Shown piece by piece: positions 1 through 64,000 of a DNA stretch of 64,000 nucleotides; the first letter of the stretch is position 1; each line of letters opens with the position of its first letter. The notes beneath the pieces were generated by a model that had not been told where the DNA came from, made no database searches, and was given only the letters and a program-made list of their open reading frames with translations. Made by a program: the position numbers and the translations under genes. This DNA comes from Verrucomicrobiota bacterium (GTDB taxonomy: Bacteria; Verrucomicrobiota; Verrucomicrobiia; Chthoniobacterales; SZAS-18): positions 1-64,000 of the forward strand of contig JAFAXH010000087.1 of NCBI GenBank assembly GCA_019241085.1, in the 5' to 3' direction.

Positions 1-41
1 GAGGGTCCACGGTGACGCAGACCCTCCCCGATCTATTTTTT
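1..41 (+). terminator. Possible Rho-independent terminator of a gene left of the window
   Basis: A 7-bp perfect stem (GAGGGTC at 1-7 pairing with GACCCTC at 20-26) is followed, after an 8-base gap, by a T run at 35-41. The gap between stem and T run is longer than usual, and the hairpin may be cut by the window edge, so the call is tentative. Confidence 0.3.
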
Positions 42-144
42 GGAACCGTTCCGCTTCTGCGTGCGGATGCGCGCCACAATGAGGGCGCGGAGAAGCGGGT
101 TTGCCGTTGCTGAGCCTGCCAAAGCCGGTTACGCTCCGCATCGG

Positions 145-696
145 ATGCAGCACCCGCCTTCGGCAGACGATTTCGCCTACGCACTCGAAAACACCCGCTT
201 GATCGTGGCGCCGCGCGGACGGATCGCCACGTTTGGCAGCACGACGTTTCATTTCCAACTCATCACCGAGCTGATGGATTGCGTGGACGACGTGCGCATC
301 CGCGAGGGGAGCATGCACGCGGATCGTCCGCAAATCCTGGCACCCGAGGGACTGGCGCGCCTGCTCTTGGAAGGGTTTGGCGAAAAAGCGCATGAGTTCG
401 CCGACCAATTCGCCGAACGCTTGCGCGCGTCCGGACAAAAGCTGCCCGCGGCTTTGCGTTACGGCTTTCACTTCCGCCGCTCCGAGGTGCGCGAGACGCT
501 CGTGCGCGGCGAGAGCATCGACAGCGTGTCCGACCGACTCGGCGCGCTGGCGGAAGCCGCCAACGATCCATTGCGCGCGGTGGTGCAAGGAGTGGACGAT
601 GCCTGGGAGGGTTGTCTGCTGAAATTCACGCTCGACTTGATCGGCACTTCCGCGACCGGCAACCTCGGCGACCTGCGTGGCCGCGGACTGCTCTGA
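145..696 (+). CDS. Conserved-looking hypothetical protein, 183 aa
   Basis: I do not recognise a named domain. The reading frame is open from 40, but the coding character begins at the ATG at 145; upstream residues are arginine-rich and look like non-coding read-through, so the start is placed at 145. The protein has a clear soluble alpha/beta look: residues LIVAPRGRIATFGS near the N-terminus, a phrase FHFQLITELMD, and an acidic stretch VDDAWEGCLLKFTLDLI near the C-terminus. There is no signal peptide or membrane segment. It lies 80 bp upstream of, and on the same strand as, the LysM protein gene. Confidence 0.7.
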   Translation: MQHPPSADDFAYALENTRLIVAPRGRIATFGSTTFHFQLITELMDCVDDVRIREGSMHADRPQILAPEGLARLLLEGFGEKAHEFADQFAERLRASGQKLPAALRYGFHFRRSEVRETLVRGESIDSVSDRLGALAEAANDPLRAVVQGVDDAWEGCLLKFTLDLIGTSATGNLGDLRGRGLL

Positions 697-776
697 GTGT
701 GGCGGGCAAATAAACTCGCCGTCGAAGCCAGCCAGCCAGCAGCCGCGTTTGTTCCGCTTTTTTTCCCGATCCGCGC

Positions 777-1628
777 ATGAGGATTTTTAAGGCGCTCGTC
801 ATCCTCTTCTTGCTCGCCGGGCTGGCTGCCTTCGGTCTTGGCTCCTGGTATTTTTTGGTTTACAAGCCGCAACAAGACGACGCCAGGGCGGTCGCCACCG
901 CAGGCGCACGCAGTCAGGCGACGCCCGACCCGAGCTCACCGGATTTCGAGAAAGCCCGCGCGCTCCGGCGCGAACATAAACTGCCCGAAGCGCGCGCCGC
1001 GCTCATGGCGTTGCTCGACAAATTCCCCGACAGCTCCCATCGCGACGAGGTGGAAGCCATGATCGGCGGCATCAACGTCGAAAGCGCGCTCAATGGTCTG
1101 CCGGGACCGGACAAATTGGAATACACGGTGCGCAGCGGCGACACGCTGGACAAGGTGGCGCGGCGGTTAAAGAGCAGCGCGGAGTTGATCTTCCGCGCCA
1201 ACGGACTGACAACCTCGCGCCTGCGCATCGGGCAAAAGCTCGTCGTTCCCCAGCTCGACGTGGCGCTGGAGATTCACCTCGATGACCACAAAGTTTTGCT
1301 CCGCAACCGTGGCGCATTCTTCAAATCCTATCGGATCAAAACTCTCCGGGTGCAGGTTAAAAAAACTTTTCCCGAGATTAAAACCAAGGTCTTCGAGAAG
1401 CTCGCGTTCAAGAACGGCTTGCGCGTCATTTTCGGCAGTCCCGGTTTTGCGGAGAGCATCCGCGCAATCTCGGTGGTCGGACAGCCGGGTTACACGATCT
1501 TTGGCGAGCCGGACGACCCGGCGGGCGAGAAACCTCCGGCCGGCGGCATCGGACTCGAAGCTGGCGACGTGGAGGAAATCCACGCGCTCGTCAACGTCGG
1601 CACGCCCGTGACGATTACCAAGGAATAG
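777..1628 (+). CDS. Membrane-anchored LysM protein with degenerate L,D-transpeptidase (YkuD-like) domain
   Basis: 283 aa. Residues about 5-28 form one N-terminal transmembrane anchor; 55-95 look like a helical pair; 115-159 are a LysM peptidoglycan-binding domain (YTVRSGDTLDKVARRL ... IGQKLVVPQ). Residues 161-281 follow the outline of an L,D-transpeptidase fold, ending GDVEEIHALVNVGTPVTI, which matches the tail of YkuD proteins. The YkuD catalytic signature (SHGC followed by I/V-R) should sit at about 253-260 but reads PPAGGIGLE; the whole protein contains no cysteine. It should therefore bind peptidoglycan but not cross-link it. The function as a structural or regulatory pseudo-enzyme is inference. 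accA follows 78 bp downstream. Confidence 0.75.
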   Translation: MRIFKALVILFLLAGLAAFGLGSWYFLVYKPQQDDARAVATAGARSQATPDPSSPDFEKARALRREHKLPEARAALMALLDKFPDSSHRDEVEAMIGGINVESALNGLPGPDKLEYTVRSGDTLDKVARRLKSSAELIFRANGLTTSRLRIGQKLVVPQLDVALEIHLDDHKVLLRNRGAFFKSYRIKTLRVQVKKTFPEIKTKVFEKLAFKNGLRVIFGSPGFAESIRAISVVGQPGYTIFGEPDDPAGEKPPAGGIGLEAGDVEEIHALVNVGTPVTITKE

Positions 1629-1706
1629 CTGGCGAGCGCGCCGCGAGCATGTCATTTGCCGATTGCGGAGCGCGCCAGATTTTATGAGAGTGCGGCCCAT
1701 CGCCCT

Positions 1707-2675
1707 ATGAACACCCTGCCTTTGGAATTCGAGAAACCGATCGTGGAACTGGAGCGCAAGCTCGAAGACCTCAAGCGCCATCTGCACGGCCAGGAAGTGA
1801 ATGCCGACCCCGAGGTGCGGCGCATCGCCGAGCGCATCGACAAGACGCGCCAGCACATCTATCGGAACCTCACCGCCTGGCAGCGGGTGCAGATCGCCCG
1901 GCATCAGGCGCGGCCTTATTCGCTGGATTATTTGCGCCTGGCGTTTCGTGATTTCATCGAACTGCACGGCGACCGGCTCTTTTCCGATGACAAAGCGATG
2001 CCCGGCGGGCTGGCAACGATTGGCGAGTTCAAGTGCGTCGTCATCGCGCACCAAAAAGGCCGCGAGGTGAAGGAAAATGTGCGGCGCAACTTTGGCAGCG
2101 CGCACCCCGAAGGCTACCGCAAGGCGCTCCGCCTGATGCGCATGGCGGAGAAGTTCGGCCTGCCGGTCGTTTCGTTCATCGACACGCCCGGCGCCTATCC
2201 CGGCGTGGGCGCCGAGGAGCGGCACGTCTCGGAATCCATCGCCGTCAACCTGCGCGAGATGATGATCTTAAAAACGCCGACGGTCGCCGTGGTCATCGGC
2301 GAGGGCGGCAGCGGCGGCGCGCTCGGCATTGGCGTGTCAGATCGCGTGTTGATTTTGGAAAACGCGTATTATTCCGTCATCAGTCCCGAAGGCGCGGCGG
2401 CAATCCTGTGGAAGCATCGCCAGCACGCCGCCGAGGCAGCGGAAGCGATGAAACTCGGCGCGCGCGAATTGCAAGAATTCGGCATGGTGGACGAAATCAT
2501 CCCCGAGCCGCTCGGCGGCGCGCACCATGACCACGAGGCCAGCGCCCGCGCCTTGCAGGAAGCGGTGCTCAAACATCTGCGCGAATTGCGCGCGGTGCCG
2601 GCGGATGAACTGGTGGCAAAACGTTACGCCAAGTTTCGCCGCTTCGGCGCGTTCGAGGGCGGCAAGGCAATTTAG
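1707..2675 (+). CDS. accA: Acetyl-CoA carboxylase carboxyltransferase subunit alpha
   Basis: 322 aa from the ATG at 1707, the usual AccA size; the frame is open from 1656 but the upstream residues do not resemble the family. AccA is half of the carboxyltransferase that moves the carboxyl group from carboxybiotin to acetyl-CoA to make malonyl-CoA for fatty acid synthesis. Visible signatures: N-terminal helical region FEKPIVELERKLEDLKRHL, the DRLFSDD segment, FIDTPGAYPG, the glycine-rich oxyanion segment GEGGSGGALGIGVSD, and YYSVISPEGAAAILW. No zinc finger is present, so AccD must be encoded elsewhere. Its 3' end overlaps the 3' end of the convergent tamA-like gene by 4 bp. Confidence 0.95.
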   Translation: MNTLPLEFEKPIVELERKLEDLKRHLHGQEVNADPEVRRIAERIDKTRQHIYRNLTAWQRVQIARHQARPYSLDYLRLAFRDFIELHGDRLFSDDKAMPGGLATIGEFKCVVIAHQKGREVKENVRRNFGSAHPEGYRKALRLMRMAEKFGLPVVSFIDTPGAYPGVGAEERHVSESIAVNLREMMILKTPTVAVVIGEGGSGGALGIGVSDRVLILENAYYSVISPEGAAAILWKHRQHAAEAAEAMKLGARELQEFGMVDEIIPEPLGGAHHDHEASARALQEAVLKHLRELRAVPADELVAKRYAKFRRFGAFEGGKAI

Positions 2676-4909
2676 AACGCGAAGCCGAAGGAGAAATGGA
2701 ACGCGCCGAACGCTTCGTTCTGGCGCGGGTCCGGGTTCACGCCGTAGTCGAGGCGCAGCGGGCCGATGGGCAGATTGTAGCGCAGCCCGGCGCCGATGCC
2801 GTAACGTTCGTCCGTAAAGCCGAGCTGGCTCGCGCGCGGACGCAAGTTGCCCGCGTCAAAAAACACCGCGCCGCGCAAATCCTGCAAACTGGCGACAATC
2901 GGAAACAGATATTCGAGATTGAAAATCGTATAAGCCTGGCCGCCAATTGCCTGACCGCTGCTCTTGTCGTAGGGGCCGAGTTCACGCTCGGCAAAGGAAC
3001 GCACGCTCGTCGCGCCGCCGTTGAAAAAACGTTCGTCGATGGGGAACACCGTGACCTTTGGCGGCACCGGCGTCTTCGGATCGTTGTCCTGGAAAAACGG
3101 CGCGTCGCCCGCGAAGGCCGTCATCGTGTTGCCGAACGGCTGCACAAAACCCGCGCGGAAGCCCGCGGCGAGCGTCTGATTTTTCGGTAATGCCCACAGG
3201 TAGGTCGCTCGGAACGTGCCGCGATAAAAACTCAGGTCGCCGCCGAGCACATGATCGGCCACGTCAAAGCTGACGCTCGACACCAAGCCGCGCGTCGGCG
3301 CCACGGGATTGTCGCGCATGTCGAGCGCTGCGCTCACGCCGAGCGAAGTCGTCGTGTAGCTCAGCGTGCCGGCATTGCCCGGATCAATCGAGAGGCTGCC
3401 GAGCTTGTCGTATTTCACGAGCGCGAAGGCCGAGACGCGGAACTGTTTGGTGATTGGCCGGCTCAACTCCGCGAGGAAGCCGCCTTCGTTTTTCGTGTAA
3501 GCATCGAGGTCGCGCGTCTGCGCGTAGATTCGCGTGTTGAGCTGATTTTTTGATTCCAGAAAATACGGGTCGCGATAGTTCAATTCCCCCGCCAGCGTGC
3601 GCGTGGAATAATCAATCGTGAGCGTCACCGGCCGGCCGGTGCCGAGCCAATCGCGATCGCGCAATTCGATGCCGAAAATCGGTCCTTCAAACGTGCCGTA
3701 GCCGAGGGAAAAACCGACCTCGCGCGTCTTTGCCTCCTGCGCTTCGATGTCGAGCCGCAAGGTGTTGTCCGGCTGCGGCACCGGCTGGACGCGCAGCAGG
3801 TTGAACAACCCGGTGCGCAATTGTTCCTGATAAACTTCATCGAGCGCCTCCGCCGTGTAAATCTGCCCGGCCAGCACGGCGAAGCGGTTGTGCAAATACT
3901 GCGGCTTGAGCCGGCCTTTCATCTGCACGGTGTTGCCATCGAAACGATAAAGCGCGCCAGCATTGATAATGAGCCGCACCGGAATCCGGCCGCGCGCATC
4001 GGCGGCGTTGGCGTCGCTCTCGGCGGTGACAGCGGCAGCGTAGTAACCGCGACGCTTGTAGAACGTCTCGATCCGCCGCGCCATCTCATCGACGCGCGGC
4101 TTGGTGTATGGCAGCGCGACCATGTCGGCGAGTTGCCCGCGCACAGCGGTGTCGCCGAACACGGCGGGATTGACCAACGCGATTTCGCCGAACGAGTATT
4201 GCCGGCCTTCAACGATGGAAACCGTGATGTCAGCGCGCGTGCGTTCGTTGGTGTAACGCACCTCGGGCGGCGAGCCGATGCGTTCGTCGAGGTAGCCGAG
4301 CGCGAGGTAGTAGCGATTGATGAGTTCAACGCCTTTTTGCACATCCTGCTCGGCGTAGGGCAGCGCATTTTCCGGCGTGCCGCGCGGATAGCGCTCGCGC
4401 GTTGTGCCGACGACAAACTCGCGCAGGTTCACGCTATCGGCGTGCGCATTGCCGACGAAACGAATGTCGCCGAGCAGCGCGCGCGGTCCTTCGTTCACCC
4501 GCAGCCGCACGCGGTTCGGACCGAGCACGTCGTAGGCGACATTGGCCGCGGCGTAGCCGTCCTTGCGATAAAGGAGTTCGAGGAAAAACGCCGCGTCATC
4601 CGCGGTCGCTTCCGAGACGCCTTCGCGCGTCATCGTGTCGAGCGGGTCCGCCAGCGCGGTGCGCAAATCGGCCTCGGGAAAAGCGGTGACGCCCGCGAAT
4701 TCCACCGTCGTCTTGCCCGCGGTGATGGCCGACGGCGGCGTTGCCGGCTCGCGATGTTGTGGATGAAACAAGGCGCACGAAGGCAGCAGCAAAACCGCTG
4801 CGAAAAGTTGCAGCCAGCGCCACAGCTTAGGCGACAGCGCAAGACGCACGACCTCCCGATTGGACGCGTTTTTTGCGTCCGATAATGGCTGAAAAAATCC
4901 TTCGTTCAT
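2672..4909 (-). CDS. tamA: Omp85-family outer-membrane assembly protein, TamA/TamL-like
   Basis: 745 aa. The N-terminus has a hydrophobic signal (RWLQLFAAVLLLPSC, Cys45) that ends in a lipobox-like LPSC, raising the possibility of a lipoprotein. Residues about 65-340 hold POTRA-type repeats (e.g. GDIRFVGNAHAD, YRFDGNTVQMKG). Residues about 390-745 form the 16-strand barrel domain (bacterial surface antigen), with many GYGTFEG/GLRYNLPIGPLRLDYG strands and the terminal outer-membrane phenylalanine. Its ATG directly abuts the tamB stop codon, so the two are certainly co-transcribed. TamA works with TamB in moving lipids and proteins to the outer membrane. A BamA paralogue is the alternative; the tamB linkage favours TamA. 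Confidence 0.85.
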   Translation of the reverse strand: MNEGFFQPLSDAKNASNREVVRLALSPKLWRWLQLFAAVLLLPSCALFHPQHREPATPPSAITAGKTTVEFAGVTAFPEADLRTALADPLDTMTREGVSEATADDAAFFLELLYRKDGYAAANVAYDVLGPNRVRLRVNEGPRALLGDIRFVGNAHADSVNLREFVVGTTRERYPRGTPENALPYAEQDVQKGVELINRYYLALGYLDERIGSPPEVRYTNERTRADITVSIVEGRQYSFGEIALVNPAVFGDTAVRGQLADMVALPYTKPRVDEMARRIETFYKRRGYYAAAVTAESDANAADARGRIPVRLIINAGALYRFDGNTVQMKGRLKPQYLHNRFAVLAGQIYTAEALDEVYQEQLRTGLFNLLRVQPVPQPDNTLRLDIEAQEAKTREVGFSLGYGTFEGPIFGIELRDRDWLGTGRPVTLTIDYSTRTLAGELNYRDPYFLESKNQLNTRIYAQTRDLDAYTKNEGGFLAELSRPITKQFRVSAFALVKYDKLGSLSIDPGNAGTLSYTTTSLGVSAALDMRDNPVAPTRGLVSSVSFDVADHVLGGDLSFYRGTFRATYLWALPKNQTLAAGFRAGFVQPFGNTMTAFAGDAPFFQDNDPKTPVPPKVTVFPIDERFFNGGATSVRSFAERELGPYDKSSGQAIGGQAYTIFNLEYLFPIVASLQDLRGAVFFDAGNLRPRASQLGFTDERYGIGAGLRYNLPIGPLRLDYGVNPDPRQNEAFGAFHFSFGFAF

Positions 4910-7900
4910 CTACCGGAAGCGCAGCAAATATTTGATCCTTCCGCGGAGATCGCCTTCGACGCCGAAATCGCCGATGAACTGGAATTGATCGTTGATCTTG
5001 AACCGCGCGCCGACGCTCTGTTTGCCAGTCTTCGGGTCCACGTCGCCGACGCTTACATCGACCCGGTCGGCGAGCGTCGGTTGCGGGTCGGCGTTCGCGC
5101 TCGCGGTGCGGTTTTTCTTGAACGTGCGCCGATACAAATCCTGCAACACCAGCAGCGTCGCCTTGCCCCCGAGCGCCTGCGAGTTGCCGGTCAATTCCGC
5201 CGGCGTCGAGCCGGTGGCGAGCAGCGCCACGATGTCGGATTGCGGCAGCGGCGGCTCGCTGGTGAACTGCGTCTTCGGATCGCGCGCGCGACCGGAGATA
5301 TACACCGTCACGAGCCGGTCGCGAATCTGGCTGGTGCCGCGCAAATCGAGCGCGGGATTGAGCGGCTGATCGGCGGTGAACTGGATGTTGCCATTCTGAA
5401 TTTCCAACCGGCTGAACGGCAGCGTGGCGGTGAGATTTTCCACCTGCACGTAGCCGTTGAGCAAAGGCTTTTGCCCGGTGCCCGCCAGGCTGAGATCAAC
5501 GAGCGCGCGGCCGTTGGCGAGGTTGCCGCGGACGATGAACGGATCGTCGGTTTTCAGGCTCAGGTCGAATTTCCAATTCCGCAAAATTGGCGGCAACTGC
5601 TCGGCAATGGCTTCCGGCCCGTAACCACTCTGCGCAACAGCGGGCGGCGCGGGCGCGGGCTTGCCGGGCAGGTTCAGCGGCAGGATGTCGATGTCTTTTA
5701 GAAATCGTCCCTTTGTCACGCCGACCCGGCCGGAAACCGTGGCCGCGAGCAGCGGGCCGGTCACGCGCACGTCGGCGTTTACGCGCGCGGTGAGGTTGTC
5801 CGTGCGCATCGCGAGCACATCGTTGGCCTTCGCGGCCAACTCGAGCGTCGGCTCGGTGAGCTTGGCGCAATCAATGCGTCCGTCGGCCGTCGCGCGGCCG
5901 CCGCCCACGACCACGCCAAACCGCTCGATGCGCACGGTGCGGTCGTTGAGCACGATGCGCGCTTGCAAATCGCGCAGCGCCGGCACGGTGATGTTCTCCG
6001 CGCGCGCGGCGGGCACGTTGACCTCGACGGAACCGCTCAGCGCCGGCCGTTCGATCGTGCCGTTTACGCGCACGTCCGCCGCCGCCGTGCCTTCGATGAA
6101 GCGCACGGCTGGAACCAAATTTTTCACAAAGCCAAGCTGCGTCGGCGGCAGATTCACCACGAGTGAGACGGGCGATTTCGGATCCACGCTTCGCTGGCTC
6201 AACAGCGCCTGCACATTCAGCGGCACGTTGCCCTTGATCGTCAGCGGCGCGATCTGCGGCTGACGCACGCTGGCGTCGAGGTTCAAGCGGTCATCACGAA
6301 AGTAAAGGTCCACGTCCGCGTCGGCGGGCGCGAGTTTTTCCGTCTGCTTCGTGCGCAGCGTCCGCGCGGCGACTTTCACCTCGGCAAAGAGTTTCGAAAG
6401 CCGGCCCTTGGCGAGAATGGTGAGCGCGAGCGTGCCACTGGCGGGCGAATTTGTCTGGCCGGGAAACGCGGCGCGATAAATCGTGTCGAGCGGGATGGGC
6501 TTGGAATCGACGTTTACGTCGATGGCGTCCACGTCGGGCACCGGGCCGCCTGGCGCGGAAAGTTTGGCCGGCTCGAAGGGAAGCTGCGCGTAGCCGGCGA
6601 GCAACTCGTTGTTGCCTTGCCGCAGATGCACATTGTCGAGCCGCAGCAGATTTTCTTTCAAAGCCAGCGTGCCGCTGAATTGCAGCCCATTGAGCGTGAA
6701 GCTCAAAGTTTGAAAATCGGCGGTCGTCGGCGTGAAGCCGCCTGCCACGTCGGCGTCGAGCGGTCCGAGCGCGTTGAACTCCACGCCGCGCGCGATCACC
6801 GTGAGATTGCCATCGAGCGCGGAGTTGGCCGCGGACGGAGCGTCCGCCGCGCTGGCACTCGCGAGTTGGCCGCGGCTTTGGAAACGCAACTGCACCGCGC
6901 CGGCGAGCCGCGTTTCGTTGTTGCTGTTGTGCGCACCCGCGGGTGCTGCTGTTGTCGCTTTCGGCGGCGGCGCGGCCGGCTTCTTTTTCACGGCTGGTTC
7001 GCCCAGCGTGGGCGCGGGCGTTTTGGCGCTGGCAGTCGTTTGGGTGCTCGGAACAAACACGCGCAGGAGCGGCTCGAACGAGCGCAAATCCGTGAGGTTC
7101 GCCTCGACGCTGGTTTGATAGTTGAACGGCGCCATCGTGTCCGACTGCCCGCTGACGGTGAGCGTGTTTTTGTCGTCGAATTTCACGACGAAATTTTCGA
7201 TGCGCGCCGCGCCGTTTTCGATCTGCACCCGGCCGTCCAAAGTTTGGAGCGCGCGCGCGCCGCCCGCCCGCAGCTCGCTGGCGTTGACGACAATTTGGCC
7301 GTCGTTGAGCCTCACGCCAGGCTTGCCGTCGGGGTGAGCCGGCGCGGCATTCAACTCGCCGCGCAAGTGCGTTTGCAAACGCGCTGCGCCGGCGACGGTT
7401 TGCTTGAAACCATTCGCGCGTAAGGCTGGCTCAAACGCGGCTAGATTCGGCAGGTCGGCGTTGACGCCAAGATCAAAGGCGCGCGTGCCCGCGAGCGCGA
7501 ATTCGCCATTGATCCCGACCGCGTTTTTTTCATCGAAACGCACCGCGCCGGTTTCGATGACGGCGCGGCCGTTGTGCGCGACGATGCGTGCATCGAGGTC
7601 CGCGACGCGCGCGCCCGCGGCGAGCAGATTGCGGCCTGCGGCTATGATCGTTCCGTCGAGTTGGGCGTCGTTTGCGCCGGGCGCGGTTTCGAGCCGGCCG
7701 GTCAAGTCGGCGTTGGCTTGCAGCGCGCCGGCCACGGTTTTGTCCAGACCGTTGGCGCGGAGCACGGGGTTGAAAACGCCGAGGTCGGGCAGATTCAGCG
7801 TGAGCTTGCCGGTGAACGAATACGGAGCCGCGAGCGCCATTTGCCCGCCGACATCGAGGCTATTTTTTTCGTCGAATTGAACGTGACCGACGGTGATCGT

Positions 7901-9895
7901 CGCCGTGTCGTTCGCCAGGCCAATCTGCGCGTCCGCGGTGCGTAGCGTCAGGCCGCGCGCGAGGATGTCGCGGCCTTGAATATCCACGCCGCCCTGCCAT
8001 TCGCCGTTCACGGTGACGACGTGGCCTTGCGCGCTCAATTTGCCGGCCAGCGGCTCAGCTTGTGGATCGGTGGAAAACGCGGCGAGGTCCGGCGCGTTGA
8101 CGGCGAGATCGACGTTCAACGGTTGTGCCTGCCATTGGCCCGGATGGGCGGGCAAAGTGTAAGCCGCGGCGACGTGAATCGCGTTCGCGCCGCGCGTCAC
8201 GTCGAGGCGTTCGACGCGCACGGCGGCGTTGTCGTTGCGGGCCGACAGTTCGACGCGGTCGAAACGAAAATTTTCAAACGCCAGCTCGTTCAGCGAAGCA
8301 GAAATCTGCGTGGTCAAACCATCCCAAAACGGCGGCGTTGGCGGAGGCGGCGTGTTCGGCGCGGGAGCCGGCGCGGTCGCGTCGGCGGGCAGCGTTTTGG
8401 CCAGGGTGGCTTTGAAATTTGCCTCGCGCACCGACGCGGCTGGCTGGCTGGTGACGAGCTGCGTCGCTTGCCCCGTCATCTCGCTGCTGAGCCGGCCGTT
8501 GATTAAAGTGAACGGCCCGCTCGCGCGCAACGCGCCGTGCAAACCGAGCGCCGGCGGCAACGCGATCGGCAGCGCGCGCAGATCGGGCGCGGCCAGCGTG
8601 ATCGTTCCCTGCGCGGGCGAACGCGAAAGGTCGGCGATGTTTTCCGGCAAATCGCCTTGCGCGGTGAGCGCGAATCGCGACGGACCCGCGACGATTTCGA
8701 GCGTTAGGACCTCGGCTTTGCCGTCGCCGAGCGCGACGCGAAAATCCACCCGGTCCAACGCGGCCGGCCCGGCGGCGGGCTTTTCCAAATGCGTCTCGAT
8801 GCGGCCGGTCCAGGTGCGCGGCTTGTCGGATTGGCCGTCGAAACGCACCGTCGTTTGCGTCAGTTGGCCGCCGAGCGCCGGGCCGACGTTGAGGAAATTT
8901 TGCAACGCGGTGAGCGACCAATTGTTCACGTCGAGTTCGACGTGCGCGAGGGGCGGTTTGCCGAAGTTTTGCAAACGGACCGCGCCGGTCAGCTGGCCGC
9001 CGAAGGCGTCGGCGTCGAGCTTGAGCGCGAGGACTTCGCGGGCGAGTTGCGAGGCGTCCAGGCCGAACTGGCGGAATCGCAGATTCGGATCGAGCACGAG
9101 GTCGCGAAATTCCAAATCGCGGCTGACGTAGCTCGTTTTGGCGGTCACGTTTTTCAGGTCCGGACCGCCGGGAATGCGCAGCTCGTCGAGGCGCAATTCG
9201 CCGGGATGCGCGGGATCGAGTTCGAGGTTCAATCCCACGAGTCGCAGGCCCGATTCCGCGACGGCCTGCGTGGCGCCGGCGACCGCAGGCGCGGCGGGCG
9301 CGGGCACGACAGAGCTGGTCGCGGCGGAGCGCGCGGCGGCCTGCGCTTTTGCTTTGGAGGTGGGACGCAGTGCGAAGTTGATGTTGCGCAAACTCACGCG
9401 TTCGGGGAAGGGGAGCGACGGCAGTTGGAAGGCTTCCTTTTTTTTCGGTGGCGCGGGCGGCGAGAGATTTGGATCGATGAGCACGTCCACGTCGTGCACG
9501 GTGACTTCTTTCAAGAACTGACTGGTGAGTCCGCCGCGCGCGAGTTCAAGCAAGTTGTAGCGCACTTGCGCGAGGCCGATGCTGGCCTTTTCCACGGGTC
9601 CGGGCCGCGTCGGTTGCACGCGCACATTTTCCAAGGTCAGGCCGGTGAAAATCGTGCCGCCCGGGGTGAAAGAAATGTCCAACCCTTGTTTGGCGCCAAT
9701 GCGCCGCGCGGCAAATTTCGCCACGCCGAAAATGATCGGTCGATGGAAGATGGCGAGCAGCAAAAACAGCCCGCCAACGGCGGCGAGCAGCCGTTTCCAC
9801 CACGGCCAGCGGCGCTTGCGCAGCGGCGTTGCGCGCGGGCCGGCGGGACCGGCGGCGGACGGGTTGGAATCGGTGGCGGCCACGACGGCTCGCAC
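4910..9895 (-). CDS. tamB: TamB-like inner-membrane-anchored translocation/assembly protein (AsmA-like family)
   Basis: 1661 aa. An N-terminal transmembrane anchor (about residues 33-58, WWKRLLAAVGGLFLLLAIF) is followed by a very long beta-rich periplasmic region typical of TamB/AsmA-like bridge proteins, then the conserved C-terminal TamB domain (about 1330-1661: RGNLANGRALVDLSLAGTG, GTSQIRDRLVTVYISG, SDIVALLATGSTP, ending RIKYLLRF). The tail QFIGDFGVEGDLRGRIKYLL is characteristic. TamB spans the periplasm as a lipid-carrying groove. The gene order here is tamB then tamA, the reverse of the common proteobacterial order. Three internal repeats of about 115 residues are visible in the middle. 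It diverges from speA. Confidence 0.9.
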   Translation of the reverse strand: MRAVVAATDSNPSAAGPAGPRATPLRKRRWPWWKRLLAAVGGLFLLLAIFHRPIIFGVAKFAARRIGAKQGLDISFTPGGTIFTGLTLENVRVQPTRPGPVEKASIGLAQVRYNLLELARGGLTSQFLKEVTVHDVDVLIDPNLSPPAPPKKKEAFQLPSLPFPERVSLRNINFALRPTSKAKAQAAARSAATSSVVPAPAAPAVAGATQAVAESGLRLVGLNLELDPAHPGELRLDELRIPGGPDLKNVTAKTSYVSRDLEFRDLVLDPNLRFRQFGLDASQLAREVLALKLDADAFGGQLTGAVRLQNFGKPPLAHVELDVNNWSLTALQNFLNVGPALGGQLTQTTVRFDGQSDKPRTWTGRIETHLEKPAAGPAALDRVDFRVALGDGKAEVLTLEIVAGPSRFALTAQGDLPENIADLSRSPAQGTITLAAPDLRALPIALPPALGLHGALRASGPFTLINGRLSSEMTGQATQLVTSQPAASVREANFKATLAKTLPADATAPAPAPNTPPPPTPPFWDGLTTQISASLNELAFENFRFDRVELSARNDNAAVRVERLDVTRGANAIHVAAAYTLPAHPGQWQAQPLNVDLAVNAPDLAAFSTDPQAEPLAGKLSAQGHVVTVNGEWQGGVDIQGRDILARGLTLRTADAQIGLANDTATITVGHVQFDEKNSLDVGGQMALAAPYSFTGKLTLNLPDLGVFNPVLRANGLDKTVAGALQANADLTGRLETAPGANDAQLDGTIIAAGRNLLAAGARVADLDARIVAHNGRAVIETGAVRFDEKNAVGINGEFALAGTRAFDLGVNADLPNLAAFEPALRANGFKQTVAGAARLQTHLRGELNAAPAHPDGKPGVRLNDGQIVVNASELRAGGARALQTLDGRVQIENGAARIENFVVKFDDKNTLTVSGQSDTMAPFNYQTSVEANLTDLRSFEPLLRVFVPSTQTTASAKTPAPTLGEPAVKKKPAAPPPKATTAAPAGAHNSNNETRLAGAVQLRFQSRGQLASASAADAPSAANSALDGNLTVIARGVEFNALGPLDADVAGGFTPTTADFQTLSFTLNGLQFSGTLALKENLLRLDNVHLRQGNNELLAGYAQLPFEPAKLSAPGGPVPDVDAIDVNVDSKPIPLDTIYRAAFPGQTNSPASGTLALTILAKGRLSKLFAEVKVAARTLRTKQTEKLAPADADVDLYFRDDRLNLDASVRQPQIAPLTIKGNVPLNVQALLSQRSVDPKSPVSLVVNLPPTQLGFVKNLVPAVRFIEGTAAADVRVNGTIERPALSGSVEVNVPAARAENITVPALRDLQARIVLNDRTVRIERFGVVVGGGRATADGRIDCAKLTEPTLELAAKANDVLAMRTDNLTARVNADVRVTGPLLAATVSGRVGVTKGRFLKDIDILPLNLPGKPAPAPPAVAQSGYGPEAIAEQLPPILRNWKFDLSLKTDDPFIVRGNLANGRALVDLSLAGTGQKPLLNGYVQVENLTATLPFSRLEIQNGNIQFTADQPLNPALDLRGTSQIRDRLVTVYISGRARDPKTQFTSEPPLPQSDIVALLATGSTPAELTGNSQALGGKATLLVLQDLYRRTFKKNRTASANADPQPTLADRVDVSVGDVDPKTGKQSVGARFKINDQFQFIGDFGVEGDLRGRIKYLLRFR
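7040..7882 (-). repeat. Three tandem ~115-residue repeats inside TamB
   Basis: In protein order the units start at 7882, 7543 and 7186 (spacing 113 and 119 residues), each opening with V-x-F-D-[ED]-K-N. Unit 1 continues LNLPDLGVFNPVLRANG, unit 2 ADLPNLAAFEPALRANG, unit 3 ANLTDLRSFEPLLR. Units 1 and 2 also share the KTVAGA / QTVAGA segment. This looks like in-gene duplication that lengthened the bridge. Confidence 0.75.
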
Positions 9896-10010
9896 GGTAG
9901 CAGTCTGAGGCGCGGCTTCAAGAAGCGGACCCGCCTCGCACGCGCGCCGGGCGGATTTTTTCCTCCCTTACGATTGCATTTGAAAACCGCGGCCCTAACG
10001 TGCGCACGCG

Positions 10011-11966
10011 ATGATCAAAACCGGTGCCGATTGGGACCTTTCCGCCGCGGTTTCGACCTACAACGTGGACCGCTGGGGCAGTGGATATTTTTCCATCAAC
10101 AACCGCGGGCACATCCAGGTCACGCCGCTGCCGGCGAGCAGCCAAAGCGAGGGCGCGGCGCCGGCGACCATCGACTTGATGGACGTGGTTGCGGAAGCGC
10201 GCGAGCAGGGGTTGACGTTTCCGCTGTGCGTCCGGTTTCAAGACCTCTTGCGGCACCGGGTGCAAACGATCTGCCGGGCGTTTGCCAGCGCCATCGCGCA
10301 GTTCCAATATCAAGCGCCGTATCGCGGCGTCTTTCCGATCAAGGTCAATCAGTTGCGCGAAGTGGTGGAGGAAATTCTCGACGCCGGCGCGGACTTTCAC
10401 TTCGGCCTCGAAGCCGGCTCGAAGCCGGAATTGCTCGCCGCGCTGGCTGTGCACCGCGATCCGGAAAGTTTGATCGTTTGCAACGGTTACAAGGACGTGT
10501 CGTTCATCCAAAGCGCGATGCTGGGACGCAAGTTGGGCAAGCTCATCGTGCCGGTCGTGGAGAAAATCGAGGAGCTGCGCACGATGCTCGATGTCGCCCG
10601 CGAAATGGGCGTGGATCCTTACGTCGGATTGCGCGTTCGTCTCCAAAGCAAAGGCGCGGGCAAGTGGGCGACGAGCGGCGGGGAGAATGCCAAGTTTGGC
10701 TTGTCCACGGCGGACCTCGTGAGCGCGAGCGCGATGTTAAAAGAGCACGGGCTGGCGCATTGTTTGAAGCTCGTGCATTTCCACGTCGGCAGCCAGGTGC
10801 CCGACATCGGCACGATCAAACGCGCCGTGCGCGAGGCGGCGCGGTTTTACGCGAAGCTCGTCAAGATGGGTCACGAGGGATTGACGTATCTCGATTGCGG
10901 CGGCGGGCTGGGAGTCGATTACGACGGCTCGCGCACAGCTTACGATTCGTCCACGAATTACACCGTGCAGGAATACGCGCGCGACCTGGTTTATAACATC
11001 ATGGACGTGTGCGACGCCGAGAAAGTGCCGCACCCGACGATCACGACCGAGAGCGGGCGCGCGCTCGTGGCGCATCATTCCGTGCTGATCGTCGAAGCCT
11101 TTGGGTCGATTGAAAAAAACGCCGCCGGCTCGACTCCGGTGCCGGTGCTGCCGACCGACGCGAAGATAGTGCAAGACGCCGCCGACGTGCAGCGCAGCAT
11201 CACGCGCGAGAATCGCACGGAAGCGTTGCACGACGCGCAGCAACTCAAGGAACAAGCACAATCGATGTTCGACCTCGGGCTGCTCGATCTCGAAACGAAA
11301 GCGAAGGTCGAAACGATCTACTGGCAGATTGCCGCGAACGTCATCCGGCACTTTGAAGGCATGCGTTTCATTCCGGAAGAAGTGCGCGAACTGGCCATCG
11401 CGCTCGGCGACCAATACGTCTGCAATTTTTCCATCTTCCAGTCGCTGCCCGACCACTGGGCGCTCGGCCAACTCTTTCCCATCATGCCGATTCACCGGCT
11501 CGACGTGATGCCCGAACGCGAGGGCATGCTGGTCGATATTACCTGCGACTCAGACGGCAAGGTGAACAAATTCGTCGATCTCCAGGATGTGAAGGACACG
11601 CTGCCATTGCATGCCTTGCAGCAGGGGGAGCCGTATTATCTCGGTGTCTTTTTGATCGGCGCCTATCAGGATATCATGGGCGATCTGCACAACCTTTTCG
11701 GCCGCGTGAACGAGGCGCACGTCTTTCTCGACGAAGACGAAGAGAGCGGCTGGTATATTGAGGAAACCATCCCAGGCAGCCCGATTTCCGAAGTGCTCGC
11801 GATGACGCAATGGAACGAGAACGATCTGGCGCGCTTAATGAAAACGCAGATCGACGCCGCGATTAAGAGCGACCGTTTGAAGCCAAACGAAGCGATGCGG
11901 TTGCTGGCAAATTACGAACGAAGCTTGCGCGGCTATACGTATCTGAGTTTTAACGGGACGAAATAA
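10011..11966 (+). CDS. speA: Biosynthetic arginine decarboxylase
   Basis: 651 aa, close to the E. coli SpeA length. It converts arginine to agmatine with PLP, the first step of the agmatine route to putrescine and spermidine. N-terminal YNVDRWGSGYFSIN is a family hallmark. The PLP lysine lies in GVFPIKVNQ, followed by the TIM-barrel segments LVHFHVGSQVPD and TESGRALVAHHSVLI, and the C-terminal active-site segment ITCDSDGKVNKFVD. No agmatine-processing genes (speB, or aguA/aguB) are in the window. It is transcribed divergently from tamB across a 115-bp gap. Confidence 0.95.
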   Translation: MIKTGADWDLSAAVSTYNVDRWGSGYFSINNRGHIQVTPLPASSQSEGAAPATIDLMDVVAEAREQGLTFPLCVRFQDLLRHRVQTICRAFASAIAQFQYQAPYRGVFPIKVNQLREVVEEILDAGADFHFGLEAGSKPELLAALAVHRDPESLIVCNGYKDVSFIQSAMLGRKLGKLIVPVVEKIEELRTMLDVAREMGVDPYVGLRVRLQSKGAGKWATSGGENAKFGLSTADLVSASAMLKEHGLAHCLKLVHFHVGSQVPDIGTIKRAVREAARFYAKLVKMGHEGLTYLDCGGGLGVDYDGSRTAYDSSTNYTVQEYARDLVYNIMDVCDAEKVPHPTITTESGRALVAHHSVLIVEAFGSIEKNAAGSTPVPVLPTDAKIVQDAADVQRSITRENRTEALHDAQQLKEQAQSMFDLGLLDLETKAKVETIYWQIAANVIRHFEGMRFIPEEVRELAIALGDQYVCNFSIFQSLPDHWALGQLFPIMPIHRLDVMPEREGMLVDITCDSDGKVNKFVDLQDVKDTLPLHALQQGEPYYLGVFLIGAYQDIMGDLHNLFGRVNEAHVFLDEDEESGWYIEETIPGSPISEVLAMTQWNENDLARLMKTQIDAAIKSDRLKPNEAMRLLANYERSLRGYTYLSFNGTK

Positions 11967-12016
11967 GACGTGGATTGAATTTGGTTTAAGAAAAAGGCGT
12001 TCGGTAGGCTAAAAAA

Positions 12017-12047
12017 ATCCGTGTGTCATCCGCGTCCATCCGCGGCT
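12017..12047. repeat. Period-10/11 tandem ATCCG array, intergenic
   Basis: Three ATCCG[CT]G units begin at 12017, 12028 and 12038 (spacing 11 and 10 bp) and end in GGCTAAA. The array lies between the speA stop and the NfeD gene start. Only one arm is visible; no inverted partner was found in the gap. Confidence 0.6.
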
Positions 12048-12061
12048 AAATTAGCGACGCT

Positions 12062-13474
12062 ATGCGCTCGCTTTTCGCGCTGTTGGTTTTGATTCTCCTG
12101 ACGGCGGTAGTTTACGCGGAAGAGATACCCAAAGCTTCCTCGGGACCGGTTTATATCCTGCCGGTCAAAGGCGAAATCACGCCGGCGAAATTTTTCTTTC
12201 TGCGGCGCGGGCTGAAGCTCGCCGAACGCGCGCAAGCTGCGGCGGTCGTGCTCGATCTGGACACTTACGGCGGGCGGCTCGACGCCACGGTGGACATCCA
12301 AAAAGCCTTGCTCGCGACGCGCGTGCCGACCTATGCCTACATCGATCCCAATGCCGGCAGCGCCGGGGCGCTCATCGCGCTGGCCACGCAACACATTTAC
12401 ATGGCGCCCGTCAGCGCCATCGGTGCCGCGGCGCCCGTGACGGGCGGTGGCGAAGATCTTGGCGCGACAATGCGCGACAAGGCGATCTCGTATTATTCCA
12501 ACTTCACCCGCAGCGTGGCTGCGAAACAAGGGCACAATCCCGACGTGGCCGAGGCGTTCATCAACAAGGAAAAAGAAGTCAAAATCGGCGCGGAAACAAT
12601 CAGCCCCAAAGGCACGCTGCTGACGCTGGACGCGCAAGCTGCCGCGCGGCGCATCGACAACAAGCCGGTGCTCGCCGACGGCATCGCCAATTCGCTCGGC
12701 GATTTGTTGCAACAGAACCGTCTGGCCGGTGAAGTGCATCGGCTCGAACCCACGGGCTTCGAGCAACTCGCCCAATTCATCACCGCGCTCGCGCCACTCT
12801 TTCTCCTCGGCGGCCTGGCCGGAGCCTACATCGAGATCAAAACGCCCGGTGCCATTTGGCCGGGCGTGATCGCGGCGATTTGCTTTGCCCTCTTTTTCCT
12901 GGGCCACACCATCGCCGGCCTGGCGGGCTGGGAAGTCGCGGCGGTTTTCGTGGTGGGACTTTGCCTGCTGCTGGCGGAGATTTTTCTCGCGCCGGGGACG
13001 GTCCTGCCGGGCATCATCGGGCTTTGCCTCATCTGCGGTTCGCTCGTCTGGGCGATGGTGGATCGCTATCCGCAGCAGCCGATTTTTTCGCGGCCCGACG
13101 CGTGGCTGTGGCCGCTGTTCAACTTTGTCCTCGCGGCCGTGCTCGCGCTGGTCATCGGCGCGGTTCTGGCGAAATTTCTGCCGCGAACCGGATTTTATCG
13201 GCGGCTCGTGCTCGGCGCTGTGAGCGGACCGCATGTGGGCAAACAAGGCGTCCTCGCGCGGGCCGATGTTCCCGCGACGGCGGTGCCGGCGCTGGGCTTG
13301 CGCGGCGTTGCGCGCTCGGCGTTGCGTCCCAGCGGTCGCGCGGAACTGGACGGGCGTGTGCTCGATGTGGTCAGCGACGGCACGTTTATCGACGCCGGCC
13401 GGCCGGTGCGCGTCGTGGCCGTGGAAGGCGCTCGGATCGTCGTGGCCAGCGCGGAAAACCCCGCGTCAGTTTGA
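12062..13474 (+). CDS. NfeD-family membrane serine protease (long form)
   Basis: 470 aa. A signal peptide (1-19, ending VVYA) leads into a ClpP/SppA-like protease domain (about 28-225). The expected Ser-Lys dyad is visible as Ser100 (NAGSAGALIAL) and Lys140 (ATMRDKAISYY), matching the roughly 40-residue separation known for archaeal homologues of the family. Then come four to five transmembrane helices (about 240-380; FITALAPLFLLGGLAGAYIEI, FALFFLGHTIAGLAG) and a C-terminal OB-fold NfeD domain (about 385-470, GVARSALRPSGRAELDG). Long NfeD proteins usually pair with a stomatin/prohibitin-like gene; none is visible next door. The 3' end overlaps the convergent ThDP-enzyme gene by 9 bp. Confidence 0.9.
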   Translation: MRSLFALLVLILLTAVVYAEEIPKASSGPVYILPVKGEITPAKFFFLRRGLKLAERAQAAAVVLDLDTYGGRLDATVDIQKALLATRVPTYAYIDPNAGSAGALIALATQHIYMAPVSAIGAAAPVTGGGEDLGATMRDKAISYYSNFTRSVAAKQGHNPDVAEAFINKEKEVKIGAETISPKGTLLTLDAQAAARRIDNKPVLADGIANSLGDLLQQNRLAGEVHRLEPTGFEQLAQFITALAPLFLLGGLAGAYIEIKTPGAIWPGVIAAICFALFFLGHTIAGLAGWEVAAVFVVGLCLLLAEIFLAPGTVLPGIIGLCLICGSLVWAMVDRYPQQPIFSRPDAWLWPLFNFVLAAVLALVIGAVLAKFLPRTGFYRRLVLGAVSGPHVGKQGVLARADVPATAVPALGLRGVARSALRPSGRAELDGRVLDVVSDGTFIDAGRPVRVVAVEGARIVVASAENPASV

Positions 13475-15151
13475 AATCCCGGCACGTTGGCGCAACGCCG
13501 CCAGCGTGGTGCGTGGTGTGATGTTTTCCACCTCCGTGATTAGCTCGATGAGCGCCGGTCCGCCCGCGTCGCGCGCTCGTTCAAACGCCGGCCAGAATTC
13601 CTCCGTGCGTGTCACGCGTTCACCGAATAATCCAAAGGCGCGGGCCAGCGCGGCGAAGTCAGGATTGACCAAATCCGTGCCGGAAACTCGCTCTGGAAAA
13701 TGCGTTTCCTGGTGCATGCGGATCGTGCCGTAAGAATTGTTGTTGATAACCAGAAATACGATCTGCAAGCCATAACGCACCGCCGTGGCGAGCTCCTGCG
13801 CCGCCATCAAAAAACAACCGTCGCCGCCAAAGGCGAGCACCATCCGCTCCGGGTGAATGAGCTTTGCCGCAATCGCTGCGGGCACGCCGTAGCCCATCGC
13901 GCCGCTCGTCGGCGCGAGCTGCGCGCAGGCGGCCGGATATTGGTAAAAACGATGCACCCAGGTCGCGTAGTTGCCCGCGCCGTTGCAGAGGATCGCATCG
14001 CGCGGCAGCCGTTCGTTGAGCATGACCATGATGCGCGCGAGATCGAGCTTCGCATTTGTTGGCGTGGGCGCCAGCGTGGACAGGTAATCGGTGCGCAGTG
14101 CGTCGGTCCACGCGCGCCACGCGAGGCCCGCGGGCGGTGCGAGCGTGCGCGCGGCGGCGGCGAAATTGGCCATGCCGGAATTGATGAGCAACTCGCACTG
14201 ATACACCCGTCCCAATTCCTCCGCGCTCGCGTGAACATGGATCAGCGCCTGTCGCGGACGCGGGCTGGCGAGCAGCGTGTAACCGCGCGTCGTGGCCTCG
14301 CCCAAACGCGGTCCGACAGCGAGGATGAGATCGGCGTCGCGGACGTGTTGGGCCAGCGCCGGATCGATGCCGACGCCGACGTGGCCGACGTAGAGCGGAT
14401 GCCGGTTGTCGAAGCGATCCTGACATCGAAATGAAACCGCGACCGGCAGTTGAAAATGCTCCGCAAACTGCGCGATGTCACGCCGGGCACCGTCGGTCCA
14501 GCCACCGCCGCCGAGCAGCACCAGCGGTCGCACCGCGCGCACGAGCCGAGCGCCGAGCGCCGCCATTGCCGCCGGCTCCGGCGCCGCTTGCACGGGCTGA
14601 TACGGCAATGGATCGGAGACTTCGCATTCCTCGTCGAGCATGTCTTCCGGCAGCGCCAACACGACCGGCCCTGGCCGTCCGCTCGTCGCAATATGAAAGG
14701 CGCGCGAGACGAATTCGGGAATGCGTCGCGGGTCGTTGATTTGCGCGCTCCACTTGGCGATTTGCGGATTGAAAAAACGCCGATAATCCAACTCCTGAAA
14801 TGCCTCGCGCTCCTCGTGCCCGCGCGCGACCTGGCCCACGAAAAGGATGAGCGGCGTCGAATCCTGAAACGCCGTGTGCAAGCCGATGCTTGCATGCGTC
14901 GCGCCAGGTCCGCGTGTGACAAAGCAAATCCCCGGCTGGCCCGTGAGCTTGCCGGCAGCCTCGGCCATGTTCGCCGCGGCGGCTTCGTGGCGGCAGACGA
15001 TGAGGCGCAACGTGCCGCGATGATCGTAGAGCGCGTCGAGCACGCTGAGGTAACTTTCGCCCGGCACGCAAAAGGCGAGATCGACGCCGTGCAAGCGCAA
15101 TTGATCGACGAGGATTTGCGCGCCGGTGCGGCGGACGTTTTCCACGGACAT
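13466..15151 (-). CDS. Thiamine-diphosphate-dependent enzyme, acetolactate synthase-like
   Basis: 561 aa with the three-domain architecture of the acetohydroxyacid synthase/benzoylformate decarboxylase superfamily: N-terminal Pyr domain with the cofactor-activating Glu56 (CRHEAAAANMAEA), a central Rossmann-like domain (about 195-330), and a C-terminal PP domain with the ThDP/Mg motif GDG (443-445) to NN (470-472). It is last in a three-gene operon after a CoA-transferase (12-bp gap) and an acyl-CoA dehydrogenase. No regulatory subunit or ilvC neighbours, so it is probably not the housekeeping AHAS. A 2-oxoacid decarboxylase or 2-hydroxyacyl-CoA lyase-type reaction is possible. The substrate is unknown. 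Confidence 0.85.
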   Translation of the reverse strand: MSVENVRRTGAQILVDQLRLHGVDLAFCVPGESYLSVLDALYDHRGTLRLIVCRHEAAAANMAEAAGKLTGQPGICFVTRGPGATHASIGLHTAFQDSTPLILFVGQVARGHEEREAFQELDYRRFFNPQIAKWSAQINDPRRIPEFVSRAFHIATSGRPGPVVLALPEDMLDEECEVSDPLPYQPVQAAPEPAAMAALGARLVRAVRPLVLLGGGGWTDGARRDIAQFAEHFQLPVAVSFRCQDRFDNRHPLYVGHVGVGIDPALAQHVRDADLILAVGPRLGEATTRGYTLLASPRPRQALIHVHASAEELGRVYQCELLINSGMANFAAAARTLAPPAGLAWRAWTDALRTDYLSTLAPTPTNAKLDLARIMVMLNERLPRDAILCNGAGNYATWVHRFYQYPAACAQLAPTSGAMGYGVPAAIAAKLIHPERMVLAFGGDGCFLMAAQELATAVRYGLQIVFLVINNNSYGTIRMHQETHFPERVSGTDLVNPDFAALARAFGLFGERVTRTEEFWPAFERARDAGGPALIELITEVENITPRTTLAALRQRAGISN

Positions 15152-15163
15152 GCAGTGGCAATT

Positions 15164-16330
15164 CTAGCTTTGCAGTGGCGCGTTGTCTTCCTCCCAACCC
15201 TGCGCGGCGATTTGCGAGGAATGCTCGCCGTGGCGCGGGGGCGGGCGACGAATGGGCAGCCGCTCGCCTGCGAAACAAATGGGTGAAGCCAGCATTGGCA
15301 CCTCACCTGCCGACGGGTGAGTGATTGTTTGCAACATGCCGCTCGAGCGCAAATGCGAGTCAGCAAAAACCGCGGCGAGATCGTTCAACGGACCGCACGG
15401 CACGCCGACGTTTTGGAGCTGCGCGATCCATTCGGCGGCCGGACGTTTTGCAAACGTTGCGGCCAGCGTGAAAACCAGCGGCTCGCGGTGACGGACGCGC
15501 TCCGGATTGGTCGCAAAGCGCGTGTCGTCGGCCAGCTCCGGGCGGTCGAGCGCGGCGCACAGTTTGCGGAATTGCGCGTCATTGCCCACTGCGAGCGCCA
15601 GCGGTTTATCCGCAGCTTGGAAAACTTGATACGGCACGATGGATGGGTGCGCGTTGCCCAGGCGTCCTTGGTCTTCCCCGGAAATCAAAAACTCCTGCGC
15701 GCGATTCGCCAGCCAGGAAATTTGAGTTTCAAACAAAGGCACCTCGATGGCCTCGCCAGTGCCCGAAATCTGTCGGCGATAAAGTGCGGCGAGGATCGCG
15801 CTGGCCGCATACAATCCGCAGACCATGTCGGCTACAGCCACGCCGACCTTGGTCGGCTCGCCGCCGGCTGCGCCGGTGATGCCCATGATCCCGCCACGCG
15901 CTTGCACGAGAAAATCGTAGCCGGGCAAATCCTGATCCTGGCCCGGTCCGAAGCCGGTGATGGAACAATAAACCAACGCGGGATTCCGCGTCCGCAATGT
16001 TGGATAATCCAGCCCAAATCGCGCGAGTGCGCCGCGTCGGAAATTTTCGATGACGACATCGGCCGTGGATGCCAGCGCGGTGACGCGCGCCAGGTCGTCG
16101 GCGTTCCGTAGATCGGCGGTGAGTGAACGCTTGTTGCGATTGGTCGAGAGAAAATAAGCCGACTCGCCACCGGCGAACGGCGGTCCCCATTGCCGCGTGT
16201 CGTCGCCACGCACCGTGTGCTCGACTTTCACCACGTTCGCGCCGAGATCGCCGAGCAGTTGCGTGGCGAACGGCCCCGCGAGCACGCGCGAGAGATCGAG
16301 CACTTTGACTCCGGTCAGCGGCAGCGTCAC
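15164..16330 (-). CDS. CaiB/BaiF (class III) CoA-transferase
   Basis: 388 aa. The family moves CoA between acyl-CoA and a free acid through a ternary-type mechanism using an aspartate. Visible hallmarks: N-terminal GVKVLDLSRVLAGPFATQLLGDLGA-type segment, VVKVEH, the NRNKRSLTADLR stretch, NFRRGALARFGLDY, ITGFGPGQ, and the catalytic Asp168 in GVAVADMVCG. It lies between the acyl-CoA dehydrogenase (21 bp upstream) and the ThDP enzyme (12 bp downstream), all on the minus strand. The neighbourhood suggests activation of a dicarboxylic or branched acid; glutarate and oxalate are candidates but neither is proven. Confidence 0.9.
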   Translation of the reverse strand: MTLPLTGVKVLDLSRVLAGPFATQLLGDLGANVVKVEHTVRGDDTRQWGPPFAGGESAYFLSTNRNKRSLTADLRNADDLARVTALASTADVVIENFRRGALARFGLDYPTLRTRNPALVYCSITGFGPGQDQDLPGYDFLVQARGGIMGITGAAGGEPTKVGVAVADMVCGLYAASAILAALYRRQISGTGEAIEVPLFETQISWLANRAQEFLISGEDQGRLGNAHPSIVPYQVFQAADKPLALAVGNDAQFRKLCAALDRPELADDTRFATNPERVRHREPLVFTLAATFAKRPAAEWIAQLQNVGVPCGPLNDLAAVFADSHLRSSGMLQTITHPSAGEVPMLASPICFAGERLPIRRPPPRHGEHSSQIAAQGWEEDNAPLQS

Positions 16331-16351
16331 AGCGGTAAATTTATTTTCCTT

Positions 16352-17536
16352 TCAAGAAACCATTTCCGGCGGGCCGTTGAGCGCGCGATAGCCGAGGGCG
16401 TGCTCGGCCTGCATCATCTTGTGAATCTGCGTGGTGCCTTCGTAGATGATCGGCGCGCGCGCATTGCGAAAATAGCGGCCGATGGGTGACTCGTCGTGCG
16501 AAAAGCCTTTGTTGCCGTGGATTTGCAGCGCGTCATTTGCTGCGGAGAAGGCGGACTCGGTCGCGTGCCATTTTGCGAGCGAGACCTCGCGCGTGTCGCG
16601 GCGCCCCTGGTTTTTCAACCACGCGGCTTGCAGCACGAGCAACCGGCTCGTCTCCAAGTTGAGCACCATCTTTGCGATCATGTCCTGCACGAATTGATGA
16701 CGGCCGATTTCCTGCCCGAACGTTTTGCGCTGGCGCGCGTAGGCGACGGAATGTTCGAGGCAGGCGCGGATCGTGCCGAGCGCGCCCGCCGCCACGGTGA
16801 AGCGTCCGTTGTCGAGCGCGTGCATCGCGATCTTGAAGCCGTGACCTTCGGCGCCGATGCGGTTTTCCGCCGGCACCGGCACGTTTTCCATGAACACTTC
16901 GCCGGTCGAGCTGGCCCAGAGTCCGAGCTTGTGCGGAATGTCGCGTGTCGTCAGCCCAGCCATGCCGCGTTCGAGCACAAAGGCGCTGATGCCGCGATGT
17001 CCTGCGCGGGGATCGGTCTTGGCGAAGACCAGCAAATGACCCGCCATGGTCGCGTAGCCAATCCAGCGTTTGTGGCCGCTGAGCCGATAGGAGCCGTCGG
17101 GCTGCCGCGCAGCCGTGGAAGTCATCGCAGCCACGTCGCTGCCGGCGTCGGGTTCGGTGAGACAAAAAGCCGCGAGGGTCTGGCCTTGCGCCTGGGGTTT
17201 CAGGAATTTTTGCTTTTGCGCTTCGGTTCCAAATTTCAACAATGCCATCGAGTTCAAGCCGAGATGCACCGAGAGCAACGTGCGAAACGCCGCGTCGCCC
17301 CGCTCGATTTCCTCGGCGATGATGGCGAGCGAAACGTAGTCGAGGCCGAGTCCGCCGTAGGTTGGCGGAATCGTGCAGCCGAGCCAGCCCTCGCGCGCCA
17401 TGCCGGCGATGATTTTTTCATCGACATGATGATGGGCGTCGTTGGCGGCGGCGACCGGGAGAATGTGTTCGTCGGCGAAGGCGCAGACTTTTTTTTGCAA
17501 GGCGAGCTGCGCGTCGGTGAGACTGAGGTCGATCAT
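16352..17536 (-). CDS. Acyl-CoA dehydrogenase family protein
   Basis: 394 aa from the ATG at 17536; the open frame runs back to 17686 but those residues are low-complexity and do not match the family N-terminus, which begins DLSLTDAQLALQKKV. It is a flavoprotein that forms alpha,beta double bonds in acyl-CoAs and passes electrons to ETF. Seen: FAD-binding FCLTEPDAGSD, KRWIGYA, the middle beta domain, the YARQRKTFGQEI helix, and the catalytic glutamate Glu366 in IYEGTTQIH. It is first in the operon with the CoA-transferase and ThDP enzyme. Glutaryl-CoA dehydrogenase-like and short-chain types cannot be separated by eye. Confidence 0.9.
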   Translation of the reverse strand: MIDLSLTDAQLALQKKVCAFADEHILPVAAANDAHHHVDEKIIAGMAREGWLGCTIPPTYGGLGLDYVSLAIIAEEIERGDAAFRTLLSVHLGLNSMALLKFGTEAQKQKFLKPQAQGQTLAAFCLTEPDAGSDVAAMTSTAARQPDGSYRLSGHKRWIGYATMAGHLLVFAKTDPRAGHRGISAFVLERGMAGLTTRDIPHKLGLWASSTGEVFMENVPVPAENRIGAEGHGFKIAMHALDNGRFTVAAGALGTIRACLEHSVAYARQRKTFGQEIGRHQFVQDMIAKMVLNLETSRLLVLQAAWLKNQGRRDTREVSLAKWHATESAFSAANDALQIHGNKGFSHDESPIGRYFRNARAPIIYEGTTQIHKMMQAEHALGYRALNGPPEMVS

Positions 17537-17748
17537 GGCGCGAGGGGGAGCGCACAGCCGGGCGCGGCGGGCGTGCGGTTCAGGTCGGGGAGAGGACCAC
17601 GGCGTGCCACCGTTTTCCACGGCGGGAGACGGCGTCAGAGCGTAATCGCCGCGCTGCCTGGCGACAAGTGCCTTCTCCCAGCACACACGCGCACAGGCAG
17701 GCAGGCGTGCGAAACCAGCCAGCGCCCCTCCCGCCGGAAAACAATCGG

Positions 17749-20526
17749 TCAGTTGCCGCTGATCTGATTTTCCAGTGAGTTCACGTCAAAACCCACCGGG
17801 AGGTTGAGACGCGGGAAATCTTTGAGCGTGATGTTCAGCAGCACGCCGTAGTCGTTGTTGCTGCTCTTGGTGGCGGTGCTGTTGTTGCGCACGGTCACGA
17901 CAAAACTCGCGACAAAGCTGCTCAGGTCGCGATACAGCGAGTAGCTTTGAGCCTCGACGAGCCGGTCGGCAAATTCCACGCGCTCGGTAAAGCCGGCGGC
18001 CCAGTTGTGGTCAAAGCGGTAGTAGGTGCCGACGGTGAACAAATTTGAGTTTTGGAAAAACGGATTGTTGTCGAGGTAGCGGTGGGAGATTTGCAAATCG
18101 AGGTCGCGCGTGACTTGGAAATTCAGCGCGGTATTGATTTCGGTAAAGCCGCCGATGGATTGATTGGGCGGAACGCCCGTGAGCAAGTCCGCGAGCGTGC
18201 TGCCGGTATTCAAATTGGCGCGCTGCTGGCCGCCGGTGGCGGTGTCAAAGAGCGGAAATTGCGCGTCGAGATTGAGCGAGAACCAGGGCAGCGGCCGGAA
18301 AGTGATGCGATTGAAAATATTGGAAAACCGCTGCGGCCCGTAGGGGTTGACGATGTTGGCCTGGAAAAAAGTGTCCACCTCCAGCCAGTTGAATGTCAGC
18401 GCGTCGCGGCGGGTCTGGAGTCGGTTGCGCACGCCGACGCGCGCGAAGACGCCCGTGTCGATGTTGTCGATGGTGGTGACCTGCGGGAAGTCGATGGGAT
18501 CGAGTTGCGTCGAGGCTACGCGCCGGTTGAATGGCAGCAGGCGCCGGCTCCCGACTCCGAAATCGTCGATGTAAGAAAAATTCAGATACGGCTGCACGAC
18601 GTGCTGCATCCGGTCGAGTCCGAACATCCGACTCTCAAATTGCGGATAGACGCGCGAGAGTTTGAATGAAGTCTCGAAGCCGGCGTTGAACACGGGCCGA
18701 AAGATGCCGCCGCGCGGGTTGAACTGCTGCCGAGCCGCGATTACCTCCTGGGCCAGAGCGTAATTATCGGTGCCAGGCGCTGGCAGCGGTCGCAGGGTGA
18801 AGAGCGTCGCCAAGTCGTTTTCGCTGGCAAAGAGCAGATTGTAGGCGGGATTCGAGACCGGCGAGCTGCGCGTATAATACGTCCCGCGCAGCCCGATGCG
18901 TGGCACCAGGCTCAGCCAGTTAAAATACGTTTTCGGAAACGTGAACTGGTGCAACGAGTCGATGCGATACGACGAGTAGCTCGGCAGCACGCTGTCGCTG
19001 GAAAACGACCGGTGCAAATAGCCGGCGCTGTTTTCACTCTCGTAAAAAATCGGCGAACCCTCGAACAGCGGGTGCCGCGGGATTTCAAACGACGCCTCGG
19101 GCAAACGCTCTGTGGTGGTGAAAAAATTATTGAGCTGCGCCCGGGCGAGCAGCGTGGCGACAAAGTCCGGCTGGCGATAAGAGAGAAACGCGACATTGTC
19201 AGGCACCGGATCGCGCGTGAACTCCCCTTGGTAAAAATCTTGCAGCACGTAGCGGTCGCTGAGCTTGTCGAGGTTGACCTTCAGCGTCACATCGTCGGTG
19301 AAAAAGTGCGTTGCCGCGAGGTCAACCCGGTAACGTTCGGCGGGCGTTTGAAATCGATATAATCCAGTGTTGTTATAATCCGGCTGGTCGTCCTTCGTAA
19401 AATACGTGATGAGCTTCGCGCTTTCCTTGCTGCGGATTTCGCGGCTGAGCGTGTCGCCCGTGGGCGCGAGTCCGCCGCGCCCGAGACCCGTGTCGGCATC
19501 GTCGCGCGCGTTGCCGTTGGTATCGTTGCCAAACAGACCCAGATCGAAAATGCCGCGACCCGGCGAGTTGGTCGGCGCCGTTGGTGCCGGCACTGCCTGA
19601 CTGGGATCGTTGTCGCTGGCGTAGGGCGCGATCTGGCTGCCATCGTGCGTCCGGTGCGTGCGCAAGCGCGGATTGTATTCGAGGTCCAATCCTGCGGCCG
19701 CGCCGCGTTTGGTGCGGTAGTCGAAGCGCGCCAGACCCGTTACTTTATCGGTGATCGGAAACGTCAAACCCAACAGCAAATAGGCGCCGTATTCCGAGTT
19801 GTAGCCGGGCACGATGCGGTAGCCGCTCTGGCGGTCGAGCGATTGGTAAAAATACGGAAAATAAAAGACCGGCGTCTGTCCGACAAAGAGCGTGGCGCCG
19901 ACATAGACCGCGTGATCGTCGGGATAAATGCGCAAGCGCCGCGCGGTGACGTGATAGTCCGGCTTGGACGAATCGTGCGAGGTGAACGTGCTCTGCCGGA
20001 CACGATATTCATAGCCGGCGCCCGGCGAAAACCCATCCACGCCGCCGAAGAAATAGCCTTCCCGCAAGCCCTGAAAATCCAAGGCGCGGATGGCTTTGGT
20101 GTTGAAGTTGTAAAGCGCGCGCTCGGCGTTGAAAACGGTGTCGAGCCGATAGATGCGCACGTTACCGATGAGCAACGCTTCGTGCGTGTCGAGGTTGTAT
20201 TCCGCCTCGTCGCAAAAAATGCTGGCGTCGTTGGTGACGATGTTCACATTTCCGCGCGCCTTGGCCACGCGGTTGACGTAGTTCGTCCCGCCCTCCGCGG
20301 TAATGTCGATGGGACTGTTGTTCTCGTTGTTGCGCCCCGACGCCTGGCCGGCACTGCCACCGCCCGGAAGCGGCACGGTCACTTGAGGCCGCACCTCGGC
20401 CGGGGGCGCGTTCGTGCTGCTCTGCGCGCGCAAACACGCCACGCCGCCCGCCAGCATGAGCGCGCCGAGCGCCAGCAACTTCCCCACTGCCGCTCTTCGA
20501 CGTGAGCCACGGGCTGCCTGCTTCAT
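17749..20526 (-). CDS. lptD: LPS-assembly protein LptD (outer-membrane LPS translocon)
   Basis: 925 aa. A signal peptide (about 15-35, LLALGALMLAGGVACLRAQ) precedes a low-complexity stretch and the OstA/LptA-like jellyroll (about 70-180, GGTNYVNRVAKARGNVNI, FCDEAEYNLDTHEALLIGNVRIY). The rest (about 200-925) is the barrel domain with repeated strands, e.g. TPVFYFPYFYQSLDRQSGYR and FPITDKVTGLARFDYRT. LptD inserts LPS into the outer leaflet with LptE. It lies 3 bp after galE on the same strand, a likely operon for envelope sugar/LPS work. I did not see the conserved Cys pairs of E. coli LptD, and the protein ends ENQISGN without an aromatic residue. Confidence 0.85.
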   Translation of the reverse strand: MKQAARGSRRRAAVGKLLALGALMLAGGVACLRAQSSTNAPPAEVRPQVTVPLPGGGSAGQASGRNNENNSPIDITAEGGTNYVNRVAKARGNVNIVTNDASIFCDEAEYNLDTHEALLIGNVRIYRLDTVFNAERALYNFNTKAIRALDFQGLREGYFFGGVDGFSPGAGYEYRVRQSTFTSHDSSKPDYHVTARRLRIYPDDHAVYVGATLFVGQTPVFYFPYFYQSLDRQSGYRIVPGYNSEYGAYLLLGLTFPITDKVTGLARFDYRTKRGAAAGLDLEYNPRLRTHRTHDGSQIAPYASDNDPSQAVPAPTAPTNSPGRGIFDLGLFGNDTNGNARDDADTGLGRGGLAPTGDTLSREIRSKESAKLITYFTKDDQPDYNNTGLYRFQTPAERYRVDLAATHFFTDDVTLKVNLDKLSDRYVLQDFYQGEFTRDPVPDNVAFLSYRQPDFVATLLARAQLNNFFTTTERLPEASFEIPRHPLFEGSPIFYESENSAGYLHRSFSSDSVLPSYSSYRIDSLHQFTFPKTYFNWLSLVPRIGLRGTYYTRSSPVSNPAYNLLFASENDLATLFTLRPLPAPGTDNYALAQEVIAARQQFNPRGGIFRPVFNAGFETSFKLSRVYPQFESRMFGLDRMQHVVQPYLNFSYIDDFGVGSRRLLPFNRRVASTQLDPIDFPQVTTIDNIDTGVFARVGVRNRLQTRRDALTFNWLEVDTFFQANIVNPYGPQRFSNIFNRITFRPLPWFSLNLDAQFPLFDTATGGQQRANLNTGSTLADLLTGVPPNQSIGGFTEINTALNFQVTRDLDLQISHRYLDNNPFFQNSNLFTVGTYYRFDHNWAAGFTERVEFADRLVEAQSYSLYRDLSSFVASFVVTVRNNSTATKSSNNDYGVLLNITLKDFPRLNLPVGFDVNSLENQISGN

Positions 20527-20529
20527 GCG

Positions 20530-21501
20530 CTAGTCTCCGTAGCCGCCCGGATGACGTTGGTGCCAGGCCCACGCATTCTCGATAATCTTGTCCAACGACT
20601 GAAAGCGCGGTTCCCAGCCCAGTTCCTTTTTAATTTTCTGCGACGCCGCGATCAAGCGTGGCGGGTCGCCTGGTCGGCGCGATTTGGCCACGACCGGGAT
20701 TTCGTGGCCGGTGACTCGCCGGCAGACTTCCACCACCTCGGCGACCGAATTGCCGCCGCCGGTGCCGAGATTGTAGAAAGCCGACTCCTCGCGTCCGAGC
20801 GCGAGGATGTGCGCCTGCGCGAGATCAATGATGTGAATATAATCGCGGATGCAGGTGCCGTCCGGTGTCGGGTAATCCGTGCCGAAAATTTCTACGTGCG
20901 GCTTTTGTCCCAGCGCCACTTTCAGCACGTTGGGAATCAAGTGCGTTTCGATCCGATGGTCTTCGCCGAACTGCTCGCTGGCTCCGGCGGCGTTGAAATA
21001 ACGCAGGCTCACCGAACGCAACGCGTGGAGCTCGTCATACCAACGCAGCACTTTCTCGAACATCAGTTTGGACTCGCCGTAGGGATTGATCGGTCGCTGC
21101 GGCAAGCCTTCGTGAATCGGCACCTCCTCGGGCATGCCGAACGTCGCGCAGGTCGAGGAAAACACGAGCTTCTTCACGCCCGCCGCGACCATGCCGTCGA
21201 GCAGGTTCACGCCGCCGTAAACGTTGTTGAGAAAATATTTGCTCGGATTGGTCATCGACTCGCCGACCAGCGCGTTGGCGGCAAAGTGCATCACCGCGTC
21301 CGGCTTCTCCGCCCGCAAAGCGCCGGCAATGCTCGCCGGTTCGCGCAGCTCGCCCTCGATCAACTTGGCACGGGGGTCGACCGCCAGGCGGTGGCCCTCG
21401 GTGAGATTGTCGAAGACCACAATTTCGTGGCCTTGATTGAGCATCTCCTCGACGCAAATGCTGCCGATGTAGCCGGCGCCGCCAGTGACAAAAATTTTCA
21501 T
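20530..21501 (-). CDS. galE: UDP-glucose 4-epimerase
   Basis: 323 aa extended SDR. It interconverts UDP-glucose and UDP-galactose (possibly the N-acetyl forms). NAD-binding motif GGAGYIG at residues 7-13, catalytic SSTCATFG (about 115-122) and the Tyr141-xxx-Lys145 pair (NPYGESK). YFNAAGA and DYIHIIDLA are typical of GalE. The start at 21501 gives the expected short N-terminus before the first beta strand. Next on the strand is lptD (3-bp gap), so the pair is likely co-transcribed, feeding LPS sugar supply. lpxA lies 98 bp upstream in the same direction. Confidence 0.95.
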   Translation of the reverse strand: MKIFVTGGAGYIGSICVEEMLNQGHEIVVFDNLTEGHRLAVDPRAKLIEGELREPASIAGALRAEKPDAVMHFAANALVGESMTNPSKYFLNNVYGGVNLLDGMVAAGVKKLVFSSTCATFGMPEEVPIHEGLPQRPINPYGESKLMFEKVLRWYDELHALRSVSLRYFNAAGASEQFGEDHRIETHLIPNVLKVALGQKPHVEIFGTDYPTPDGTCIRDYIHIIDLAQAHILALGREESAFYNLGTGGGNSVAEVVEVCRRVTGHEIPVVAKSRRPGDPPRLIAASQKIKKELGWEPRFQSLDKIIENAWAWHQRHPGGYGD

Positions 21502-21599
21502 TAAGTGAGATTGGGGTAAAAAATAGGAGCCGCGAGGTTAGGCCATCCGCTGCGGCAAAGGCAACATGGAAAACCCGTGTGCTGAGGCCGGCCGGCGGG

Positions 21600-22421
21600 T
21601 CACTCGTCGGCGCTGCCGCCGTGCGCGGAACCGAGGAACGCGCAAATCCCCCGTTTTTTTGCCTTTGCGATGAAGCCAAGAAATTCCTCCGCCGCCGCGC
21701 AAGTCCACTGGTGGGTTTTAGCCTCCGTCAACGCCTGGGTCACGTTCAATCCACGGCGGAAAATCAAGGTGAACGCTCGTTTCAGTTCCGCACGTTCCGC
21801 CGCGCTGAAGCCGCTGCGACGCAAGCCGACCACGTTCAAGCCAGCAACCATATTGCGCTCGGCGGCCAGCGTAAACGGCGGCACGTCTTTGCTGAACGCG
21901 CTGAGACCCTGCACGATCACGCCGCGGCCAACGCGGACGTGCTGGTGAAACACGCTGCCGCCCCCGAGAAACGCCCGGTCGCCAACTTCCGCATAGCCAC
22001 CCAGCAAAACATGGTTGGCGATGATGCACTGGTCGCCCACGCGCACGTTGTGTCCGAGGTGTGCGCCCGCCATCAGCAAACAGCGATTGCCCAACACGGT
22101 CACGCTATCCGGCGCGGTCCCGCGATGCATGGTGACATGCTCGCGGATCACGTTGTCCTCGCCGATCTCGACGCCGCTCATGGTGGTCTCGGGCGCAAAC
22201 GATAAATCCTGCGGCCACCCGCCGAGCACTGCGCCGTGCCCGATGCGATTATTTTTTCCCATTTTCACGGCACCCATCAACGTCGCGTGCGCTTCCAGCA
22301 CACAACCCGCGCCCACCTCCGCCGGACCGTCGATGACGACATACGGCCCGACACGCACATCGGGCGCGAGCCGGGCGGCGGGATGGATGACTGCGGTCGG
22401 ATGGATCATCGCTTTGCTCAT
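21600..22421 (-). CDS. lpxA: UDP-N-acetylglucosamine O-acyltransferase (lipid A synthesis)
   Basis: 273 aa left-handed beta-helix hexapeptide-repeat protein that puts the first 3-hydroxyacyl chain on UDP-GlcNAc. The sequence opens IHPTAVIHPAARLAPDVRVGPY, with successive hexapeptide rungs up to about 190; the catalytic histidine corresponds to His124 in GAHLGHNVRVG. The C-terminal helical domain (about 190-260, NMVAGLNVVGLRRSGFS) is the LpxA type. Its start codon overlaps the radC stop by 4 bp, so the two are translationally coupled. LpxC, LpxD and LpxB are not in this window. Confidence 0.93.
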   Translation of the reverse strand: MSKAMIHPTAVIHPAARLAPDVRVGPYVVIDGPAEVGAGCVLEAHATLMGAVKMGKNNRIGHGAVLGGWPQDLSFAPETTMSGVEIGEDNVIREHVTMHRGTAPDSVTVLGNRCLLMAGAHLGHNVRVGDQCIIANHVLLGGYAEVGDRAFLGGGSVFHQHVRVGRGVIVQGLSAFSKDVPPFTLAAERNMVAGLNVVGLRRSGFSAAERAELKRAFTLIFRRGLNVTQALTEAKTHQWTCAAAEEFLGFIAKAKKRGICAFLGSAHGGSADE

Positions 22422-23116
22422 AAGACGCCTGCTTCCTTGAATGAAAAATAATCCGGCCGGCCGTCGGTCTGCGGAGCGCCGAGGACGATGTGATCGAGCA
22501 GCGATACCTGCAGCAAGCGGGCAGCCTCGGCGAGGCGTCGGGTGAGCTGGTGATCGGCCTGGCTGGGCGTGGGATCGCCGCTGGGATGGTTATGAACCAC
22601 GATGAGCGCGAAGGCTGCGTAAATCAGCGCGGGGCGGAAAATTTCGCGCGGGTGCGCGATACTCTCGTTGAGACTGCCGAGCGAAATTTCCTCGATGCGC
22701 AGCAGATGATATTTGGTGTCCAGCAAGAGCACGCGCAACGACTCGCGGTGCAGCGCGCGCATTTCCGCACCGAGCAGTTCGCGCACAATCTCGGGGTTAT
22801 CAATTTTCAGCCGCGCCGCCGATTCACGCGCCAACCGCTGGCCGAGGCCGAACGCCGCGGCGAGCTGCACGGCTTTGGTCGGTCCGATGCCTTTGACGGA
22901 GGCAATCTCGCGCACGGTGCAACGCGCCAGCGCGCCCAGCGAGCCGTGTCTGGTCAGTAGCTGCCGCGCGACCTCCAGCGCATTCGCGCCTTTCACCCCG
23001 GTGCGGAGCAAAATCGCGATTAACTCCGCCTCGCTCAACGCATTCGCGCCGAGTTTCGCCAGCCGTTCGCGCGGTCGCTCGGAAAGCGGCAGCTCGCGGA
23101 TGCGCAAAGGGTCCAT
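22418..23116 (-). CDS. radC: RadC-family JAB/MPN-domain protein
   Basis: 232 aa. N-terminal helix-hairpin-helix-like region (1-100: LRIRELPLSERPRERLAKLGA, VKGIGPTKAVQL) followed by a JAB1/MPN metalloprotease-like domain (about 105-228) with the zinc motif HNHPSGD at 175-181. Despite the name, a direct role in DNA repair is doubtful for the family. It heads a two-gene coupled unit with lpxA (4-bp overlap). Complete, typical length. Confidence 0.92.
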   Translation of the reverse strand: MDPLRIRELPLSERPRERLAKLGANALSEAELIAILLRTGVKGANALEVARQLLTRHGSLGALARCTVREIASVKGIGPTKAVQLAAAFGLGQRLARESAARLKIDNPEIVRELLGAEMRALHRESLRVLLLDTKYHLLRIEEISLGSLNESIAHPREIFRPALIYAAFALIVVHNHPSGDPTPSQADHQLTRRLAEAARLLQVSLLDHIVLGAPQTDGRPDYFSFKEAGVL

Positions 23117-23175
23117 CGCGGCTCATCCTAAGCGGACCCGCGCGTGGAGCGTTAGTAAAAAAACACGCGTCGGCG

Positions 23176-24309
23176 TCAGGCAAACTGCCCGACCATCGCG
23201 CCGAGCCGGACGCCGATTTCCTTCAGCGCGCGGCGATAACGAGTCATGCCGAGCGTGTTCAACGGCAGGCAGGCTTCCTCGATCAATGTGCGCCCCGCGG
23301 TTGCCGCCGCAGCGAGCGCGCCGGCTTTGCGCGCTGCTTGACGCAGCGTCAGCAAGCTCGCGGCATCGCCGTTGAGCAACGCCTGGTTGATCCGTTCGCG
23401 CGCGCCGTTCTCGCTCGCGGTTTGCAGCAGGAACAGCATCGGCAAAGTGAGTTTTCCTTTTTGCAAATCGGTGCCGAGCGTCTTGCCCGCGTGCGCCTCG
23501 TCGCCCGCGAGGTCCAGACAATCATCGTAAATCTGGTAGGCCGTGCCCAGTTTGAGACCGTAATCGCGCAGGGCGCGCACCGCGGCATCCGACGCGCCGT
23601 TCAGCCGCGCGCCGAGTTCAGCGGCGACGCCGAAGAGCGCGGCGGTTTTCATTTCGATGATCCGGAAATATTCGGCTTGGGAAAGTTGCAGGTCGAAGCG
23701 GCGCTGCGTTTGCAAAAGCTCGCCGGTGCAAACCTCGCGCGCCGCGCGGGCAATGGCGCGGGAGATGTCGGTTTCCTCGAAACGGGTGGACAAATCGAGC
23801 GCGTGCGCGAACAGGCTGTCGCCGAGCAGCACGGTGATGGAGTTGCCCCAGCGCGCGTTGGCCGTAGGCTGGCCGCGGCGAGTGTCCGCGCCGTCCATGA
23901 TGTCGTCGTGAATCAACGTGGCCAAATGGATCAACTCGATGATTGTCGCGAGGCTCACATGCCGGGCATCGATCCCGCCGGTGGCGCCGGCAGCTAGGAG
24001 CGCGAGTGCCGGCCGCAGCCGTTTGCCACTGCTGCCGCAGGCGTAGGCCACATAGCCTTGCACCGCCGGGTCGAAGGCTTGAACCTGCTGCAAAATGCTC
24101 TCTTCCACGGCCACCAATTGTGGCTGGATGAGCGCGGTTATCTGCGCAAGCTCGCGCGGCGGTGTAAGCTCGCGTTCCTCCGATTCCGACGACGGCAGCG
24201 GCATGGACATCGGGATCGTCGGCGGTGGTGCGGAGGTGGCAGTGGTGTGGTCCTGATCGCTCACCGACCCGCTCGAAACGAGGGCAGAGGAGCTTGTGAA
24301 ATAATTCAC
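23176..24309 (-). CDS. Long-chain trans-polyprenyl diphosphate synthase
   Basis: 377 aa. It elongates FPP/GGPP with IPP to a quinone-tail precursor (octaprenyl/heptaprenyl type). First aspartate-rich motif DDIMD at 135-139, second DDCLD at 262-266; KRLRP at 96-100 binds pyrophosphate. The residue five before the first motif is a small Ala (130), which in this family allows long products. The N-terminal ~45 residues are Ser/Pro/Thr-rich, and the true start could be a Met at 24210 or 24204 rather than 24309. It is divergent from the DUF4159 gene. Related to ispB/hepT; the chain length cannot be told from sequence. Confidence 0.88.
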   Translation of the reverse strand: MNYFTSSSALVSSGSVSDQDHTTATSAPPPTIPMSMPLPSSESEERELTPPRELAQITALIQPQLVAVEESILQQVQAFDPAVQGYVAYACGSSGKRLRPALALLAAGATGGIDARHVSLATIIELIHLATLIHDDIMDGADTRRGQPTANARWGNSITVLLGDSLFAHALDLSTRFEETDISRAIARAAREVCTGELLQTQRRFDLQLSQAEYFRIIEMKTAALFGVAAELGARLNGASDAAVRALRDYGLKLGTAYQIYDDCLDLAGDEAHAGKTLGTDLQKGKLTLPMLFLLQTASENGARERINQALLNGDAASLLTLRQAARKAGALAAAATAGRTLIEEACLPLNTLGMTRYRRALKEIGVRLGAMVGQFA

Positions 24310-24478
24310 AAGGGCAGCCTAGGCCACCGTCTTGGCCAAGTCAATGCGCGATGGGAGCGGGATTGGACGCGCATTTTTTTTCGTCGCGCCCGCCTGTTGC
24401 GAGCGCGCAGGCAGCCTGCCACAATGGAATACAGCAATTGAGCCATGAGACGCGGTTGATTGTATTTCCCCCCAGGGC

Positions 24479-25804
24479 ATGAGCAACCCGCAATCATCCG
24501 CCCGTCTCGCCGCTTTCCGGCGCTTCGCGATCCGTTTGAGCCAGTCGCGGTTTTTCATGGTTTCGCTGGCGATCCATTTCGTCGTCGTGCTGCTCCTTGG
24601 CGGCGTGGTCCTGATAAAAAATGTGGCGCCGCGCTCGGAGTTTGACGATGCCACGGGCGGCAGCGCCTCAGCTCCCCTCAATGCGTCTGCGCCAGACCCT
24701 GCGCTCCAGGCTTTGCAAGACGCTGTGCAGCCGGTGTCCAATACTTCAGCGGCGGTTGCGACCAACGCCGTGCCAGCGCTCGCGCCCATCCTCAGCGCGT
24801 CCACGTTGCCGAGCGATTTTTCCCTGCCAAACGCGCCACTCGTGCCGCCGCCCACGGGCCAGACCATGCGCACGCTCACCGAAAGTGCCGCCGCGAACGC
24901 GTCTGCTCCAGCCACCCGTTTCAGCGGCATCCCGCGCGACATCGCCAAGGGCATGGTGAATTTCCAGCAGGGCACTGGCGCGCCGGCAGGTGAGCGCGGT
25001 TCCGGGATCAACAAAAGCCGGGCATTCCAATTCACCGCCTACGTTGCGCGTTACGGCGTCGGCCAGCGCAATGGTGGCGACTGGGATTCCACGACGCATT
25101 TCCGGAACGGCAAATGCACCGGCGCGCTGCCGAATTTGCTCTTCCTCATCAACAAATGGAGCAGCGATAAAATCAAGGCCACACCCGATCCCACGCCGCT
25201 CGACATCGCCAGCGATGCGTTGTTCCGCGTCAAGCCGCCGTTCATCATGTTCACCGGGCACAAGGATTTTACTCTGACGCAAAAAGAGGTCGAAAACCTG
25301 CGGCAATATCTTCAGTTGGGCGGGGCAATCTGGGGCGACAGTTCGCTGCCCGGCCGGCGTTCCCGCTTTGATCTGGCGTTTCGGCGGGAGATGAAAAAAG
25401 TCGTCGGCGAAAGCGCGGATTTTGAGCCGCTGCCGCGCGATCATCCCATTTTCACCAGAGCTTATTTCCCCGAAATCCGTGATGTTCCGCCCGGTTTGAA
25501 TTATTTCCGCGAACCGGTTTACGCCATGCAGCTCTACGGCGAGATCGCGGTGCTCTACACGGCCAACGATTATGGCGACATGTGGCAGATCGGCCTCACC
25601 GAGCAGGGGCAGATTGATGAGAGCCGCGACGAGCGCAAGCATCTCGTAAACGTCAACCAAGCGTTGTTCGATAACCGCGACGTTTATTTCCGCAATCTGG
25701 AGCCAAAGCCGCTCAGCGATTCCTATAAATTCGGGACCAACATCATTGTCCACCTGCTGACCCGCTGGGAGGAAAAGCTGCGCAACGTCCCGACCGGGCT
25801 TTAA
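24479..25804 (+). CDS. DUF4159-domain protein with N-terminal membrane anchor
   Basis: 441 aa. One transmembrane segment (about 24-42, FFMVSLAIHFVVVLLLGGVVLI) is followed by a Ser/Ala/Pro-rich linker (about 55-165) and a C-terminal DUF4159 domain (about 180-435; VARYGVGQRNGGDWDS, KPPFIMFTGHKDFTLTQKE, LGGAIWGDSSLPGR, GTNIIVHLLTRWEEKL). The domain has a glutamine-amidotransferase-like flavour (class I flavodoxin fold) and usually sits with MoxR ATPase/DUF58/BatA genes; here none is adjacent. Topology predicts the domain outside the cytoplasm. aroE follows in the same direction. Function unknown. Confidence 0.8.
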   Translation: MSNPQSSARLAAFRRFAIRLSQSRFFMVSLAIHFVVVLLLGGVVLIKNVAPRSEFDDATGGSASAPLNASAPDPALQALQDAVQPVSNTSAAVATNAVPALAPILSASTLPSDFSLPNAPLVPPPTGQTMRTLTESAAANASAPATRFSGIPRDIAKGMVNFQQGTGAPAGERGSGINKSRAFQFTAYVARYGVGQRNGGDWDSTTHFRNGKCTGALPNLLFLINKWSSDKIKATPDPTPLDIASDALFRVKPPFIMFTGHKDFTLTQKEVENLRQYLQLGGAIWGDSSLPGRRSRFDLAFRREMKKVVGESADFEPLPRDHPIFTRAYFPEIRDVPPGLNYFREPVYAMQLYGEIAVLYTANDYGDMWQIGLTEQGQIDESRDERKHLVNVNQALFDNRDVYFRNLEPKPLSDSYKFGTNIIVHLLTRWEEKLRNVPTGL

Positions 25805-25908
25805 GTTTGTATCCTAGAAAATACCTTCTGGTATTCCAGCGCGCAGTTGCGGACCACCTCCATCCCGAGCCATCAGTCCCGGCATTTGTCTCCCGGCCAG
25901 AATTGCCG

Positions 25909-26856
25909 ATGAACCTTTCTCCGCAAGGCGTTTACACGCTGGTTGATCTCCGGGCCTGGCAGCAAACGGTTGCCTCGCTGCCGCCAGCGCACGTCCCGCG
26001 CTTCGCCGTGATCGGCGATCCGGTGGCGCAATCGCTCTCGCCCGTGATGCACGATGCGGCGCTGGCTGCCTGCGGTTTCTCCGGCCGTTATACGCGCCTG
26101 CACATTCGCGCCGGGGAACTGGCGGAGACCCTGTCCCTGCTGCCCGGCTGCGGTTTCCTGGGCTGCAATCTCACCATCCCGCACAAATCCGCCGCGCTGG
26201 CTTTGGTGGAAGAAGTCGATGCCGACGCCCGGCGACTGGGCGCGATTAACACCGTGCGGATCGAGGGCGAGGGCCAGCACCCGCGCCGGCTCGGTTTTAA
26301 TACCGACGGACCCGGCCTGTTGCTGGCTTTGCGCGACGCCTTGGGGTTCGACACGTTGCGGGGAAAATCCGTGCTGCTGCTCGGCGCGGGCGGAGCCGGG
26401 CGCGCGCTGGCCATCCAATGCGCACTCGCGGGCTGCGCGCGGCTGCTCCTGGCCAATCGCACATTGGAAAAAGCGGAGACGCTGGTGCGCGAATTCTCCA
26501 CCGCAAACGCCGAACTCGCCGTTTCGGCGCTCGCGTTGCCCGACGCTGCCTGGACAGATGCGCCGCTCGATGGCATCGACCTCGTGCTCAACTGCACCTC
26601 GCTCGGCTTGCGCGACACGGATCGTTCGCCGCTGCCTGCGGAACTGCTGCGCCAGTTTCCCGCGCTGGCGATCTACGACTCCGTGTATCGGCGCGACGGC
26701 CAATTGACGCCCCTGGTCGCCGCCGCTCAGGCGGCCGGTCTGCGCGCCGCCGACGGCCGCGCGATGTTGCTCTGGCAGGGCGCGCTGGCCTTCGAGATTT
26801 GGTTTAACCAACCCGCACCGATCGCGCCCATGCGTGCCGCGCTCGGCTTGTGCTGA
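25909..26856 (+). CDS. aroE: Shikimate dehydrogenase
   Basis: 315 aa from the ATG at 25909; the frame is open from a TTG at 25807, but the extra residues are unlike the family. It reduces 3-dehydroshikimate to shikimate with NADPH. Shikimate-binding SLSPVMHDAAL (42-52), catalytic Lys93 in NLTIPHK and Asp133 in FNTDG, the NADP-binding GAGGAGRALAI and the NRTLEKA (NADP-phosphate) motif are all present. The N-terminal 30 residues extend beyond E. coli AroE. It converges with the squalene-synthase-like gene (10-bp gap). Confidence 0.93.
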   Translation: MNLSPQGVYTLVDLRAWQQTVASLPPAHVPRFAVIGDPVAQSLSPVMHDAALAACGFSGRYTRLHIRAGELAETLSLLPGCGFLGCNLTIPHKSAALALVEEVDADARRLGAINTVRIEGEGQHPRRLGFNTDGPGLLLALRDALGFDTLRGKSVLLLGAGGAGRALAIQCALAGCARLLLANRTLEKAETLVREFSTANAELAVSALALPDAAWTDAPLDGIDLVLNCTSLGLRDTDRSPLPAELLRQFPALAIYDSVYRRDGQLTPLVAAAQAAGLRAADGRAMLLWQGALAFEIWFNQPAPIAPMRAALGLC

Positions 26857-26866
26857 AAGGAAAATC

Positions 26867-28402
26867 TCAAGCCGCAGCCTGGCGGCGAGCGCGGCGATAA
26901 AAGGCCTCGGTCAACGGCGGGGCCACCATGCCGATGCCGGCGGTAAACATGATGTTGCGCAAGCCGCCGCGGGATACTTTGACGGGCTTCTCCTCCGCCA
27001 GCGCCGGGGCTTGCGCCAACAGTGCCAGCGTCCTGATGCCCAGGAGCACGGGCAGGGTGCAGGCGTAGCGCAATTTCTTGCCGCGCAATGCCCGCACATA
27101 GCGCCAGGCATCGTCGAGCCGCTCAGCGGCACGGAGCCGCCAGCGGCGCAGGATCGGCTGCACGCGCTCACGTTCTTGCAAGAGATTTGCAGGAGAAGTG
27201 ACGCCTGCGGTGGCCAGTTCATCCGCGGGCAGATAGCAGCGGCCCAAGCGCAGGTCACCGGGCACGTCACGCAGCACGTTGACGAGTTGCAAGCCTTGGC
27301 CGAAGGCGCGCCCAAGGCGCAGCATTTCCTCCTGCGGCAGCGTCGCGTAGCCGGGCAGGTGGCGACTGCAAAGCCGCGTCCAAAGTTCGCCCGCGCTGCC
27401 GGCAACGTAGTAAGTATAGTCGTCCAATTCCTGGGCGTTTTGCAGCGCTCGGACTTCCGTTTTTTCGCCTTCGGCGGAACCGCCAAAACGCAAGAGGTCC
27501 AGCTCCTGCCCGTAGGCGATGCGGGTGAGGGCACGTTGCAAATCCCAGCGGTCGGCGGCGGGTGTGAGCGATTCCAACCAGCCAAGGCAGCGGTCGAGTT
27601 TTTCGAGCAATGCCCGTTCGCCCGCGTGCTTCTGCAAGGGTGCCAGGTCGCGTTGGATCGGCCGGAGAGCGGCGGGATCAGTGCCGTATTTGATCATTTC
27701 CACCATGGCGCGCAGATGTTCCAGACGAGTCGCCGTTGGCACCGATTCCGCCGGCGAATCGGCTACCGTGTCCATCGCGCGGGCGAGCAGGTAGCCCAAC
27801 GAAAGCGGACCGCGCAACGGCTCGGGCAGCAGGCGGATCGTCAGGTAAAACGAACGCGATACGGCTTCCAGCAATTTACCGCCAAGTTCTTCCAAAAAAT
27901 TGTCTCCACCTTCTGCGGCCGGCTCGGGCGGAGTTTGGGGAGCTGGCACCCCACCGCAGGCGCTCGGAGCCGGTTTTTCGCGACCCTCCGGACTTGGGCG
28001 GGCACTCCGTTCCTTGTCCGCGGCGGGTCGCGATTCACGACCGCCGCCGCCTCTTCCGCCCCGCCGCCGTCGGCCGCCTTCGGGGCGTTCGCGTTCCGAA
28101 CGTGGACGAGTGGCTGGCAGATGGGATTCCGCGAATTTTTCACCTGCGGGATTTTGCTTTTGGGCGGGCGGCATTTCGCGCTCGCGTCGCCTTTCGGGAG
28201 AATTTTCGCGAGGCGGACGCGCCGCTTCATTTTCTCTTGGTTCCGCGCCTGCCGCGTGCGGACGGCGGCGGTGCGGGCGATGAGGTTCAGGACCGGACCC
28301 TCGTTCGCTGCTCCGGCGGAAGGCGGGTGGCGGCTGTCCGCCGGGCAGCGGCGGCGGCTGGGGTGTGCTGGCAGCAGGGTGGGGTGAATCCTCGAAACGC
28401 AT
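26867..28402 (-). CDS. Squalene/phytoene synthase family enzyme with RGG-rich N-terminal extension
   Basis: 511 aa from the ATG at 28402; the frame stays open to 28666. Catalytic domain begins near residue 165 (FLEELGGKLLEAVSRSFYLTIRLL). The two aspartate-rich metal motifs are DTVAD at 211-215 and DVPGD at 379-383 (NVLRDVPGDLRLGRCYLP), together with YTYYVAGSAGELWTRL. The pattern is closer to eukaryote-type squalene synthase (head-to-head FPP condensation) than to HpnD. A hydrophobic segment near 445-465 may be a weak membrane contact. The first ~165 residues are Pro/Arg/Glu-rich and contain an RGG-like cluster. An internal Met at 28174 is an alternative start; it would keep the RGG cluster. 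Confidence 0.8.
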   Translation of the reverse strand: MRFEDSPHPAASTPQPPPLPGGQPPPAFRRSSERGSGPEPHRPHRRRPHAAGAEPRENEAARPPRENSPERRREREMPPAQKQNPAGEKFAESHLPATRPRSERERPEGGRRRRGGRGGGGRESRPAADKERSARPSPEGREKPAPSACGGVPAPQTPPEPAAEGGDNFLEELGGKLLEAVSRSFYLTIRLLPEPLRGPLSLGYLLARAMDTVADSPAESVPTATRLEHLRAMVEMIKYGTDPAALRPIQRDLAPLQKHAGERALLEKLDRCLGWLESLTPAADRWDLQRALTRIAYGQELDLLRFGGSAEGEKTEVRALQNAQELDDYTYYVAGSAGELWTRLCSRHLPGYATLPQEEMLRLGRAFGQGLQLVNVLRDVPGDLRLGRCYLPADELATAGVTSPANLLQERERVQPILRRWRLRAAERLDDAWRYVRALRGKKLRYACTLPVLLGIRTLALLAQAPALAEEKPVKVSRGGLRNIMFTAGIGMVAPPLTEAFYRRARRQAAA

Positions 28403-28542
28403 AGATGGAGACGAGCAGAGAGGTTGAAGGTGCTCGGGGGGCAGGTAGAGAACGTCAACGCAATGAACCACGCCGCCGGCAAAGTGAAACCCGAAACTCG
28501 GCAGTTTTTGCGGCGCGCAAGTTGCGCGACCCGCGCGCTCGC

Positions 28543-29832
28543 TCATGGCGCCACATTGCGCAGGTCGATTTTTTCCGCAGCCTGATTGCCGAGGCCGGAT
28601 TCCGCGGCGGTGCGCACATGATCGGTCGCCTTGCCCAAAGGCGGCAAACCGCGTTGCGCCCGCCACAACTCCAGATAACGCACCGCTTGGGCGTCAATCG
28701 CCACCGGGTCGCGGCTGGCATAAAGCGTCGCATGGTGGCGTGCGTAGAGCGGCTGAAAACTTGGCCCGCCGGCATACTGCGCGATAAGCCCGTCCATGAT
28801 GTTGAGCACGACCCGGCCGCCCACGCGGGGATCGGAATAAAGATCGACGATGTAAGGATTGCCCCAACGTGGCTCGCCGCTCAGCCGCCGCCAGTTGTCA
28901 ATGTCCGGAATGGTGACGTTGTAAAGCGCGCCCGCCACGCCGGCGAAGACGCTGTCGCACAGCGTGGGCAGATTGATGATTTTGGTGACGCGCTTGCTCA
29001 GGATGTTACAGAGGTGGCTCGTGTCACTCAGGTTATCCGGCGCAGCGGCGGGCGCCCGGTGGTTGCCGCGAGAGGACGCGCCGGCGGCTGCGGGTGACGA
29101 CGCGCCGGCATTGTTCTCGGCTGGAGTGGGCGAAGGATCATTTTGGTGCAGGAGCGCGACGGACGCGGTGAGCGGCGATTGCGTTCCTTGAAACAACAAA
29201 TCGCCCCAGATGAGTTTGCCCAGGACTGGCGCGACGTAGGTTGCCTTGGGATCGTAGCCGACCCGCGGTTCGATGAATGCCACCGGACAGGCAAACACGC
29301 TTTCCGAAGAACCGCGCTCGGGCAAAAATCCCGCCAGGCGCAACTCGTCGGGATCACGGTCCCACACGAGGATGCGGTCGCGCGGATGACCGGAGGCGAT
29401 GAGGCTTTCCACCACGGCCAAAACGACTGCCCGGCGCGTTGGTGCGGCAGCTCCGCGGGCTGCGGCGATCTTGATGCCGACGATGTCGTTGGGAGAAACC
29501 AGACTTCGCCAGCCATGCGCGGCATCGGGTTGGTCCGTGACCGCCGCCACGAGCCGATCAACCATCACGCGCACCCGCGCAGGATTGACCGAATACCGTT
29601 CGACCACCGAGGCATCATGCACCGCCACAACGGTCGAGCGAGCCGGCGGCGTCGGACGCGGCGTCGGCGTTGATGCTGGGGTGGGAGCCGCGGGCGATTC
29701 GGCGACGGTCTCTTCGGAGGTGGACGCGGGCACGGGTGGCTGCGCCCGTGCGAAGCAGGCCAAAACGCTGGCCAATAGCAGTGGCACGAGCCAGCGCAAA
29801 CCGGCTGGGAATTTGAAGGCTTTCTGCAACAC
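28543..29832 (-). CDS. Exported DUF362-family protein
   Basis: 429 aa from a GTG at 29832, chosen because it places a clean signal peptide (KAFKFPAGLRWLVPLLLASVLA, cleavage after ARA) at the N-terminus and avoids overlap with the divergent hemW. A Pro/Thr linker (PTPASTPTPRPTPPA) precedes the DUF362 domain (about 75-425: LVSPNDIVGIKI, ESLIASGHPRDRILVWDRD, KIINLPTLCDSVFAGVAGALYN, ASRDPVAIDAQAVRYLE). An insert rich in Ala/Ser/Pro (about 265-290) interrupts the domain. The biochemical role of DUF362 is unsettled; some members carry ferredoxin clusters, but no CxxCxxC is seen here. Start codon is uncertain. Confidence 0.75.
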   Translation of the reverse strand: MLQKAFKFPAGLRWLVPLLLASVLACFARAQPPVPASTSEETVAESPAAPTPASTPTPRPTPPARSTVVAVHDASVVERYSVNPARVRVMVDRLVAAVTDQPDAAHGWRSLVSPNDIVGIKIAAARGAAAPTRRAVVLAVVESLIASGHPRDRILVWDRDPDELRLAGFLPERGSSESVFACPVAFIEPRVGYDPKATYVAPVLGKLIWGDLLFQGTQSPLTASVALLHQNDPSPTPAENNAGASSPAAAGASSRGNHRAPAAAPDNLSDTSHLCNILSKRVTKIINLPTLCDSVFAGVAGALYNVTIPDIDNWRRLSGEPRWGNPYIVDLYSDPRVGGRVVLNIMDGLIAQYAGGPSFQPLYARHHATLYASRDPVAIDAQAVRYLELWRAQRGLPPLGKATDHVRTAAESGLGNQAAEKIDLRNVAP

Positions 29833-29898
29833 GTTGCCTGACTTATAATCCAAAACGCCGCGCCCGACATCGGGGATTTCGGCGCTTCCCCTGCTGCC

Positions 29899-31050
29899 GT
29901 GATCTCCTCCGCTGTCGTCGCTACTGCCGCAGTCGAACATCTCTACGTTCACATCCCGTTTTGTCCGAAGGTTTGTCCTTACTGCGCTTTTTACAAAGAG
30001 GCGAGTGAGCGGAACAAGACGCAGGCATTTCTCGAAGCCGTGCTGCGCGAGCTGACGATGCAGACGGCCATGCTCGCGGCAGAAAATCGCGTGCTGCGGC
30101 CGCGCACGATTTTCTTTGGCGGCGGCACCCCGAGCGCGCTCTCGACGGCGCAGTTGGAATTTCTGCTCGGCGGCTTGCGCGCGGCGTTGGATTTGTCGCA
30201 GTTGGTGGAATGGACGCTGGAGATGAATCCAGCGACCGTTTCGTTGGAAAAAGCGCGAGCGTTGCGCGCGCTCGGCGTCAACCGCATCTCGATGGGCGTG
30301 CAAAGCTGGGAGCCGGAATTGTTGCTGACGTTGGGCCGGGTCCACACCGCCGGGCAGGCGCGGCGTTCTTACGAAATTTTGCGCGAAGCCGGTTTTGAAA
30401 ACATCAACCTCGACCTCATCTTCGGCATCCCTGGCCAGTCGCCGGCGCAATGGCAGCGTTCGCTCGAACGCACCATTCAGCTCGGTCCCGAGCACATCTC
30501 GGCTTACAATCTGACCTACGAGGAAGACACCGAATTTTTCCGCCGCTTCAGCCGCGGCGAATTCATCCAGGACGACGAAGCCGACGCCGCGTTGTTTGAA
30601 TTTACCACCGACACGCTGCAAGCCGCCGGCTACGCGGCTTACGAAATTTCCAACTTCGCCCGGCCTGGCCGCGAGTGCGCGCACAACCTCGCTTACTGGC
30701 AGGGCGCCGATTATCTCGGCCTGGGGCCGAGCGCGTTTTCCACGATTGGCGAGCGGCGGTGGGCCGGCGTGCGCGACACGGCGGCTTATATCGCGCGCAT
30801 TGCCGCCGGGGAAAGCGCCACGGATTTTCGCGAGCACGTCCCGCCGGCCACGCGGCTGGCGGAGAGGATCGCGTTTGGCTTGCGCACGAACCGCGGCGTG
30901 GCGCTGGAAACGTTGACGCCCTGGCGCGACGACGTGGCCGCGCACCAAGAGCACGGCTTGCTCGCAACCTCCGCCGACGGTCGCCGCGTGCTGCTCACGC
31001 GCAAAGGCCGGCTGGTGGCTGACGCGGTGGCGCTGACGTTTGTGGGGTAA
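29899..31050 (+). CDS. hemW: Radical-SAM HemW (coproporphyrinogen III oxidase-like)
   Basis: 383 aa from a GTG at 29899; no better ATG lies upstream of the Fe-S motif. The 4Fe-4S/SAM cysteines are Cys22, Cys26 and Cys29 in HIPFCPKVCPYCAFY. Other family signatures: FFGGGTPSAL, LEMNPATVSLEKARALRALGVNRISMGVQSW, NINLDLIFGIPGQ, YEISNFARPG. The C-terminal winged-helix region (about 320-383) is the HemW type and lacks the HemN-specific extensions, so a haem chaperone or a related role is more likely than CPO activity. It converges with bioA, 9 bp apart. Confidence 0.88.
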   Translation: MISSAVVATAAVEHLYVHIPFCPKVCPYCAFYKEASERNKTQAFLEAVLRELTMQTAMLAAENRVLRPRTIFFGGGTPSALSTAQLEFLLGGLRAALDLSQLVEWTLEMNPATVSLEKARALRALGVNRISMGVQSWEPELLLTLGRVHTAGQARRSYEILREAGFENINLDLIFGIPGQSPAQWQRSLERTIQLGPEHISAYNLTYEEDTEFFRRFSRGEFIQDDEADAALFEFTTDTLQAAGYAAYEISNFARPGRECAHNLAYWQGADYLGLGPSAFSTIGERRWAGVRDTAAYIARIAAGESATDFREHVPPATRLAERIAFGLRTNRGVALETLTPWRDDVAAHQEHGLLATSADGRRVLLTRKGRLVADAVALTFVG

Positions 31051-31059
31051 TGCTGAAAA

Positions 31060-32391
31060 TCAGCAACCGGCGCTGGTGATTTCCAGCGCCGCGCGACGCA
31101 GGGCATTCACCGCGGTTTCCAATTGCGCTGGCGTCGTGCAATACGGCGGCATCACGACCAGCGTGTCGCGAATCGGTCGCGTGAGCAAACCGTGTTTGCG
31201 CGCCGCTTGACACACGCGCGCGCCGACGAGCGCCGCTGGCGGGAATGGCTCGCCGGAAAGCTGGAGCAAATCAATGCCGGCAATAAAACCGCACTGACGG
31301 ATGGCGCCGACGTGCGGCAGCGGCGCGAGTTGCGCGTGGAGCAATTCGGCAAGCAAAGCGATTTTGGGCTGGAGCTGGGCGAGCGTTTGTTCATCGCGAA
31401 AAATCGCCAGGTTTTCCAAAGCCGCCGCGCAGCCGAGCGCGTTGGCCGTGTAGCTGTGGCCATAAAAGAGCGTCTGTTCCTCGCGCGTTCCGGCACCGTG
31501 GAAGCTGCGAAAAATCCGCTCGGTCGTCAGCGTTGCCGCCAGCGGCAGATACCCGCCGGTGAGACCCTTCGCGAGACACAGCAAATCGGGCACGACGGCT
31601 TCCTGCTCGCAGGCAAACATCGTCCCCGTCCGGCCGAAGCCGGTCAGCACTTCATCCGCGATGAGCAGCACGTCGTGCTGGTCGCACCACGCGCGCAAGG
31701 CCGCGAGCGTGCCGGCCGGCCAAAGGCGCATGCCGGCGGCGCCTTGAACCAGCGGCTCGATGACGGCGCCGGCCAGCGTGGCGATGACTTTTTGCGGCAA
31801 TGCCGCGAGTTCCGCCACGCCGCCGACGCGCACGACACCGAGCGGTCCATCGTTGCATTCCTGCCAGCCGCGAAAGGTGGCGATGCCGCCCAGGCTGGCG
31901 GCGCCGAGCGTGTCGCCGTGATACGCGAGATCGAAGGCTAAAAATTGATTTCGCGCCGGCTGACCGTGGCGCAGCCAAAACTCGCGCGCGATGCGCAAGG
32001 CCACCTCGATGGCCGTCGAGCCATCATCAGAAAAAAAAACGCGCGTGAGCGTGTCCGGTGGAAACAACGCGACCAGCGCCGAGGCCAGCGCAACGGCGGC
32101 AGGATGCGTCTGGCCCAAGAACGAGCAATGCGCGAATGCGCCGAGTTGCCGGGTGATGGCAGCGTTGAGGCGAGGATGGCAATGGCCGTGGAGATTCGTC
32201 CAAATCGACGAGTTGCCGTCGATGTATTCCTGGCCTTGGGCGTCGCGCAACACCGCGCCTTCGCCGGAGACGATGACGAGAGGTTCGTGCGTCGGCGCGC
32301 ACCATTCCCGCAGCGGCGTGAAAGGGTGCCAGACTCTTTCCTTATCGAGCGTCGCGAGGTGCTGAACTTCCGAGCGCGGCACGGCATTCAT
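31060..32391 (-). CDS. bioA: Adenosylmethionine-8-amino-7-oxononanoate aminotransferase
   Basis: 443 aa class III PLP aminotransferase. It transfers the amino group of SAM to KAPA to make DAPA in biotin synthesis. N-terminal VWHPFTP is diagnostic for BioA; SSIWTNLHGHCHP, GSTAIEVALRIA, FDLAYHGDTLGAASLGG, DEVLTGFGRTGTMFAC and the PLP lysine Lys275 (LAKGLTGGYLPL) are present. A 101-aa hypothetical gene lies 17 bp upstream. bioD is further upstream but behind a predicted terminator, so bioA probably has its own promoter. bioB, bioF and bioH/C are absent from the window. Confidence 0.95.
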   Translation of the reverse strand: MNAVPRSEVQHLATLDKERVWHPFTPLREWCAPTHEPLVIVSGEGAVLRDAQGQEYIDGNSSIWTNLHGHCHPRLNAAITRQLGAFAHCSFLGQTHPAAVALASALVALFPPDTLTRVFFSDDGSTAIEVALRIAREFWLRHGQPARNQFLAFDLAYHGDTLGAASLGGIATFRGWQECNDGPLGVVRVGGVAELAALPQKVIATLAGAVIEPLVQGAAGMRLWPAGTLAALRAWCDQHDVLLIADEVLTGFGRTGTMFACEQEAVVPDLLCLAKGLTGGYLPLAATLTTERIFRSFHGAGTREEQTLFYGHSYTANALGCAAALENLAIFRDEQTLAQLQPKIALLAELLHAQLAPLPHVGAIRQCGFIAGIDLLQLSGEPFPPAALVGARVCQAARKHGLLTRPIRDTLVVMPPYCTTPAQLETAVNALRRAALEITSAGC

Positions 32392-32408
32392 TTCGCCGAC
32401 TGGTGATC

Positions 32409-32714
32409 CTAATTCTGTGCGGACTCGCTGACGGTTTCGCCAGCAACTCGCGGCGACTCGCGGCGCTGCTGCTCGGAGATGAGCCGGTCGAGCGAAGTGA
32501 CGTCGTCATAGCTGGCACGGCGCCGTTGATATTTGCGCCAGATCAAATCGCGCAGCGCGTGTAAATCGGCGAGCAGGGGCAGGTCGTAATACGTCCACTC
32601 CGGCTCCCGCCCCAGTCGCGCCTGCAACTTCCAGCGTCCGGCAAATTTCACAGCCCGCACCTCGCGTTTTGCACCTTCAGGCGTGACTTCGCGCCAGACG
32701 TGTTGGTTGCGCAT
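32409..32714 (-). CDS. Small hypothetical protein, 101 aa
   Basis: Unrecognised. A basic N-terminal half (HVWREVTPEGAKREVRAVKFAGRWKLQARL) with beta-strand spacing is followed by WTYYDLPLLADLHALRDLIWRKYQRRRA and an acidic/polar tail. No signal peptide, membrane segment or metal-binding motif. It ends 17 bp before the bioA start on the same strand, so it is probably co-transcribed with bioA. The dense codon usage and lack of a rival frame support it as real. Confidence 0.65.
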   Translation of the reverse strand: MRNQHVWREVTPEGAKREVRAVKFAGRWKLQARLGREPEWTYYDLPLLADLHALRDLIWRKYQRRRASYDDVTSLDRLISEQQRRESPRVAGETVSESAQN

Positions 32715-32760
32715 GGCCGGAAGCTAGCGCGGGTCGGCCACGCTTGCCGCGCCCATTTCC

Positions 32761-32796
32761 AAACAAAAAGGAAAGGGCGGCCCGCGCCGCCCTTCC
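32761..32796 (-). terminator. Rho-independent terminator after the bioD/SRPBCC unit
   Basis: On the minus strand a perfect 9-bp stem (AAGGGCGGC/GCCGCCCTT, positions 32773-32781 and 32786-32794, 4-base loop) is followed by a T-rich run (complement of 32761-32770). It lies 57 bp beyond the stop of the SRPBCC-like gene and upstream of the bioA transcription unit, so it should end transcripts coming from bioD. Confidence 0.75.
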
Positions 32797-32853
32797 CAAC
32801 CTCCACCGGCCAAACGGGGCCGGTAGCCAACCAATTCTTTCCCAATTAAAAAA

Positions 32854-33336
32854 TCAGGTCGTCGCTGCGGTCATCCTGTGCGCGAGCACCCTGGCGGGAC
32901 CGCGCACCGTCGTGGCCTGACTTTCGAAGTGTCTCCGCAGCCCGCGCAGTTGTTTGACCACAAAACGCTCGCCCAAGTGAAACACCGCATCGAGCGCGCG
33001 CCACAGCGGCGAGCAGATTTCGTAATTCATCAACAACTCGACTTCAGCCAGGTCCGGCCGGACGGCGTGGAAACTCACGGTGCCCAAGGTTTCGACGTTC
33101 CCTTCTATGGATTTGAAGAGCCAGCCCGGAGCACCGTGGTCTGAACAAACGTCGGTCAGCATAAATTCCGCCTTGAACCCGAATGGCAGGCGCACTCTCC
33201 AATGTGATGTGCCTTCCCCGGAAAAGTCCACCTGTTCAATGTCCGTCAAACGGTGACGATAAGCTTGGACATTGGCCAGCCGGTGGCGAGCTTGGTCAAC
33301 CGACATGTGGAGATGGAATATTTTGTGCAGAATCAT
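32854..33336 (-). CDS. SRPBCC-like (polyketide cyclase/START-fold) protein, 160 aa
   Basis: Start at the ATG at 33336, beginning MILHKIFHLHMSVDQARHRL; the open frame runs to 33414 but without similar character. The layout (helix, then strand-rich core WRVRLPFGFKAEFMLTDV, GTVSFHAVRPDLAEVELLMNYE, then a long C-terminal helix WRALDAVFHLGERFVVKQLRGLRRHFES) resembles the SRPBCC/START-like ligand-binding fold. The ligand is unknown. It lies between bioD (156 bp upstream) and a strong terminator, so it may share the bioD transcript. The assignment rests on layout only. Confidence 0.55.
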   Translation of the reverse strand: MILHKIFHLHMSVDQARHRLANVQAYRHRLTDIEQVDFSGEGTSHWRVRLPFGFKAEFMLTDVCSDHGAPGWLFKSIEGNVETLGTVSFHAVRPDLAEVELLMNYEICSPLWRALDAVFHLGERFVVKQLRGLRRHFESQATTVRGPARVLAHRMTAATT

Positions 33337-33492
33337 AAGCAGTGCAGTGGGGTTTGAAGTGACAGCAGGTGGTAAAGGCTGGCTTAAGCACTGGGTATGC
33401 CGACGCGAACGCATAGAGACAATCGGCGCTTAGTCATCGCCCAAGAGCGTCAAATCTTCGACAGAAGTGTTGTATTTATTAACACAACGAAA

Positions 33493-34170
33493 TTACACAT
33501 TTTCACCCGGCCAGTCTAACTGTGCGTGGGTTAATTCGGCTAGGATTGGGACGCCTAAAAGATCTTCGCAAACTGCTCGATTGGTGTGGCAGGCGATGGC
33601 TTCCCCAGCTTCGGTTTCCGCATCGGCAGTTGCTGCGTTAAGTGTGGGGCCGGCGTTGAAAATCAGACCCGCGCATTTCAGCCCGATAGACTGCAAATGA
33701 CGCACGGTGAGCAAGGTGTGATTGAGTGCGCCGAGCCGGTTTTTCACGACGACGATCACCGGCAGATTCATCTCCCGCGCGAGGTCGGCGACGGTGAGTT
33801 CACGCGTGATCGGCACGAGCCAGCCGCCGACGCCTTCCACGAGCACGCCGCCGGGATGCCGCGCGCGCAAGGCCGCATAGGTGTCGCGCACCAGCGCGAG
33901 GTCGAGAGGGCGTCCCTCGATCATTGCGGCGGTCCAAGGCGCGGCGGGCGTGCGCAACCAGAGCGGGTTGATTTCATTGATCGTCAGCCCGGCGGCCACG
34001 GCCTCATCGCCGGCGGCGGCGAGCAGAATTTCGGCGTCGGTCCGCACACCGCAGCAGATGGGTTTGAACGGCACGCAGTCGATGCCGCGTCGGCGCAGGT
34101 GCCGCAGCAGCAGCGCGGTGGCGAAGGTTTTGCCGACGCCCGTGTCGGTGCCGGTGATGAAAGTGTTCAT
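33493..34170 (-). CDS. bioD: Dethiobiotin synthetase
   Basis: 225 aa from the ATG at 34170 (MNTFITGTDTGVGKT); other upstream Mets at 34209 and 34533 add unlike sequence. It makes dethiobiotin from DAPA, CO2 and ATP. The P-loop GTDTGVGKT is at residues 7-15, the catalytic lysine in VPFKPICCG, then LVEGVGGWLVPITRE and the nucleotide-specificity NRLGALNHTLLT segment. It starts 114 bp from the divergent SDR gene. The two biotin genes bioD and bioA are on the same strand but interrupted by two unrelated small genes and a terminator. Confidence 0.95.
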   Translation of the reverse strand: MNTFITGTDTGVGKTFATALLLRHLRRRGIDCVPFKPICCGVRTDAEILLAAAGDEAVAAGLTINEINPLWLRTPAAPWTAAMIEGRPLDLALVRDTYAALRARHPGGVLVEGVGGWLVPITRELTVADLAREMNLPVIVVVKNRLGALNHTLLTVRHLQSIGLKCAGLIFNAGPTLNAATADAETEAGEAIACHTNRAVCEDLLGVPILAELTHAQLDWPGENV

Positions 34171-34284
34171 GGGTTTTTCAAAGTTCAAGGTCGCATCGGC
34201 GGGGGACATGGAGTTATTCTTTAGGCAAAGAGAAAGCGCGCAACCCCGTGTTGTCTTGCGATTTTCCCGTAAAGCTCGCTCCCC

Positions 34285-35130
34285 ATGAAAGATTTTCTCG
34301 AATCGACGGCTCTCATCACCGGCGCCAGCAGCGGCATCGGCCTGGAGATGGCCCGCCAGCTTGCGCCGATGGCGGCGCACCTTATCCTCGTCGCCCGCCG
34401 GCGCGACCGGCTGGAAGAGTTGCGTCAGGAACTGCTGGGCACAAACCCGGAATTGCGCGTCGATTGCCAGTGCGTCGATCTTGCAGACAAACACCAAGTC
34501 GGCGAGTTGATCGCGTGGCTGCGCGACAACCAAGTAAAGCTCGATTTTTTAATCAACAACGCCGGCCTCGGCGACCACGGGCCGTTTGAAGCCAGCGATT
34601 GGGAACGGGTCGAGCGCATCCTGCAAGTCAACGTCGTCGCGCTGACGGAGCTTTGCCACCGGCTTATCCCATTGCTGCGGCGGCATCGGCCGGGAGCCAT
34701 CTTGAATGTCAGCAGCGTCGCCAGCTTTTTGCCGGTGCCCGAGATGGCGGTCTATGCGGCGACGAAAGCTTACGTCAGCTCGTTCTCCGAAGCGTTGCGA
34801 GCCGAGCTGCGCGGCACGGGCATCGCGGTGACGCACCTTTGTCCGGGGCCGGTGGACACGGAGTTCGGCGAGGTGGCGCAACGCGAGGGCACGGCGCCGG
34901 AGGATTTTCGACCAATGCCGGCGATGTTCAAAGTCTCCGTCGAACGCGTCGCACGGCAGGCGTTGCGTGGAGTGGCGCGCGACCGGGCGCGGGTGCTGCC
35001 GGGATTTTGGATCAATGTCGCCGTGTTGGGAGTGGCGCTGTCGCCGATGTTCTTGTTGCGGCTGTTCTTCCCCTCCAGCGCGGAACGGGCGCAGTTGCCC
35101 GCGTTGCAACCGCGACTGGCGCACGAGTGA
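34285..35130 (+). CDS. Short-chain dehydrogenase/reductase (classical SDR)
   Basis: 281 aa. NAD(P)-binding TGASSGIG (residues 10-17), NNAG at about 91-94, catalytic Ser in NVSSVAS, and the Tyr-xxx-Lys pair in YAATKAYVSS. The basic residues after beta-2 (ARRRDR) suggest NADP preference. The C-terminus adds a hydrophobic segment (FWINVAVLGVALSPMFLLRLFF), so the enzyme may sit on a membrane. Substrate unknown; the family arrangement resembles the DltE/YqjQ-type reductases. Possibly co-transcribed with the following membrane protein. Confidence 0.88.
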   Translation: MKDFLESTALITGASSGIGLEMARQLAPMAAHLILVARRRDRLEELRQELLGTNPELRVDCQCVDLADKHQVGELIAWLRDNQVKLDFLINNAGLGDHGPFEASDWERVERILQVNVVALTELCHRLIPLLRRHRPGAILNVSSVASFLPVPEMAVYAATKAYVSSFSEALRAELRGTGIAVTHLCPGPVDTEFGEVAQREGTAPEDFRPMPAMFKVSVERVARQALRGVARDRARVLPGFWINVAVLGVALSPMFLLRLFFPSSAERAQLPALQPRLAHE

Positions 35131-35165
35131 AATCAGCACGCACGCAAGACATCACTTCTATCCTC

Positions 35166-35492
35166 ATGTTCTTATTCGCAAAAATTTACTTCCTCGTTTT
35201 TGGCCTGATCACCATTGCCAGCGGACTGACTGGGTTTTTCAAAGCCGGTTCCAAAGCATCGCTCATTGCCGGCGGGATTCTCGGCGTGCTGCTGCTGGTG
35301 GCAGCTTACTTGGTGCCGTCACAATGGAAGGTCGGCCTGGGCGTGGCGCTGGTCGTTTCCATCGCGCTCCTCGGGCGCTTTCTGCCCGCGGTGTTGAAAG
35401 GCGCTTACAACCCAGGCGGCTACCTCGTGCCGCTGGCGATCATCGGCGTCTTCGTGGCGGTTATTGGATTCTTCCAGACGCCGGTCGGTTGA
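35166..35492 (+). CDS. TMEM14-family small integral membrane protein, 108 aa
   Basis: Start at the ATG at 35166 ([20 protein letters not shown]). Four hydrophobic segments fit the TMEM14/UPF0136 family: [53 protein letters not shown], and [18 protein letters not shown]. The typical YNPGG loop before the last helix is present. Possible roles in the family include small-molecule transport; nothing specific is shown here. It starts 36 bp after the SDR stop on the same strand. Confidence 0.85.
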
Positions 35493-35544
35493 CCTGACGT
35501 TTACCGGTGGAGGGAAGGGGAAACTCGCGCGTGGTTTTCTGTCG

Positions 35545-37119
35545 ATGATGGAATTGCCCCGTGCCCGCCGCGGCGCGCCTTTATTCGGGTGCGTGGGAAA
35601 ACTTCTTGTTCCCGCAGGAATCGCGGCGCTGGTCGGTTTTGCGTGCGGACTCGGCGCGCCGGAAACGTGGCGGCGCACGCTGGCGGAGCATTTGCCATCG
35701 ACGCTCGGCCGTTTTTTTCCCACGCCGACGCCGACTCCAGCGCCGACGCCGCTCGTCACGCCGACTCCCGCGCTGACGCTGCGACCGACACCGACGCCGG
35801 AGCCGCCGCGGCCATTGCCCGCCCAACCCGTGCTGCCGAAAACTCGCGAGGTGGCCAAGCTCGCCAACGGCACGCAACTCCGCACCGCGCTCGAAACCGA
35901 GGCCGGCTGGCTGGCGAGTTATGAACGCGAGACGCCTGCCGATTACGCGCTCGATTTGCGCTTGCAAATCAAGGTGCCCGTCGCCAGTCAGACGATCACG
36001 GATTTGGCGCGCACCAACCCAGCCTTGCCAGTCGTTTTGCCTAAACTTGGCACGCTGCTGGAAACGGCGCAGGTCTCGCGTTTTTATCACGGCATTTACC
36101 AGCTCAAGACCGAGTTTTTGCAACGCAACCTCGGCCGGCTCGATCAACTGCTCGCGCCCGACGTTTTTTACGACACCGAGACGGTGCTCGAACTCCAGGA
36201 TCCCGATTCCAAGCGGCACGCGTTGTTCATCCAAACCGACATGCAGGTCGATGCCGACGGTTCAGACGCCGACCGGCTCAACGTGTTCGACACCGCCGCC
36301 GATCCCGATTTTCAACCGCTGACCTCGTATCGCTGGCCGCGGCGCAATCCCGCCGTGCCGAGCGTGTATCTGCGTCCGTTGCAAGACCGCCTCGCGCGGC
36401 TCCAAACCGAGCCGGCCAATCGCCGCGACGCGACGGCGATTGAGGACACGAAGCTCACGATTGCGCAGCTCGGCCGCTATTCTTCGCTCATCGCGAAAAC
36501 CGATCCGTTCATCGTGCTGCCCGGCTTCATGGTGCGCTCCGGCGGCAGCAGCGTGAAGAGCGTTTATCAACCAAAGCTCGGCGACTACGCGGTGGTCATT
36601 GCCGGCGACCGGGCGTTTCCCGCGATCTTCGGCGACATCGGACCTTCCTATAAACTCGGCGAAGCAAGTCTGCGCCTGGCCCAAGCCATCGACCCAAATG
36701 CCAACGCCAACCACAGCCCGGTGCACGATTTAAAAATCACTTACGTCGTTTTCCCGCACACGGCCGAGAGCACGCCGGGTCCGCCCGATCTGAACCGAAT
36801 GCGGGCGCGCTGCCTGGCTTTGCTCACGGAAATCGGCGGCCTGGGACCGAACACGACGTTGCACACGTGGGCCAACTTGATTCCGGCGCCCACGCCAACT
36901 CCCACGCCCGCGCCTTCACCAAGCCCGACTCCCACGGCTTCGCCGACCCCGTCGCCAACGCCTTCGCAAGCACCGACGCCTTCGCCAGCGCCAACTCCGA
37001 AGCCGTCGCCAAGCTTGGTCCCCGGCGTCCTGTCCACGCCTGCGCCGACACCGATCAGTGCTCCCAACAATCCCACGCCGACGCCGTGGCCAACTCCGTC
37101 ACGCACGCCCGCGAAATGA
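35545..37119 (+). CDS. Secreted glycoside hydrolase family 75-like (chitosanase) protein with PT-rich linkers
   Basis: 524 aa from the ATG at 35545; a TTG at 35464 is the other option but it overlaps the previous gene. One hydrophobic segment (about 20-36) is an anchor or signal. A Pro/Thr-rich linker (58-92) leads to a globular domain (about 180-440) resembling fungal GH75 chitosanases: the acidic [13 protein letters not shown] (232-244), and [21 protein letters not shown]...LGEAS (346-375), matching the GxxWGDxG..IGEAS region of GH75. A second long Pro/Thr/Ser-rich tail (448-524) ends the protein. Enzymatic activity is inferred, not shown. It converges with dnaA. Confidence 0.6.
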
Positions 37120-37146
37120 ATCCGGCGTTTTGAAAAACGAAGTGGG

Positions 37147-38613
37147 TCAGCGTTGCAACTGACTGTCGAGCATCAGCACGATTTGGCGCGTGCGTTCGTC
37201 CTCTTTCATCCGTCGCTTCACGAGTTTGTGCGCATGCATCACCGTGCCATGATCGCGACCGCCAAAGGCGTCGCCGATTTCGCTCAGGCTCGACTTCGTC
37301 AACTCGCGGGCCAGATACATCGCCACTTGCCGCGGGAACGCGATGTTCGCCGGCCGCCGCTTGCTGGTCATATCCGCGAGGCGCACATCGTAATGCTCGG
37401 CCACGGCACGCTGGATTTGATCCACCGTCACGGTCTTGCGCGCTTCTTCCTGCAAGATGTCGCGGAGCAGACTCTCGACTTGCTCCGGTCCGAGGTCGCC
37501 CCCGCGCAAGCTGGCAAACGACGCCACGCGGATGAGCGCGCCTTCCAGCCGGCGCACGTTCGTGCGGATGCGTTGGGCTAGAAAATCGAGCACCTCCGGT
37601 CGCAGCTTGACCTGCATCGCCTCGGCTTTTTTTCGGAGAATGGCCTGCCGCGTTTCGATGTCCGGCGGTTGCAGTTCGGCCGTGAGTCCCCATTCAAAAC
37701 GCGACACGAGCCGGTGCTCCAGATTTTGGATTTCGCTCGGCGGACGGTCGCTCGAGAGCACGATCTGTTTGTGGCCGTCGAAGAGCGTGTTGAACGTGTG
37801 AAAAAATTCTTCCTGCGAGCGCTCCTTGCCGGCAAGGAACTGGATGTCGTCGATGAGCAGCACGTCGGCCAGCCGGTAGCGTTTGCGGAACTTGACGAGC
37901 GAGGAATTTTGGATCGCGTCGATGAATTCGTTCGTGAATTTCTCGCTCGAAATGTAGATGACCTTGTGATTTTTCCGCTTCGCTAAAATGGCTTGCCCGA
38001 TGGCCTGCATGAGGTGCGTTTTGCCCAAGCCCACGCCGCCATAGACAAAGAGTGGATTGTAAGTTTTCGCCGGCGCTTCTGCGACCGCCTTGGCCGCGGC
38101 ATGGGCAAACTGATTGTTCTGGCCGATGACGAATGACTCGAACGTGTGCCGCGGATTCAGCCCGCCCGCGCTCGCGGGGCTGGTGATGGGATCGCTGCCA
38201 TCCAGGCTTTCCAGCGTCTCGATGGGCAGCGGCGAGGGGATGGCGCTGCGCCGGGTGTCATAGCCGCTGCCGGCTAAAACGGAGGTCGGCGCAGCCGCCA
38301 AGGCCGCCACCGTCGCTGGCACCTGCTGCGGAGCGGTGATGAGCGACTCGATGGGCGGCAGATTATCCGGCACCGTGAAACGGATCTGCCGCGCCGCGCC
38401 GAGCACGCTGATGATCGCCGACTGCACGGTCGGCATGTAATTGTTCTCGATCCACAGCTGGTAGATGCTGTTGGGCACCCGCAGCGTCATCGTCTGCTCG
38501 TCCGCCGCCATCAGCTCGATGGCCGCAAACCAGCGCTGAAACGTGTCGGCATTCACCTGCTGACGGATCGCGCCGGCAATGTGCTGCCAAATCTGTCGAT
38601 AATTGTCTTGCAT
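37147..38613 (-). CDS. dnaA: Chromosomal replication initiator DnaA
   Basis: 488 aa from the ATG at 38613 (MQDNYRQIWQHI). Domain I (1-85, helicase-loader contacts), variable domain II (about 90-155), AAA+ domain III with Walker A GGVGLGKT and Walker B LLIDDIQF, sensor residues SSDRPPSEIQ, and domain IV with the DnaA-box recognition helix GGRDHGTVMHAHK. All are intact. It is flanked by the convergent GH75 gene and, 497 bp upstream, argA; dnaN, recF, gyrB and rpmH are not adjacent. A typical SD is absent just upstream of 38613. Confidence 0.95.
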   Translation of the reverse strand: MQDNYRQIWQHIAGAIRQQVNADTFQRWFAAIELMAADEQTMTLRVPNSIYQLWIENNYMPTVQSAIISVLGAARQIRFTVPDNLPPIESLITAPQQVPATVAALAAAPTSVLAGSGYDTRRSAIPSPLPIETLESLDGSDPITSPASAGGLNPRHTFESFVIGQNNQFAHAAAKAVAEAPAKTYNPLFVYGGVGLGKTHLMQAIGQAILAKRKNHKVIYISSEKFTNEFIDAIQNSSLVKFRKRYRLADVLLIDDIQFLAGKERSQEEFFHTFNTLFDGHKQIVLSSDRPPSEIQNLEHRLVSRFEWGLTAELQPPDIETRQAILRKKAEAMQVKLRPEVLDFLAQRIRTNVRRLEGALIRVASFASLRGGDLGPEQVESLLRDILQEEARKTVTVDQIQRAVAEHYDVRLADMTSKRRPANIAFPRQVAMYLARELTKSSLSEIGDAFGGRDHGTVMHAHKLVKRRMKEDERTRQIVLMLDSQLQR

Positions 38614-39110
38614 CTGGAAGGAGGGTAGAAAAGACCCGGCCCCGACGCGACGACACGCAGCCGCCACGCACCGGAGCCGAGCCTCGGACACTCAGAGGCG
38701 GGCTCCTGGGGGGCCGGCAGACCGGCCGCGGCGGTGTCGAACCGCGGGCGGCGGGCGGAGGTTTGGCAAGACGGCGGCGGACAAGCGAAACATTTTGGGG
38801 GGACAAGGAGGTTGGGCAGGGCCGCTGAGGTGCCGCGCGGAGAGCTGCTCCTGGGGGCCTTCGCGAAAGGCGACGCCCGGATGGCAGAGCAGTTTCTGCG
38901 TGCCGACAAAGGTAAGGATCGACGTGCGGTGCGAACAAGAAAAAAGTGGCTCGCAGCGGCAAATTTTGGCTGCTCAAAACCGCATTTTTTTCTTGACCAG
39001 TCGCGCACTCGGGAGCACGCGCGGGGCACGTTCCCAAGCGGGCGCAATTAGCGTCAGAGAACACCTGGCAGGCAGGATTTTATGCCACGCCAACGGCGGC
39101 TGCCCACTGT
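38614..39110. other. 497-bp gene-free region upstream of dnaA
   Basis: No convincing coding sequence on either strand: the open frames are arginine/glycine-rich and frame-degenerate. It contains a 6-bp perfect hairpin GGCCGG-CAGA-CCGGCC near 38712-38727 and an AT-richer patch at about 38930-39000 that may hold the dnaA promoter. I looked for TTATNCACA-type DnaA boxes on both strands and saw none, so oriC is probably not here. A leader or an sRNA is possible but unsupported. Confidence 0.5.
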
Positions 39111-40427
39111 TCATTCGACCGCCAGCAGCGCCGCCTTCGGGGGCAGCGGGAGGATGGGCTTGACGAGGACTTTGGAATGCCGCCCGCTGGCGTCATATTT
39201 TTCGCGTCGTCCCGGCGGCAATGCTTCTGGCGTGGCTTCTGTAAAACCGCCTTTTTGCTGGAAAAAAACAAACGCCTGCGTGCTCAGGGCGAAGAGCTGG
39301 TCGTAGCCACGCTCGCGGGCTTGTTCCTCGACAAACGCAACCAGTTTGCGCCCGTAGCCGCTGTTTGCGTGGCTCTTGTTCACATAGAGGCAAGCCAATT
39401 CTCCGGCGTTGGCCTTCTCGATCGCATGGAGCGCGACGCAGCCGACGATGTTGCGATCGAGTTCGAGCACATAGTAATCGCCGATCCGGTCGAGAATGTC
39501 GGCGCGGGTGCGGCGCACGAGCTCCTCGTTTTGCACGCTCTGGCGGATGAGCGCCATGATGCGGCGCACGTCAGTGCGGCGGGCCGGGCGGACGTGCTGA
39601 TATTCGTTGGAATGGATCATCGTGCCGACGCCTTCGTTGCTGAAGAGTTCGGCGAGCAGTGCTTCGTTGACGTGTCCATCCAGCAGATGCACGCGCGGCA
39701 CGCCCTGCCGGCACGCGCGAGCGGCGGCTTCAATTTTCAGCGTTTGCCCTTTGTTTTCGTTGAGCTTCCCCTTTTTCAAAAGCTCCTCGACCTCGCTACC
39801 CGAGAGTTGGCGCACGATTTCACCGTCCACTTTCAACGTGCCGGTTTCGCACAGAAAAATGATCTTGGCCGCGCGCACCGCCTCGGCGACCTCGACGGCG
39901 ATGCTGTCGGAATTGACCCGGTAGGTCTTGCCCTCGCCGTCGAAACCCAGCGGCGGGATGATCGGCACGATGCCCTGGCTTAAAAATAATTCGAGTGCCT
40001 GCGTGTCCACCCGCTCGACTTTGCCGGTGAATTGCTGGTCCACGCCGCCGAGGATGCCGGCGGGATAGGCGATGACGACATTCGCATACGCCGCGCGCAA
40101 ATCGACGCTGGTCAGCCCTTCCATGATTTCGTGTGTCAGGCGCGTGGCGGCGTCGAGGCTGATCTTCAAGGTCGCCTCGTCGGTGATGCCCGCGCCGTCC
40201 GCATTGGAAACTTTTTTACCCAGCTCCGCGGCGCGTTCCACGACCTGATGCCGCGCACCGTGGACGATCACCACCTTGATGCTCAAGGAGCGCAGAACCG
40301 CGAGATCGAGCAGCAGGTTGGAAAAATTTTCTGAAGCCACGATCTCGCCGTCAATCGCAATGACAAACGTGCGGTCACGAAAACGCGGGATGTATTGCAG
40401 GATGCCGCGAAGGTCGGAGACGTGCAT
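39111..40427 (-). CDS. argA: N-acetylglutamate synthase (amino-acid kinase plus GNAT fusion)
   Basis: 438 aa, ArgA type. Residues 1-285 are an amino-acid-kinase-like domain (arginine-sensing, FVIAIDGEIVASENF, VVIVHGARHQ, NSDSIAVEVAEAVRAAKII) and 290-435 a GNAT acetyltransferase (VRPARRTDVRRIMALIRQS, ACLYVNKSHANSGYGRKLVAFVEEQA, the acetyl-CoA loop). It starts arginine synthesis by acetylating glutamate with acetyl-CoA. The full kinase domain indicates feedback control by arginine. It diverges from eda across a 160-bp gap that carries an inverted repeat. Confidence 0.93.
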   Translation of the reverse strand: MHVSDLRGILQYIPRFRDRTFVIAIDGEIVASENFSNLLLDLAVLRSLSIKVVIVHGARHQVVERAAELGKKVSNADGAGITDEATLKISLDAATRLTHEIMEGLTSVDLRAAYANVVIAYPAGILGGVDQQFTGKVERVDTQALELFLSQGIVPIIPPLGFDGEGKTYRVNSDSIAVEVAEAVRAAKIIFLCETGTLKVDGEIVRQLSGSEVEELLKKGKLNENKGQTLKIEAAARACRQGVPRVHLLDGHVNEALLAELFSNEGVGTMIHSNEYQHVRPARRTDVRRIMALIRQSVQNEELVRRTRADILDRIGDYYVLELDRNIVGCVALHAIEKANAGELACLYVNKSHANSGYGRKLVAFVEEQARERGYDQLFALSTQAFVFFQQKGGFTEATPEALPPGRREKYDASGRHSKVLVKPILPLPPKAALLAVE

Positions 40428-40466
40428 GAGCGGTCGGAGAAGGTAAGCGCAAACGCTAAGGATTAT

Positions 40467-40573
40467 TAGACAGAATTCACAAAATTAACAGAATTGCCGT
40501 TAGCCGGAACTCGGGAGCAGCCTGGCGTGGAACTTTGCCGCTTTAATTTTGTAAATTTTGTTAATTCTGTCTA
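40467..40573. repeat. Inverted repeat with 9-bp tandem units in the argA-eda gap
   Basis: Two 29-bp arms (40467-40495 and 40545-40573) are inverted copies with 26 of 29 positions matching, separated by a 49-bp loop. Each arm is three tandem 9-bp units of the pattern N-ACA-[AG]-AATT: GACAGAATT, CACAAAATT, AACAGAATT on the left. The right arm ends 14 bp before the eda GTG start and 40 bp from the argA start on the other side. Confidence 0.85.
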
Positions 40574-40587
40574 AAGATGCATTCATC

Positions 40588-41235
40588 GTGACCAAACCCC
40601 AAATCATCGATCGCATTCTTCACCCCGGCATCGTCGCCGTCATCCGCACCGATTCGGCCGCGCAGCTTCTGCCCATCTGCGAAGCGCTCGTCGCGGGCGG
40701 CGTCATCGGTCTGGAAATCACCATGACTACGCCGGATGCCATCGACGCCATTGCCACCGCGAGCCGGCAATTTGGCGACCGCGCGCTCGTCGGCGTCGGC
40801 ACGGTGATTGATACCGAGACCTGCCGGGCCGCCATCCTGGCCGGCGCGCAATTTGTCGTCACGCCGGTCTGCCGGCCGGAAATCGTGCAGATGAGCTTGC
40901 GCTACGGCAAGCCGATCGCCTGCGGCGCCTACACGCCGACCGAGGCGCTCACGGCGCACGAAGCCGGCGCGGATTTCATCAAGCTTTTTCCCGCCGATGG
41001 CTTGGGGCCGCAATACATCAAGAACCTGCTCGCGCCGCTGCCGATGCTGCGCATCATCCCGACCGGCGGCGTGACGGTCGAGACCGCCGGCGATTTCCTG
41101 CGGGCCGGTTGCGCCGCGCTCGCCGCCGGCAGCAGCTTGGTGGCAAAGGATTTTGTGCAAAAACAGGATTGGTCCGCGCTGACGCAACGCGCGCGCGCCT
41201 TCGTCGAAGCCGTGGCCAAAGCGCGCGGCGCATAA
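40588..41235 (+). CDS. eda: KDPG/KHG aldolase (Entner-Doudoroff)
   Basis: 215 aa from a GTG at 40588, which fits the family N-terminus (TKPQIIDRILHPGIVAVIR); the frame is open to a TTG at 40558 within the repeat arm. It cleaves 2-keto-3-deoxy-6-phosphogluconate to pyruvate and glyceraldehyde-3-phosphate. Schiff-base Lys132 is in ADFIKLFPAD, Glu43 in GLEITMTTPDA, Arg20 in VAVIRTD. TIM-barrel class I aldolase. No kdgK or edd next to it. The 29-bp repeat arm occupies its leader, 14 bp before the start. Confidence 0.9.
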   Translation: MTKPQIIDRILHPGIVAVIRTDSAAQLLPICEALVAGGVIGLEITMTTPDAIDAIATASRQFGDRALVGVGTVIDTETCRAAILAGAQFVVTPVCRPEIVQMSLRYGKPIACGAYTPTEALTAHEAGADFIKLFPADGLGPQYIKNLLAPLPMLRIIPTGGVTVETAGDFLRAGCAALAAGSSLVAKDFVQKQDWSALTQRARAFVEAVAKARGA

Positions 41236-41285
41236 AGAAAAAGCTGACCTTGTCGGCAGCCGGGTGGTCAGCTACTTTTCTTTGT

Positions 41286-41510
41286 ATGATCGGTGACATT
41301 CGTAAGCTCCGTGAGAAACGACCTTTTCTGCCATTCACCATTCACATGGCCGATGGTCGAAAGTTTGAAGTCAAGACTCCCGATCACTTCCTGATTGTTG
41401 GCACTCGCGGAGTCGTGCTTAACGATGATGAAACCATCGAAATCCTACCCGCATTGCTAATGAGTGGCATCACCACGGATGTGGCCGCCATGCCGGAAAA
41501 ATCGGCATGA
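41286..41510 (+). CDS. Small conserved protein, 74 aa, coupled to rnr
   Basis: Start at the ATG at 41286; the frame runs farther back but upstream is the eda gene end. The pattern (LREKRPFLPFTIHMADGRKF, VKTPDHFLIV, GVVLNDDETIEILPALL) matches a widespread small all-beta protein type in Verrucomicrobiota/Planctomycetota that I recognise only as unnamed. Its stop overlaps the rnr start by 4 bp (ATGA), implying translational coupling with RNase R. Function unknown. Confidence 0.75.
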   Translation: MIGDIRKLREKRPFLPFTIHMADGRKFEVKTPDHFLIVGTRGVVLNDDETIEILPALLMSGITTDVAAMPEKSA

Positions 41511-43711
41511 AGTCGCCTGTCTCCACTGACCTCGCCGCACGCATTCTGCGCCTGCTTGCGCAGCCAAAATATCAGCCGCTCGATAAAGTCGAGCTAACCA
41601 AAAAGCTCGGCCTCAAAAGCGACGACCGCGGCGAATTAAAAGAAATCCTCCGCGCCCTAGAAGTCAGCGGCAAGATCGCGCGCATCCGCAAAGATCGTTA
41701 CGTCATTCCCGAGGCTGCCGATCTTTTCACTGGCGTCATCAAATTTAGCGACAAAGGCTTCGCGTTCGTCATTAACGAAGAAGGCGACGCCGGCAGCGGC
41801 GAAGATCTCTACATCGCCAGCGAAAACACCTGGGTCGCGCTGCACGGCGACCGCGTCGTCGCCCGCGTGATGCGTGACGGCTTCGAGGATTCGCGTGGCC
41901 GGCGCTACCGCGGCGCGGCGGCGGGCAGCCGGCGTGAGGGGCGCGTCATTCGCATCCTGCAACGCGCGAACGAAACCGTCGTCGGCACATTGCAACGCTC
42001 GAAGCAATTTCACTATGTCGTCGCCGACGATCCGCGTTTCATTCACAACATCTACGTGCATCCCGGCCAGGTCGCCTTGCCCCACGAGCCGCTCGTCGGC
42101 GACAAGGTCGTCGTGCGACTAGAAGAATGGCAGAGCCGGCACGTCAATCCCGAGGGCAAGATTATTGAAACCCTTGGGCCAGCGGGCAAGGCAGGCGTGG
42201 ACATGCTGTCCATCATCCGCAAGTATCATTTGCCGGAGGAATTTCCCCGCGAAGTGATGCAGGCCGCCGAGGCCATCGCTGAGGAAGTCGATGCCGCGGA
42301 GAGTGCGCAACGCGAGGATTTGCGCCATCGCTTCATCCTCACCATCGACCCGGATGACGCGAAGGATTTCGACGATGCCATCGAAGTCGAACAACTCCCC
42401 GCGAGCAACGGCTGGCGCCTGAGCGTTCACATTGCCGATGTTTCCCACTATGTCCCGCCGGGCGGCGTGCTGGATAAAGAAGCCTTCACACGCGGCAACA
42501 GCGTCTATCTCGCCGACCGCGTCATCCCGATGCTGCCCGAGCGATTGAGCAACGGTGTCTGCTCGCTCAAGCCGCACGTTGATCGGCTGAGCTATTCGGT
42601 CTTCATCGACTTCTCCGCCGGCGCACGTATCCGCGGCGTGCGCTTTGCGAAGACAGTCATCCGGAGCGCGCAGCGTCTGACTTACAAACAAGCTTTCGCT
42701 CTTCTGCAAGGTTCGCCGAAAGCTTCGCCCGTGGCCGAGAGTTTGCACCGCGCCTGGAAGCTCGCCTCGCTCTTGCGCGCGAAACGTTTCGCCAATGGTT
42801 CGCTCGAACTCGACATGCCCGAGGTCAAAGTCCACCTCGACGCCGCCGGCCGGCCGGTGCATTTGGAGAAAGTCGAGAACGACATTAGCCACCAACTCAT
42901 CGAGGAATTCATGCTCGCCGCCAACGAGGTAGTCGCGCGCGAATTGAAGAACCGCCAGTTCCCCGCCATCTATCGCATCCACGAAGACCCCGACGCCGAC
43001 CGACTATTAGAGTTCCGTGACTTCGTGCAAAGCTACGACTATCGCGTCGGCGACCTATCCAACCGCGCGGAACTCCAAAAGCTACTTCGCGCCGTCCGTG
43101 GCAAGCCGGAAGAAGAAGCCATCAAGCTCGCCCTGCTAAAAAGCCTCAAGCGCGCCGCCTACGAAACCAGCCCGCTCGGACACTACGGCTTGGCGAAGGT
43201 AAACTACACGCACTTCACCAGCCCGATCCGCCGCTATGCGGACCTGGTAGTTCACCGCTCGCTCGCCATGCTGCTCGGCGAAGAGAAACGCAGCCGCGTC
43301 GCCGCCGCCGAACTCACCCGCGTCGCCGCGCACATCTCCAACACTGAGCGCATCGCGCAGGATGCCGAACGCGAATCGACGAAATTGAAGAAGCTCGAAT
43401 TCTTCCAAAACCTGGTCCGCGACCGCGAGCGCGACGCTGGCCGCGCCGGTCCCACAAGTTTCCCGGCGACCGTGGTGGACGTGCGCAACTACGGCCTGCT
43501 CGTCGAACTTCCCGACTTCGTTCTCACCGGCCTGGTTCACGTCTCTGAACTGACCGACGACTTCTATACTTTCGACCCCGTGCGCCAACGCTTCGTTGGC
43601 CGCCGCACCCGCCAGACTTACAGCATCGGCGACAAGCTCCAAGTCGAAGTCGCCGACGTGGATATTTTCAAAAGGCAGGTGGATTTTCGGTTGGCGGAAG
43701 AAGTTAATTAA
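41507..43711 (+). CDS. rnr: Ribonuclease R
   Basis: 734 aa 3'-to-5' exoribonuclease of the RNB family. Residues 1-70 look like a winged-helix region, then cold-shock/OB domains (TGVIKFSDKGFAFVI, and about 130-200), RNB catalytic domain with the acidic motif DPDDAKDFDDAIEV and VADVSHYVPPGGVLD, and a C-terminal S1 domain (about 640-730: ATVVDVRNYGLLVELPDF, GLVHVSEL). RNase II versus R cannot be fully told by eye but the CSD/S1 layout and length fit R. Translation is coupled to the upstream 74-aa gene. Confidence 0.92.
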   Translation: MKSPVSTDLAARILRLLAQPKYQPLDKVELTKKLGLKSDDRGELKEILRALEVSGKIARIRKDRYVIPEAADLFTGVIKFSDKGFAFVINEEGDAGSGEDLYIASENTWVALHGDRVVARVMRDGFEDSRGRRYRGAAAGSRREGRVIRILQRANETVVGTLQRSKQFHYVVADDPRFIHNIYVHPGQVALPHEPLVGDKVVVRLEEWQSRHVNPEGKIIETLGPAGKAGVDMLSIIRKYHLPEEFPREVMQAAEAIAEEVDAAESAQREDLRHRFILTIDPDDAKDFDDAIEVEQLPASNGWRLSVHIADVSHYVPPGGVLDKEAFTRGNSVYLADRVIPMLPERLSNGVCSLKPHVDRLSYSVFIDFSAGARIRGVRFAKTVIRSAQRLTYKQAFALLQGSPKASPVAESLHRAWKLASLLRAKRFANGSLELDMPEVKVHLDAAGRPVHLEKVENDISHQLIEEFMLAANEVVARELKNRQFPAIYRIHEDPDADRLLEFRDFVQSYDYRVGDLSNRAELQKLLRAVRGKPEEEAIKLALLKSLKRAAYETSPLGHYGLAKVNYTHFTSPIRRYADLVVHRSLAMLLGEEKRSRVAAAELTRVAAHISNTERIAQDAERESTKLKKLEFFQNLVRDRERDAGRAGPTSFPATVVDVRNYGLLVELPDFVLTGLVHVSELTDDFYTFDPVRQRFVGRRTRQTYSIGDKLQVEVADVDIFKRQVDFRLAEEVN

Positions 43712-43766
43712 TATGCTGCTACCATTAGCAAACCGAGAATTAAAATTGTAACAACAATTATATTAT

Positions 43767-44459
43767 ATGTCTGAAACTAATGAAAACGTTCCGACTCCTA
43801 TTTGGAAAAATCTCTTTGCGAGTGCTGTAATTGCCGCATTAGTAACTGGACTAGTGAATTTCTACAACCAACGGCAGATAGACAGTCACGCGCAAAATCT
43901 AGAAGCTAAAAAATTCTCTTATGACTTAGTGAAACAGGTTTTGCAGATTAAAGACCGCATCGATCGAAGGGACGCTGTTGAGCTTATACTTGAGATGAAG
44001 GATTTATTCCCTCAGGAAACAATTGTGGCCTTTACAAAACTCTCAGAGGAATTAAAAAATAGCCCGAGTCTATCTCTTGGCCCTCTCGGTGGACGAGAAC
44101 AAACGGACAGTTCCACCTTGCCTCCGTCATCTATTTTAGCTCCGTCACAAACGGGAAATGATCCGTCACAATTTAGCGTTGTAATCGAAACGAAAAATGG
44201 CAACGCATACGCGGCACCATTAACGCCTGTTTTAAAGGGACTCAAGGATGCTGGATTTAAGCGAGATTTTAAGCCGGAGACGTTGCCATTTTACGGGCAG
44301 AAAGGCGACCGTGCGCTCATTAAATACGGTGAGAACACCGAGGATTTAGCAAACTTGGTAAAAGAAATTGTTCATAAGGCAGATACCAAGCTTGATCCTG
44401 AGGTGAAACCCGATGACAAGGTGCCTTCCAAATCCATCTACCTTTACATACCTTATTAA
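43767..44459 (+). CDS. Orphan single-pass membrane protein in AT-rich DNA, 230 aa
   Basis: Not recognised. Start at the ATG at 43767. One transmembrane segment (about 16-33, FASAVIAALVTGLVNFY) is followed by a charged coiled-coil-like stretch (about 35-90), a Ser/Pro-rich linker, and a C-terminal domain (about 125-230) with FSVVIETKNGNAYAAPLTPVLKGLKDAGF and QKGDRALIKYGENTEDLANLVKEIV. Codons and base composition are clearly AT-rich compared with rnr and rpsA on both sides, and no SD is visible. This suggests recent horizontal acquisition. No mobility gene is next to it. Confidence 0.7.
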   Translation: MSETNENVPTPIWKNLFASAVIAALVTGLVNFYNQRQIDSHAQNLEAKKFSYDLVKQVLQIKDRIDRRDAVELILEMKDLFPQETIVAFTKLSEELKNSPSLSLGPLGGREQTDSSTLPPSSILAPSQTGNDPSQFSVVIETKNGNAYAAPLTPVLKGLKDAGFKRDFKPETLPFYGQKGDRALIKYGENTEDLANLVKEIVHKADTKLDPEVKPDDKVPSKSIYLYIPY

Positions 44460-44628
44460 ACCTTCTTTCGAAAGCAGGTCTATGACTAATGCAGAATTAG
44501 AACGTTTAAACCCTTATTCCCAAAGCTGATTGGGAACATTCACTTGTGATTGCGAGATTTTGTTTTTACTGACTATTTCTTAACTTTACTGGGCCCTCTT
44601 GTTGCTCATTCAAAGCAGACGGATAAAG

Positions 44629-44660
44629 AAAAAACGCCCTCCCGAGTTTGCGGAAGGGCG
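44629..44660 (-). terminator. Rho-independent terminator after the glutaredoxin-like gene
   Basis: On the minus strand a 10-bp stem (CGCCCTTCCG/CGGGAGGGCG, one G-T pair) at 44635-44660 is followed by six T residues (complement of 44629-44634). It lies 40 bp beyond the stop at 44700 and should end the minus-strand unit. Confidence 0.85.
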
Positions 44661-44699
44661 TCTCGGCAAAAAACGAGCCTGCGAAATGCGCAGCTTTCT

Positions 44700-45047
44700 T
44701 TACTTGAAATTCAGCGGTGCGCCCGCGGCCATCGCGGCGTGTTGCTCGTCGGTGCAGGAGGAGTTCGTCGGCACGTCGGTCGTTTTTTCGGAGTTACCGA
44801 CGAGGTTTTTGTCGAGCAGGAAGCGCTCGACTTCGTCGCCGCTCACGTCGGCGAGCATTTCGCCGTTGACCTCGACACAGGGCGAGAGCGGCTGGCCGCT
44901 CTTTTGTTCCATCTCCCAGCGGAACGCCGGGTTCTGGATGATGTCTTTCTCGGTGTAGGGAAGATCGTATTTTTGCAGGATGGCGCGCACGCCGGCACTC
45001 CAGCCGCAATAGGTTTTCAGATAAGCGGTGATTTGTGGTTTTTCCAT
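44700..45047 (-). CDS. Glutaredoxin-like protein with CGWS active site
   Basis: 115 aa. Thioredoxin-fold layout of a glutaredoxin: ITAYLKTYCGWSAGVRAIL with Cys14 and Ser17 where dithiol glutaredoxins have CxxC, then LPYTEKDI, the cis-Pro segment (PLSPCVEVNG) and GDEVERFL. The second active-site cysteine is replaced by Ser, as in monothiol glutaredoxins, although the classic CGFS is not present. A polar C-terminal tail of ~30 residues with another Cys (SSCTDEQ) follows. It is downstream of rpsA, separated by an inverted-repeat element, and ends at a strong terminator. Confidence 0.8.
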   Translation of the reverse strand: MEKPQITAYLKTYCGWSAGVRAILQKYDLPYTEKDIIQNPAFRWEMEQKSGQPLSPCVEVNGEMLADVSGDEVERFLLDKNLVGNSEKTTDVPTNSSCTDEQHAAMAAGAPLNFK

Positions 45048-45071
45048 AAGTTGAATCTAACAGAGTAGATG

Positions 45072-45158
45072 CCCGCGAAACACACGAAAAAACGCGAAAA
45101 TGATTGGTAGAAGTAGAACCCTCTTTTTGTTTTCGCGTCCTTTCGCGTATTTCGCGGG
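45072..45158. repeat. Inverted repeat, family A copy 1 (CGCGAAA units)
   Basis: Arms 45072-45100 and 45130-45158 (29 bp each, 25 of 29 positions matching) around a 29-base loop, in the gap between the rpsA stop and the glutaredoxin start. Units of CGCGAAA or CACGAAA recur every 9-10 bp. The second copy is at 51953-52040; both have the same AA/GG mismatch at the same place, so the two share orientation and origin. Confidence 0.85.
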
Positions 45159-45173
45159 GAATTGAATTGGTTG

Positions 45174-46856
45174 CTATTTCTTCTTCGCTTCGCCCGGCCG
45201 GTATTCCTCCTGCGCGGCTTGGAAGGCTTGTTCGAGGCCGACCATGTCTTCGCCGGGGCGCAAATGATCGAACGCCTCGCTCTCGCGCTTGAGTTCTTCC
45301 TCGGAGTAGTTCGCGGCCTTGATGGAAAGGCCGATGCGGCGCTCGACTTTGTCCACCTTGATAACGCGCGCTTCCACGTCCTGGCCGACCTTGAGCACGT
45401 CCTTCACCTTGGCGACGTGATCTTCGGAGAGCTGGGAAATGTGGACGAGGCCGTCGATGTCGTCCTGCAATTGCACGAACGCGCCGAAGCTGGCGAGCTT
45501 GGAAACCTTGCCGTGAACAAGATCGCCGATCTTGAACTTCTGGTCGATGTCCTTCCACGGATCGCCGGCGAGCTGCTTGGTGCCGAGCGAGATGCGCTGG
45601 TTTTGTTTGTCGATGCCGATGACGGTGGCGCTGACCTCGTCGCCTTTTTTCAAGACTTCGCTCGGGTGATTGACGTTGCGGGTCCAGCTCAAATCGGAGA
45701 CGTGAATCATGCCGTCGATGCCTACTTCAATTTCGACGAAGGCGCCATAGGCGGTCATGTTGCGGACCTTGCCGGTGATGGTGGTGCCCGGCGGATACTT
45801 GGTTTCGAGTTCGTCCCACGGGTTGGCTTCGAGCTGGCGCAGGCCGAGCGAGATTTTCTGCTCGTCCTTGTTGACGCCGAGCACGACGGCCTCGACTTCC
45901 TGGCCGACATTGAGCACGTCGGCCGGACGCACGATGCGTTTCGTCCAGGATAGTTCAGAGACGTGGATGAGACCTTCGACGCCTTCTTCGAGTTCCACGA
46001 ACGCGCCGTAAGGCACGAGATTGGTGATCTTGCCCTTGACGCGTTTGCCGGTCGGGAAACGCTCCTCGATTTTATCCCAAGGATTATTTTGAAGCTGCTT
46101 GAGGCCGAGCGAGACGCGCTCTTTTTCCTTGTTGATGTCGAGCACCTTGACGGTGACTTCCTGACCAACCTTGAGCAGCTCGCTCGGATGATTGAGCCGG
46201 CTCCAGGTCATGTCGGTGATGTGCAGAAGTCCGTCGATGCCGGTGAGGTCGATGAACGCACCGAAGTCGGTGAGGTTCTTCACCTGGCCGGTGACGATGG
46301 CGCCCGGATGAATGTTATCGAGGAATGCCTGACGCTTCTCGGTGCGCTCGCGCTCGATCAACTCGCGCCGGCTGAGGACGACGTTGCGCCGGTCGTCGTT
46401 GATTTTTACGATTCGGAAATCATACGTGTTGCCGATGAACACGGTCGGGTCTTTCGGCTGCACGATGTCAATCTGCGAGCCGGGGCAAAACGCTTCGACG
46501 CCGATGTTCACCATCAAGCCGCCTTTGACCACACCCTTGACCTTGCCTTTGATGAGGCCGTCGCCTTCATAGACTTTGACGATCTTTTCCCAATTCTGCC
46601 GGTAGAGCGCTTTTTCGCGCGAGAGCACGACCATGCCCTCGTCGTTTTCGAGCCGTTCGAGCAACACGTCGATCTCGTCGCCAGGCTGCAAGTGCTCGAG
46701 GTCATCGAATTCCCCGGCGGGGATGACGCCTTCGCTCTTGTAGCCGATGTCCACCAATACCTCGCGAGGACGAATCTCGAGGATGTGGCCTTTGATAATG
46801 GTGCCTTCGCGAAAGTCGCGCATGGACTTTGCGATGAGTTCCTGCATTCCAGTCAT
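45174..46856 (-). CDS. rpsA: 30S ribosomal protein S1
   Basis: 560 aa, E. coli S1 size (557). Six S1 RNA-binding repeats, each with the -G-x-V-x-x-[LIM]-x-x-[FY]-G-A-F-V-[DE]- pattern (e.g. VKNLTDFGAFIDLTGIDGLLHI, NLVPYGAFVELEEGVEGLIHVSE, NMTAYGAFVEIEVGIDGMIHVS, KLASFGAFVQLQDDIDGLVHIS). The first repeat VLVDIGYKSEGVIPAGEF is the ribosome-binding type. It helps unfold mRNA on the 30S subunit. Start at ATG 46856. Its 5' gap contains a G-rich tandem repeat. Confidence 0.95.
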   Translation of the reverse strand: MTGMQELIAKSMRDFREGTIIKGHILEIRPREVLVDIGYKSEGVIPAGEFDDLEHLQPGDEIDVLLERLENDEGMVVLSREKALYRQNWEKIVKVYEGDGLIKGKVKGVVKGGLMVNIGVEAFCPGSQIDIVQPKDPTVFIGNTYDFRIVKINDDRRNVVLSRRELIERERTEKRQAFLDNIHPGAIVTGQVKNLTDFGAFIDLTGIDGLLHITDMTWSRLNHPSELLKVGQEVTVKVLDINKEKERVSLGLKQLQNNPWDKIEERFPTGKRVKGKITNLVPYGAFVELEEGVEGLIHVSELSWTKRIVRPADVLNVGQEVEAVVLGVNKDEQKISLGLRQLEANPWDELETKYPPGTTITGKVRNMTAYGAFVEIEVGIDGMIHVSDLSWTRNVNHPSEVLKKGDEVSATVIGIDKQNQRISLGTKQLAGDPWKDIDQKFKIGDLVHGKVSKLASFGAFVQLQDDIDGLVHISQLSEDHVAKVKDVLKVGQDVEARVIKVDKVERRIGLSIKAANYSEEELKRESEAFDHLRPGEDMVGLEQAFQAAQEEYRPGEAKKK

Positions 46857-46938
46857 AACGGATCGAAGTGAGACAAAAACACGAGGGTCGGAGACGCTGC
46901 CCGCAAGAAAGAGAAGCGCGGCGGGTCAGCCGACGGCG

Positions 46939-46963
46939 TGGGTTGGTTTGGGTTGGTTTGTGG
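46939..46963. repeat. Tandem GGTTGGTTTG repeat in the rpsA 5' region
   Basis: Two exact 10-bp units GGTTGGTTTG (46941-46950 and 46951-46960) flanked by G and TGG give an alternating GG/GGG pattern on the plus strand and a C-rich strand in the rpsA leader, 85-105 bp upstream of the start codon. It could form a two-layer quadruplex on the plus strand; unproven. Confidence 0.5.
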
Positions 46964-47102
46964 CGCGGACTGCGGGTGGACCTGCTGCCGTCGCCGCGTC
47001 ACTGCGGACGGCACAGGGAAAAGGGACAAAAACTTACGCGGAAAAGTGTCTTCCGCAAGGCTTTCTCCGCAGGCCCGTCCAACTTAAATCCATCGCGCTG
47101 GC

Positions 47103-47972
47103 TCACGGCTGGGCGCTCGGTGCGCCGCCGGCGAAGATTTCGCTGAAAAATTGCCGCATTTCCCCGTAGGCAGCCTCGGCGGCTTGGGCGTTGTAAGCCA
47201 CGCCCTTGCTGATGTCGGTGCCAGCTTCTGGGTTGGTGAAGGCGTGGACGCTGCGTGGATAAGCGACCAGCTTGTAGGCCACGCCGGCGGTGTTCATCTC
47301 CGTCATGAAACCGGCGACATCGGCCGGCGGCACGCTTGGGTCGAGGGAGCCGTGCAGCACGAGCAACCGGCCTTTCACATTTTTCGCGTCCGCGGTGTTC
47401 GGCGATTTCAGCCCGCCGTGAAACGACACGACGCCTTTCATGTCCGCGCCGCTGCGCGCCAGCTCCAAGACCGTCGTGCCGCCGAAGCAGAAACCGATGG
47501 CGCCGATGCGTTGCGGGTCCACGCCGGGCCGCTTCAGCAGCTCAGCCAAAGCGGCCTGCGCCCGCACGCGGAACAGCGAAAAGTCTTGGTAAAACGGCTT
47601 GGCGAGCGCGCCGGCTGCCGCGCGATCATTCTGCGAGGCGCGTTTGCCCTTGCCATACATATCCGCGGCAAAAGCGATGTAGCCGAGTTTCGCGAGTTGC
47701 ACGGCACGCGCCTGCGCGAACGGCCCGAGGCCGGTCCAGTCGTGGACCACGAGCACGCCCGGCACCGCGCCGGCGCTGCCCACGGTCGATTTCGCTGGCT
47801 CTGCGAAGCAGCCCTCAAATTCTTCCGCGCCGATGTGATAAGTGACCGGCGTTGTCTTAGGTTCCGCCGTGGCGGCGTCGTCAGTGGCGGGCGGCGATTG
47901 TGCTCGGGTCACGGCAACGAGGGAAATGGTCAGCAGCGCGACCAGGGAAAGCGAGGGCAGGGAGGTCTTCAT
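47103..47972 (-). CDS. Exported dienelactone hydrolase-family protein
   Basis: 289 aa from the ATG at 47972 (MKTSLPSLSLVALLTISLVAV); earlier open frame to 48734 runs through the divergent thyA and is not coding. Signal peptide ends near TRAQ. Alpha/beta-hydrolase of DLH type: nucleophile Cys in GAIGFCFGGTTVLEL, Asp in HGSLDPSVP, His in VHAFTNPEAG. Typical substrates are cyclic lactones and esters; this one is probably periplasmic. It diverges from thyA with a 114-bp gap. Confidence 0.88.
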   Translation of the reverse strand: MKTSLPSLSLVALLTISLVAVTRAQSPPATDDAATAEPKTTPVTYHIGAEEFEGCFAEPAKSTVGSAGAVPGVLVVHDWTGLGPFAQARAVQLAKLGYIAFAADMYGKGKRASQNDRAAAGALAKPFYQDFSLFRVRAQAALAELLKRPGVDPQRIGAIGFCFGGTTVLELARSGADMKGVVSFHGGLKSPNTADAKNVKGRLLVLHGSLDPSVPPADVAGFMTEMNTAGVAYKLVAYPRSVHAFTNPEAGTDISKGVAYNAQAAEAAYGEMRQFFSEIFAGGAPSAQP

Positions 47973-48086
47973 CGTGTTCGGAATCGCAGCAAAAGGGCGC
48001 ACTGAGCGCGGGCGCCGAAATTTCTTGCGTGCGTCCGGGAGTCTTCCTGCCGACAATCCAGACCTCTGCTTTTTGCTCCCGACGCC

Positions 48087-48884
48087 ATGCGCGAATACCA
48101 ACGTCTGCTCCAACTCGTTCTCGAACACGGCCTCCCCCGCGCGGAGCGCACCGGCGTTGGCACGCGCGCGCTCTTTGGCGCGCAAGCCCGCTTCGATTTG
48201 CGCGCCGGTTTTCCGCTGCTCACCACGAAAAAGGTGCATTTGAAATCCATCATCCACGAACTGCTCTGGTTTCTGCGCGGCGATACGAATGCGAATTCGC
48301 TGCGCAAAAACGGCGTCACCATCTGGGACGAATGGGCTGACCCGCAGACTGGCGAGCTGGGCCGCATCTATGGCGCGCAATGGCGGGACTGGCGCGCGCC
48401 CGATGGACGGCACATCGACCAGATTGCCAGCGTGATCGAAGAAATTCGCCGCAACCCGACCAGCCGCCGGCTCATTGTGAGCGCATGGAATCCGGGCGAG
48501 CTGTCCGAAATGGCGTTGCCTCCGTGCCATGCGTTGTTTCAGTTTTTCGTGAACGCTGGCGAGCTGAGCTGCCAGCTTTACCAACGCAGCGCCGACCTGT
48601 TCCTCGGCGTGCCTTTCAACATCGCCAGCTACGCGTTGCTCACGCGCATGATCGCGCAAGTCTGCGGGCTGCGGGCCGCCGAGTTCGTCCACACCTTTGG
48701 CGACCTGCACCTTTATGAAAACCATCTGGAACAAGCCCGTCTCCAGCTTTCGCGCGAGCCGCGGCCTTTGCCGACGCTGCGACTAAACCCGGCGGTCAAC
48801 CAGCTCAAGGATTTTCGCTACGAGGATTTCACGTTGGAAAACTACGATCCCCATCCCGGCATCAAGGCGCCGATCGCGGTCTGA
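48087..48884 (+). CDS. thyA: Thymidylate synthase
   Basis: 265 aa, E. coli ThyA type (264). It makes dTMP from dUMP with methylene-tetrahydrofolate. Catalytic Cys147 in [10 protein letters not shown], Arg21 in RTGVGT, the LRGDTN and GRIYGAQWR loops, [13 protein letters not shown], and the C-terminal APIAV ending. All present, so the enzyme looks active. pyrD follows 24 bp downstream in the same direction, giving a pyrimidine gene pair. Confidence 0.97.
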
Positions 48885-48908
48885 CGCGTTTGTTTCCCAG
48901 CCTCACTC

Positions 48909-49964
48909 ATGCTCGAAACAGCTTATCGGGAAATTCTGCGCCCGCTCCTTTTTCAGTTCGACGCCGAGCGGGTGCATCATCTCGCGATGTGGGCGCTGAA
49001 GGTCTGCGGTCGATCCCGAACCGCGCTCGAATGGTTGCGCACCCTGGCCGATTCGGATCGCGCGAGCGATGCCCCGGCGTTGTCCCGCGAAGTGTTCGGA
49101 TTAAAATTCCGCAATCCCGTTGGTCTCGCCGCTGGCTTCGACAAAGACGGCGTCGCGCTCCCGGCTTGGGAGGCGCTCGGGTTCGGTTTTGTGGAAGCCG
49201 GCACGCTGACGCCCGAGCCGCAAACTGGCAATCCACGACCGCGACTCTTCCGCGTTCCCGAAAGCCGTGCGCTCATCAACCGCCTCGGCTTTAACAATCA
49301 CGGCGCTGTTGCCGCGGCGCGGCGTTTCGAAGCATTGCGCGCTGCCGGCCACTGGCCTCGCATTCCCGTCGGCATCAACCTGGGCAAACAAAAAACGACG
49401 CCGCTGGAATCGGCGGCGTCGGACTACGCGCGCGCGCTGGCGACCTTGCACGCGCACGGCGATTACTTTGTGCTCAACGTTTCGTCGCCGAATACGCCGG
49501 GCTTGCGCGGCCTGCAAGAGTCCGATGAATTGGATGTTCTCCTGCGCATTGTCCAGGAAACCAATCACGCGCTCGGCACCTCGCCCAAGCCATTGCTCGT
49601 CAAGATCGCGCCTGACCTGACCTTTGCGCAAATTGAGGAAATCCTCGACCTCGTCACGCGTCACGCACTCGCGGGCATCGTGGCGACAAACACCACGGTC
49701 GATCATTCGTTGCTGCCGGCGAGTGCGCCGCGTGAGACCGGCGGACTCAGCGGCCAGCCGTTGCGCGCACGTTCGACGGCAGTCGTGCGCTTCGTGGCGA
49801 GTCGCACGCGATTGCCGGTGATCGCCGTGGGCGGAATTTTCGATGCGGAGAGCGCCCGCGAGAAGCTGGATGCCGGCGCTGCGCTGGTGCAGCTTTACAC
49901 CGGTTTCGTTTATCAAGGGCCGACGGCGGTGGCGAAGATTTGCCGCGGACTGGCCGCCCGGTAG
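48909..49964 (+). CDS. pyrD: Dihydroorotate dehydrogenase (quinone, class 2)
   Basis: 351 aa. FMN enzyme of pyrimidine synthesis that passes electrons to the quinone pool. Class 2 marks: an N-terminal helical membrane-interacting segment (1-40), RNPVGLAAGFDKDG, GTLTPEPQTGNPRPRLFR, NRLGFNNHG, the catalytic serine in NVSSPNTPGLR (Ser192/193; class 1 has Cys), and the FMN-binding GGIFDAESA. Ends at a strong bidirectional terminator. Likely cotranscribed with thyA. Confidence 0.95.
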   Translation: MLETAYREILRPLLFQFDAERVHHLAMWALKVCGRSRTALEWLRTLADSDRASDAPALSREVFGLKFRNPVGLAAGFDKDGVALPAWEALGFGFVEAGTLTPEPQTGNPRPRLFRVPESRALINRLGFNNHGAVAAARRFEALRAAGHWPRIPVGINLGKQKTTPLESAASDYARALATLHAHGDYFVLNVSSPNTPGLRGLQESDELDVLLRIVQETNHALGTSPKPLLVKIAPDLTFAQIEEILDLVTRHALAGIVATNTTVDHSLLPASAPRETGGLSGQPLRARSTAVVRFVASRTRLPVIAVGGIFDAESAREKLDAGAALVQLYTGFVYQGPTAVAKICRGLAAR

Positions 49965-49986
49965 CGCGCTGGGAAATCGGGGAGCG

Positions 49987-50032
49987 CAAAACGCCGCGCC
50001 CGCGAAAATTTGTCGCGGAGCGCGGCGTTTTG
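49987..50032. terminator. Bidirectional Rho-independent terminator between pyrD and rplQ
   Basis: A long hairpin: arm 49987-50004 (CAAAACGCCGCGC then CCGCG) pairs with 50014-50032 (CGCGG, one unpaired A, GCGCGGCGTTTTG), with loop 50005-50013. The outer AAAA/TTTT gives T runs in both directions, so it can end pyrD (+) and rplQ (-). Confidence 0.88.
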
Positions 50033-50073
50033 GTTGGCGAGCGAAGCAGTTTTCCTCGTCGGTGAAATGGCGG

Positions 50074-50733
50074 CTATCGCTTTTTCCCGCCGGATTTTCC
50101 CTTGCCCTTTGGGCCGAGTTTTGACTTCGGTTTCGGCTGGGCGGCAGCGCGTTCCTTCTTCGCCTTGTCCTCGGCGCGCTTGGCCTTGTCCGTAGTTTTG
50201 CGCGAGCGGACCGCGGGCTTTTTCTGGCCTTTCGCCTGGCGTTGTTCGTCGGAGGTTTTCGCGCTGGCAGGCGCGGACGTCTTGATATCCGCAGCCGGTT
50301 TGTCGGTCTCCGCCGCAGCGTCGGCTTTCTTTTGCTTGGCCGTCGGCACTTCGACCGTGTCCGCTTTGGCAACCGGCGCCGCATCCACCCATTCGAGCAA
50401 CGCCATCGGCGCGGCGTCGCTCGGGCGCGGCCCGAGCTTAATGATGCGCGTATAGCCGCCCTGGCGGCTGAGGCTGCGCGGGGCGATTTCCTCGAACAGT
50501 TTTTTCACCATGCCGGGATTGTGCAGATACGCGATGGCCGTGCGGCGGCAGTGCAGCGAGCCGCGTTTGCCGAGCGTAACCATCCGTTCGGCGAACGGGC
50601 GGACGGCCTTGGCTTTGGCCAGCGTGGTCTTGATGCGGCTGTGCTCGATGAGGCTGCACACTTGGTTGGCGAGCAGTGCCTTGCGATGGTCGGCGGTGCG
50701 GCCGAGCTTGACGGTTTTTTTAAGGTGACGCAT
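50074..50733 (-). CDS. rplQ: 50S ribosomal protein L17 with a ~100-residue basic C-terminal tail
   Basis: 219 aa; ordinary bacterial L17 is about 115-130 aa. The first ~118 residues are the family domain ([67 protein letters not shown]). Residues about 119-219 are a Lys/Ala/Pro/Arg-rich low-complexity tail. It follows rpoA by 12 bp on the same strand, the usual rpoA-rplQ order. Confidence 0.95.
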
Positions 50734-50745
50734 GGAAGGATGAAA

Positions 50746-51792
50746 TTATGCGCCGTCGAAACTGCGCGCGCCATTGGGGCTTTCGACGCCGCTGCCGACG
50801 AGAGTGGGATCGACGAGACCGGCTTCGAATTTCATGCCGAGGCCGAGGCCGAGCTGCGAGAGCTTGTCCTTGATTTCGTTGAGCGATTTCTTGCCGAAGT
50901 TGCGATACTTCAGCATCTCCGCCTCCGTCTTTTGCGCGAGCTGGCCGACGGTGGTGATGTTGGCGTTGTTCAGGCAGTTGGCCGCGCGCACGCTTAACTC
51001 GATCTCATTAACGCTCATGTTGAGCAGCTTCTTGAGCTTCGCGTTGGCTTCGCTGACGCCTTCCGGCGCGGTGTCGAACTCAACGGCGTTCTCGTCGTAA
51101 TTGACGAACACATCGAGGTGCTTGCGCAAAATCGCGCTGGCTTGCAGGAGCGCGTCATTCGGCTCCAGCCGGCCGTCGGTATGGACTTCGAGCACGAGCT
51201 TGTCGTAATCAGTGCGCTGGCCGACGCGGGTCGCTTCCACGCCGTATTTCACTTTCGTGACCGGTGAAAAAATCGAGTCGATGGCGATGACGCCGATCGG
51301 CTGTTCGGGTCGCTTGTTTTCCTCGCCGGTGGCAAAGCCGCGACCGACGCGGACTTCCAACTCGACTTCAAAACGCTGCTTTTTATCCAGCGTGCAAATG
51401 AGCTGGTCGGTGTTCAGCACTTCGACGCCCGCGACGGTTTGGATGTCGGCGGCGGTCACCGGGCCTTCACGGTTGACGTTGATCGTCAAGGTGCGCAGCT
51501 CGTGGTCGGCGGCTTTGAATTTGATCTTCTTCAAATTCAAAATGATGTCTGTGACATCTTCGATGATGCCGGGCAGCGAGGTGAACTCGTGCGGGGCGCC
51601 GGTGATGCGCACGGCCGTGATGGCGGCGCCTTCGAGCGAGGAGAGCAACACGCGGCGCAGGGAGTTGCCCACGGTGTGTCCGTAACCGGCCTCAAAAGGC
51701 TCGGCGGTGAAACGTGTATAAGTGGGAGTGGCGGTGCTCTCGTCTTTGGTGAGAGTTTTGGGCATTTCAAAACGCCCGAGTCGAATCGGCAT
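50746..51792 (-). CDS. rpoA: RNA polymerase alpha subunit
   Basis: 348 aa. Alpha-NTD (about 20-245; GYGHTVGNSLRRVLLSSLEGAAITAVRI, ISPVTKVKYGVEATRVGQRTDYDKLVLEV-like segment) for dimerisation and assembly, a linker, and alpha-CTD (about 265-325; IELSVRAANCLNNANITTVGQLAQKTEAEMLKYRNFGKKSLNEIKDKL) that binds UP elements and activators. An alternative start at a Met at 51765 exists. The usual rpsD/rpsK/rpsM genes are not upstream; the gap contains an inverted repeat and then an ABC permease gene. Confidence 0.96.
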   Translation of the reverse strand: MPIRLGRFEMPKTLTKDESTATPTYTRFTAEPFEAGYGHTVGNSLRRVLLSSLEGAAITAVRITGAPHEFTSLPGIIEDVTDIILNLKKIKFKAADHELRTLTINVNREGPVTAADIQTVAGVEVLNTDQLICTLDKKQRFEVELEVRVGRGFATGEENKRPEQPIGVIAIDSIFSPVTKVKYGVEATRVGQRTDYDKLVLEVHTDGRLEPNDALLQASAILRKHLDVFVNYDENAVEFDTAPEGVSEANAKLKKLLNMSVNEIELSVRAANCLNNANITTVGQLAQKTEAEMLKYRNFGKKSLNEIKDKLSQLGLGLGMKFEAGLVDPTLVGSGVESPNGARSFDGA

Positions 51793-51952
51793 GGCAGTGA
51801 TAACGAACAGTCAACCGGGTTTCCCCTGGCGAGTCGGCCCAGCGCACAGATGGCGCAGGCCCAGGGACCAACGGCGATTTTATTTTTTTTAGCGTAGCTC
51901 GCTTTTGCGGGCCGGTAATGAACAACGTTCAGCGCGCGATGCAAGCGGTTTT

Positions 51953-52040
51953 ATTGCCCGCGAAACACGTGAAAAAACGCGAAAGAAAAACAAATTTCTG
52001 TTCCGAATTTTCGCGTCCTTTCGCGTGTTTCGCGGGCAAT
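51953..52040. repeat. Inverted repeat, family A copy 2 (CGCGAAA units)
   Basis: Arms 51953-51984 and 52009-52040 (32 bp, 29 matches) flank a 24-base loop. Nearly the same as the copy at 45072-45158; loops are unrelated while the arms are conserved. It fills the gap between the permease stop (52054) and the rpoA start. Confidence 0.88.
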
Positions 52041-52053
52041 CTTTTTCCGTCGC

Positions 52054-53754
52054 TCACGCCCGGAACAGCGCGCCCATTTTTTTGCCGAGCAACAGGCTCG
52101 CGCCGAGAATCGTGACGCCGAGAAAGACCATCGCCCACACGCCGAGCGCGCTGGCCACCGCGCGGCCAGTGCCGAGCAATTGGAACAATTCGTAGATCGC
52201 TTTGGTGATCGGGAAGTCCTCCTGTTTTTGCGCGAGCAACAGCGAATCGCTGACCTCCAGCATCGCGAAAGAAAACGTCAGCAAACCGCCGGCGAGCAGG
52301 TTGGCGGCGATAAGCGGCAGCGTGATTTTCCGCGTCGCGCGCCAAGGCGAGGCGCCGAGGTTTTGCGCGGCTTCTTCCAAGGTCACGCTGGTTTGCTGAT
52401 AACCCGCCGAAGCCGACCGCACCATGTAAGGCAGCCGGCGCACGGCGTAGGCGATCACCAACAGCGGCAGCGCATTTTTCACCGGATTCAAAAACGCAAA
52501 GAGTCGGCCTTCCTGCGTCATCGCCAGATAGCCGAACGCCAGCACGAGACCCGGCACGGCGAGCGGCAGCATCGCGAGCGCGTCGAGCCATTGGCGGCCG
52601 GCGAGCCGGGTGCGGACGACAACGTAGGCAATGCCGACGCCGAGCGCGGCATCGAACACGGTCGAGAGCGCGGCGTATTTCAAACTGTTGCCAATCGACG
52701 GCACGGTGAGCGGATGGCCGAGCGCGACGCGGAAATTTTCCAACGTCCAGCCGCGCGGCAGCACGGTGTCATACCAATCGCTCGAAAACGCCACGAGCAC
52801 GACGCCGAGGTGCGGCAGCAGCGCGAGAAAAATGACGAACGCAAACGCCGCCGCGCAGCCCGCGCCCGCCCACGCGGAAACGGCGCGCGGCCCGCCGCGG
52901 CTCGTCGCCTTGGCCATCATCGTGAGGTCATTCACCTTGCGTCCGAAAAACAACCGGCTGGCGAAGTAGAGCAACGCCGTCGCCACGAGCGTGACGGCGA
53001 CGAGCGCATACGGCAGGGGGTTTGAGCCGAGGTCTTTGATGCCGTAAAAAATCTGCACCGGCGTCACCCGCGTGTAATCGAGCAAGAGCGGCGTGCCGAG
53101 TTCGGTGAACGCCCAGATGAAAACAATCGTGCCGCCGGCAAAAACGCCTGGCGCGATGAGCGGCAGCGTGATTTTCCAAAACTTGCGTAGCCCGGTGCAG
53201 CCGAGATTTTCCGCGGCTTCCTCCATCGCCGGATCAATGTTCGCCAAGGCGGCGGCGACGTTGAGATAAAGGATCGGATACAGGTGCAGCGCGTTGAGCG
53301 CGACGACGCCCCAAAATTGATGCCGCCCCAGCCAATCGACCGTCTGCTCTGGACGCAGCAGACCGATGCTTTGGAACAAAGCGTTGAGCGCGCCTTCCTG
53401 GCCGAGAATTTTTTTGATGCCAATGGCGCCGACAAAAGGCGGCAGGATCATCGGCGCGAGGAGGAGCGCGCCGAAAAGCTTCTTGCCCGGAAACTCGAAA
53501 CGATCCGCCAGCCACGCCAGCGGCAGCGCGAGCACGAACGCCGCGCCCGTGCTCGCCAGCGCGAGGAGCAAGGCGTTGCGCAAGCCCTCGACATAAATCG
53601 GATTGCGGAAAATCTCGGCGACGTAGCGCCAGGTGAAATGGCCGCTCACATCGACAAACGCGCCGCCGAGCGTGTTGACGATGGGCCAAAGAAAAAAAAG
53701 CCCGAAAAACGCCGCAGTCAGCGCATAAACGAAGAGAGCAAACGAGCGAGACAT
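52054..53754 (-). CDS. ABC transporter permease, double-domain (FbpB/ferric-iron or thiamine type)
   Basis: 566 aa with two fused permease domains of about six helices each. Each has the EAA loop that docks with the ATPase: EEAAENLGCTGLRKFWKITLP in the first and LEEAAQNLGASPWRATRKITLP in the second. Fused permeases of this kind are typical of Fe(III)/thiamine-type importers. It is the last gene of the interrupted importer cluster (ATPase, solute-binding protein, permease) on the minus strand. Substrate inferred only from family layout. Confidence 0.9.
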   Translation of the reverse strand: MSRSFALFVYALTAAFFGLFFLWPIVNTLGGAFVDVSGHFTWRYVAEIFRNPIYVEGLRNALLLALASTGAAFVLALPLAWLADRFEFPGKKLFGALLLAPMILPPFVGAIGIKKILGQEGALNALFQSIGLLRPEQTVDWLGRHQFWGVVALNALHLYPILYLNVAAALANIDPAMEEAAENLGCTGLRKFWKITLPLIAPGVFAGGTIVFIWAFTELGTPLLLDYTRVTPVQIFYGIKDLGSNPLPYALVAVTLVATALLYFASRLFFGRKVNDLTMMAKATSRGGPRAVSAWAGAGCAAAFAFVIFLALLPHLGVVLVAFSSDWYDTVLPRGWTLENFRVALGHPLTVPSIGNSLKYAALSTVFDAALGVGIAYVVVRTRLAGRQWLDALAMLPLAVPGLVLAFGYLAMTQEGRLFAFLNPVKNALPLLVIAYAVRRLPYMVRSASAGYQQTSVTLEEAAQNLGASPWRATRKITLPLIAANLLAGGLLTFSFAMLEVSDSLLLAQKQEDFPITKAIYELFQLLGTGRAVASALGVWAMVFLGVTILGASLLLGKKMGALFRA

Positions 53755-53772
53755 GGATTGGCCAAAGCAAAA

Positions 53773-54039
53773 TCAGCCCAAGTCCATCGTTTTTTTCGGC
53801 GGGGCGGTTGGCAGCCGATGTTCCATGGCCTGCAATGCGAGTTGCAGGCGCAGGGTAATTTTTTCGCGCTCGTCCTGCTCGCGCTGATGGAAGTGTTGTA
53901 ATTCAACTAGCAGCAAATCCACCGCCCGACTGAGCCGATGCACTTCCGATTCGAGGGCCGTGATCCGGCGGTCTTGTTCGTCATCCCGTCGTGTGACGGT
54001 CAACACAAACGTGAGGAGGTCAACGAGCCGCTTGAACAT
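53773..54039 (-). CDS. Small coiled-coil protein, 88 aa, inside the importer cluster
   Basis: Residues 1-16 are mildly hydrophobic (MFKRLVDLLTFVLTVT), followed by a heptad-like charged helix (about 18-70: ALESEVHRLSRAVDLLLVELQHF, LRLQLALQAMEHRL) and a short Pro-rich tail. Unrecognised. Its start region overlaps the 3' end of the next small gene upstream by 20 bp, and it lies 18 bp before the permease start, so all are likely one transcript. Confidence 0.6.
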   Translation of the reverse strand: MFKRLVDLLTFVLTVTRRDDEQDRRITALESEVHRLSRAVDLLLVELQHFHQREQDEREKITLRLQLALQAMEHRLPTAPPKKTMDLG

Positions 54040-54223
54040 GGCGCATGCGCTCTTCGATGCTGGCCAAGTTAGCCTCGATCTCCGAATGAATTTTTGCGCT
54101 CTGCTCGGCTCGGGCGTCCATGCGGGCGAAAATCAGCCGAATCTCCTCGCTGCAACGATCCATGTAAGCAAGCAACTCCGCTTCAGACTCTAGGTTAAGG
54201 TCTGCTGAAGCCGTGGTATTCAT
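54020..54223 (-). CDS. Small coiled-coil protein, 67 aa, inside the importer cluster
   Basis: Mostly one acidic amphipathic helix (ESEAELLAYMDRCSEEIRLIF, IHSEIEANLASIEERM). Not recognised. It overlaps the following 88-aa gene by 20 bp and lies 56 bp after the solute-binding protein gene. Too short to be certain, but position, overlap and helical register support expression as a pair with the 88-aa protein. Confidence 0.55.
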   Translation of the reverse strand: MNTTASADLNLESEAELLAYMDRCSEEIRLIFARMDARAEQSAKIHSEIEANLASIEERMRHVQAAR

Positions 54224-54279
54224 TTTGGCGAGAGGTTATACCTAGCTGCAATCTAAGCCGCCGTTACCTTTTCGCCAAG

Positions 54280-55917
54280 CTATTTCCCTGCTCGCGCCAT
54301 CTCGGCGGCCCGGCGGTATTGCGCGCGGAAATGTTCGGATAACTCGGCGGCGAGCCGAGCTTCGGCGAGTTTGTCAGGGTCTTTCAACGCCGTCGCGATG
54401 CGGCCCTTGGCCTCGGCGTAGGATACGGCGGAAACATCTTCAAAAACGCGGGTTGCTTCGGGCGGAAAATTCGCGGCAATCAATGCGCTCCACGCATCGC
54501 GCGCTTCGTCGTGCGGATCGACGCAGAGCACGCGCACGATGAAACGGATTGGATTAAAAAGCGCCCCGGTCCATTCAGGATGATACGCGAAATTTTTCGC
54601 CTCTTCGTAAGGATACACCTCGGGATCAGCGCGCCAGATTTTGTATTCCTCCGCGTAAAGTTCCCGCCGGATCGGCAGACGCCGCAGCGCATAACGCTCT
54701 GGCCCTCCCGGCGCACCGACTTTCCAATTCCACAGCTTCTGGCCGTCGAGCGACATGACGTATTCCATGAAAAGCAACGCGACCTGCCGGTGCGGCGCGC
54801 CGCGTAGGAGTCCGATGGAATCGACGCCGATGCTCGTGCCGCCCACCGGATTGAAATAACGCAGCCGCTCGCGCCCGGAATGGTTGCGCGCGTTCTCGCT
54901 TTCGAAGCGGCCGTAGAAGTCGATGCACACGCCCAGGGCGGCGTCGCCTTGCGCGACATCAATCGGGATTTTGGTCGCGGAATCGGTGAAGTAGCGCGTG
55001 TTGGCGCCCATCCTTAAAAAGATGCGCATCGCCTGCTCCCAACCGTCGGCCAGCGCGCTCGCCGTGCCGCCGGCGGCCGTCAACGCGCGAAGCTGCATTT
55101 GTTGCTGGATGATGATCTCGAACACCTTGGCGACCGAGGCGGATTTGTTGGGATCGGCCAGCGCGACCCGGCGGAGAAAACGCGGATCGGCGAGGTCGCG
55201 CCAGTTTTCCGGCAGCGGCGTCTGGACTTGATCCACGTTGAAACAGATGCCAAAGGCGGAGACGACGTTGCCAAACCAGCGGCCGTCCTTGTCGTAGAAC
55301 GGCTCGCCGCCGAAGCTTTGCGGAATGCCGGTGGCGCTGTCGTTGAACAACTCCGGGTGCGCGTGGACAAAGCCGCTGTCCACCAGTCGGCCGGCGGCGG
55401 CTTGCTGGATGAAATCATACGAGCCGCCGCCGAAAAAAAGGTCGATGCCAATGCCGACTTCCGAGTTTAAAAATGCCCAGCGCGCGGTCTCCGCTGCGGA
55501 AAGTTTCATCGGCGACGGCGGCGTGTCGGCGGGCTTCGGCGTCGGGTGATTTTCGAGGGCGTGCTGCGGATTGATCCGCGGGTTGTCGAACGCCTTTTGC
55601 ACCACGTCGGTCCACGGCCGGTGCAGCGTATTTTTCCAATAATTCTCGAACGGCGCCTCGTATTCGCCGGCGAGGTAACGCGCGATCTCGCTGGTGCCGC
55701 CCGGCGTGCGCCAGTCAAGCCGCACGGTCCGGCCGGTGCGCGCCTGATACCATGCGCGGAACCCGCGGGTGAACTCGGCGCGGATGGCTTCGTTGTGCGG
55801 CGTGATGATTACTAGCGACTCGTCCGCCGGCCCGAGCGCGCTGTCGCGCGGACGCAACGCGAAGGGCAGCGCCACGGTGGCGGCGAGCGCGAGGAGAATC
55901 AGGACGTTGCGCAGCAT
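54280..55917 (-). CDS. ABC transporter extracellular solute-binding protein (iron-type family)
   Basis: 545 aa. The N-terminus is a signal or anchor (VLILLALAATVALPFAL). Type 2 periplasmic-binding-protein layout: ESLVIITPHNEAIRAEFTRGF, FNSEVGIGIDLFFGG-like segment, LADPNKSASVAKVFEIIIQQ, SIGLLRGAPHRQVALLFMEYVMS. It is clearly longer than FbpA/AfuA (~330-350 aa), with a large insert after the first lobe (about 95-160) and an extended C-terminal region after about 400. Metal-binding Tyr pair not assignable by eye. Followed by two small coiled-coil genes and the permease. Confidence 0.85.
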   Translation of the reverse strand: MLRNVLILLALAATVALPFALRPRDSALGPADESLVIITPHNEAIRAEFTRGFRAWYQARTGRTVRLDWRTPGGTSEIARYLAGEYEAPFENYWKNTLHRPWTDVVQKAFDNPRINPQHALENHPTPKPADTPPSPMKLSAAETARWAFLNSEVGIGIDLFFGGGSYDFIQQAAAGRLVDSGFVHAHPELFNDSATGIPQSFGGEPFYDKDGRWFGNVVSAFGICFNVDQVQTPLPENWRDLADPRFLRRVALADPNKSASVAKVFEIIIQQQMQLRALTAAGGTASALADGWEQAMRIFLRMGANTRYFTDSATKIPIDVAQGDAALGVCIDFYGRFESENARNHSGRERLRYFNPVGGTSIGVDSIGLLRGAPHRQVALLFMEYVMSLDGQKLWNWKVGAPGGPERYALRRLPIRRELYAEEYKIWRADPEVYPYEEAKNFAYHPEWTGALFNPIRFIVRVLCVDPHDEARDAWSALIAANFPPEATRVFEDVSAVSYAEAKGRIATALKDPDKLAEARLAAELSEHFRAQYRRAAEMARAGK

Positions 55918-55931
55918 GGAGGTCGAACGAT

Positions 55932-56216
55932 GGCCTCACGCAAAGGTCGCAAAGGCCGCGAAGGAGAAAGAAGCAGAAAGGGAGGAAAATTAAAAATGCG
56001 CCGCGCGCGTTATTGCCGCGATTTCCGCTTTGTCATCCTGAGCGAAGTCGAAGGATCGCTTACTGTCTGCCTTGGCTCGCAGCATAGCGTGCCGACAGTT
56101 TGTTCATCAACCTCGCCAGACAATAGCAAGAGGTCCCTCGACTCCGCTCGGGATGACAGGGAAAGGAAAAACCTTTTCATCGTCTTTCTCTTCCTTTGCG
56201 ACCCTTGCGTGAGGCC
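55932..56216. repeat. Compound nested palindromic repeat between ATPase and binding-protein genes
   Basis: Outer arms 55932-55955 and 56193-56216 are a 24-bp inverted repeat with one mismatch (GGCCTCACGCAA...). Left arm carries three 9-bp units, CGCAAAGGT, CGCAAAGGC, CGCGAAGGA (55939-55965). An inner, unrelated inverted pair TGTCATCC-[TC]-GAGCG... at 56031-56058 and its partner at 56131-56158 match at 22 of 26. Nothing in the 302-bp gap codes for protein. Confidence 0.85.
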
Positions 56217-56219
56217 CAT

Positions 56220-57335
56220 TCAGTTCCGCAACACGACGACATCTTCCGGCGCAACCCACGCGGTGATTTCCGTCGCGTCGGCAGCGGCTTGGAGAAAGCG
56301 CGGGTTGAGTTCAAAAATTTTCAGCGGCTTGGGCGATGCCGCGCCCGCGGCGGCGCGCGGCTCGAAATCGTATTCGGCGATTTCGCCGAGATACAGACTG
56401 CGGCCAATCGTGCCGCGGATGACATTTTCCGGCGCGGCGGCGTCGCCGGCGGGCGCCGTTTCGCGCAGCTTCCAGCTTTCCGGGCGGATGCACAGCGTCG
56501 CTTTTTCGCCTGCGGCTGGCGACCAACCTAGCTCCGTTTTTGCGCCCGCGAAATCGCCGAGCGCCGTGCGCACCGGCACGTTTTCGCCGTCGCCAGGCGC
56601 GAGGATTTCGCCGGCGAGAAAATTGGCTTCGCCGATGAAATCGGCGACGTAGCGCGTGCGCGGACGGCGATAGACTTCGCGCGGCGTGCCGATTTGCGCC
56701 AGCCGCCCGGTGTCGAGCACGGCCAGCCGATCCGCGATGGACAGCGCTTCTTTTTGATCGTGCGTGACGTAGATCGCTGTCAGCCCAAATTCCTTGCACA
56801 CGCGGCGGATTTCCTGACGCATTTCAAGGCGCAATTTGGCGTCCAGATTGGAAAGCGGCTCGTCGAGCAACAAGCAGCGCGGCCGGATGACGAGCGCGCG
56901 GGCGAGCGCGACGCGCTGCTGTTGGCCGCCGGAGAGCTGGTTGATCTTGCGGTCACCGTATTTTTCCATCCGCACGTTGGCCAGCGCCTCGGCCACGCGC
57001 TGCTGGATTTCCGCCTTGGGCCGGCGGCGTTCTTCGAGACCGAAGGCCACGTTTTGCGCGACCGTCAGATGCGGCCAGAGCGCGTAGGATTGAAACATCA
57101 TGCCCGTGTCGCGCCGATGCGGCGGCAGCCGGGTCACGTCCTGTTCTCCAAAGAGCACCTGACCAGCATCGGGAAATAGAAACCCGGCGATGTGCCGCAG
57201 CAGCGTCGTCTTGCCGCAGCCGCTCGGTCCGAGGAGAAAAAATAATTCGCCCGGCTCGATGCGGAGATCGATGCGGTCGAGCGCCAGAAAATCGCCGAAG
57301 CGCTTGGTCAGGCCGCGGATCGTGACGGCGAGCAT
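56220..57335 (-). CDS. ABC transporter ATP-binding protein (FbpC/PotA-type with TOBE domain)
   Basis: 371 aa from the ATG at 57335 (frame open to 57383, unlike family). Walker [10 protein letters not shown] at 36-44, Q-loop [10 protein letters not shown], signature [15 protein letters not shown], Walker [14 protein letters not shown]-loop [12 protein letters not shown]-terminal TOBE-like regulatory domain (about 240-371) follows. It energises the importer whose binding protein and permease lie downstream on the same strand; a 302-bp compound repeat separates it from the binding-protein gene. Confidence 0.93.
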
Positions 57336-57429
57336 GGCGGAGGTATCGGACGAAACAAGGTGCGAAAAATCAGTCGCACCCACTCGCCAGTTCGCCAGCA
57401 GATCTCAGCTTGCGGAAGGCAGCAACCCA

Positions 57430-58299
57430 CTATTTCCGCAGGTCGCTGTAACGGTCGTAGCGAAGCTCCTGGTTGAGCTTGTCAAACGCCTTGTTACCGG
57501 TGGCGCGTCCGCGCTGGCGCTGGAGTTCAAGCGCCGAACGGCCGAGCGGCTGGGTGATCGCCGCAGCGCCGCGCAACGCGCCCAACTCGTAGGCGCCGTC
57601 GCTCGGCGGGAGCAATTCCGCGGTGCCGTAGGGGACAAAGGTGTTGATGGCGATGAGGCCGTTGCCGCGGCTGTTCGGAAGCTGGCGATGGCTTTGAATG
57701 AAATCGGTCGGAGCGTAGTAGTTGGAAAAATCACGCGCGAACGCGGAGCGGTTCATGCCGATGGCGAGATTCTTGCGCACCTCGAAGTGCAGGTGCGCTT
57801 CATACATGCCGTGGTTGTCGCCCATCGTGGCGATCTGCTGGCCGCGCTGCACGGTCTGGCCCTCGTGCACGCCCACCGTGTCGAGATGACCGTAGAGCGT
57901 ATCAACCGCCGTGAGCGCGCCGCCCAGTTCCGGATCGCGAAAGCCGTGGCGCACGATGACGACGTTGCCCCAGCCCATGCGCACGTCGCGGGCGAGCAGC
58001 ACGAGGCCGTTGCCGGCGGCGTAAATCGGGTCGCCGAGATCGGTGTTGCCGCCGCCGTCGCCGTCCCAATCCTCGCCGAGATGGCCGTTCGGGCGAAAGC
58101 CGCGTGCTTTGTGATAACCCGTGGCCTCCGGCCAGCCGACCGGAAAATCGAACGCGTCGGCCAGACGCACACTCGTGGTCGAGGGCGATTCAACCGTGGA
58201 AGCAGACAGCCAGGTGGCTGCGGCGAAAAGGAGTGCGAGCGGGCCGAGGATGGCGAACACGACCGGAAGCCAGGCCGCGGCGGGAGCAGACTTTCTCAT
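57430..58299 (-). CDS. M23-family metallopeptidase (LytM type), membrane-anchored
   Basis: 289 aa from the ATG at 58299; the frame is open to 58473 but that part has no family character. Signal/anchor (about 8-34, AAWLPVVFAILGPLALLFAAATWL). The zinc peptidase domain has His73-xxx-Asp77 (NGHLGEDWDG) and His169-x-His171 (EAHLHFE), with LYGHLDTVGVHEGQTVQRGQQIATMGD between, so it looks catalytically intact. Acts on peptidoglycan cross-links in the periplasm. It is 94 bp upstream of the ABC ATPase gene. Confidence 0.92.
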   Translation of the reverse strand: MRKSAPAAAWLPVVFAILGPLALLFAAATWLSASTVESPSTTSVRLADAFDFPVGWPEATGYHKARGFRPNGHLGEDWDGDGGGNTDLGDPIYAAGNGLVLLARDVRMGWGNVVIVRHGFRDPELGGALTAVDTLYGHLDTVGVHEGQTVQRGQQIATMGDNHGMYEAHLHFEVRKNLAIGMNRSAFARDFSNYYAPTDFIQSHRQLPNSRGNGLIAINTFVPYGTAELLPPSDGAYELGALRGAAAITQPLGRSALELQRQRGRATGNKAFDKLNQELRYDRYSDLRK

Positions 58300-58425
58300 A
58301 AGAAGCCCGCCTTCTAGAAGCGATGGCACGGCAGGGCAAGCAGTTTTTTCTGGAAAACGTCTGGGGCATTGACGCTGCCGTGCCAGTTTCCTAGGCTGGA
58401 GAGAACGCCCGGCTCCCTTTTTCTC

Positions 58426-59130
58426 ATGCTCCAGGAAATCGAAAAATTGCTCGTTTTGCAGGACCGCGACCAACAGCTAAAAAAGCTCCATCACGAGCAG
58501 ACCGCGCTGCCGACCGAGAAGAAAAAGCTGGCGGACAAACTGGCTGCAGCCCGCGCAACCGCTGACGCCGCGCGCCAGCGGTTGCGCGACAACGAGGTCG
58601 AGCGCCGCAAGCTGGAATTGGAGGTCGAGGCGAAGCAGGGCGCCATCGCGCGTTTCCGCCAGCAGCAGCAGGGCACGCGCAAGAACGAGGAATACCAGGC
58701 GCTCTCGCACGAGATCACGCACGCCGAGAGCCAGATTCGCGCGCTGGAGGATCGCGAACTTGAATTGATGGAAGCCGCCGAGCAGTTGCAAGCGCCGCTG
58801 CAATCCGCCGAAGCCGAGGCCAAGCGCGTTGAGTCTGTCACGCGCGAACAAACCGCCAAACTCGAAGCCGGCGCAACGGGTCTGTCGGACCGCATCGCCA
58901 CACTCGAAGCTGATCGCGCCGCGCAGGCGGCGGCGCTGCCGGAAGAGGTGCACGACTTATACCAACGCCTTTTTAAGCAAAAGGGCGACGCTGCCGTGGT
59001 GCCGCTGGAAGCCGAGATTTGCGGAGGCTGTCACATGCGGACGCCAGCGCAAACGGTGATCCTATTGCGCGCCGAACGGCAACTCGTCCAGTGCCCGAAT
59101 TGCGCACGCATTCTTTACCGCGCTCTCTGA
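58426..59130 (+). CDS. Coiled-coil protein with C4 zinc ribbon
   Basis: 234 aa from the ATG at 58426 (MLQEIEKLLVLQDRDQQL); a TTG at 58369 opens the frame. Residues 5-180 form a long coiled coil, rich in Glu/Lys/Arg/Gln heptads. The C-terminus (about 195-232) is a zinc ribbon with two knuckles, CGGCHMRT and CPNCARIL. Proteins of this kind are widespread and have been proposed to bind nucleic acid; the function is unknown. The PafA-like gene follows after 73 bp. Confidence 0.88.
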   Translation: MLQEIEKLLVLQDRDQQLKKLHHEQTALPTEKKKLADKLAAARATADAARQRLRDNEVERRKLELEVEAKQGAIARFRQQQQGTRKNEEYQALSHEITHAESQIRALEDRELELMEAAEQLQAPLQSAEAEAKRVESVTREQTAKLEAGATGLSDRIATLEADRAAQAAALPEEVHDLYQRLFKQKGDAAVVPLEAEICGGCHMRTPAQTVILLRAERQLVQCPNCARILYRAL

Positions 59131-59203
59131 TGGGCGATGGCGGTGGGTTTCTCGCTTGAGCGCAGCGGCGGGGTGAAGCATCTTGCGCTTCCCTCAAACT
59201 TGC

Positions 59204-60616
59204 ATGAATCGCATCGTCGGCATCGAAACGGAATACGGCTGCCTGGTCGCCGACGAAAAAGCGCCCCACGGCGCGGATGCCTGGCCGGGCGTGGTCAAGA
59301 ATTACCTCTTTAACAAAGCCGCGGCCGGCGCCATCGACCTGCACTACCGCGATTACGAGGAACCGCCGCGCAACGGCGGTTTTTTGCTCAATGGCGGCCG
59401 GCTGTATCTCGACATGGGACACCTGGAGTATTCCTCGCCCGAATGTCTCGATCTCCTCGACATGGTCGCCTATGACCTTGCGGGCGATCATCTGCTCCAG
59501 TCCGCCTTGCAAAGTTTGGGTGCGACGGAGCAGGTCGCGTTTTTAAAAAATAACATCGACCATTACACCGGCGCGACCTTTGGCTGTCACGAGAACTATC
59601 TCATGAAGCGCGAGGCGCAATTCACGCCGCAGGTGGTGGGCGCGTTGATCTCATTCCTCGCCACGCGGCAGATTTTCACCGGCGCCGGCCGGGTGGGGCA
59701 GGCACACCCGCTGGCCTTTGATTTTGAACTTCCCCGGCCGAGTCTCGCGCCCGTCGATTTCCAACTCAGCCAGCGCGCCGATCACATCGTCAACGACATC
59801 TACCAATGGGTGCAGTTCAACCGCGCCATCATCAACGCTCGCGACGAGCCGCTGGCCGATTACCGCAAATACCGGCGGCTGCATTTGTTGATCGGCGACT
59901 CGAACATGAGTCCCTTCGCCACGGCGCTGAAAGTCGGCACCACGGCGGCGGTGCTCACCTTGCTCGAGGACGGCCACATTCCCGCCGACGTGATTCTCGA
60001 AGACGCCGTGCAGGCGACGCGCGAAATCTCGCGCGACCCGACGCAACAGTGGCTAGTCCGCCTGGAAAATGGCCGCACGGCCGACGCGCTCGACGTGCAA
60101 TGCCGTTTTCTGGAGTTGGCGCAGAAACATTTGAGTGGCAGCGATGAGGAGACCGACTGGTTGCTGGCGCAATGGCAGTTCACGCTCGGCGCCATCCGCG
60201 CGAAACCCGAGGCGTTGCTCGGCGGCGTCGATTGGATCAGCAAGAAATGGCTGCTCGAAGCGTTTCGCGCCGAGGAAAATCTCGGCTGGCAGGATCCGTG
60301 GCTGCAAAGCCTGGACTTGGAGTATCACAATATCAATCCGGCCAAGGGCCTCTTCTTCGCGCTCGAAGCTGGCAAGTCCATCGGGGAATTCAACGCCCGC
60401 GCGCTCGCTGCCCGCGAGGCGGCGGCCAGCGCGCCGCCCGCCAACACGCGCGCCCGCGGACGCTCCGCGGCGGTGCGGCATTTCCAGCAGAGCGGGCAGG
60501 GGAGTTACATTATCAATTGGGACTCAGTTTCTTGTGAAAATCAGGCGCACCTGGCGATGAGCGACCCGTTTCACAACTACGAAAAGCAGGTGCAGAAATT
60601 TTTGCAACGCGTGTAA
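59204..60616 (+). CDS. PafA/Dop-family carboxylate-amine ligase (Pup-ligase-like), orphan
   Basis: 470 aa from the ATG at 59204 (frame open from a TTG at 59183). It belongs to the glutamine-synthetase-like Pup ligase/deamidase family. Seen: metal-binding GIETEYG (Glu8, Glu10), catalytic-type Asp70 in GGRLYLDMGHLEYSSPEC, FLKNNIDHYTGATFGCHENYLM, RRLHLLIGDSNMS, LKVGTTAAVL, and the C-terminal WDSVSCE and SDPFHNYEKQVQKFL. There is no Dop-type loop insertion before the GGRLYLD segment, and the tail resembles PafA, so a ligase is more likely than a deamidase. No Pup/UBact, Mpa/ARC ATPase or proteasome gene is visible in the window. Confidence 0.85.
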   Translation: MNRIVGIETEYGCLVADEKAPHGADAWPGVVKNYLFNKAAAGAIDLHYRDYEEPPRNGGFLLNGGRLYLDMGHLEYSSPECLDLLDMVAYDLAGDHLLQSALQSLGATEQVAFLKNNIDHYTGATFGCHENYLMKREAQFTPQVVGALISFLATRQIFTGAGRVGQAHPLAFDFELPRPSLAPVDFQLSQRADHIVNDIYQWVQFNRAIINARDEPLADYRKYRRLHLLIGDSNMSPFATALKVGTTAAVLTLLEDGHIPADVILEDAVQATREISRDPTQQWLVRLENGRTADALDVQCRFLELAQKHLSGSDEETDWLLAQWQFTLGAIRAKPEALLGGVDWISKKWLLEAFRAEENLGWQDPWLQSLDLEYHNINPAKGLFFALEAGKSIGEFNARALAAREAAASAPPANTRARGRSAAVRHFQQSGQGSYIINWDSVSCENQAHLAMSDPFHNYEKQVQKFLQRV

Positions 60617-60644
60617 TCTGCCGGCCGGTCGCAGTCAGCTTTTC

Positions 60645-61619
60645 ATGACCCGAACCATCCGCCTTTCGCCGCCACTCTGGCCCGTTGCGCGCCGCCACTT
60701 TTGCCGGCTGCGTCCGCTCGCGGCGGCGACCACCCTTTTGGTCACGCTGCTCGCCGCGCGGATGCCGGCGCGGGCGCACGATGTCTGGCTCGAGCCGGAG
60801 ACTTTTTTCGCCGTGCCGGGCCAGGAAATCGGCGTGCCCTTGCGCATGGGCGAACGGCTGCGGGTCGAGGATCAGAAGCCCTTCCACCGCGATGCCGTCA
60901 CGCGCTTTCAACTGGTCTTCAGCAGCCCGCGCAAACGCCCGCTCGACCTGCTGACACTGACGCAAGAAGGGCAGCAGCCTTTCGGGCGCATCCGACTCGA
61001 TGGCGGCAATGCGCTGCTGGTGCTGGATCGGTCGCAGCGCCGGCTGACGTTGGACGCGGAAAAATTCAACCGCTATCTCGCCGACGAAAATCAGACGGCG
61101 GCGCTCACCCAGCGCGCGCAACTCGGTCAGAGCACCCAGCTGGGAAAGGAACGTTACATTCGCTATTTGAAAGCTCTGGTGCAGGACCGCGAACCTTCCG
61201 CCGCGCCCGCCGTGCTCTACCGTCGCCGCATCGGCCAGCGGCTGGAAATCTTGCTCGAAAACGATCCCGCCAAAGTGCGCGTCGGCCAGCGGCTCAGTGT
61301 CAAAGTCATCTTCGACGGGCGTCCGTTGCCCGGCATGAAAGTCTCGGCGCTGCACCGCGACCGGGATGGCACGGACGCGCGTATTCTCAGCGGCACGACC
61401 GACGCGCGCGGGCGCACGAGTTTTGCCATCGACGCGCCCGGCTTTTGGCTGGTGCGCCTGGTGTATTTGCGACCGATTGCCCCGGCGGATCGCAAGGATG
61501 GCGATGACAGCCAGTGGGAAAGCTTTTGGTCCAGCTATTCATTCGCCGTGCGTCTCCTGCCCGCGGTGAGCGCCACCACTATGCCAGGGTCGTCGTCGCC
61601 AACCGCCGTCCGACCGTAG
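60645..61619 (+). CDS. Exported DUF4198-type protein
   Basis: 324 aa. A signal peptide (about 22-45, LRPLAAATTLLVTLLAARMPARA) is followed by HDVWLEPETFFAVPGQEIGVPLRMGE and a two-part immunoglobulin/carboxypeptidase-regulatory-like beta domain (about 200-300: VRVGQRLSVKVIFDGRPLPGMKVSAL, DARGRTSFAIDAPGFWLVRLVY), typical of the DUF4198 family, which is often linked to metal (nickel or cobalt) uptake. His46 directly after the cleavage site is a possible ligand. It starts 28 bp after the PafA-like stop and may be co-transcribed. No metal transporter is nearby. Confidence 0.82.
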   Translation: MTRTIRLSPPLWPVARRHFCRLRPLAAATTLLVTLLAARMPARAHDVWLEPETFFAVPGQEIGVPLRMGERLRVEDQKPFHRDAVTRFQLVFSSPRKRPLDLLTLTQEGQQPFGRIRLDGGNALLVLDRSQRRLTLDAEKFNRYLADENQTAALTQRAQLGQSTQLGKERYIRYLKALVQDREPSAAPAVLYRRRIGQRLEILLENDPAKVRVGQRLSVKVIFDGRPLPGMKVSALHRDRDGTDARILSGTTDARGRTSFAIDAPGFWLVRLVYLRPIAPADRKDGDDSQWESFWSSYSFAVRLLPAVSATTMPGSSSPTAVRP

Positions 61620-61694
61620 CCGAAGCCAGCGGCGAGCGCACCGGAGAGCGCCAGCCCGGCCGAGTCGCCACACTGAAATTTATATTTGTAAACA

Positions 61695-62171
61695 ATGTCC
61701 ACGCCCAGTTCATCCAGCAGCACGGAATGTCGCACGACCTTGGTCACGCCGCGGCGGGTCAACCTGCAGCTCCAGGCGACGACGCAGGCCGACGCGATCC
61801 TTGAAACCGCCACGCTCTTGGCGGGCCATCACGCGATGACTTCCTTCGAGAAATTTCAAGAAGACCTGCTCTCGCGCGAAGCTGCCGGGCCGACGCATCT
61901 CGGCACCTGTGTCGCGTTGCCACACGCCCGCACGGCGGCGGTGATGGAAATCCTGGTGGCAGCGGGCCGCAGCGAGCAGGGCATTCCTTTCACTGGACTC
62001 AAGGAGCCGGTGCGCTTGATCTTTGTCGTCGCCACGCCGCGCAGTGCGATCACCGGCTACCTCGCCACCGTCGGCGCGCTGGCGCGCATGTTGCGCGACA
62101 CGAACCGGCTTGAGCGGTTGCTGCACTGCGCGACGCCAGCGGAATTTGCCGCGCTTCTGCCCGCGGTGTAA
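61695..62171 (+). CDS. PTS EIIA-type (PtsN/fructose-like) domain protein
   Basis: 158 aa. It is a stand-alone EIIA type-2 domain: residues TTQADAILETATLLAGH, the phospho-accepting His77 in CVALPHARTAAVMEILVAA, IPFTGLKEPVRLIFVVATP and LATVGALARMLRD. Such proteins relay phosphate signals from the PTS rather than moving sugar. No HPr, EI or EIIB/C is in the window. The N-terminal 15 residues are Ser/Thr-rich and unlike the family. A ClC channel gene lies 72 bp downstream. Confidence 0.88.
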   Translation: MSTPSSSSSTECRTTLVTPRRVNLQLQATTQADAILETATLLAGHHAMTSFEKFQEDLLSREAAGPTHLGTCVALPHARTAAVMEILVAAGRSEQGIPFTGLKEPVRLIFVVATPRSAITGYLATVGALARMLRDTNRLERLLHCATPAEFAALLPAV

Positions 62172-62243
62172 TCTCGCCGGGCGACCCGGCTGCGTGACGC
62201 GTTGTTGCCGGCCGCGGGTACACATTTTTTCTCTCATTACGCC

Positions 62244-64000
62244 GTGAGCGCAACGCTGGTTCCCACGCCCGATGAAAACGACGAGTCCGCAGCGCCGCTC
62301 GCGACGGCCGCGAGCCGCGCGGGCGATTCGCGCCAGGCGCGGCTGCGGCTGCTCCTGCGGATTCGCGTCTGGCTGGCGGAGCGCATTCGCTTCAGCGATT
62401 TGCAGGTCAATCTGATCTTCGCCGGCGTTGTCGGTTTGATGGGCGGCTTTGCCTCGGTCGCCTTTCGCATCGCCGCGCGGTGGTTCACGGGCGCGCTGAC
62501 CCTACACTGGCCGGTGACGGAGGAAACTCTCGCCGAGTTGCCCGATTGGTATCGGCTGCTGGTGCCCGTGCTCGGGGCGTTGGCGGCCGGGTTTTGTCTC
62601 TGGTGGGGATCGCGGGTTGGCCGCTCGGGCACGAGCACGGACTACATGGAAGCGATCACGCTGGGCGATGGCGTGCTGCCGTTTCGCTACAGCTTGGTGA
62701 AATCGTTGTCGGCGCTCTGCACCATCGCCTCGGGCGGCTCCATCGGGCGCGAAGGCCCCGTCGTGGCGCTGTCGGCGATGCTCGCGTCGCTCTTTGGCCG
62801 CCGGATGCACTGGCCGACGCCGCGGCTGCGGATGCTGGTGGCTTGCGGTGCGGCGGCGGGCTTGGCGGCGGTGCAAAACGCGCCGATTGCGGGCGCATTC
62901 TTCGTCGCGGAAATCATCCTCGGCCAGATCGTGATGGAGAGCTTCGGCCCGCTCGTCTTTGCCTCCGTGGTGGCGACGCAAACGGTGCGCAATTTTTTGG
63001 GCGAAAGCCCGGTCTATGACATCCCGGCCTTCCGGTTGAACTCCAATTTTGAAATGGTGCCTTACATCGGCCTCGGGCTGTTGCTCGGGCTGGTCGGCGC
63101 GTATTATTTGCAACTGCTGCGAGTCAGCGAAAAAATCTTCGCCCGCTCCGGCATTCCCATCTGGGCGCGCCTGGCCATCGGCGGCGCGGTCGTCGGCGCG
63201 CTCGGGCTGCTCTCGCCCGCCGTGTATGGCAACGGCTTCGCGGCGATCAACGCCTTGTTTCACCAGCAAATGCTCTGGCGGGGCGTGCTGTTGATCCTCG
63301 TCGTGAAACTCCTCGCCACCGCGGCGACTTTCGGCTCCGGCGCGGTAGGCGGCGTGTTTACCCCGACGATGTTTGTCGGCGCGTTTCTCGGCTACTTCGT
63401 TGGCATCGCGTTGCGCTGGCTCGCGCCGGGGATGCAATTCGACCCGCTGGCGTTCGCGTTGGTCGGCATGGGCGCATTTCTGGCCGCGGCGACCCAGGCG
63501 CCGCTCATGTCTATCCTCGTGCTGTTCGAGTTGACGCGCGATTATCTCATCATCCTGCCGCTCATGCTGGCGTGCGTGGTTTCCTATTATGTCTGTCGCG
63601 GAGCGGCGGGCGGCGCTTCGATTTACAGCGAGTCACTCAAGCGCAAGGCCGCGCGCGAGGGACAGAGCGAGCCGGATTGGTCGCGCACGCTCGTCGGCGA
63701 TCTCATGCGGCTGAATCCGCCCGCCGTGACGACCGACGCGGGCTTCAAAAAGATTGCGGAAAGTTTCATCACCACGCGCTTCAACTATCTCTACGTGACA
63801 GACCAGAAGCAGCACTTCGAAGGCGCGATCTCGCTGCACGACGTGAAGCCGTATCTCAGCGACGCCGCGCTCGCCGACATCATCATCGCGCGCGACGTGT
63901 TGCGCGACGATTTCCCGCGCGTCGGGCCGCACGACACTTTGCGCAAAGCGCTGGCCACTTTCACCCATCACGACGGAGAACGCCTGCCGGTCATCAGCGA
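62244..64000 (+). CDS. ClC-family chloride channel/antiporter, truncated by the window end
   Basis: 585 residues are visible from a GTG at 62244. The ClC core (about 45-470) has the gating glutamate Glu170 in GGSIGREGPVVAL, an altered first selectivity loop (GRSGTSTDYMEAI instead of GSGIP), the internal VAEIIL region, and GGVFTPTMFVG. A C-terminal CBS region begins at about 485 (VGDLMRLNPPAVTTDAGFKKIAESF...NYLYVTD). The gene continues past 64000. Whether it is a channel or a Cl-/H+ exchanger cannot be told here. Confidence 0.93.
   Translation, partial: MSATLVPTPDENDESAAPLATAASRAGDSRQARLRLLLRIRVWLAERIRFSDLQVNLIFAGVVGLMGGFASVAFRIAARWFTGALTLHWPVTEETLAELPDWYRLLVPVLGALAAGFCLWWGSRVGRSGTSTDYMEAITLGDGVLPFRYSLVKSLSALCTIASGGSIGREGPVVALSAMLASLFGRRMHWPTPRLRMLVACGAAAGLAAVQNAPIAGAFFVAEIILGQIVMESFGPLVFASVVATQTVRNFLGESPVYDIPAFRLNSNFEMVPYIGLGLLLGLVGAYYLQLLRVSEKIFARSGIPIWARLAIGGAVVGALGLLSPAVYGNGFAAINALFHQQMLWRGVLLILVVKLLATAATFGSGAVGGVFTPTMFVGAFLGYFVGIALRWLAPGMQFDPLAFALVGMGAFLAAATQAPLMSILVLFELTRDYLIILPLMLACVVSYYVCRGAAGGASIYSESLKRKAAREGQSEPDWSRTLVGDLMRLNPPAVTTDAGFKKIAESFITTRFNYLYVTDQKQHFEGAISLHDVKPYLSDAALADIIIARDVLRDDFPRVGPHDTLRKALATFTHHDGERLPVIS

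Follow-up and report, generated by a model that had tools for sequence, protein, structure and literature searches.

Homologs of Pup and PafA in Verrucomicrobia were described by Iyer et al. 2008 (PMC2588565), who included Chthoniobacter flavus in their alignment, gave the end of the modifier as G[EQ] and made the link to the proteasome. The modifier was named UBact in 2017 (Lehmann et al., BBRC 483:946, as cited in PMC12751074). The UBact-proteasome system of Gram-negative bacteria (modifier profile NF033388) has its counterpart in the genome studied here, which likewise carries a UBact over the profile cut-off, 20S alpha and beta subunits, an ARC ATPase, a Dop and a ligase. Here the set is split, with UBact-prcB-prcA about 6 kb from the ligase and ARC-Dop on another contig.

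The stretch of DNA that was analysed, hereafter the window, comprises bases 1-64,000 of a 72,468-base contig (C80), the remainder of which is about 8.5 kb; the assembly has 3.42 Mb in 170 contigs and is estimated to be 87% complete. We propose with high confidence that one gene of the window encodes the ligase, in the role of PafA, that serves a complete proteasome pathway of the UBact (Pup-like) type. The organism is a verrucomicrobium of the Chthoniobacterales type, as its named relatives show. Compared with the verrucomicrobial PafA homologs of Iyer et al. 2008 it is a gene of the same kind in a new species, and what is new here is one more sequence of an already known verrucomicrobial pathway ligase. 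The ortholog of Chthoniobacter flavus is 72% identical to it and is also found near UBact and 20S genes.

The proposed ligase gene and its neighbours

The gene and its features, in window numbering, are the following.

58423-59130, + strand: CT398-type coiled-coil/zinc-ribbon gene, upstream of the ligase
59204-60616, + strand: UBact/Pup-type ligase gene (PafA-like, 470 aa), with an ATG start; from Pfam and NCBIfam profiles and a PDB sequence search
59219-59239, + strand: GIETEYG, residues 6-12, the GhExE ATP-binding motif of the carboxylate-amine ligase superfamily
59411-59413, + strand: Asp70, in the alignment at the position of the catalytic Asp in PafA (C. glutamicum Asp64) and Dop (A. cellulolyticus Asp94)
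59768-59851, + strand: alpha-loop region SQRADHIVNDIYQWVQFNRAIINARDEP, residues 189-216, lineage-specific and unlike actinobacterial PafA or Dop

A first-pass annotation had assigned the protein to the Pup-ligase/deamidase family, and this assignment holds: Pup_ligase (PF03136) is its sole Pfam match, with 426.9 bits against a cut-off of 25 over positions 1-440 of the 441 in the profile, and all the motifs that had been named are present. Besides the GhExE motif (defined in PMC7947786), the open reading frame contains NGGRLYLD, which holds Asp70, CHENYLM, RRLHLLIGDSNMS and SDPF. Residues E8, T9 and E10, as well as Asp70, are unchanged in 29 of 29 orthologs; the three nearest orthologs are 79-82% identical. 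At the equivalog level the protein falls under both NCBIfam cut-offs, with 327.6 bits for PafA (TIGR03686; cut-off 551.3) and 320.5 bits for Dop (cut-off 492.3). Its sequence relatives in the PDB are Dop and PafA only, Dop structures being ranked above PafA.

The neighbours had been correctly named as well, since profile searches with Pfam recovered the CT398-type coiled-coil/zinc-ribbon gene, a DUF4198 gene and a PTS EIIA-2 gene; a ClcB-like chloride channel gene comes next, and all of them are on the + strand. The suggestion that the zinc-ribbon gene might be kept beside the ligase as a conserved partner was rejected, given that a search for its zinc-ribbon motif placed it upstream of the ligase in only 9 of 80 loci, some of them of Chthoniobacter type, and tblastn in a similar number.

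UBact, proteasome, ARC and Dop genes

The first-pass annotation presented the ligase as an orphan. Modifier, Mpa/ARC ATPase and proteasome genes are indeed absent within the 64-kb window, but UBact and both 20S genes lie past its end on the same contig, and ARC and Dop lie on contig C167, so that the missing partners were elsewhere, as one of the two options offered at the time had it. The genes on C80, in window numbering, are listed below.

66280-66456, + strand, past the window end: UBact (NF033388)
66474-67466, + strand, past the window end: 20S beta (prcB), family match
67497-68303, + strand, past the window end: 20S alpha (prcA), family match

UBact, with the sequence MPERTQKPTSPAPWEPKQGDGDGPRSPDVSKPDTKDLLKRMKRVDPNQSKRYRQRTGE, matches the NF033388 profile at C80:66298-66453 with 87 bits against a cut-off of 35, which bears out the earlier guess of a UBact-type system in this diderm lineage. 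The gaps are 17 bases between UBact and 20S beta and 30 bases between 20S beta and 20S alpha, and the block begins and ends about 5.7-7.7 kb downstream of the ligase stop codon. Both 20S assignments are family matches below the equivalog level, with 168 bits for beta (cut-off 192) and 81 bits for alpha (cut-off 139); the beta subunit retains TTILAFK and AGDRR. A scan of small open reading frames for GGE/GGQ-like endings found no modifier, because UBact here ends in RTGE and not in the GGE or GGQ that had been expected; it was the NCBIfam UBact profile that detected it. Small open reading frames next to ARC-Dop on C167 were also scanned, and no modifier was found among them.

On C167, an ARC/Mpa-type ATPase gene (pup_AAA, 457 bits, slightly under the equivalog cut-off of 505) is followed about 20 bp behind by Dop. 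The genome has two PF03136 genes, the window ligase and this Dop, whose product matches the family with 543 bits and carries a Dop loop (KWDYTLEDPHNDARGF); its score for Dop is 474 bits, slightly short of the cut-off of 492, versus 386 for PafA. Since the second PF03136 gene is a Dop, the window gene is the only ligase candidate and not a spare copy. It had been argued that a full UBact/proteasome operon elsewhere would reduce the gene to a plain paralogue; the system is present, but the conclusion does not follow, the other family member being Dop. The genome thus holds the full set of UBact, 20S beta and alpha, ARC, Dop and ligase, six genes whose families and motifs are observed directly. 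The ligase looked alone because the tag and proteasome genes sit just past the window edge; this window-edge effect, together with the split locus, accounts for the lack of partners, the false orphan is removed, and a verrucomicrobial genome with a complete UBact pathway is added.

By analogy with PafA, we infer the reaction, its direction (ligation rather than hydrolysis) and its targets. Using ATP, the ligase would phosphorylate the gamma-carboxylate of the C-terminal Glu of UBact, and a lysine of the target protein would then attack the activated UBact, giving an isopeptide conjugate. The ARC ATPase would unfold tagged proteins and feed them to the 20S proteasome for degradation, and the Dop encoded on C167 would remove the UBact tag. 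Deamidation by Dop would not be needed before ligation in this genome, because UBact already ends in Glu.

At its C-terminus ARC has ...TNRAII in this genome, and other ARC proteins have ...GVSAVV (ARC genes L213, L212, L215 and L216). The mycobacterial Mpa has a GQYL-like end, unlike the ARC ends read here. Behind Dop on C167 there are two consecutive open reading frames in different frames (L007:10388-11119), which look like a single YebC-type gene that a frameshift has interrupted.

Co-occurrence and gene order in relatives

Among 38 genomes of the order, the source genome included, PF03136 is present in 16, and these carry UBact in 15 cases and a bacterial-type 20S beta in all 16; UBact and 20S beta occur in one of the 22 genomes that lack PF03136. 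A second set of 50 further genomes, picked for having an ortholog of the window ligase, has UBact in 49 and at least two PF03136 stretches in 47, a few of which are fragments; this set shares some assemblies with the order-level sample and contains many related genomes, which means that the counts are not independent. In a phylum-wide draw the family was found in 8 of 195 genomes, which makes the pathway patchy across the phylum.

The gene order ARC-Dop-UBact-prcB-prcA-ligase is found in one run in three other Verrucomicrobia (L125, L131 and L132). Chthoniobacter flavus (L067) and a second Chthoniobacter (L119) have UBact, prcB, prcA and an amidase_3 gene behind the ligase, at a distance of no more than about 3 kb. 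In L121 the distance from the ligase downstream to UBact-prcB-prcA is about 5 kb, and the block runs in the opposite direction. Most other loci have no UBact inside the stretch fetched around the ligase, because the gene set is often split.

The 27 distinct UBact C-terminal stretches that were read comprise 11 RTGE and 16 RTGQ. Where a relative has an RTGQ end, the Gln would need deamidation by Dop before ligation, and the need for this step seems to change between lineages. The two ends alternate among the UBact proteins of relatives (L125, L131, L037, L038 and others).

The one genome of the order with UBact and 20S beta and no PF03136 gene (G026, 96% complete; G026:C66:13404-14479) has no ARC-type ATPase either, its best pup_AAA match being 132 bits; either contigs are missing, or the proteasome was retained without ligase, Dop and ARC. 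In G008 the ligase is in two frames and 20S beta has an in-frame TGA (G008:C23:60423-61723 and G008:C15:27970-28650), while UBact and Dop are retained, and either decay or sequencing errors may account for the two broken genes. Two UBact genes per assembly were seen in G009 (C5 and C227) and G070 (C363 and C236).

Ligase, Dop or another enzyme

The absence of a Dop loop, already claimed at first reading, is supported by the alignment and by the spacing before NGGR, with 62 residues ahead of this motif in the ligase versus 88-94 in Dops. According to the Dop-to-PafA residue comparison in Table 1 of PMC7947786, the protein has PafA-type residues at Phe54, Leu63, Gly66 and His188 (C. glutamicum numbering; table positions 7, 9, 11 and 25). 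Actinobacterial PafA (C. glutamicum, PDB 4B0T and 4BJR) has in common with it the fold, the GhExE motif, the catalytic Asp, the lack of a Dop loop, the Leu before the Asp and the His at the start of the alpha-loop. However, the identity is about 32%, the alpha-loop sequence is almost wholly different, and the window ligase lacks the single extra residue that PafA has after the catalytic Asp. The Dop of A. cellulolyticus (PDB 4B0R) shares the fold, the catalytic Asp and the Ser and Pro kept downstream of it, but possesses a Dop loop and the signature VDHAHPEY, neither of which is found in the window ligase; the genome's own Dop has the loop and NDHAHPEY. Among nine tested alpha-loop positions, His188 is as in PafA and the other eight fit neither PafA nor Dop.

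The AlphaFold model of the ligase has a mean pLDDT of 83.6 and is unreliable in the alpha-loop, which is predicted to be helical but where pLDDT stays under 50 from residue 196 to residue 215. A fold search with this model retrieved Dop/PafA structures with E values from 1.5e-23 to 4e-30, Dop being ranked above PafA; the next match is a YbdK-type enzyme at E 3e-7, and glutamate-cysteine ligase is also a weak match. In a tree of 39 rows with long branches, comprising verrucomicrobial and actinobacterial ligases and Dops, the verrucomicrobial ligases, verrucomicrobial Dops, actinobacterial Dops and actinobacterial PafAs form one group each, and a split with support of 95/90 places all Dops on one side and the verrucomicrobial ligases with actinobacterial PafA on the other. 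Nevertheless, the AU test did not reject joining the verrucomicrobial ligases with the verrucomicrobial Dops (p 0.30), as a duplication confined to Verrucomicrobia would have it, and weakly rejected joining them with the actinobacterial Dops (p 0.029). The tree is compatible both with common descent with actinobacterial PafA and with a separate origin of the verrucomicrobial ligase.

The ligase role is assigned from the company of the gene, from its missing Dop loop and from the existence of a separate Dop in the genome, and not from a signature unique to PafA. Counting against it are the two missed equivalog cut-offs, the first rank of Dop structures, the AU value of 0.30, the lack of the PafA insertion, the Dop-like Ser and Pro and the eight alpha-loop positions that fit neither enzyme. 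Several of these points would suit a second, loop-less Dop, acting as depupylase or deamidase, in that Dop structures are the best sequence and fold matches and the HLEYSSPE context is Dop-like. We regard this as very unlikely, given that the protein has no Dop loop, that a bona fide Dop is encoded separately in this genome and in nearly every relative, that the Dops form their own side of the tree, and that the pathway would be left without a ligase. A true orphan, whose pathway was lost and which now works on another substrate, as the first-pass annotation offered as its other option, would agree with the absence of partners within the window. The genes found past its edge and on C167 already refute this for the present genome, and orthologs co-occur with UBact in the second genome set, so that this reading is even less probable. 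Least credible of all is a glutamine synthetase or a gamma-glutamylcysteine/YbdK-type ligase unrelated to protein tagging, a reading that family and fold already refute: the superfamily fold is common to them and the weak fold matches fall there, but the only Pfam match is Pup_ligase, even the poorest of the Dop/PafA fold matches surpasses the best YbdK match by about 16 orders of magnitude, and the gene sits in UBact operons of other Verrucomicrobia.

If the gene is taken as the UBact ligase, the question raised is why its alpha-loop is near-invariant in the lineage yet unlike that of actinobacterial PafA and Dop. In actinobacterial PafA the alpha-loop is the part that contacts the target. 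A speculative reading, to which we give a minor share of probability, is that the verrucomicrobial UBact ligase may be a third branch of the family in which the alpha-loop was replaced by the near-invariant segment HIVNDIYQWVQFNRAIINARDEP, with a different recognition of target or UBact, or with a ligase arising independently from a duplicated Dop-like ancestor. Among 94 verrucomicrobial ligase sequences, from loci that overlap in part, 90 share exactly the alpha-loop region SQRADHIVNDIYQWVQFNRAIINARDEP.
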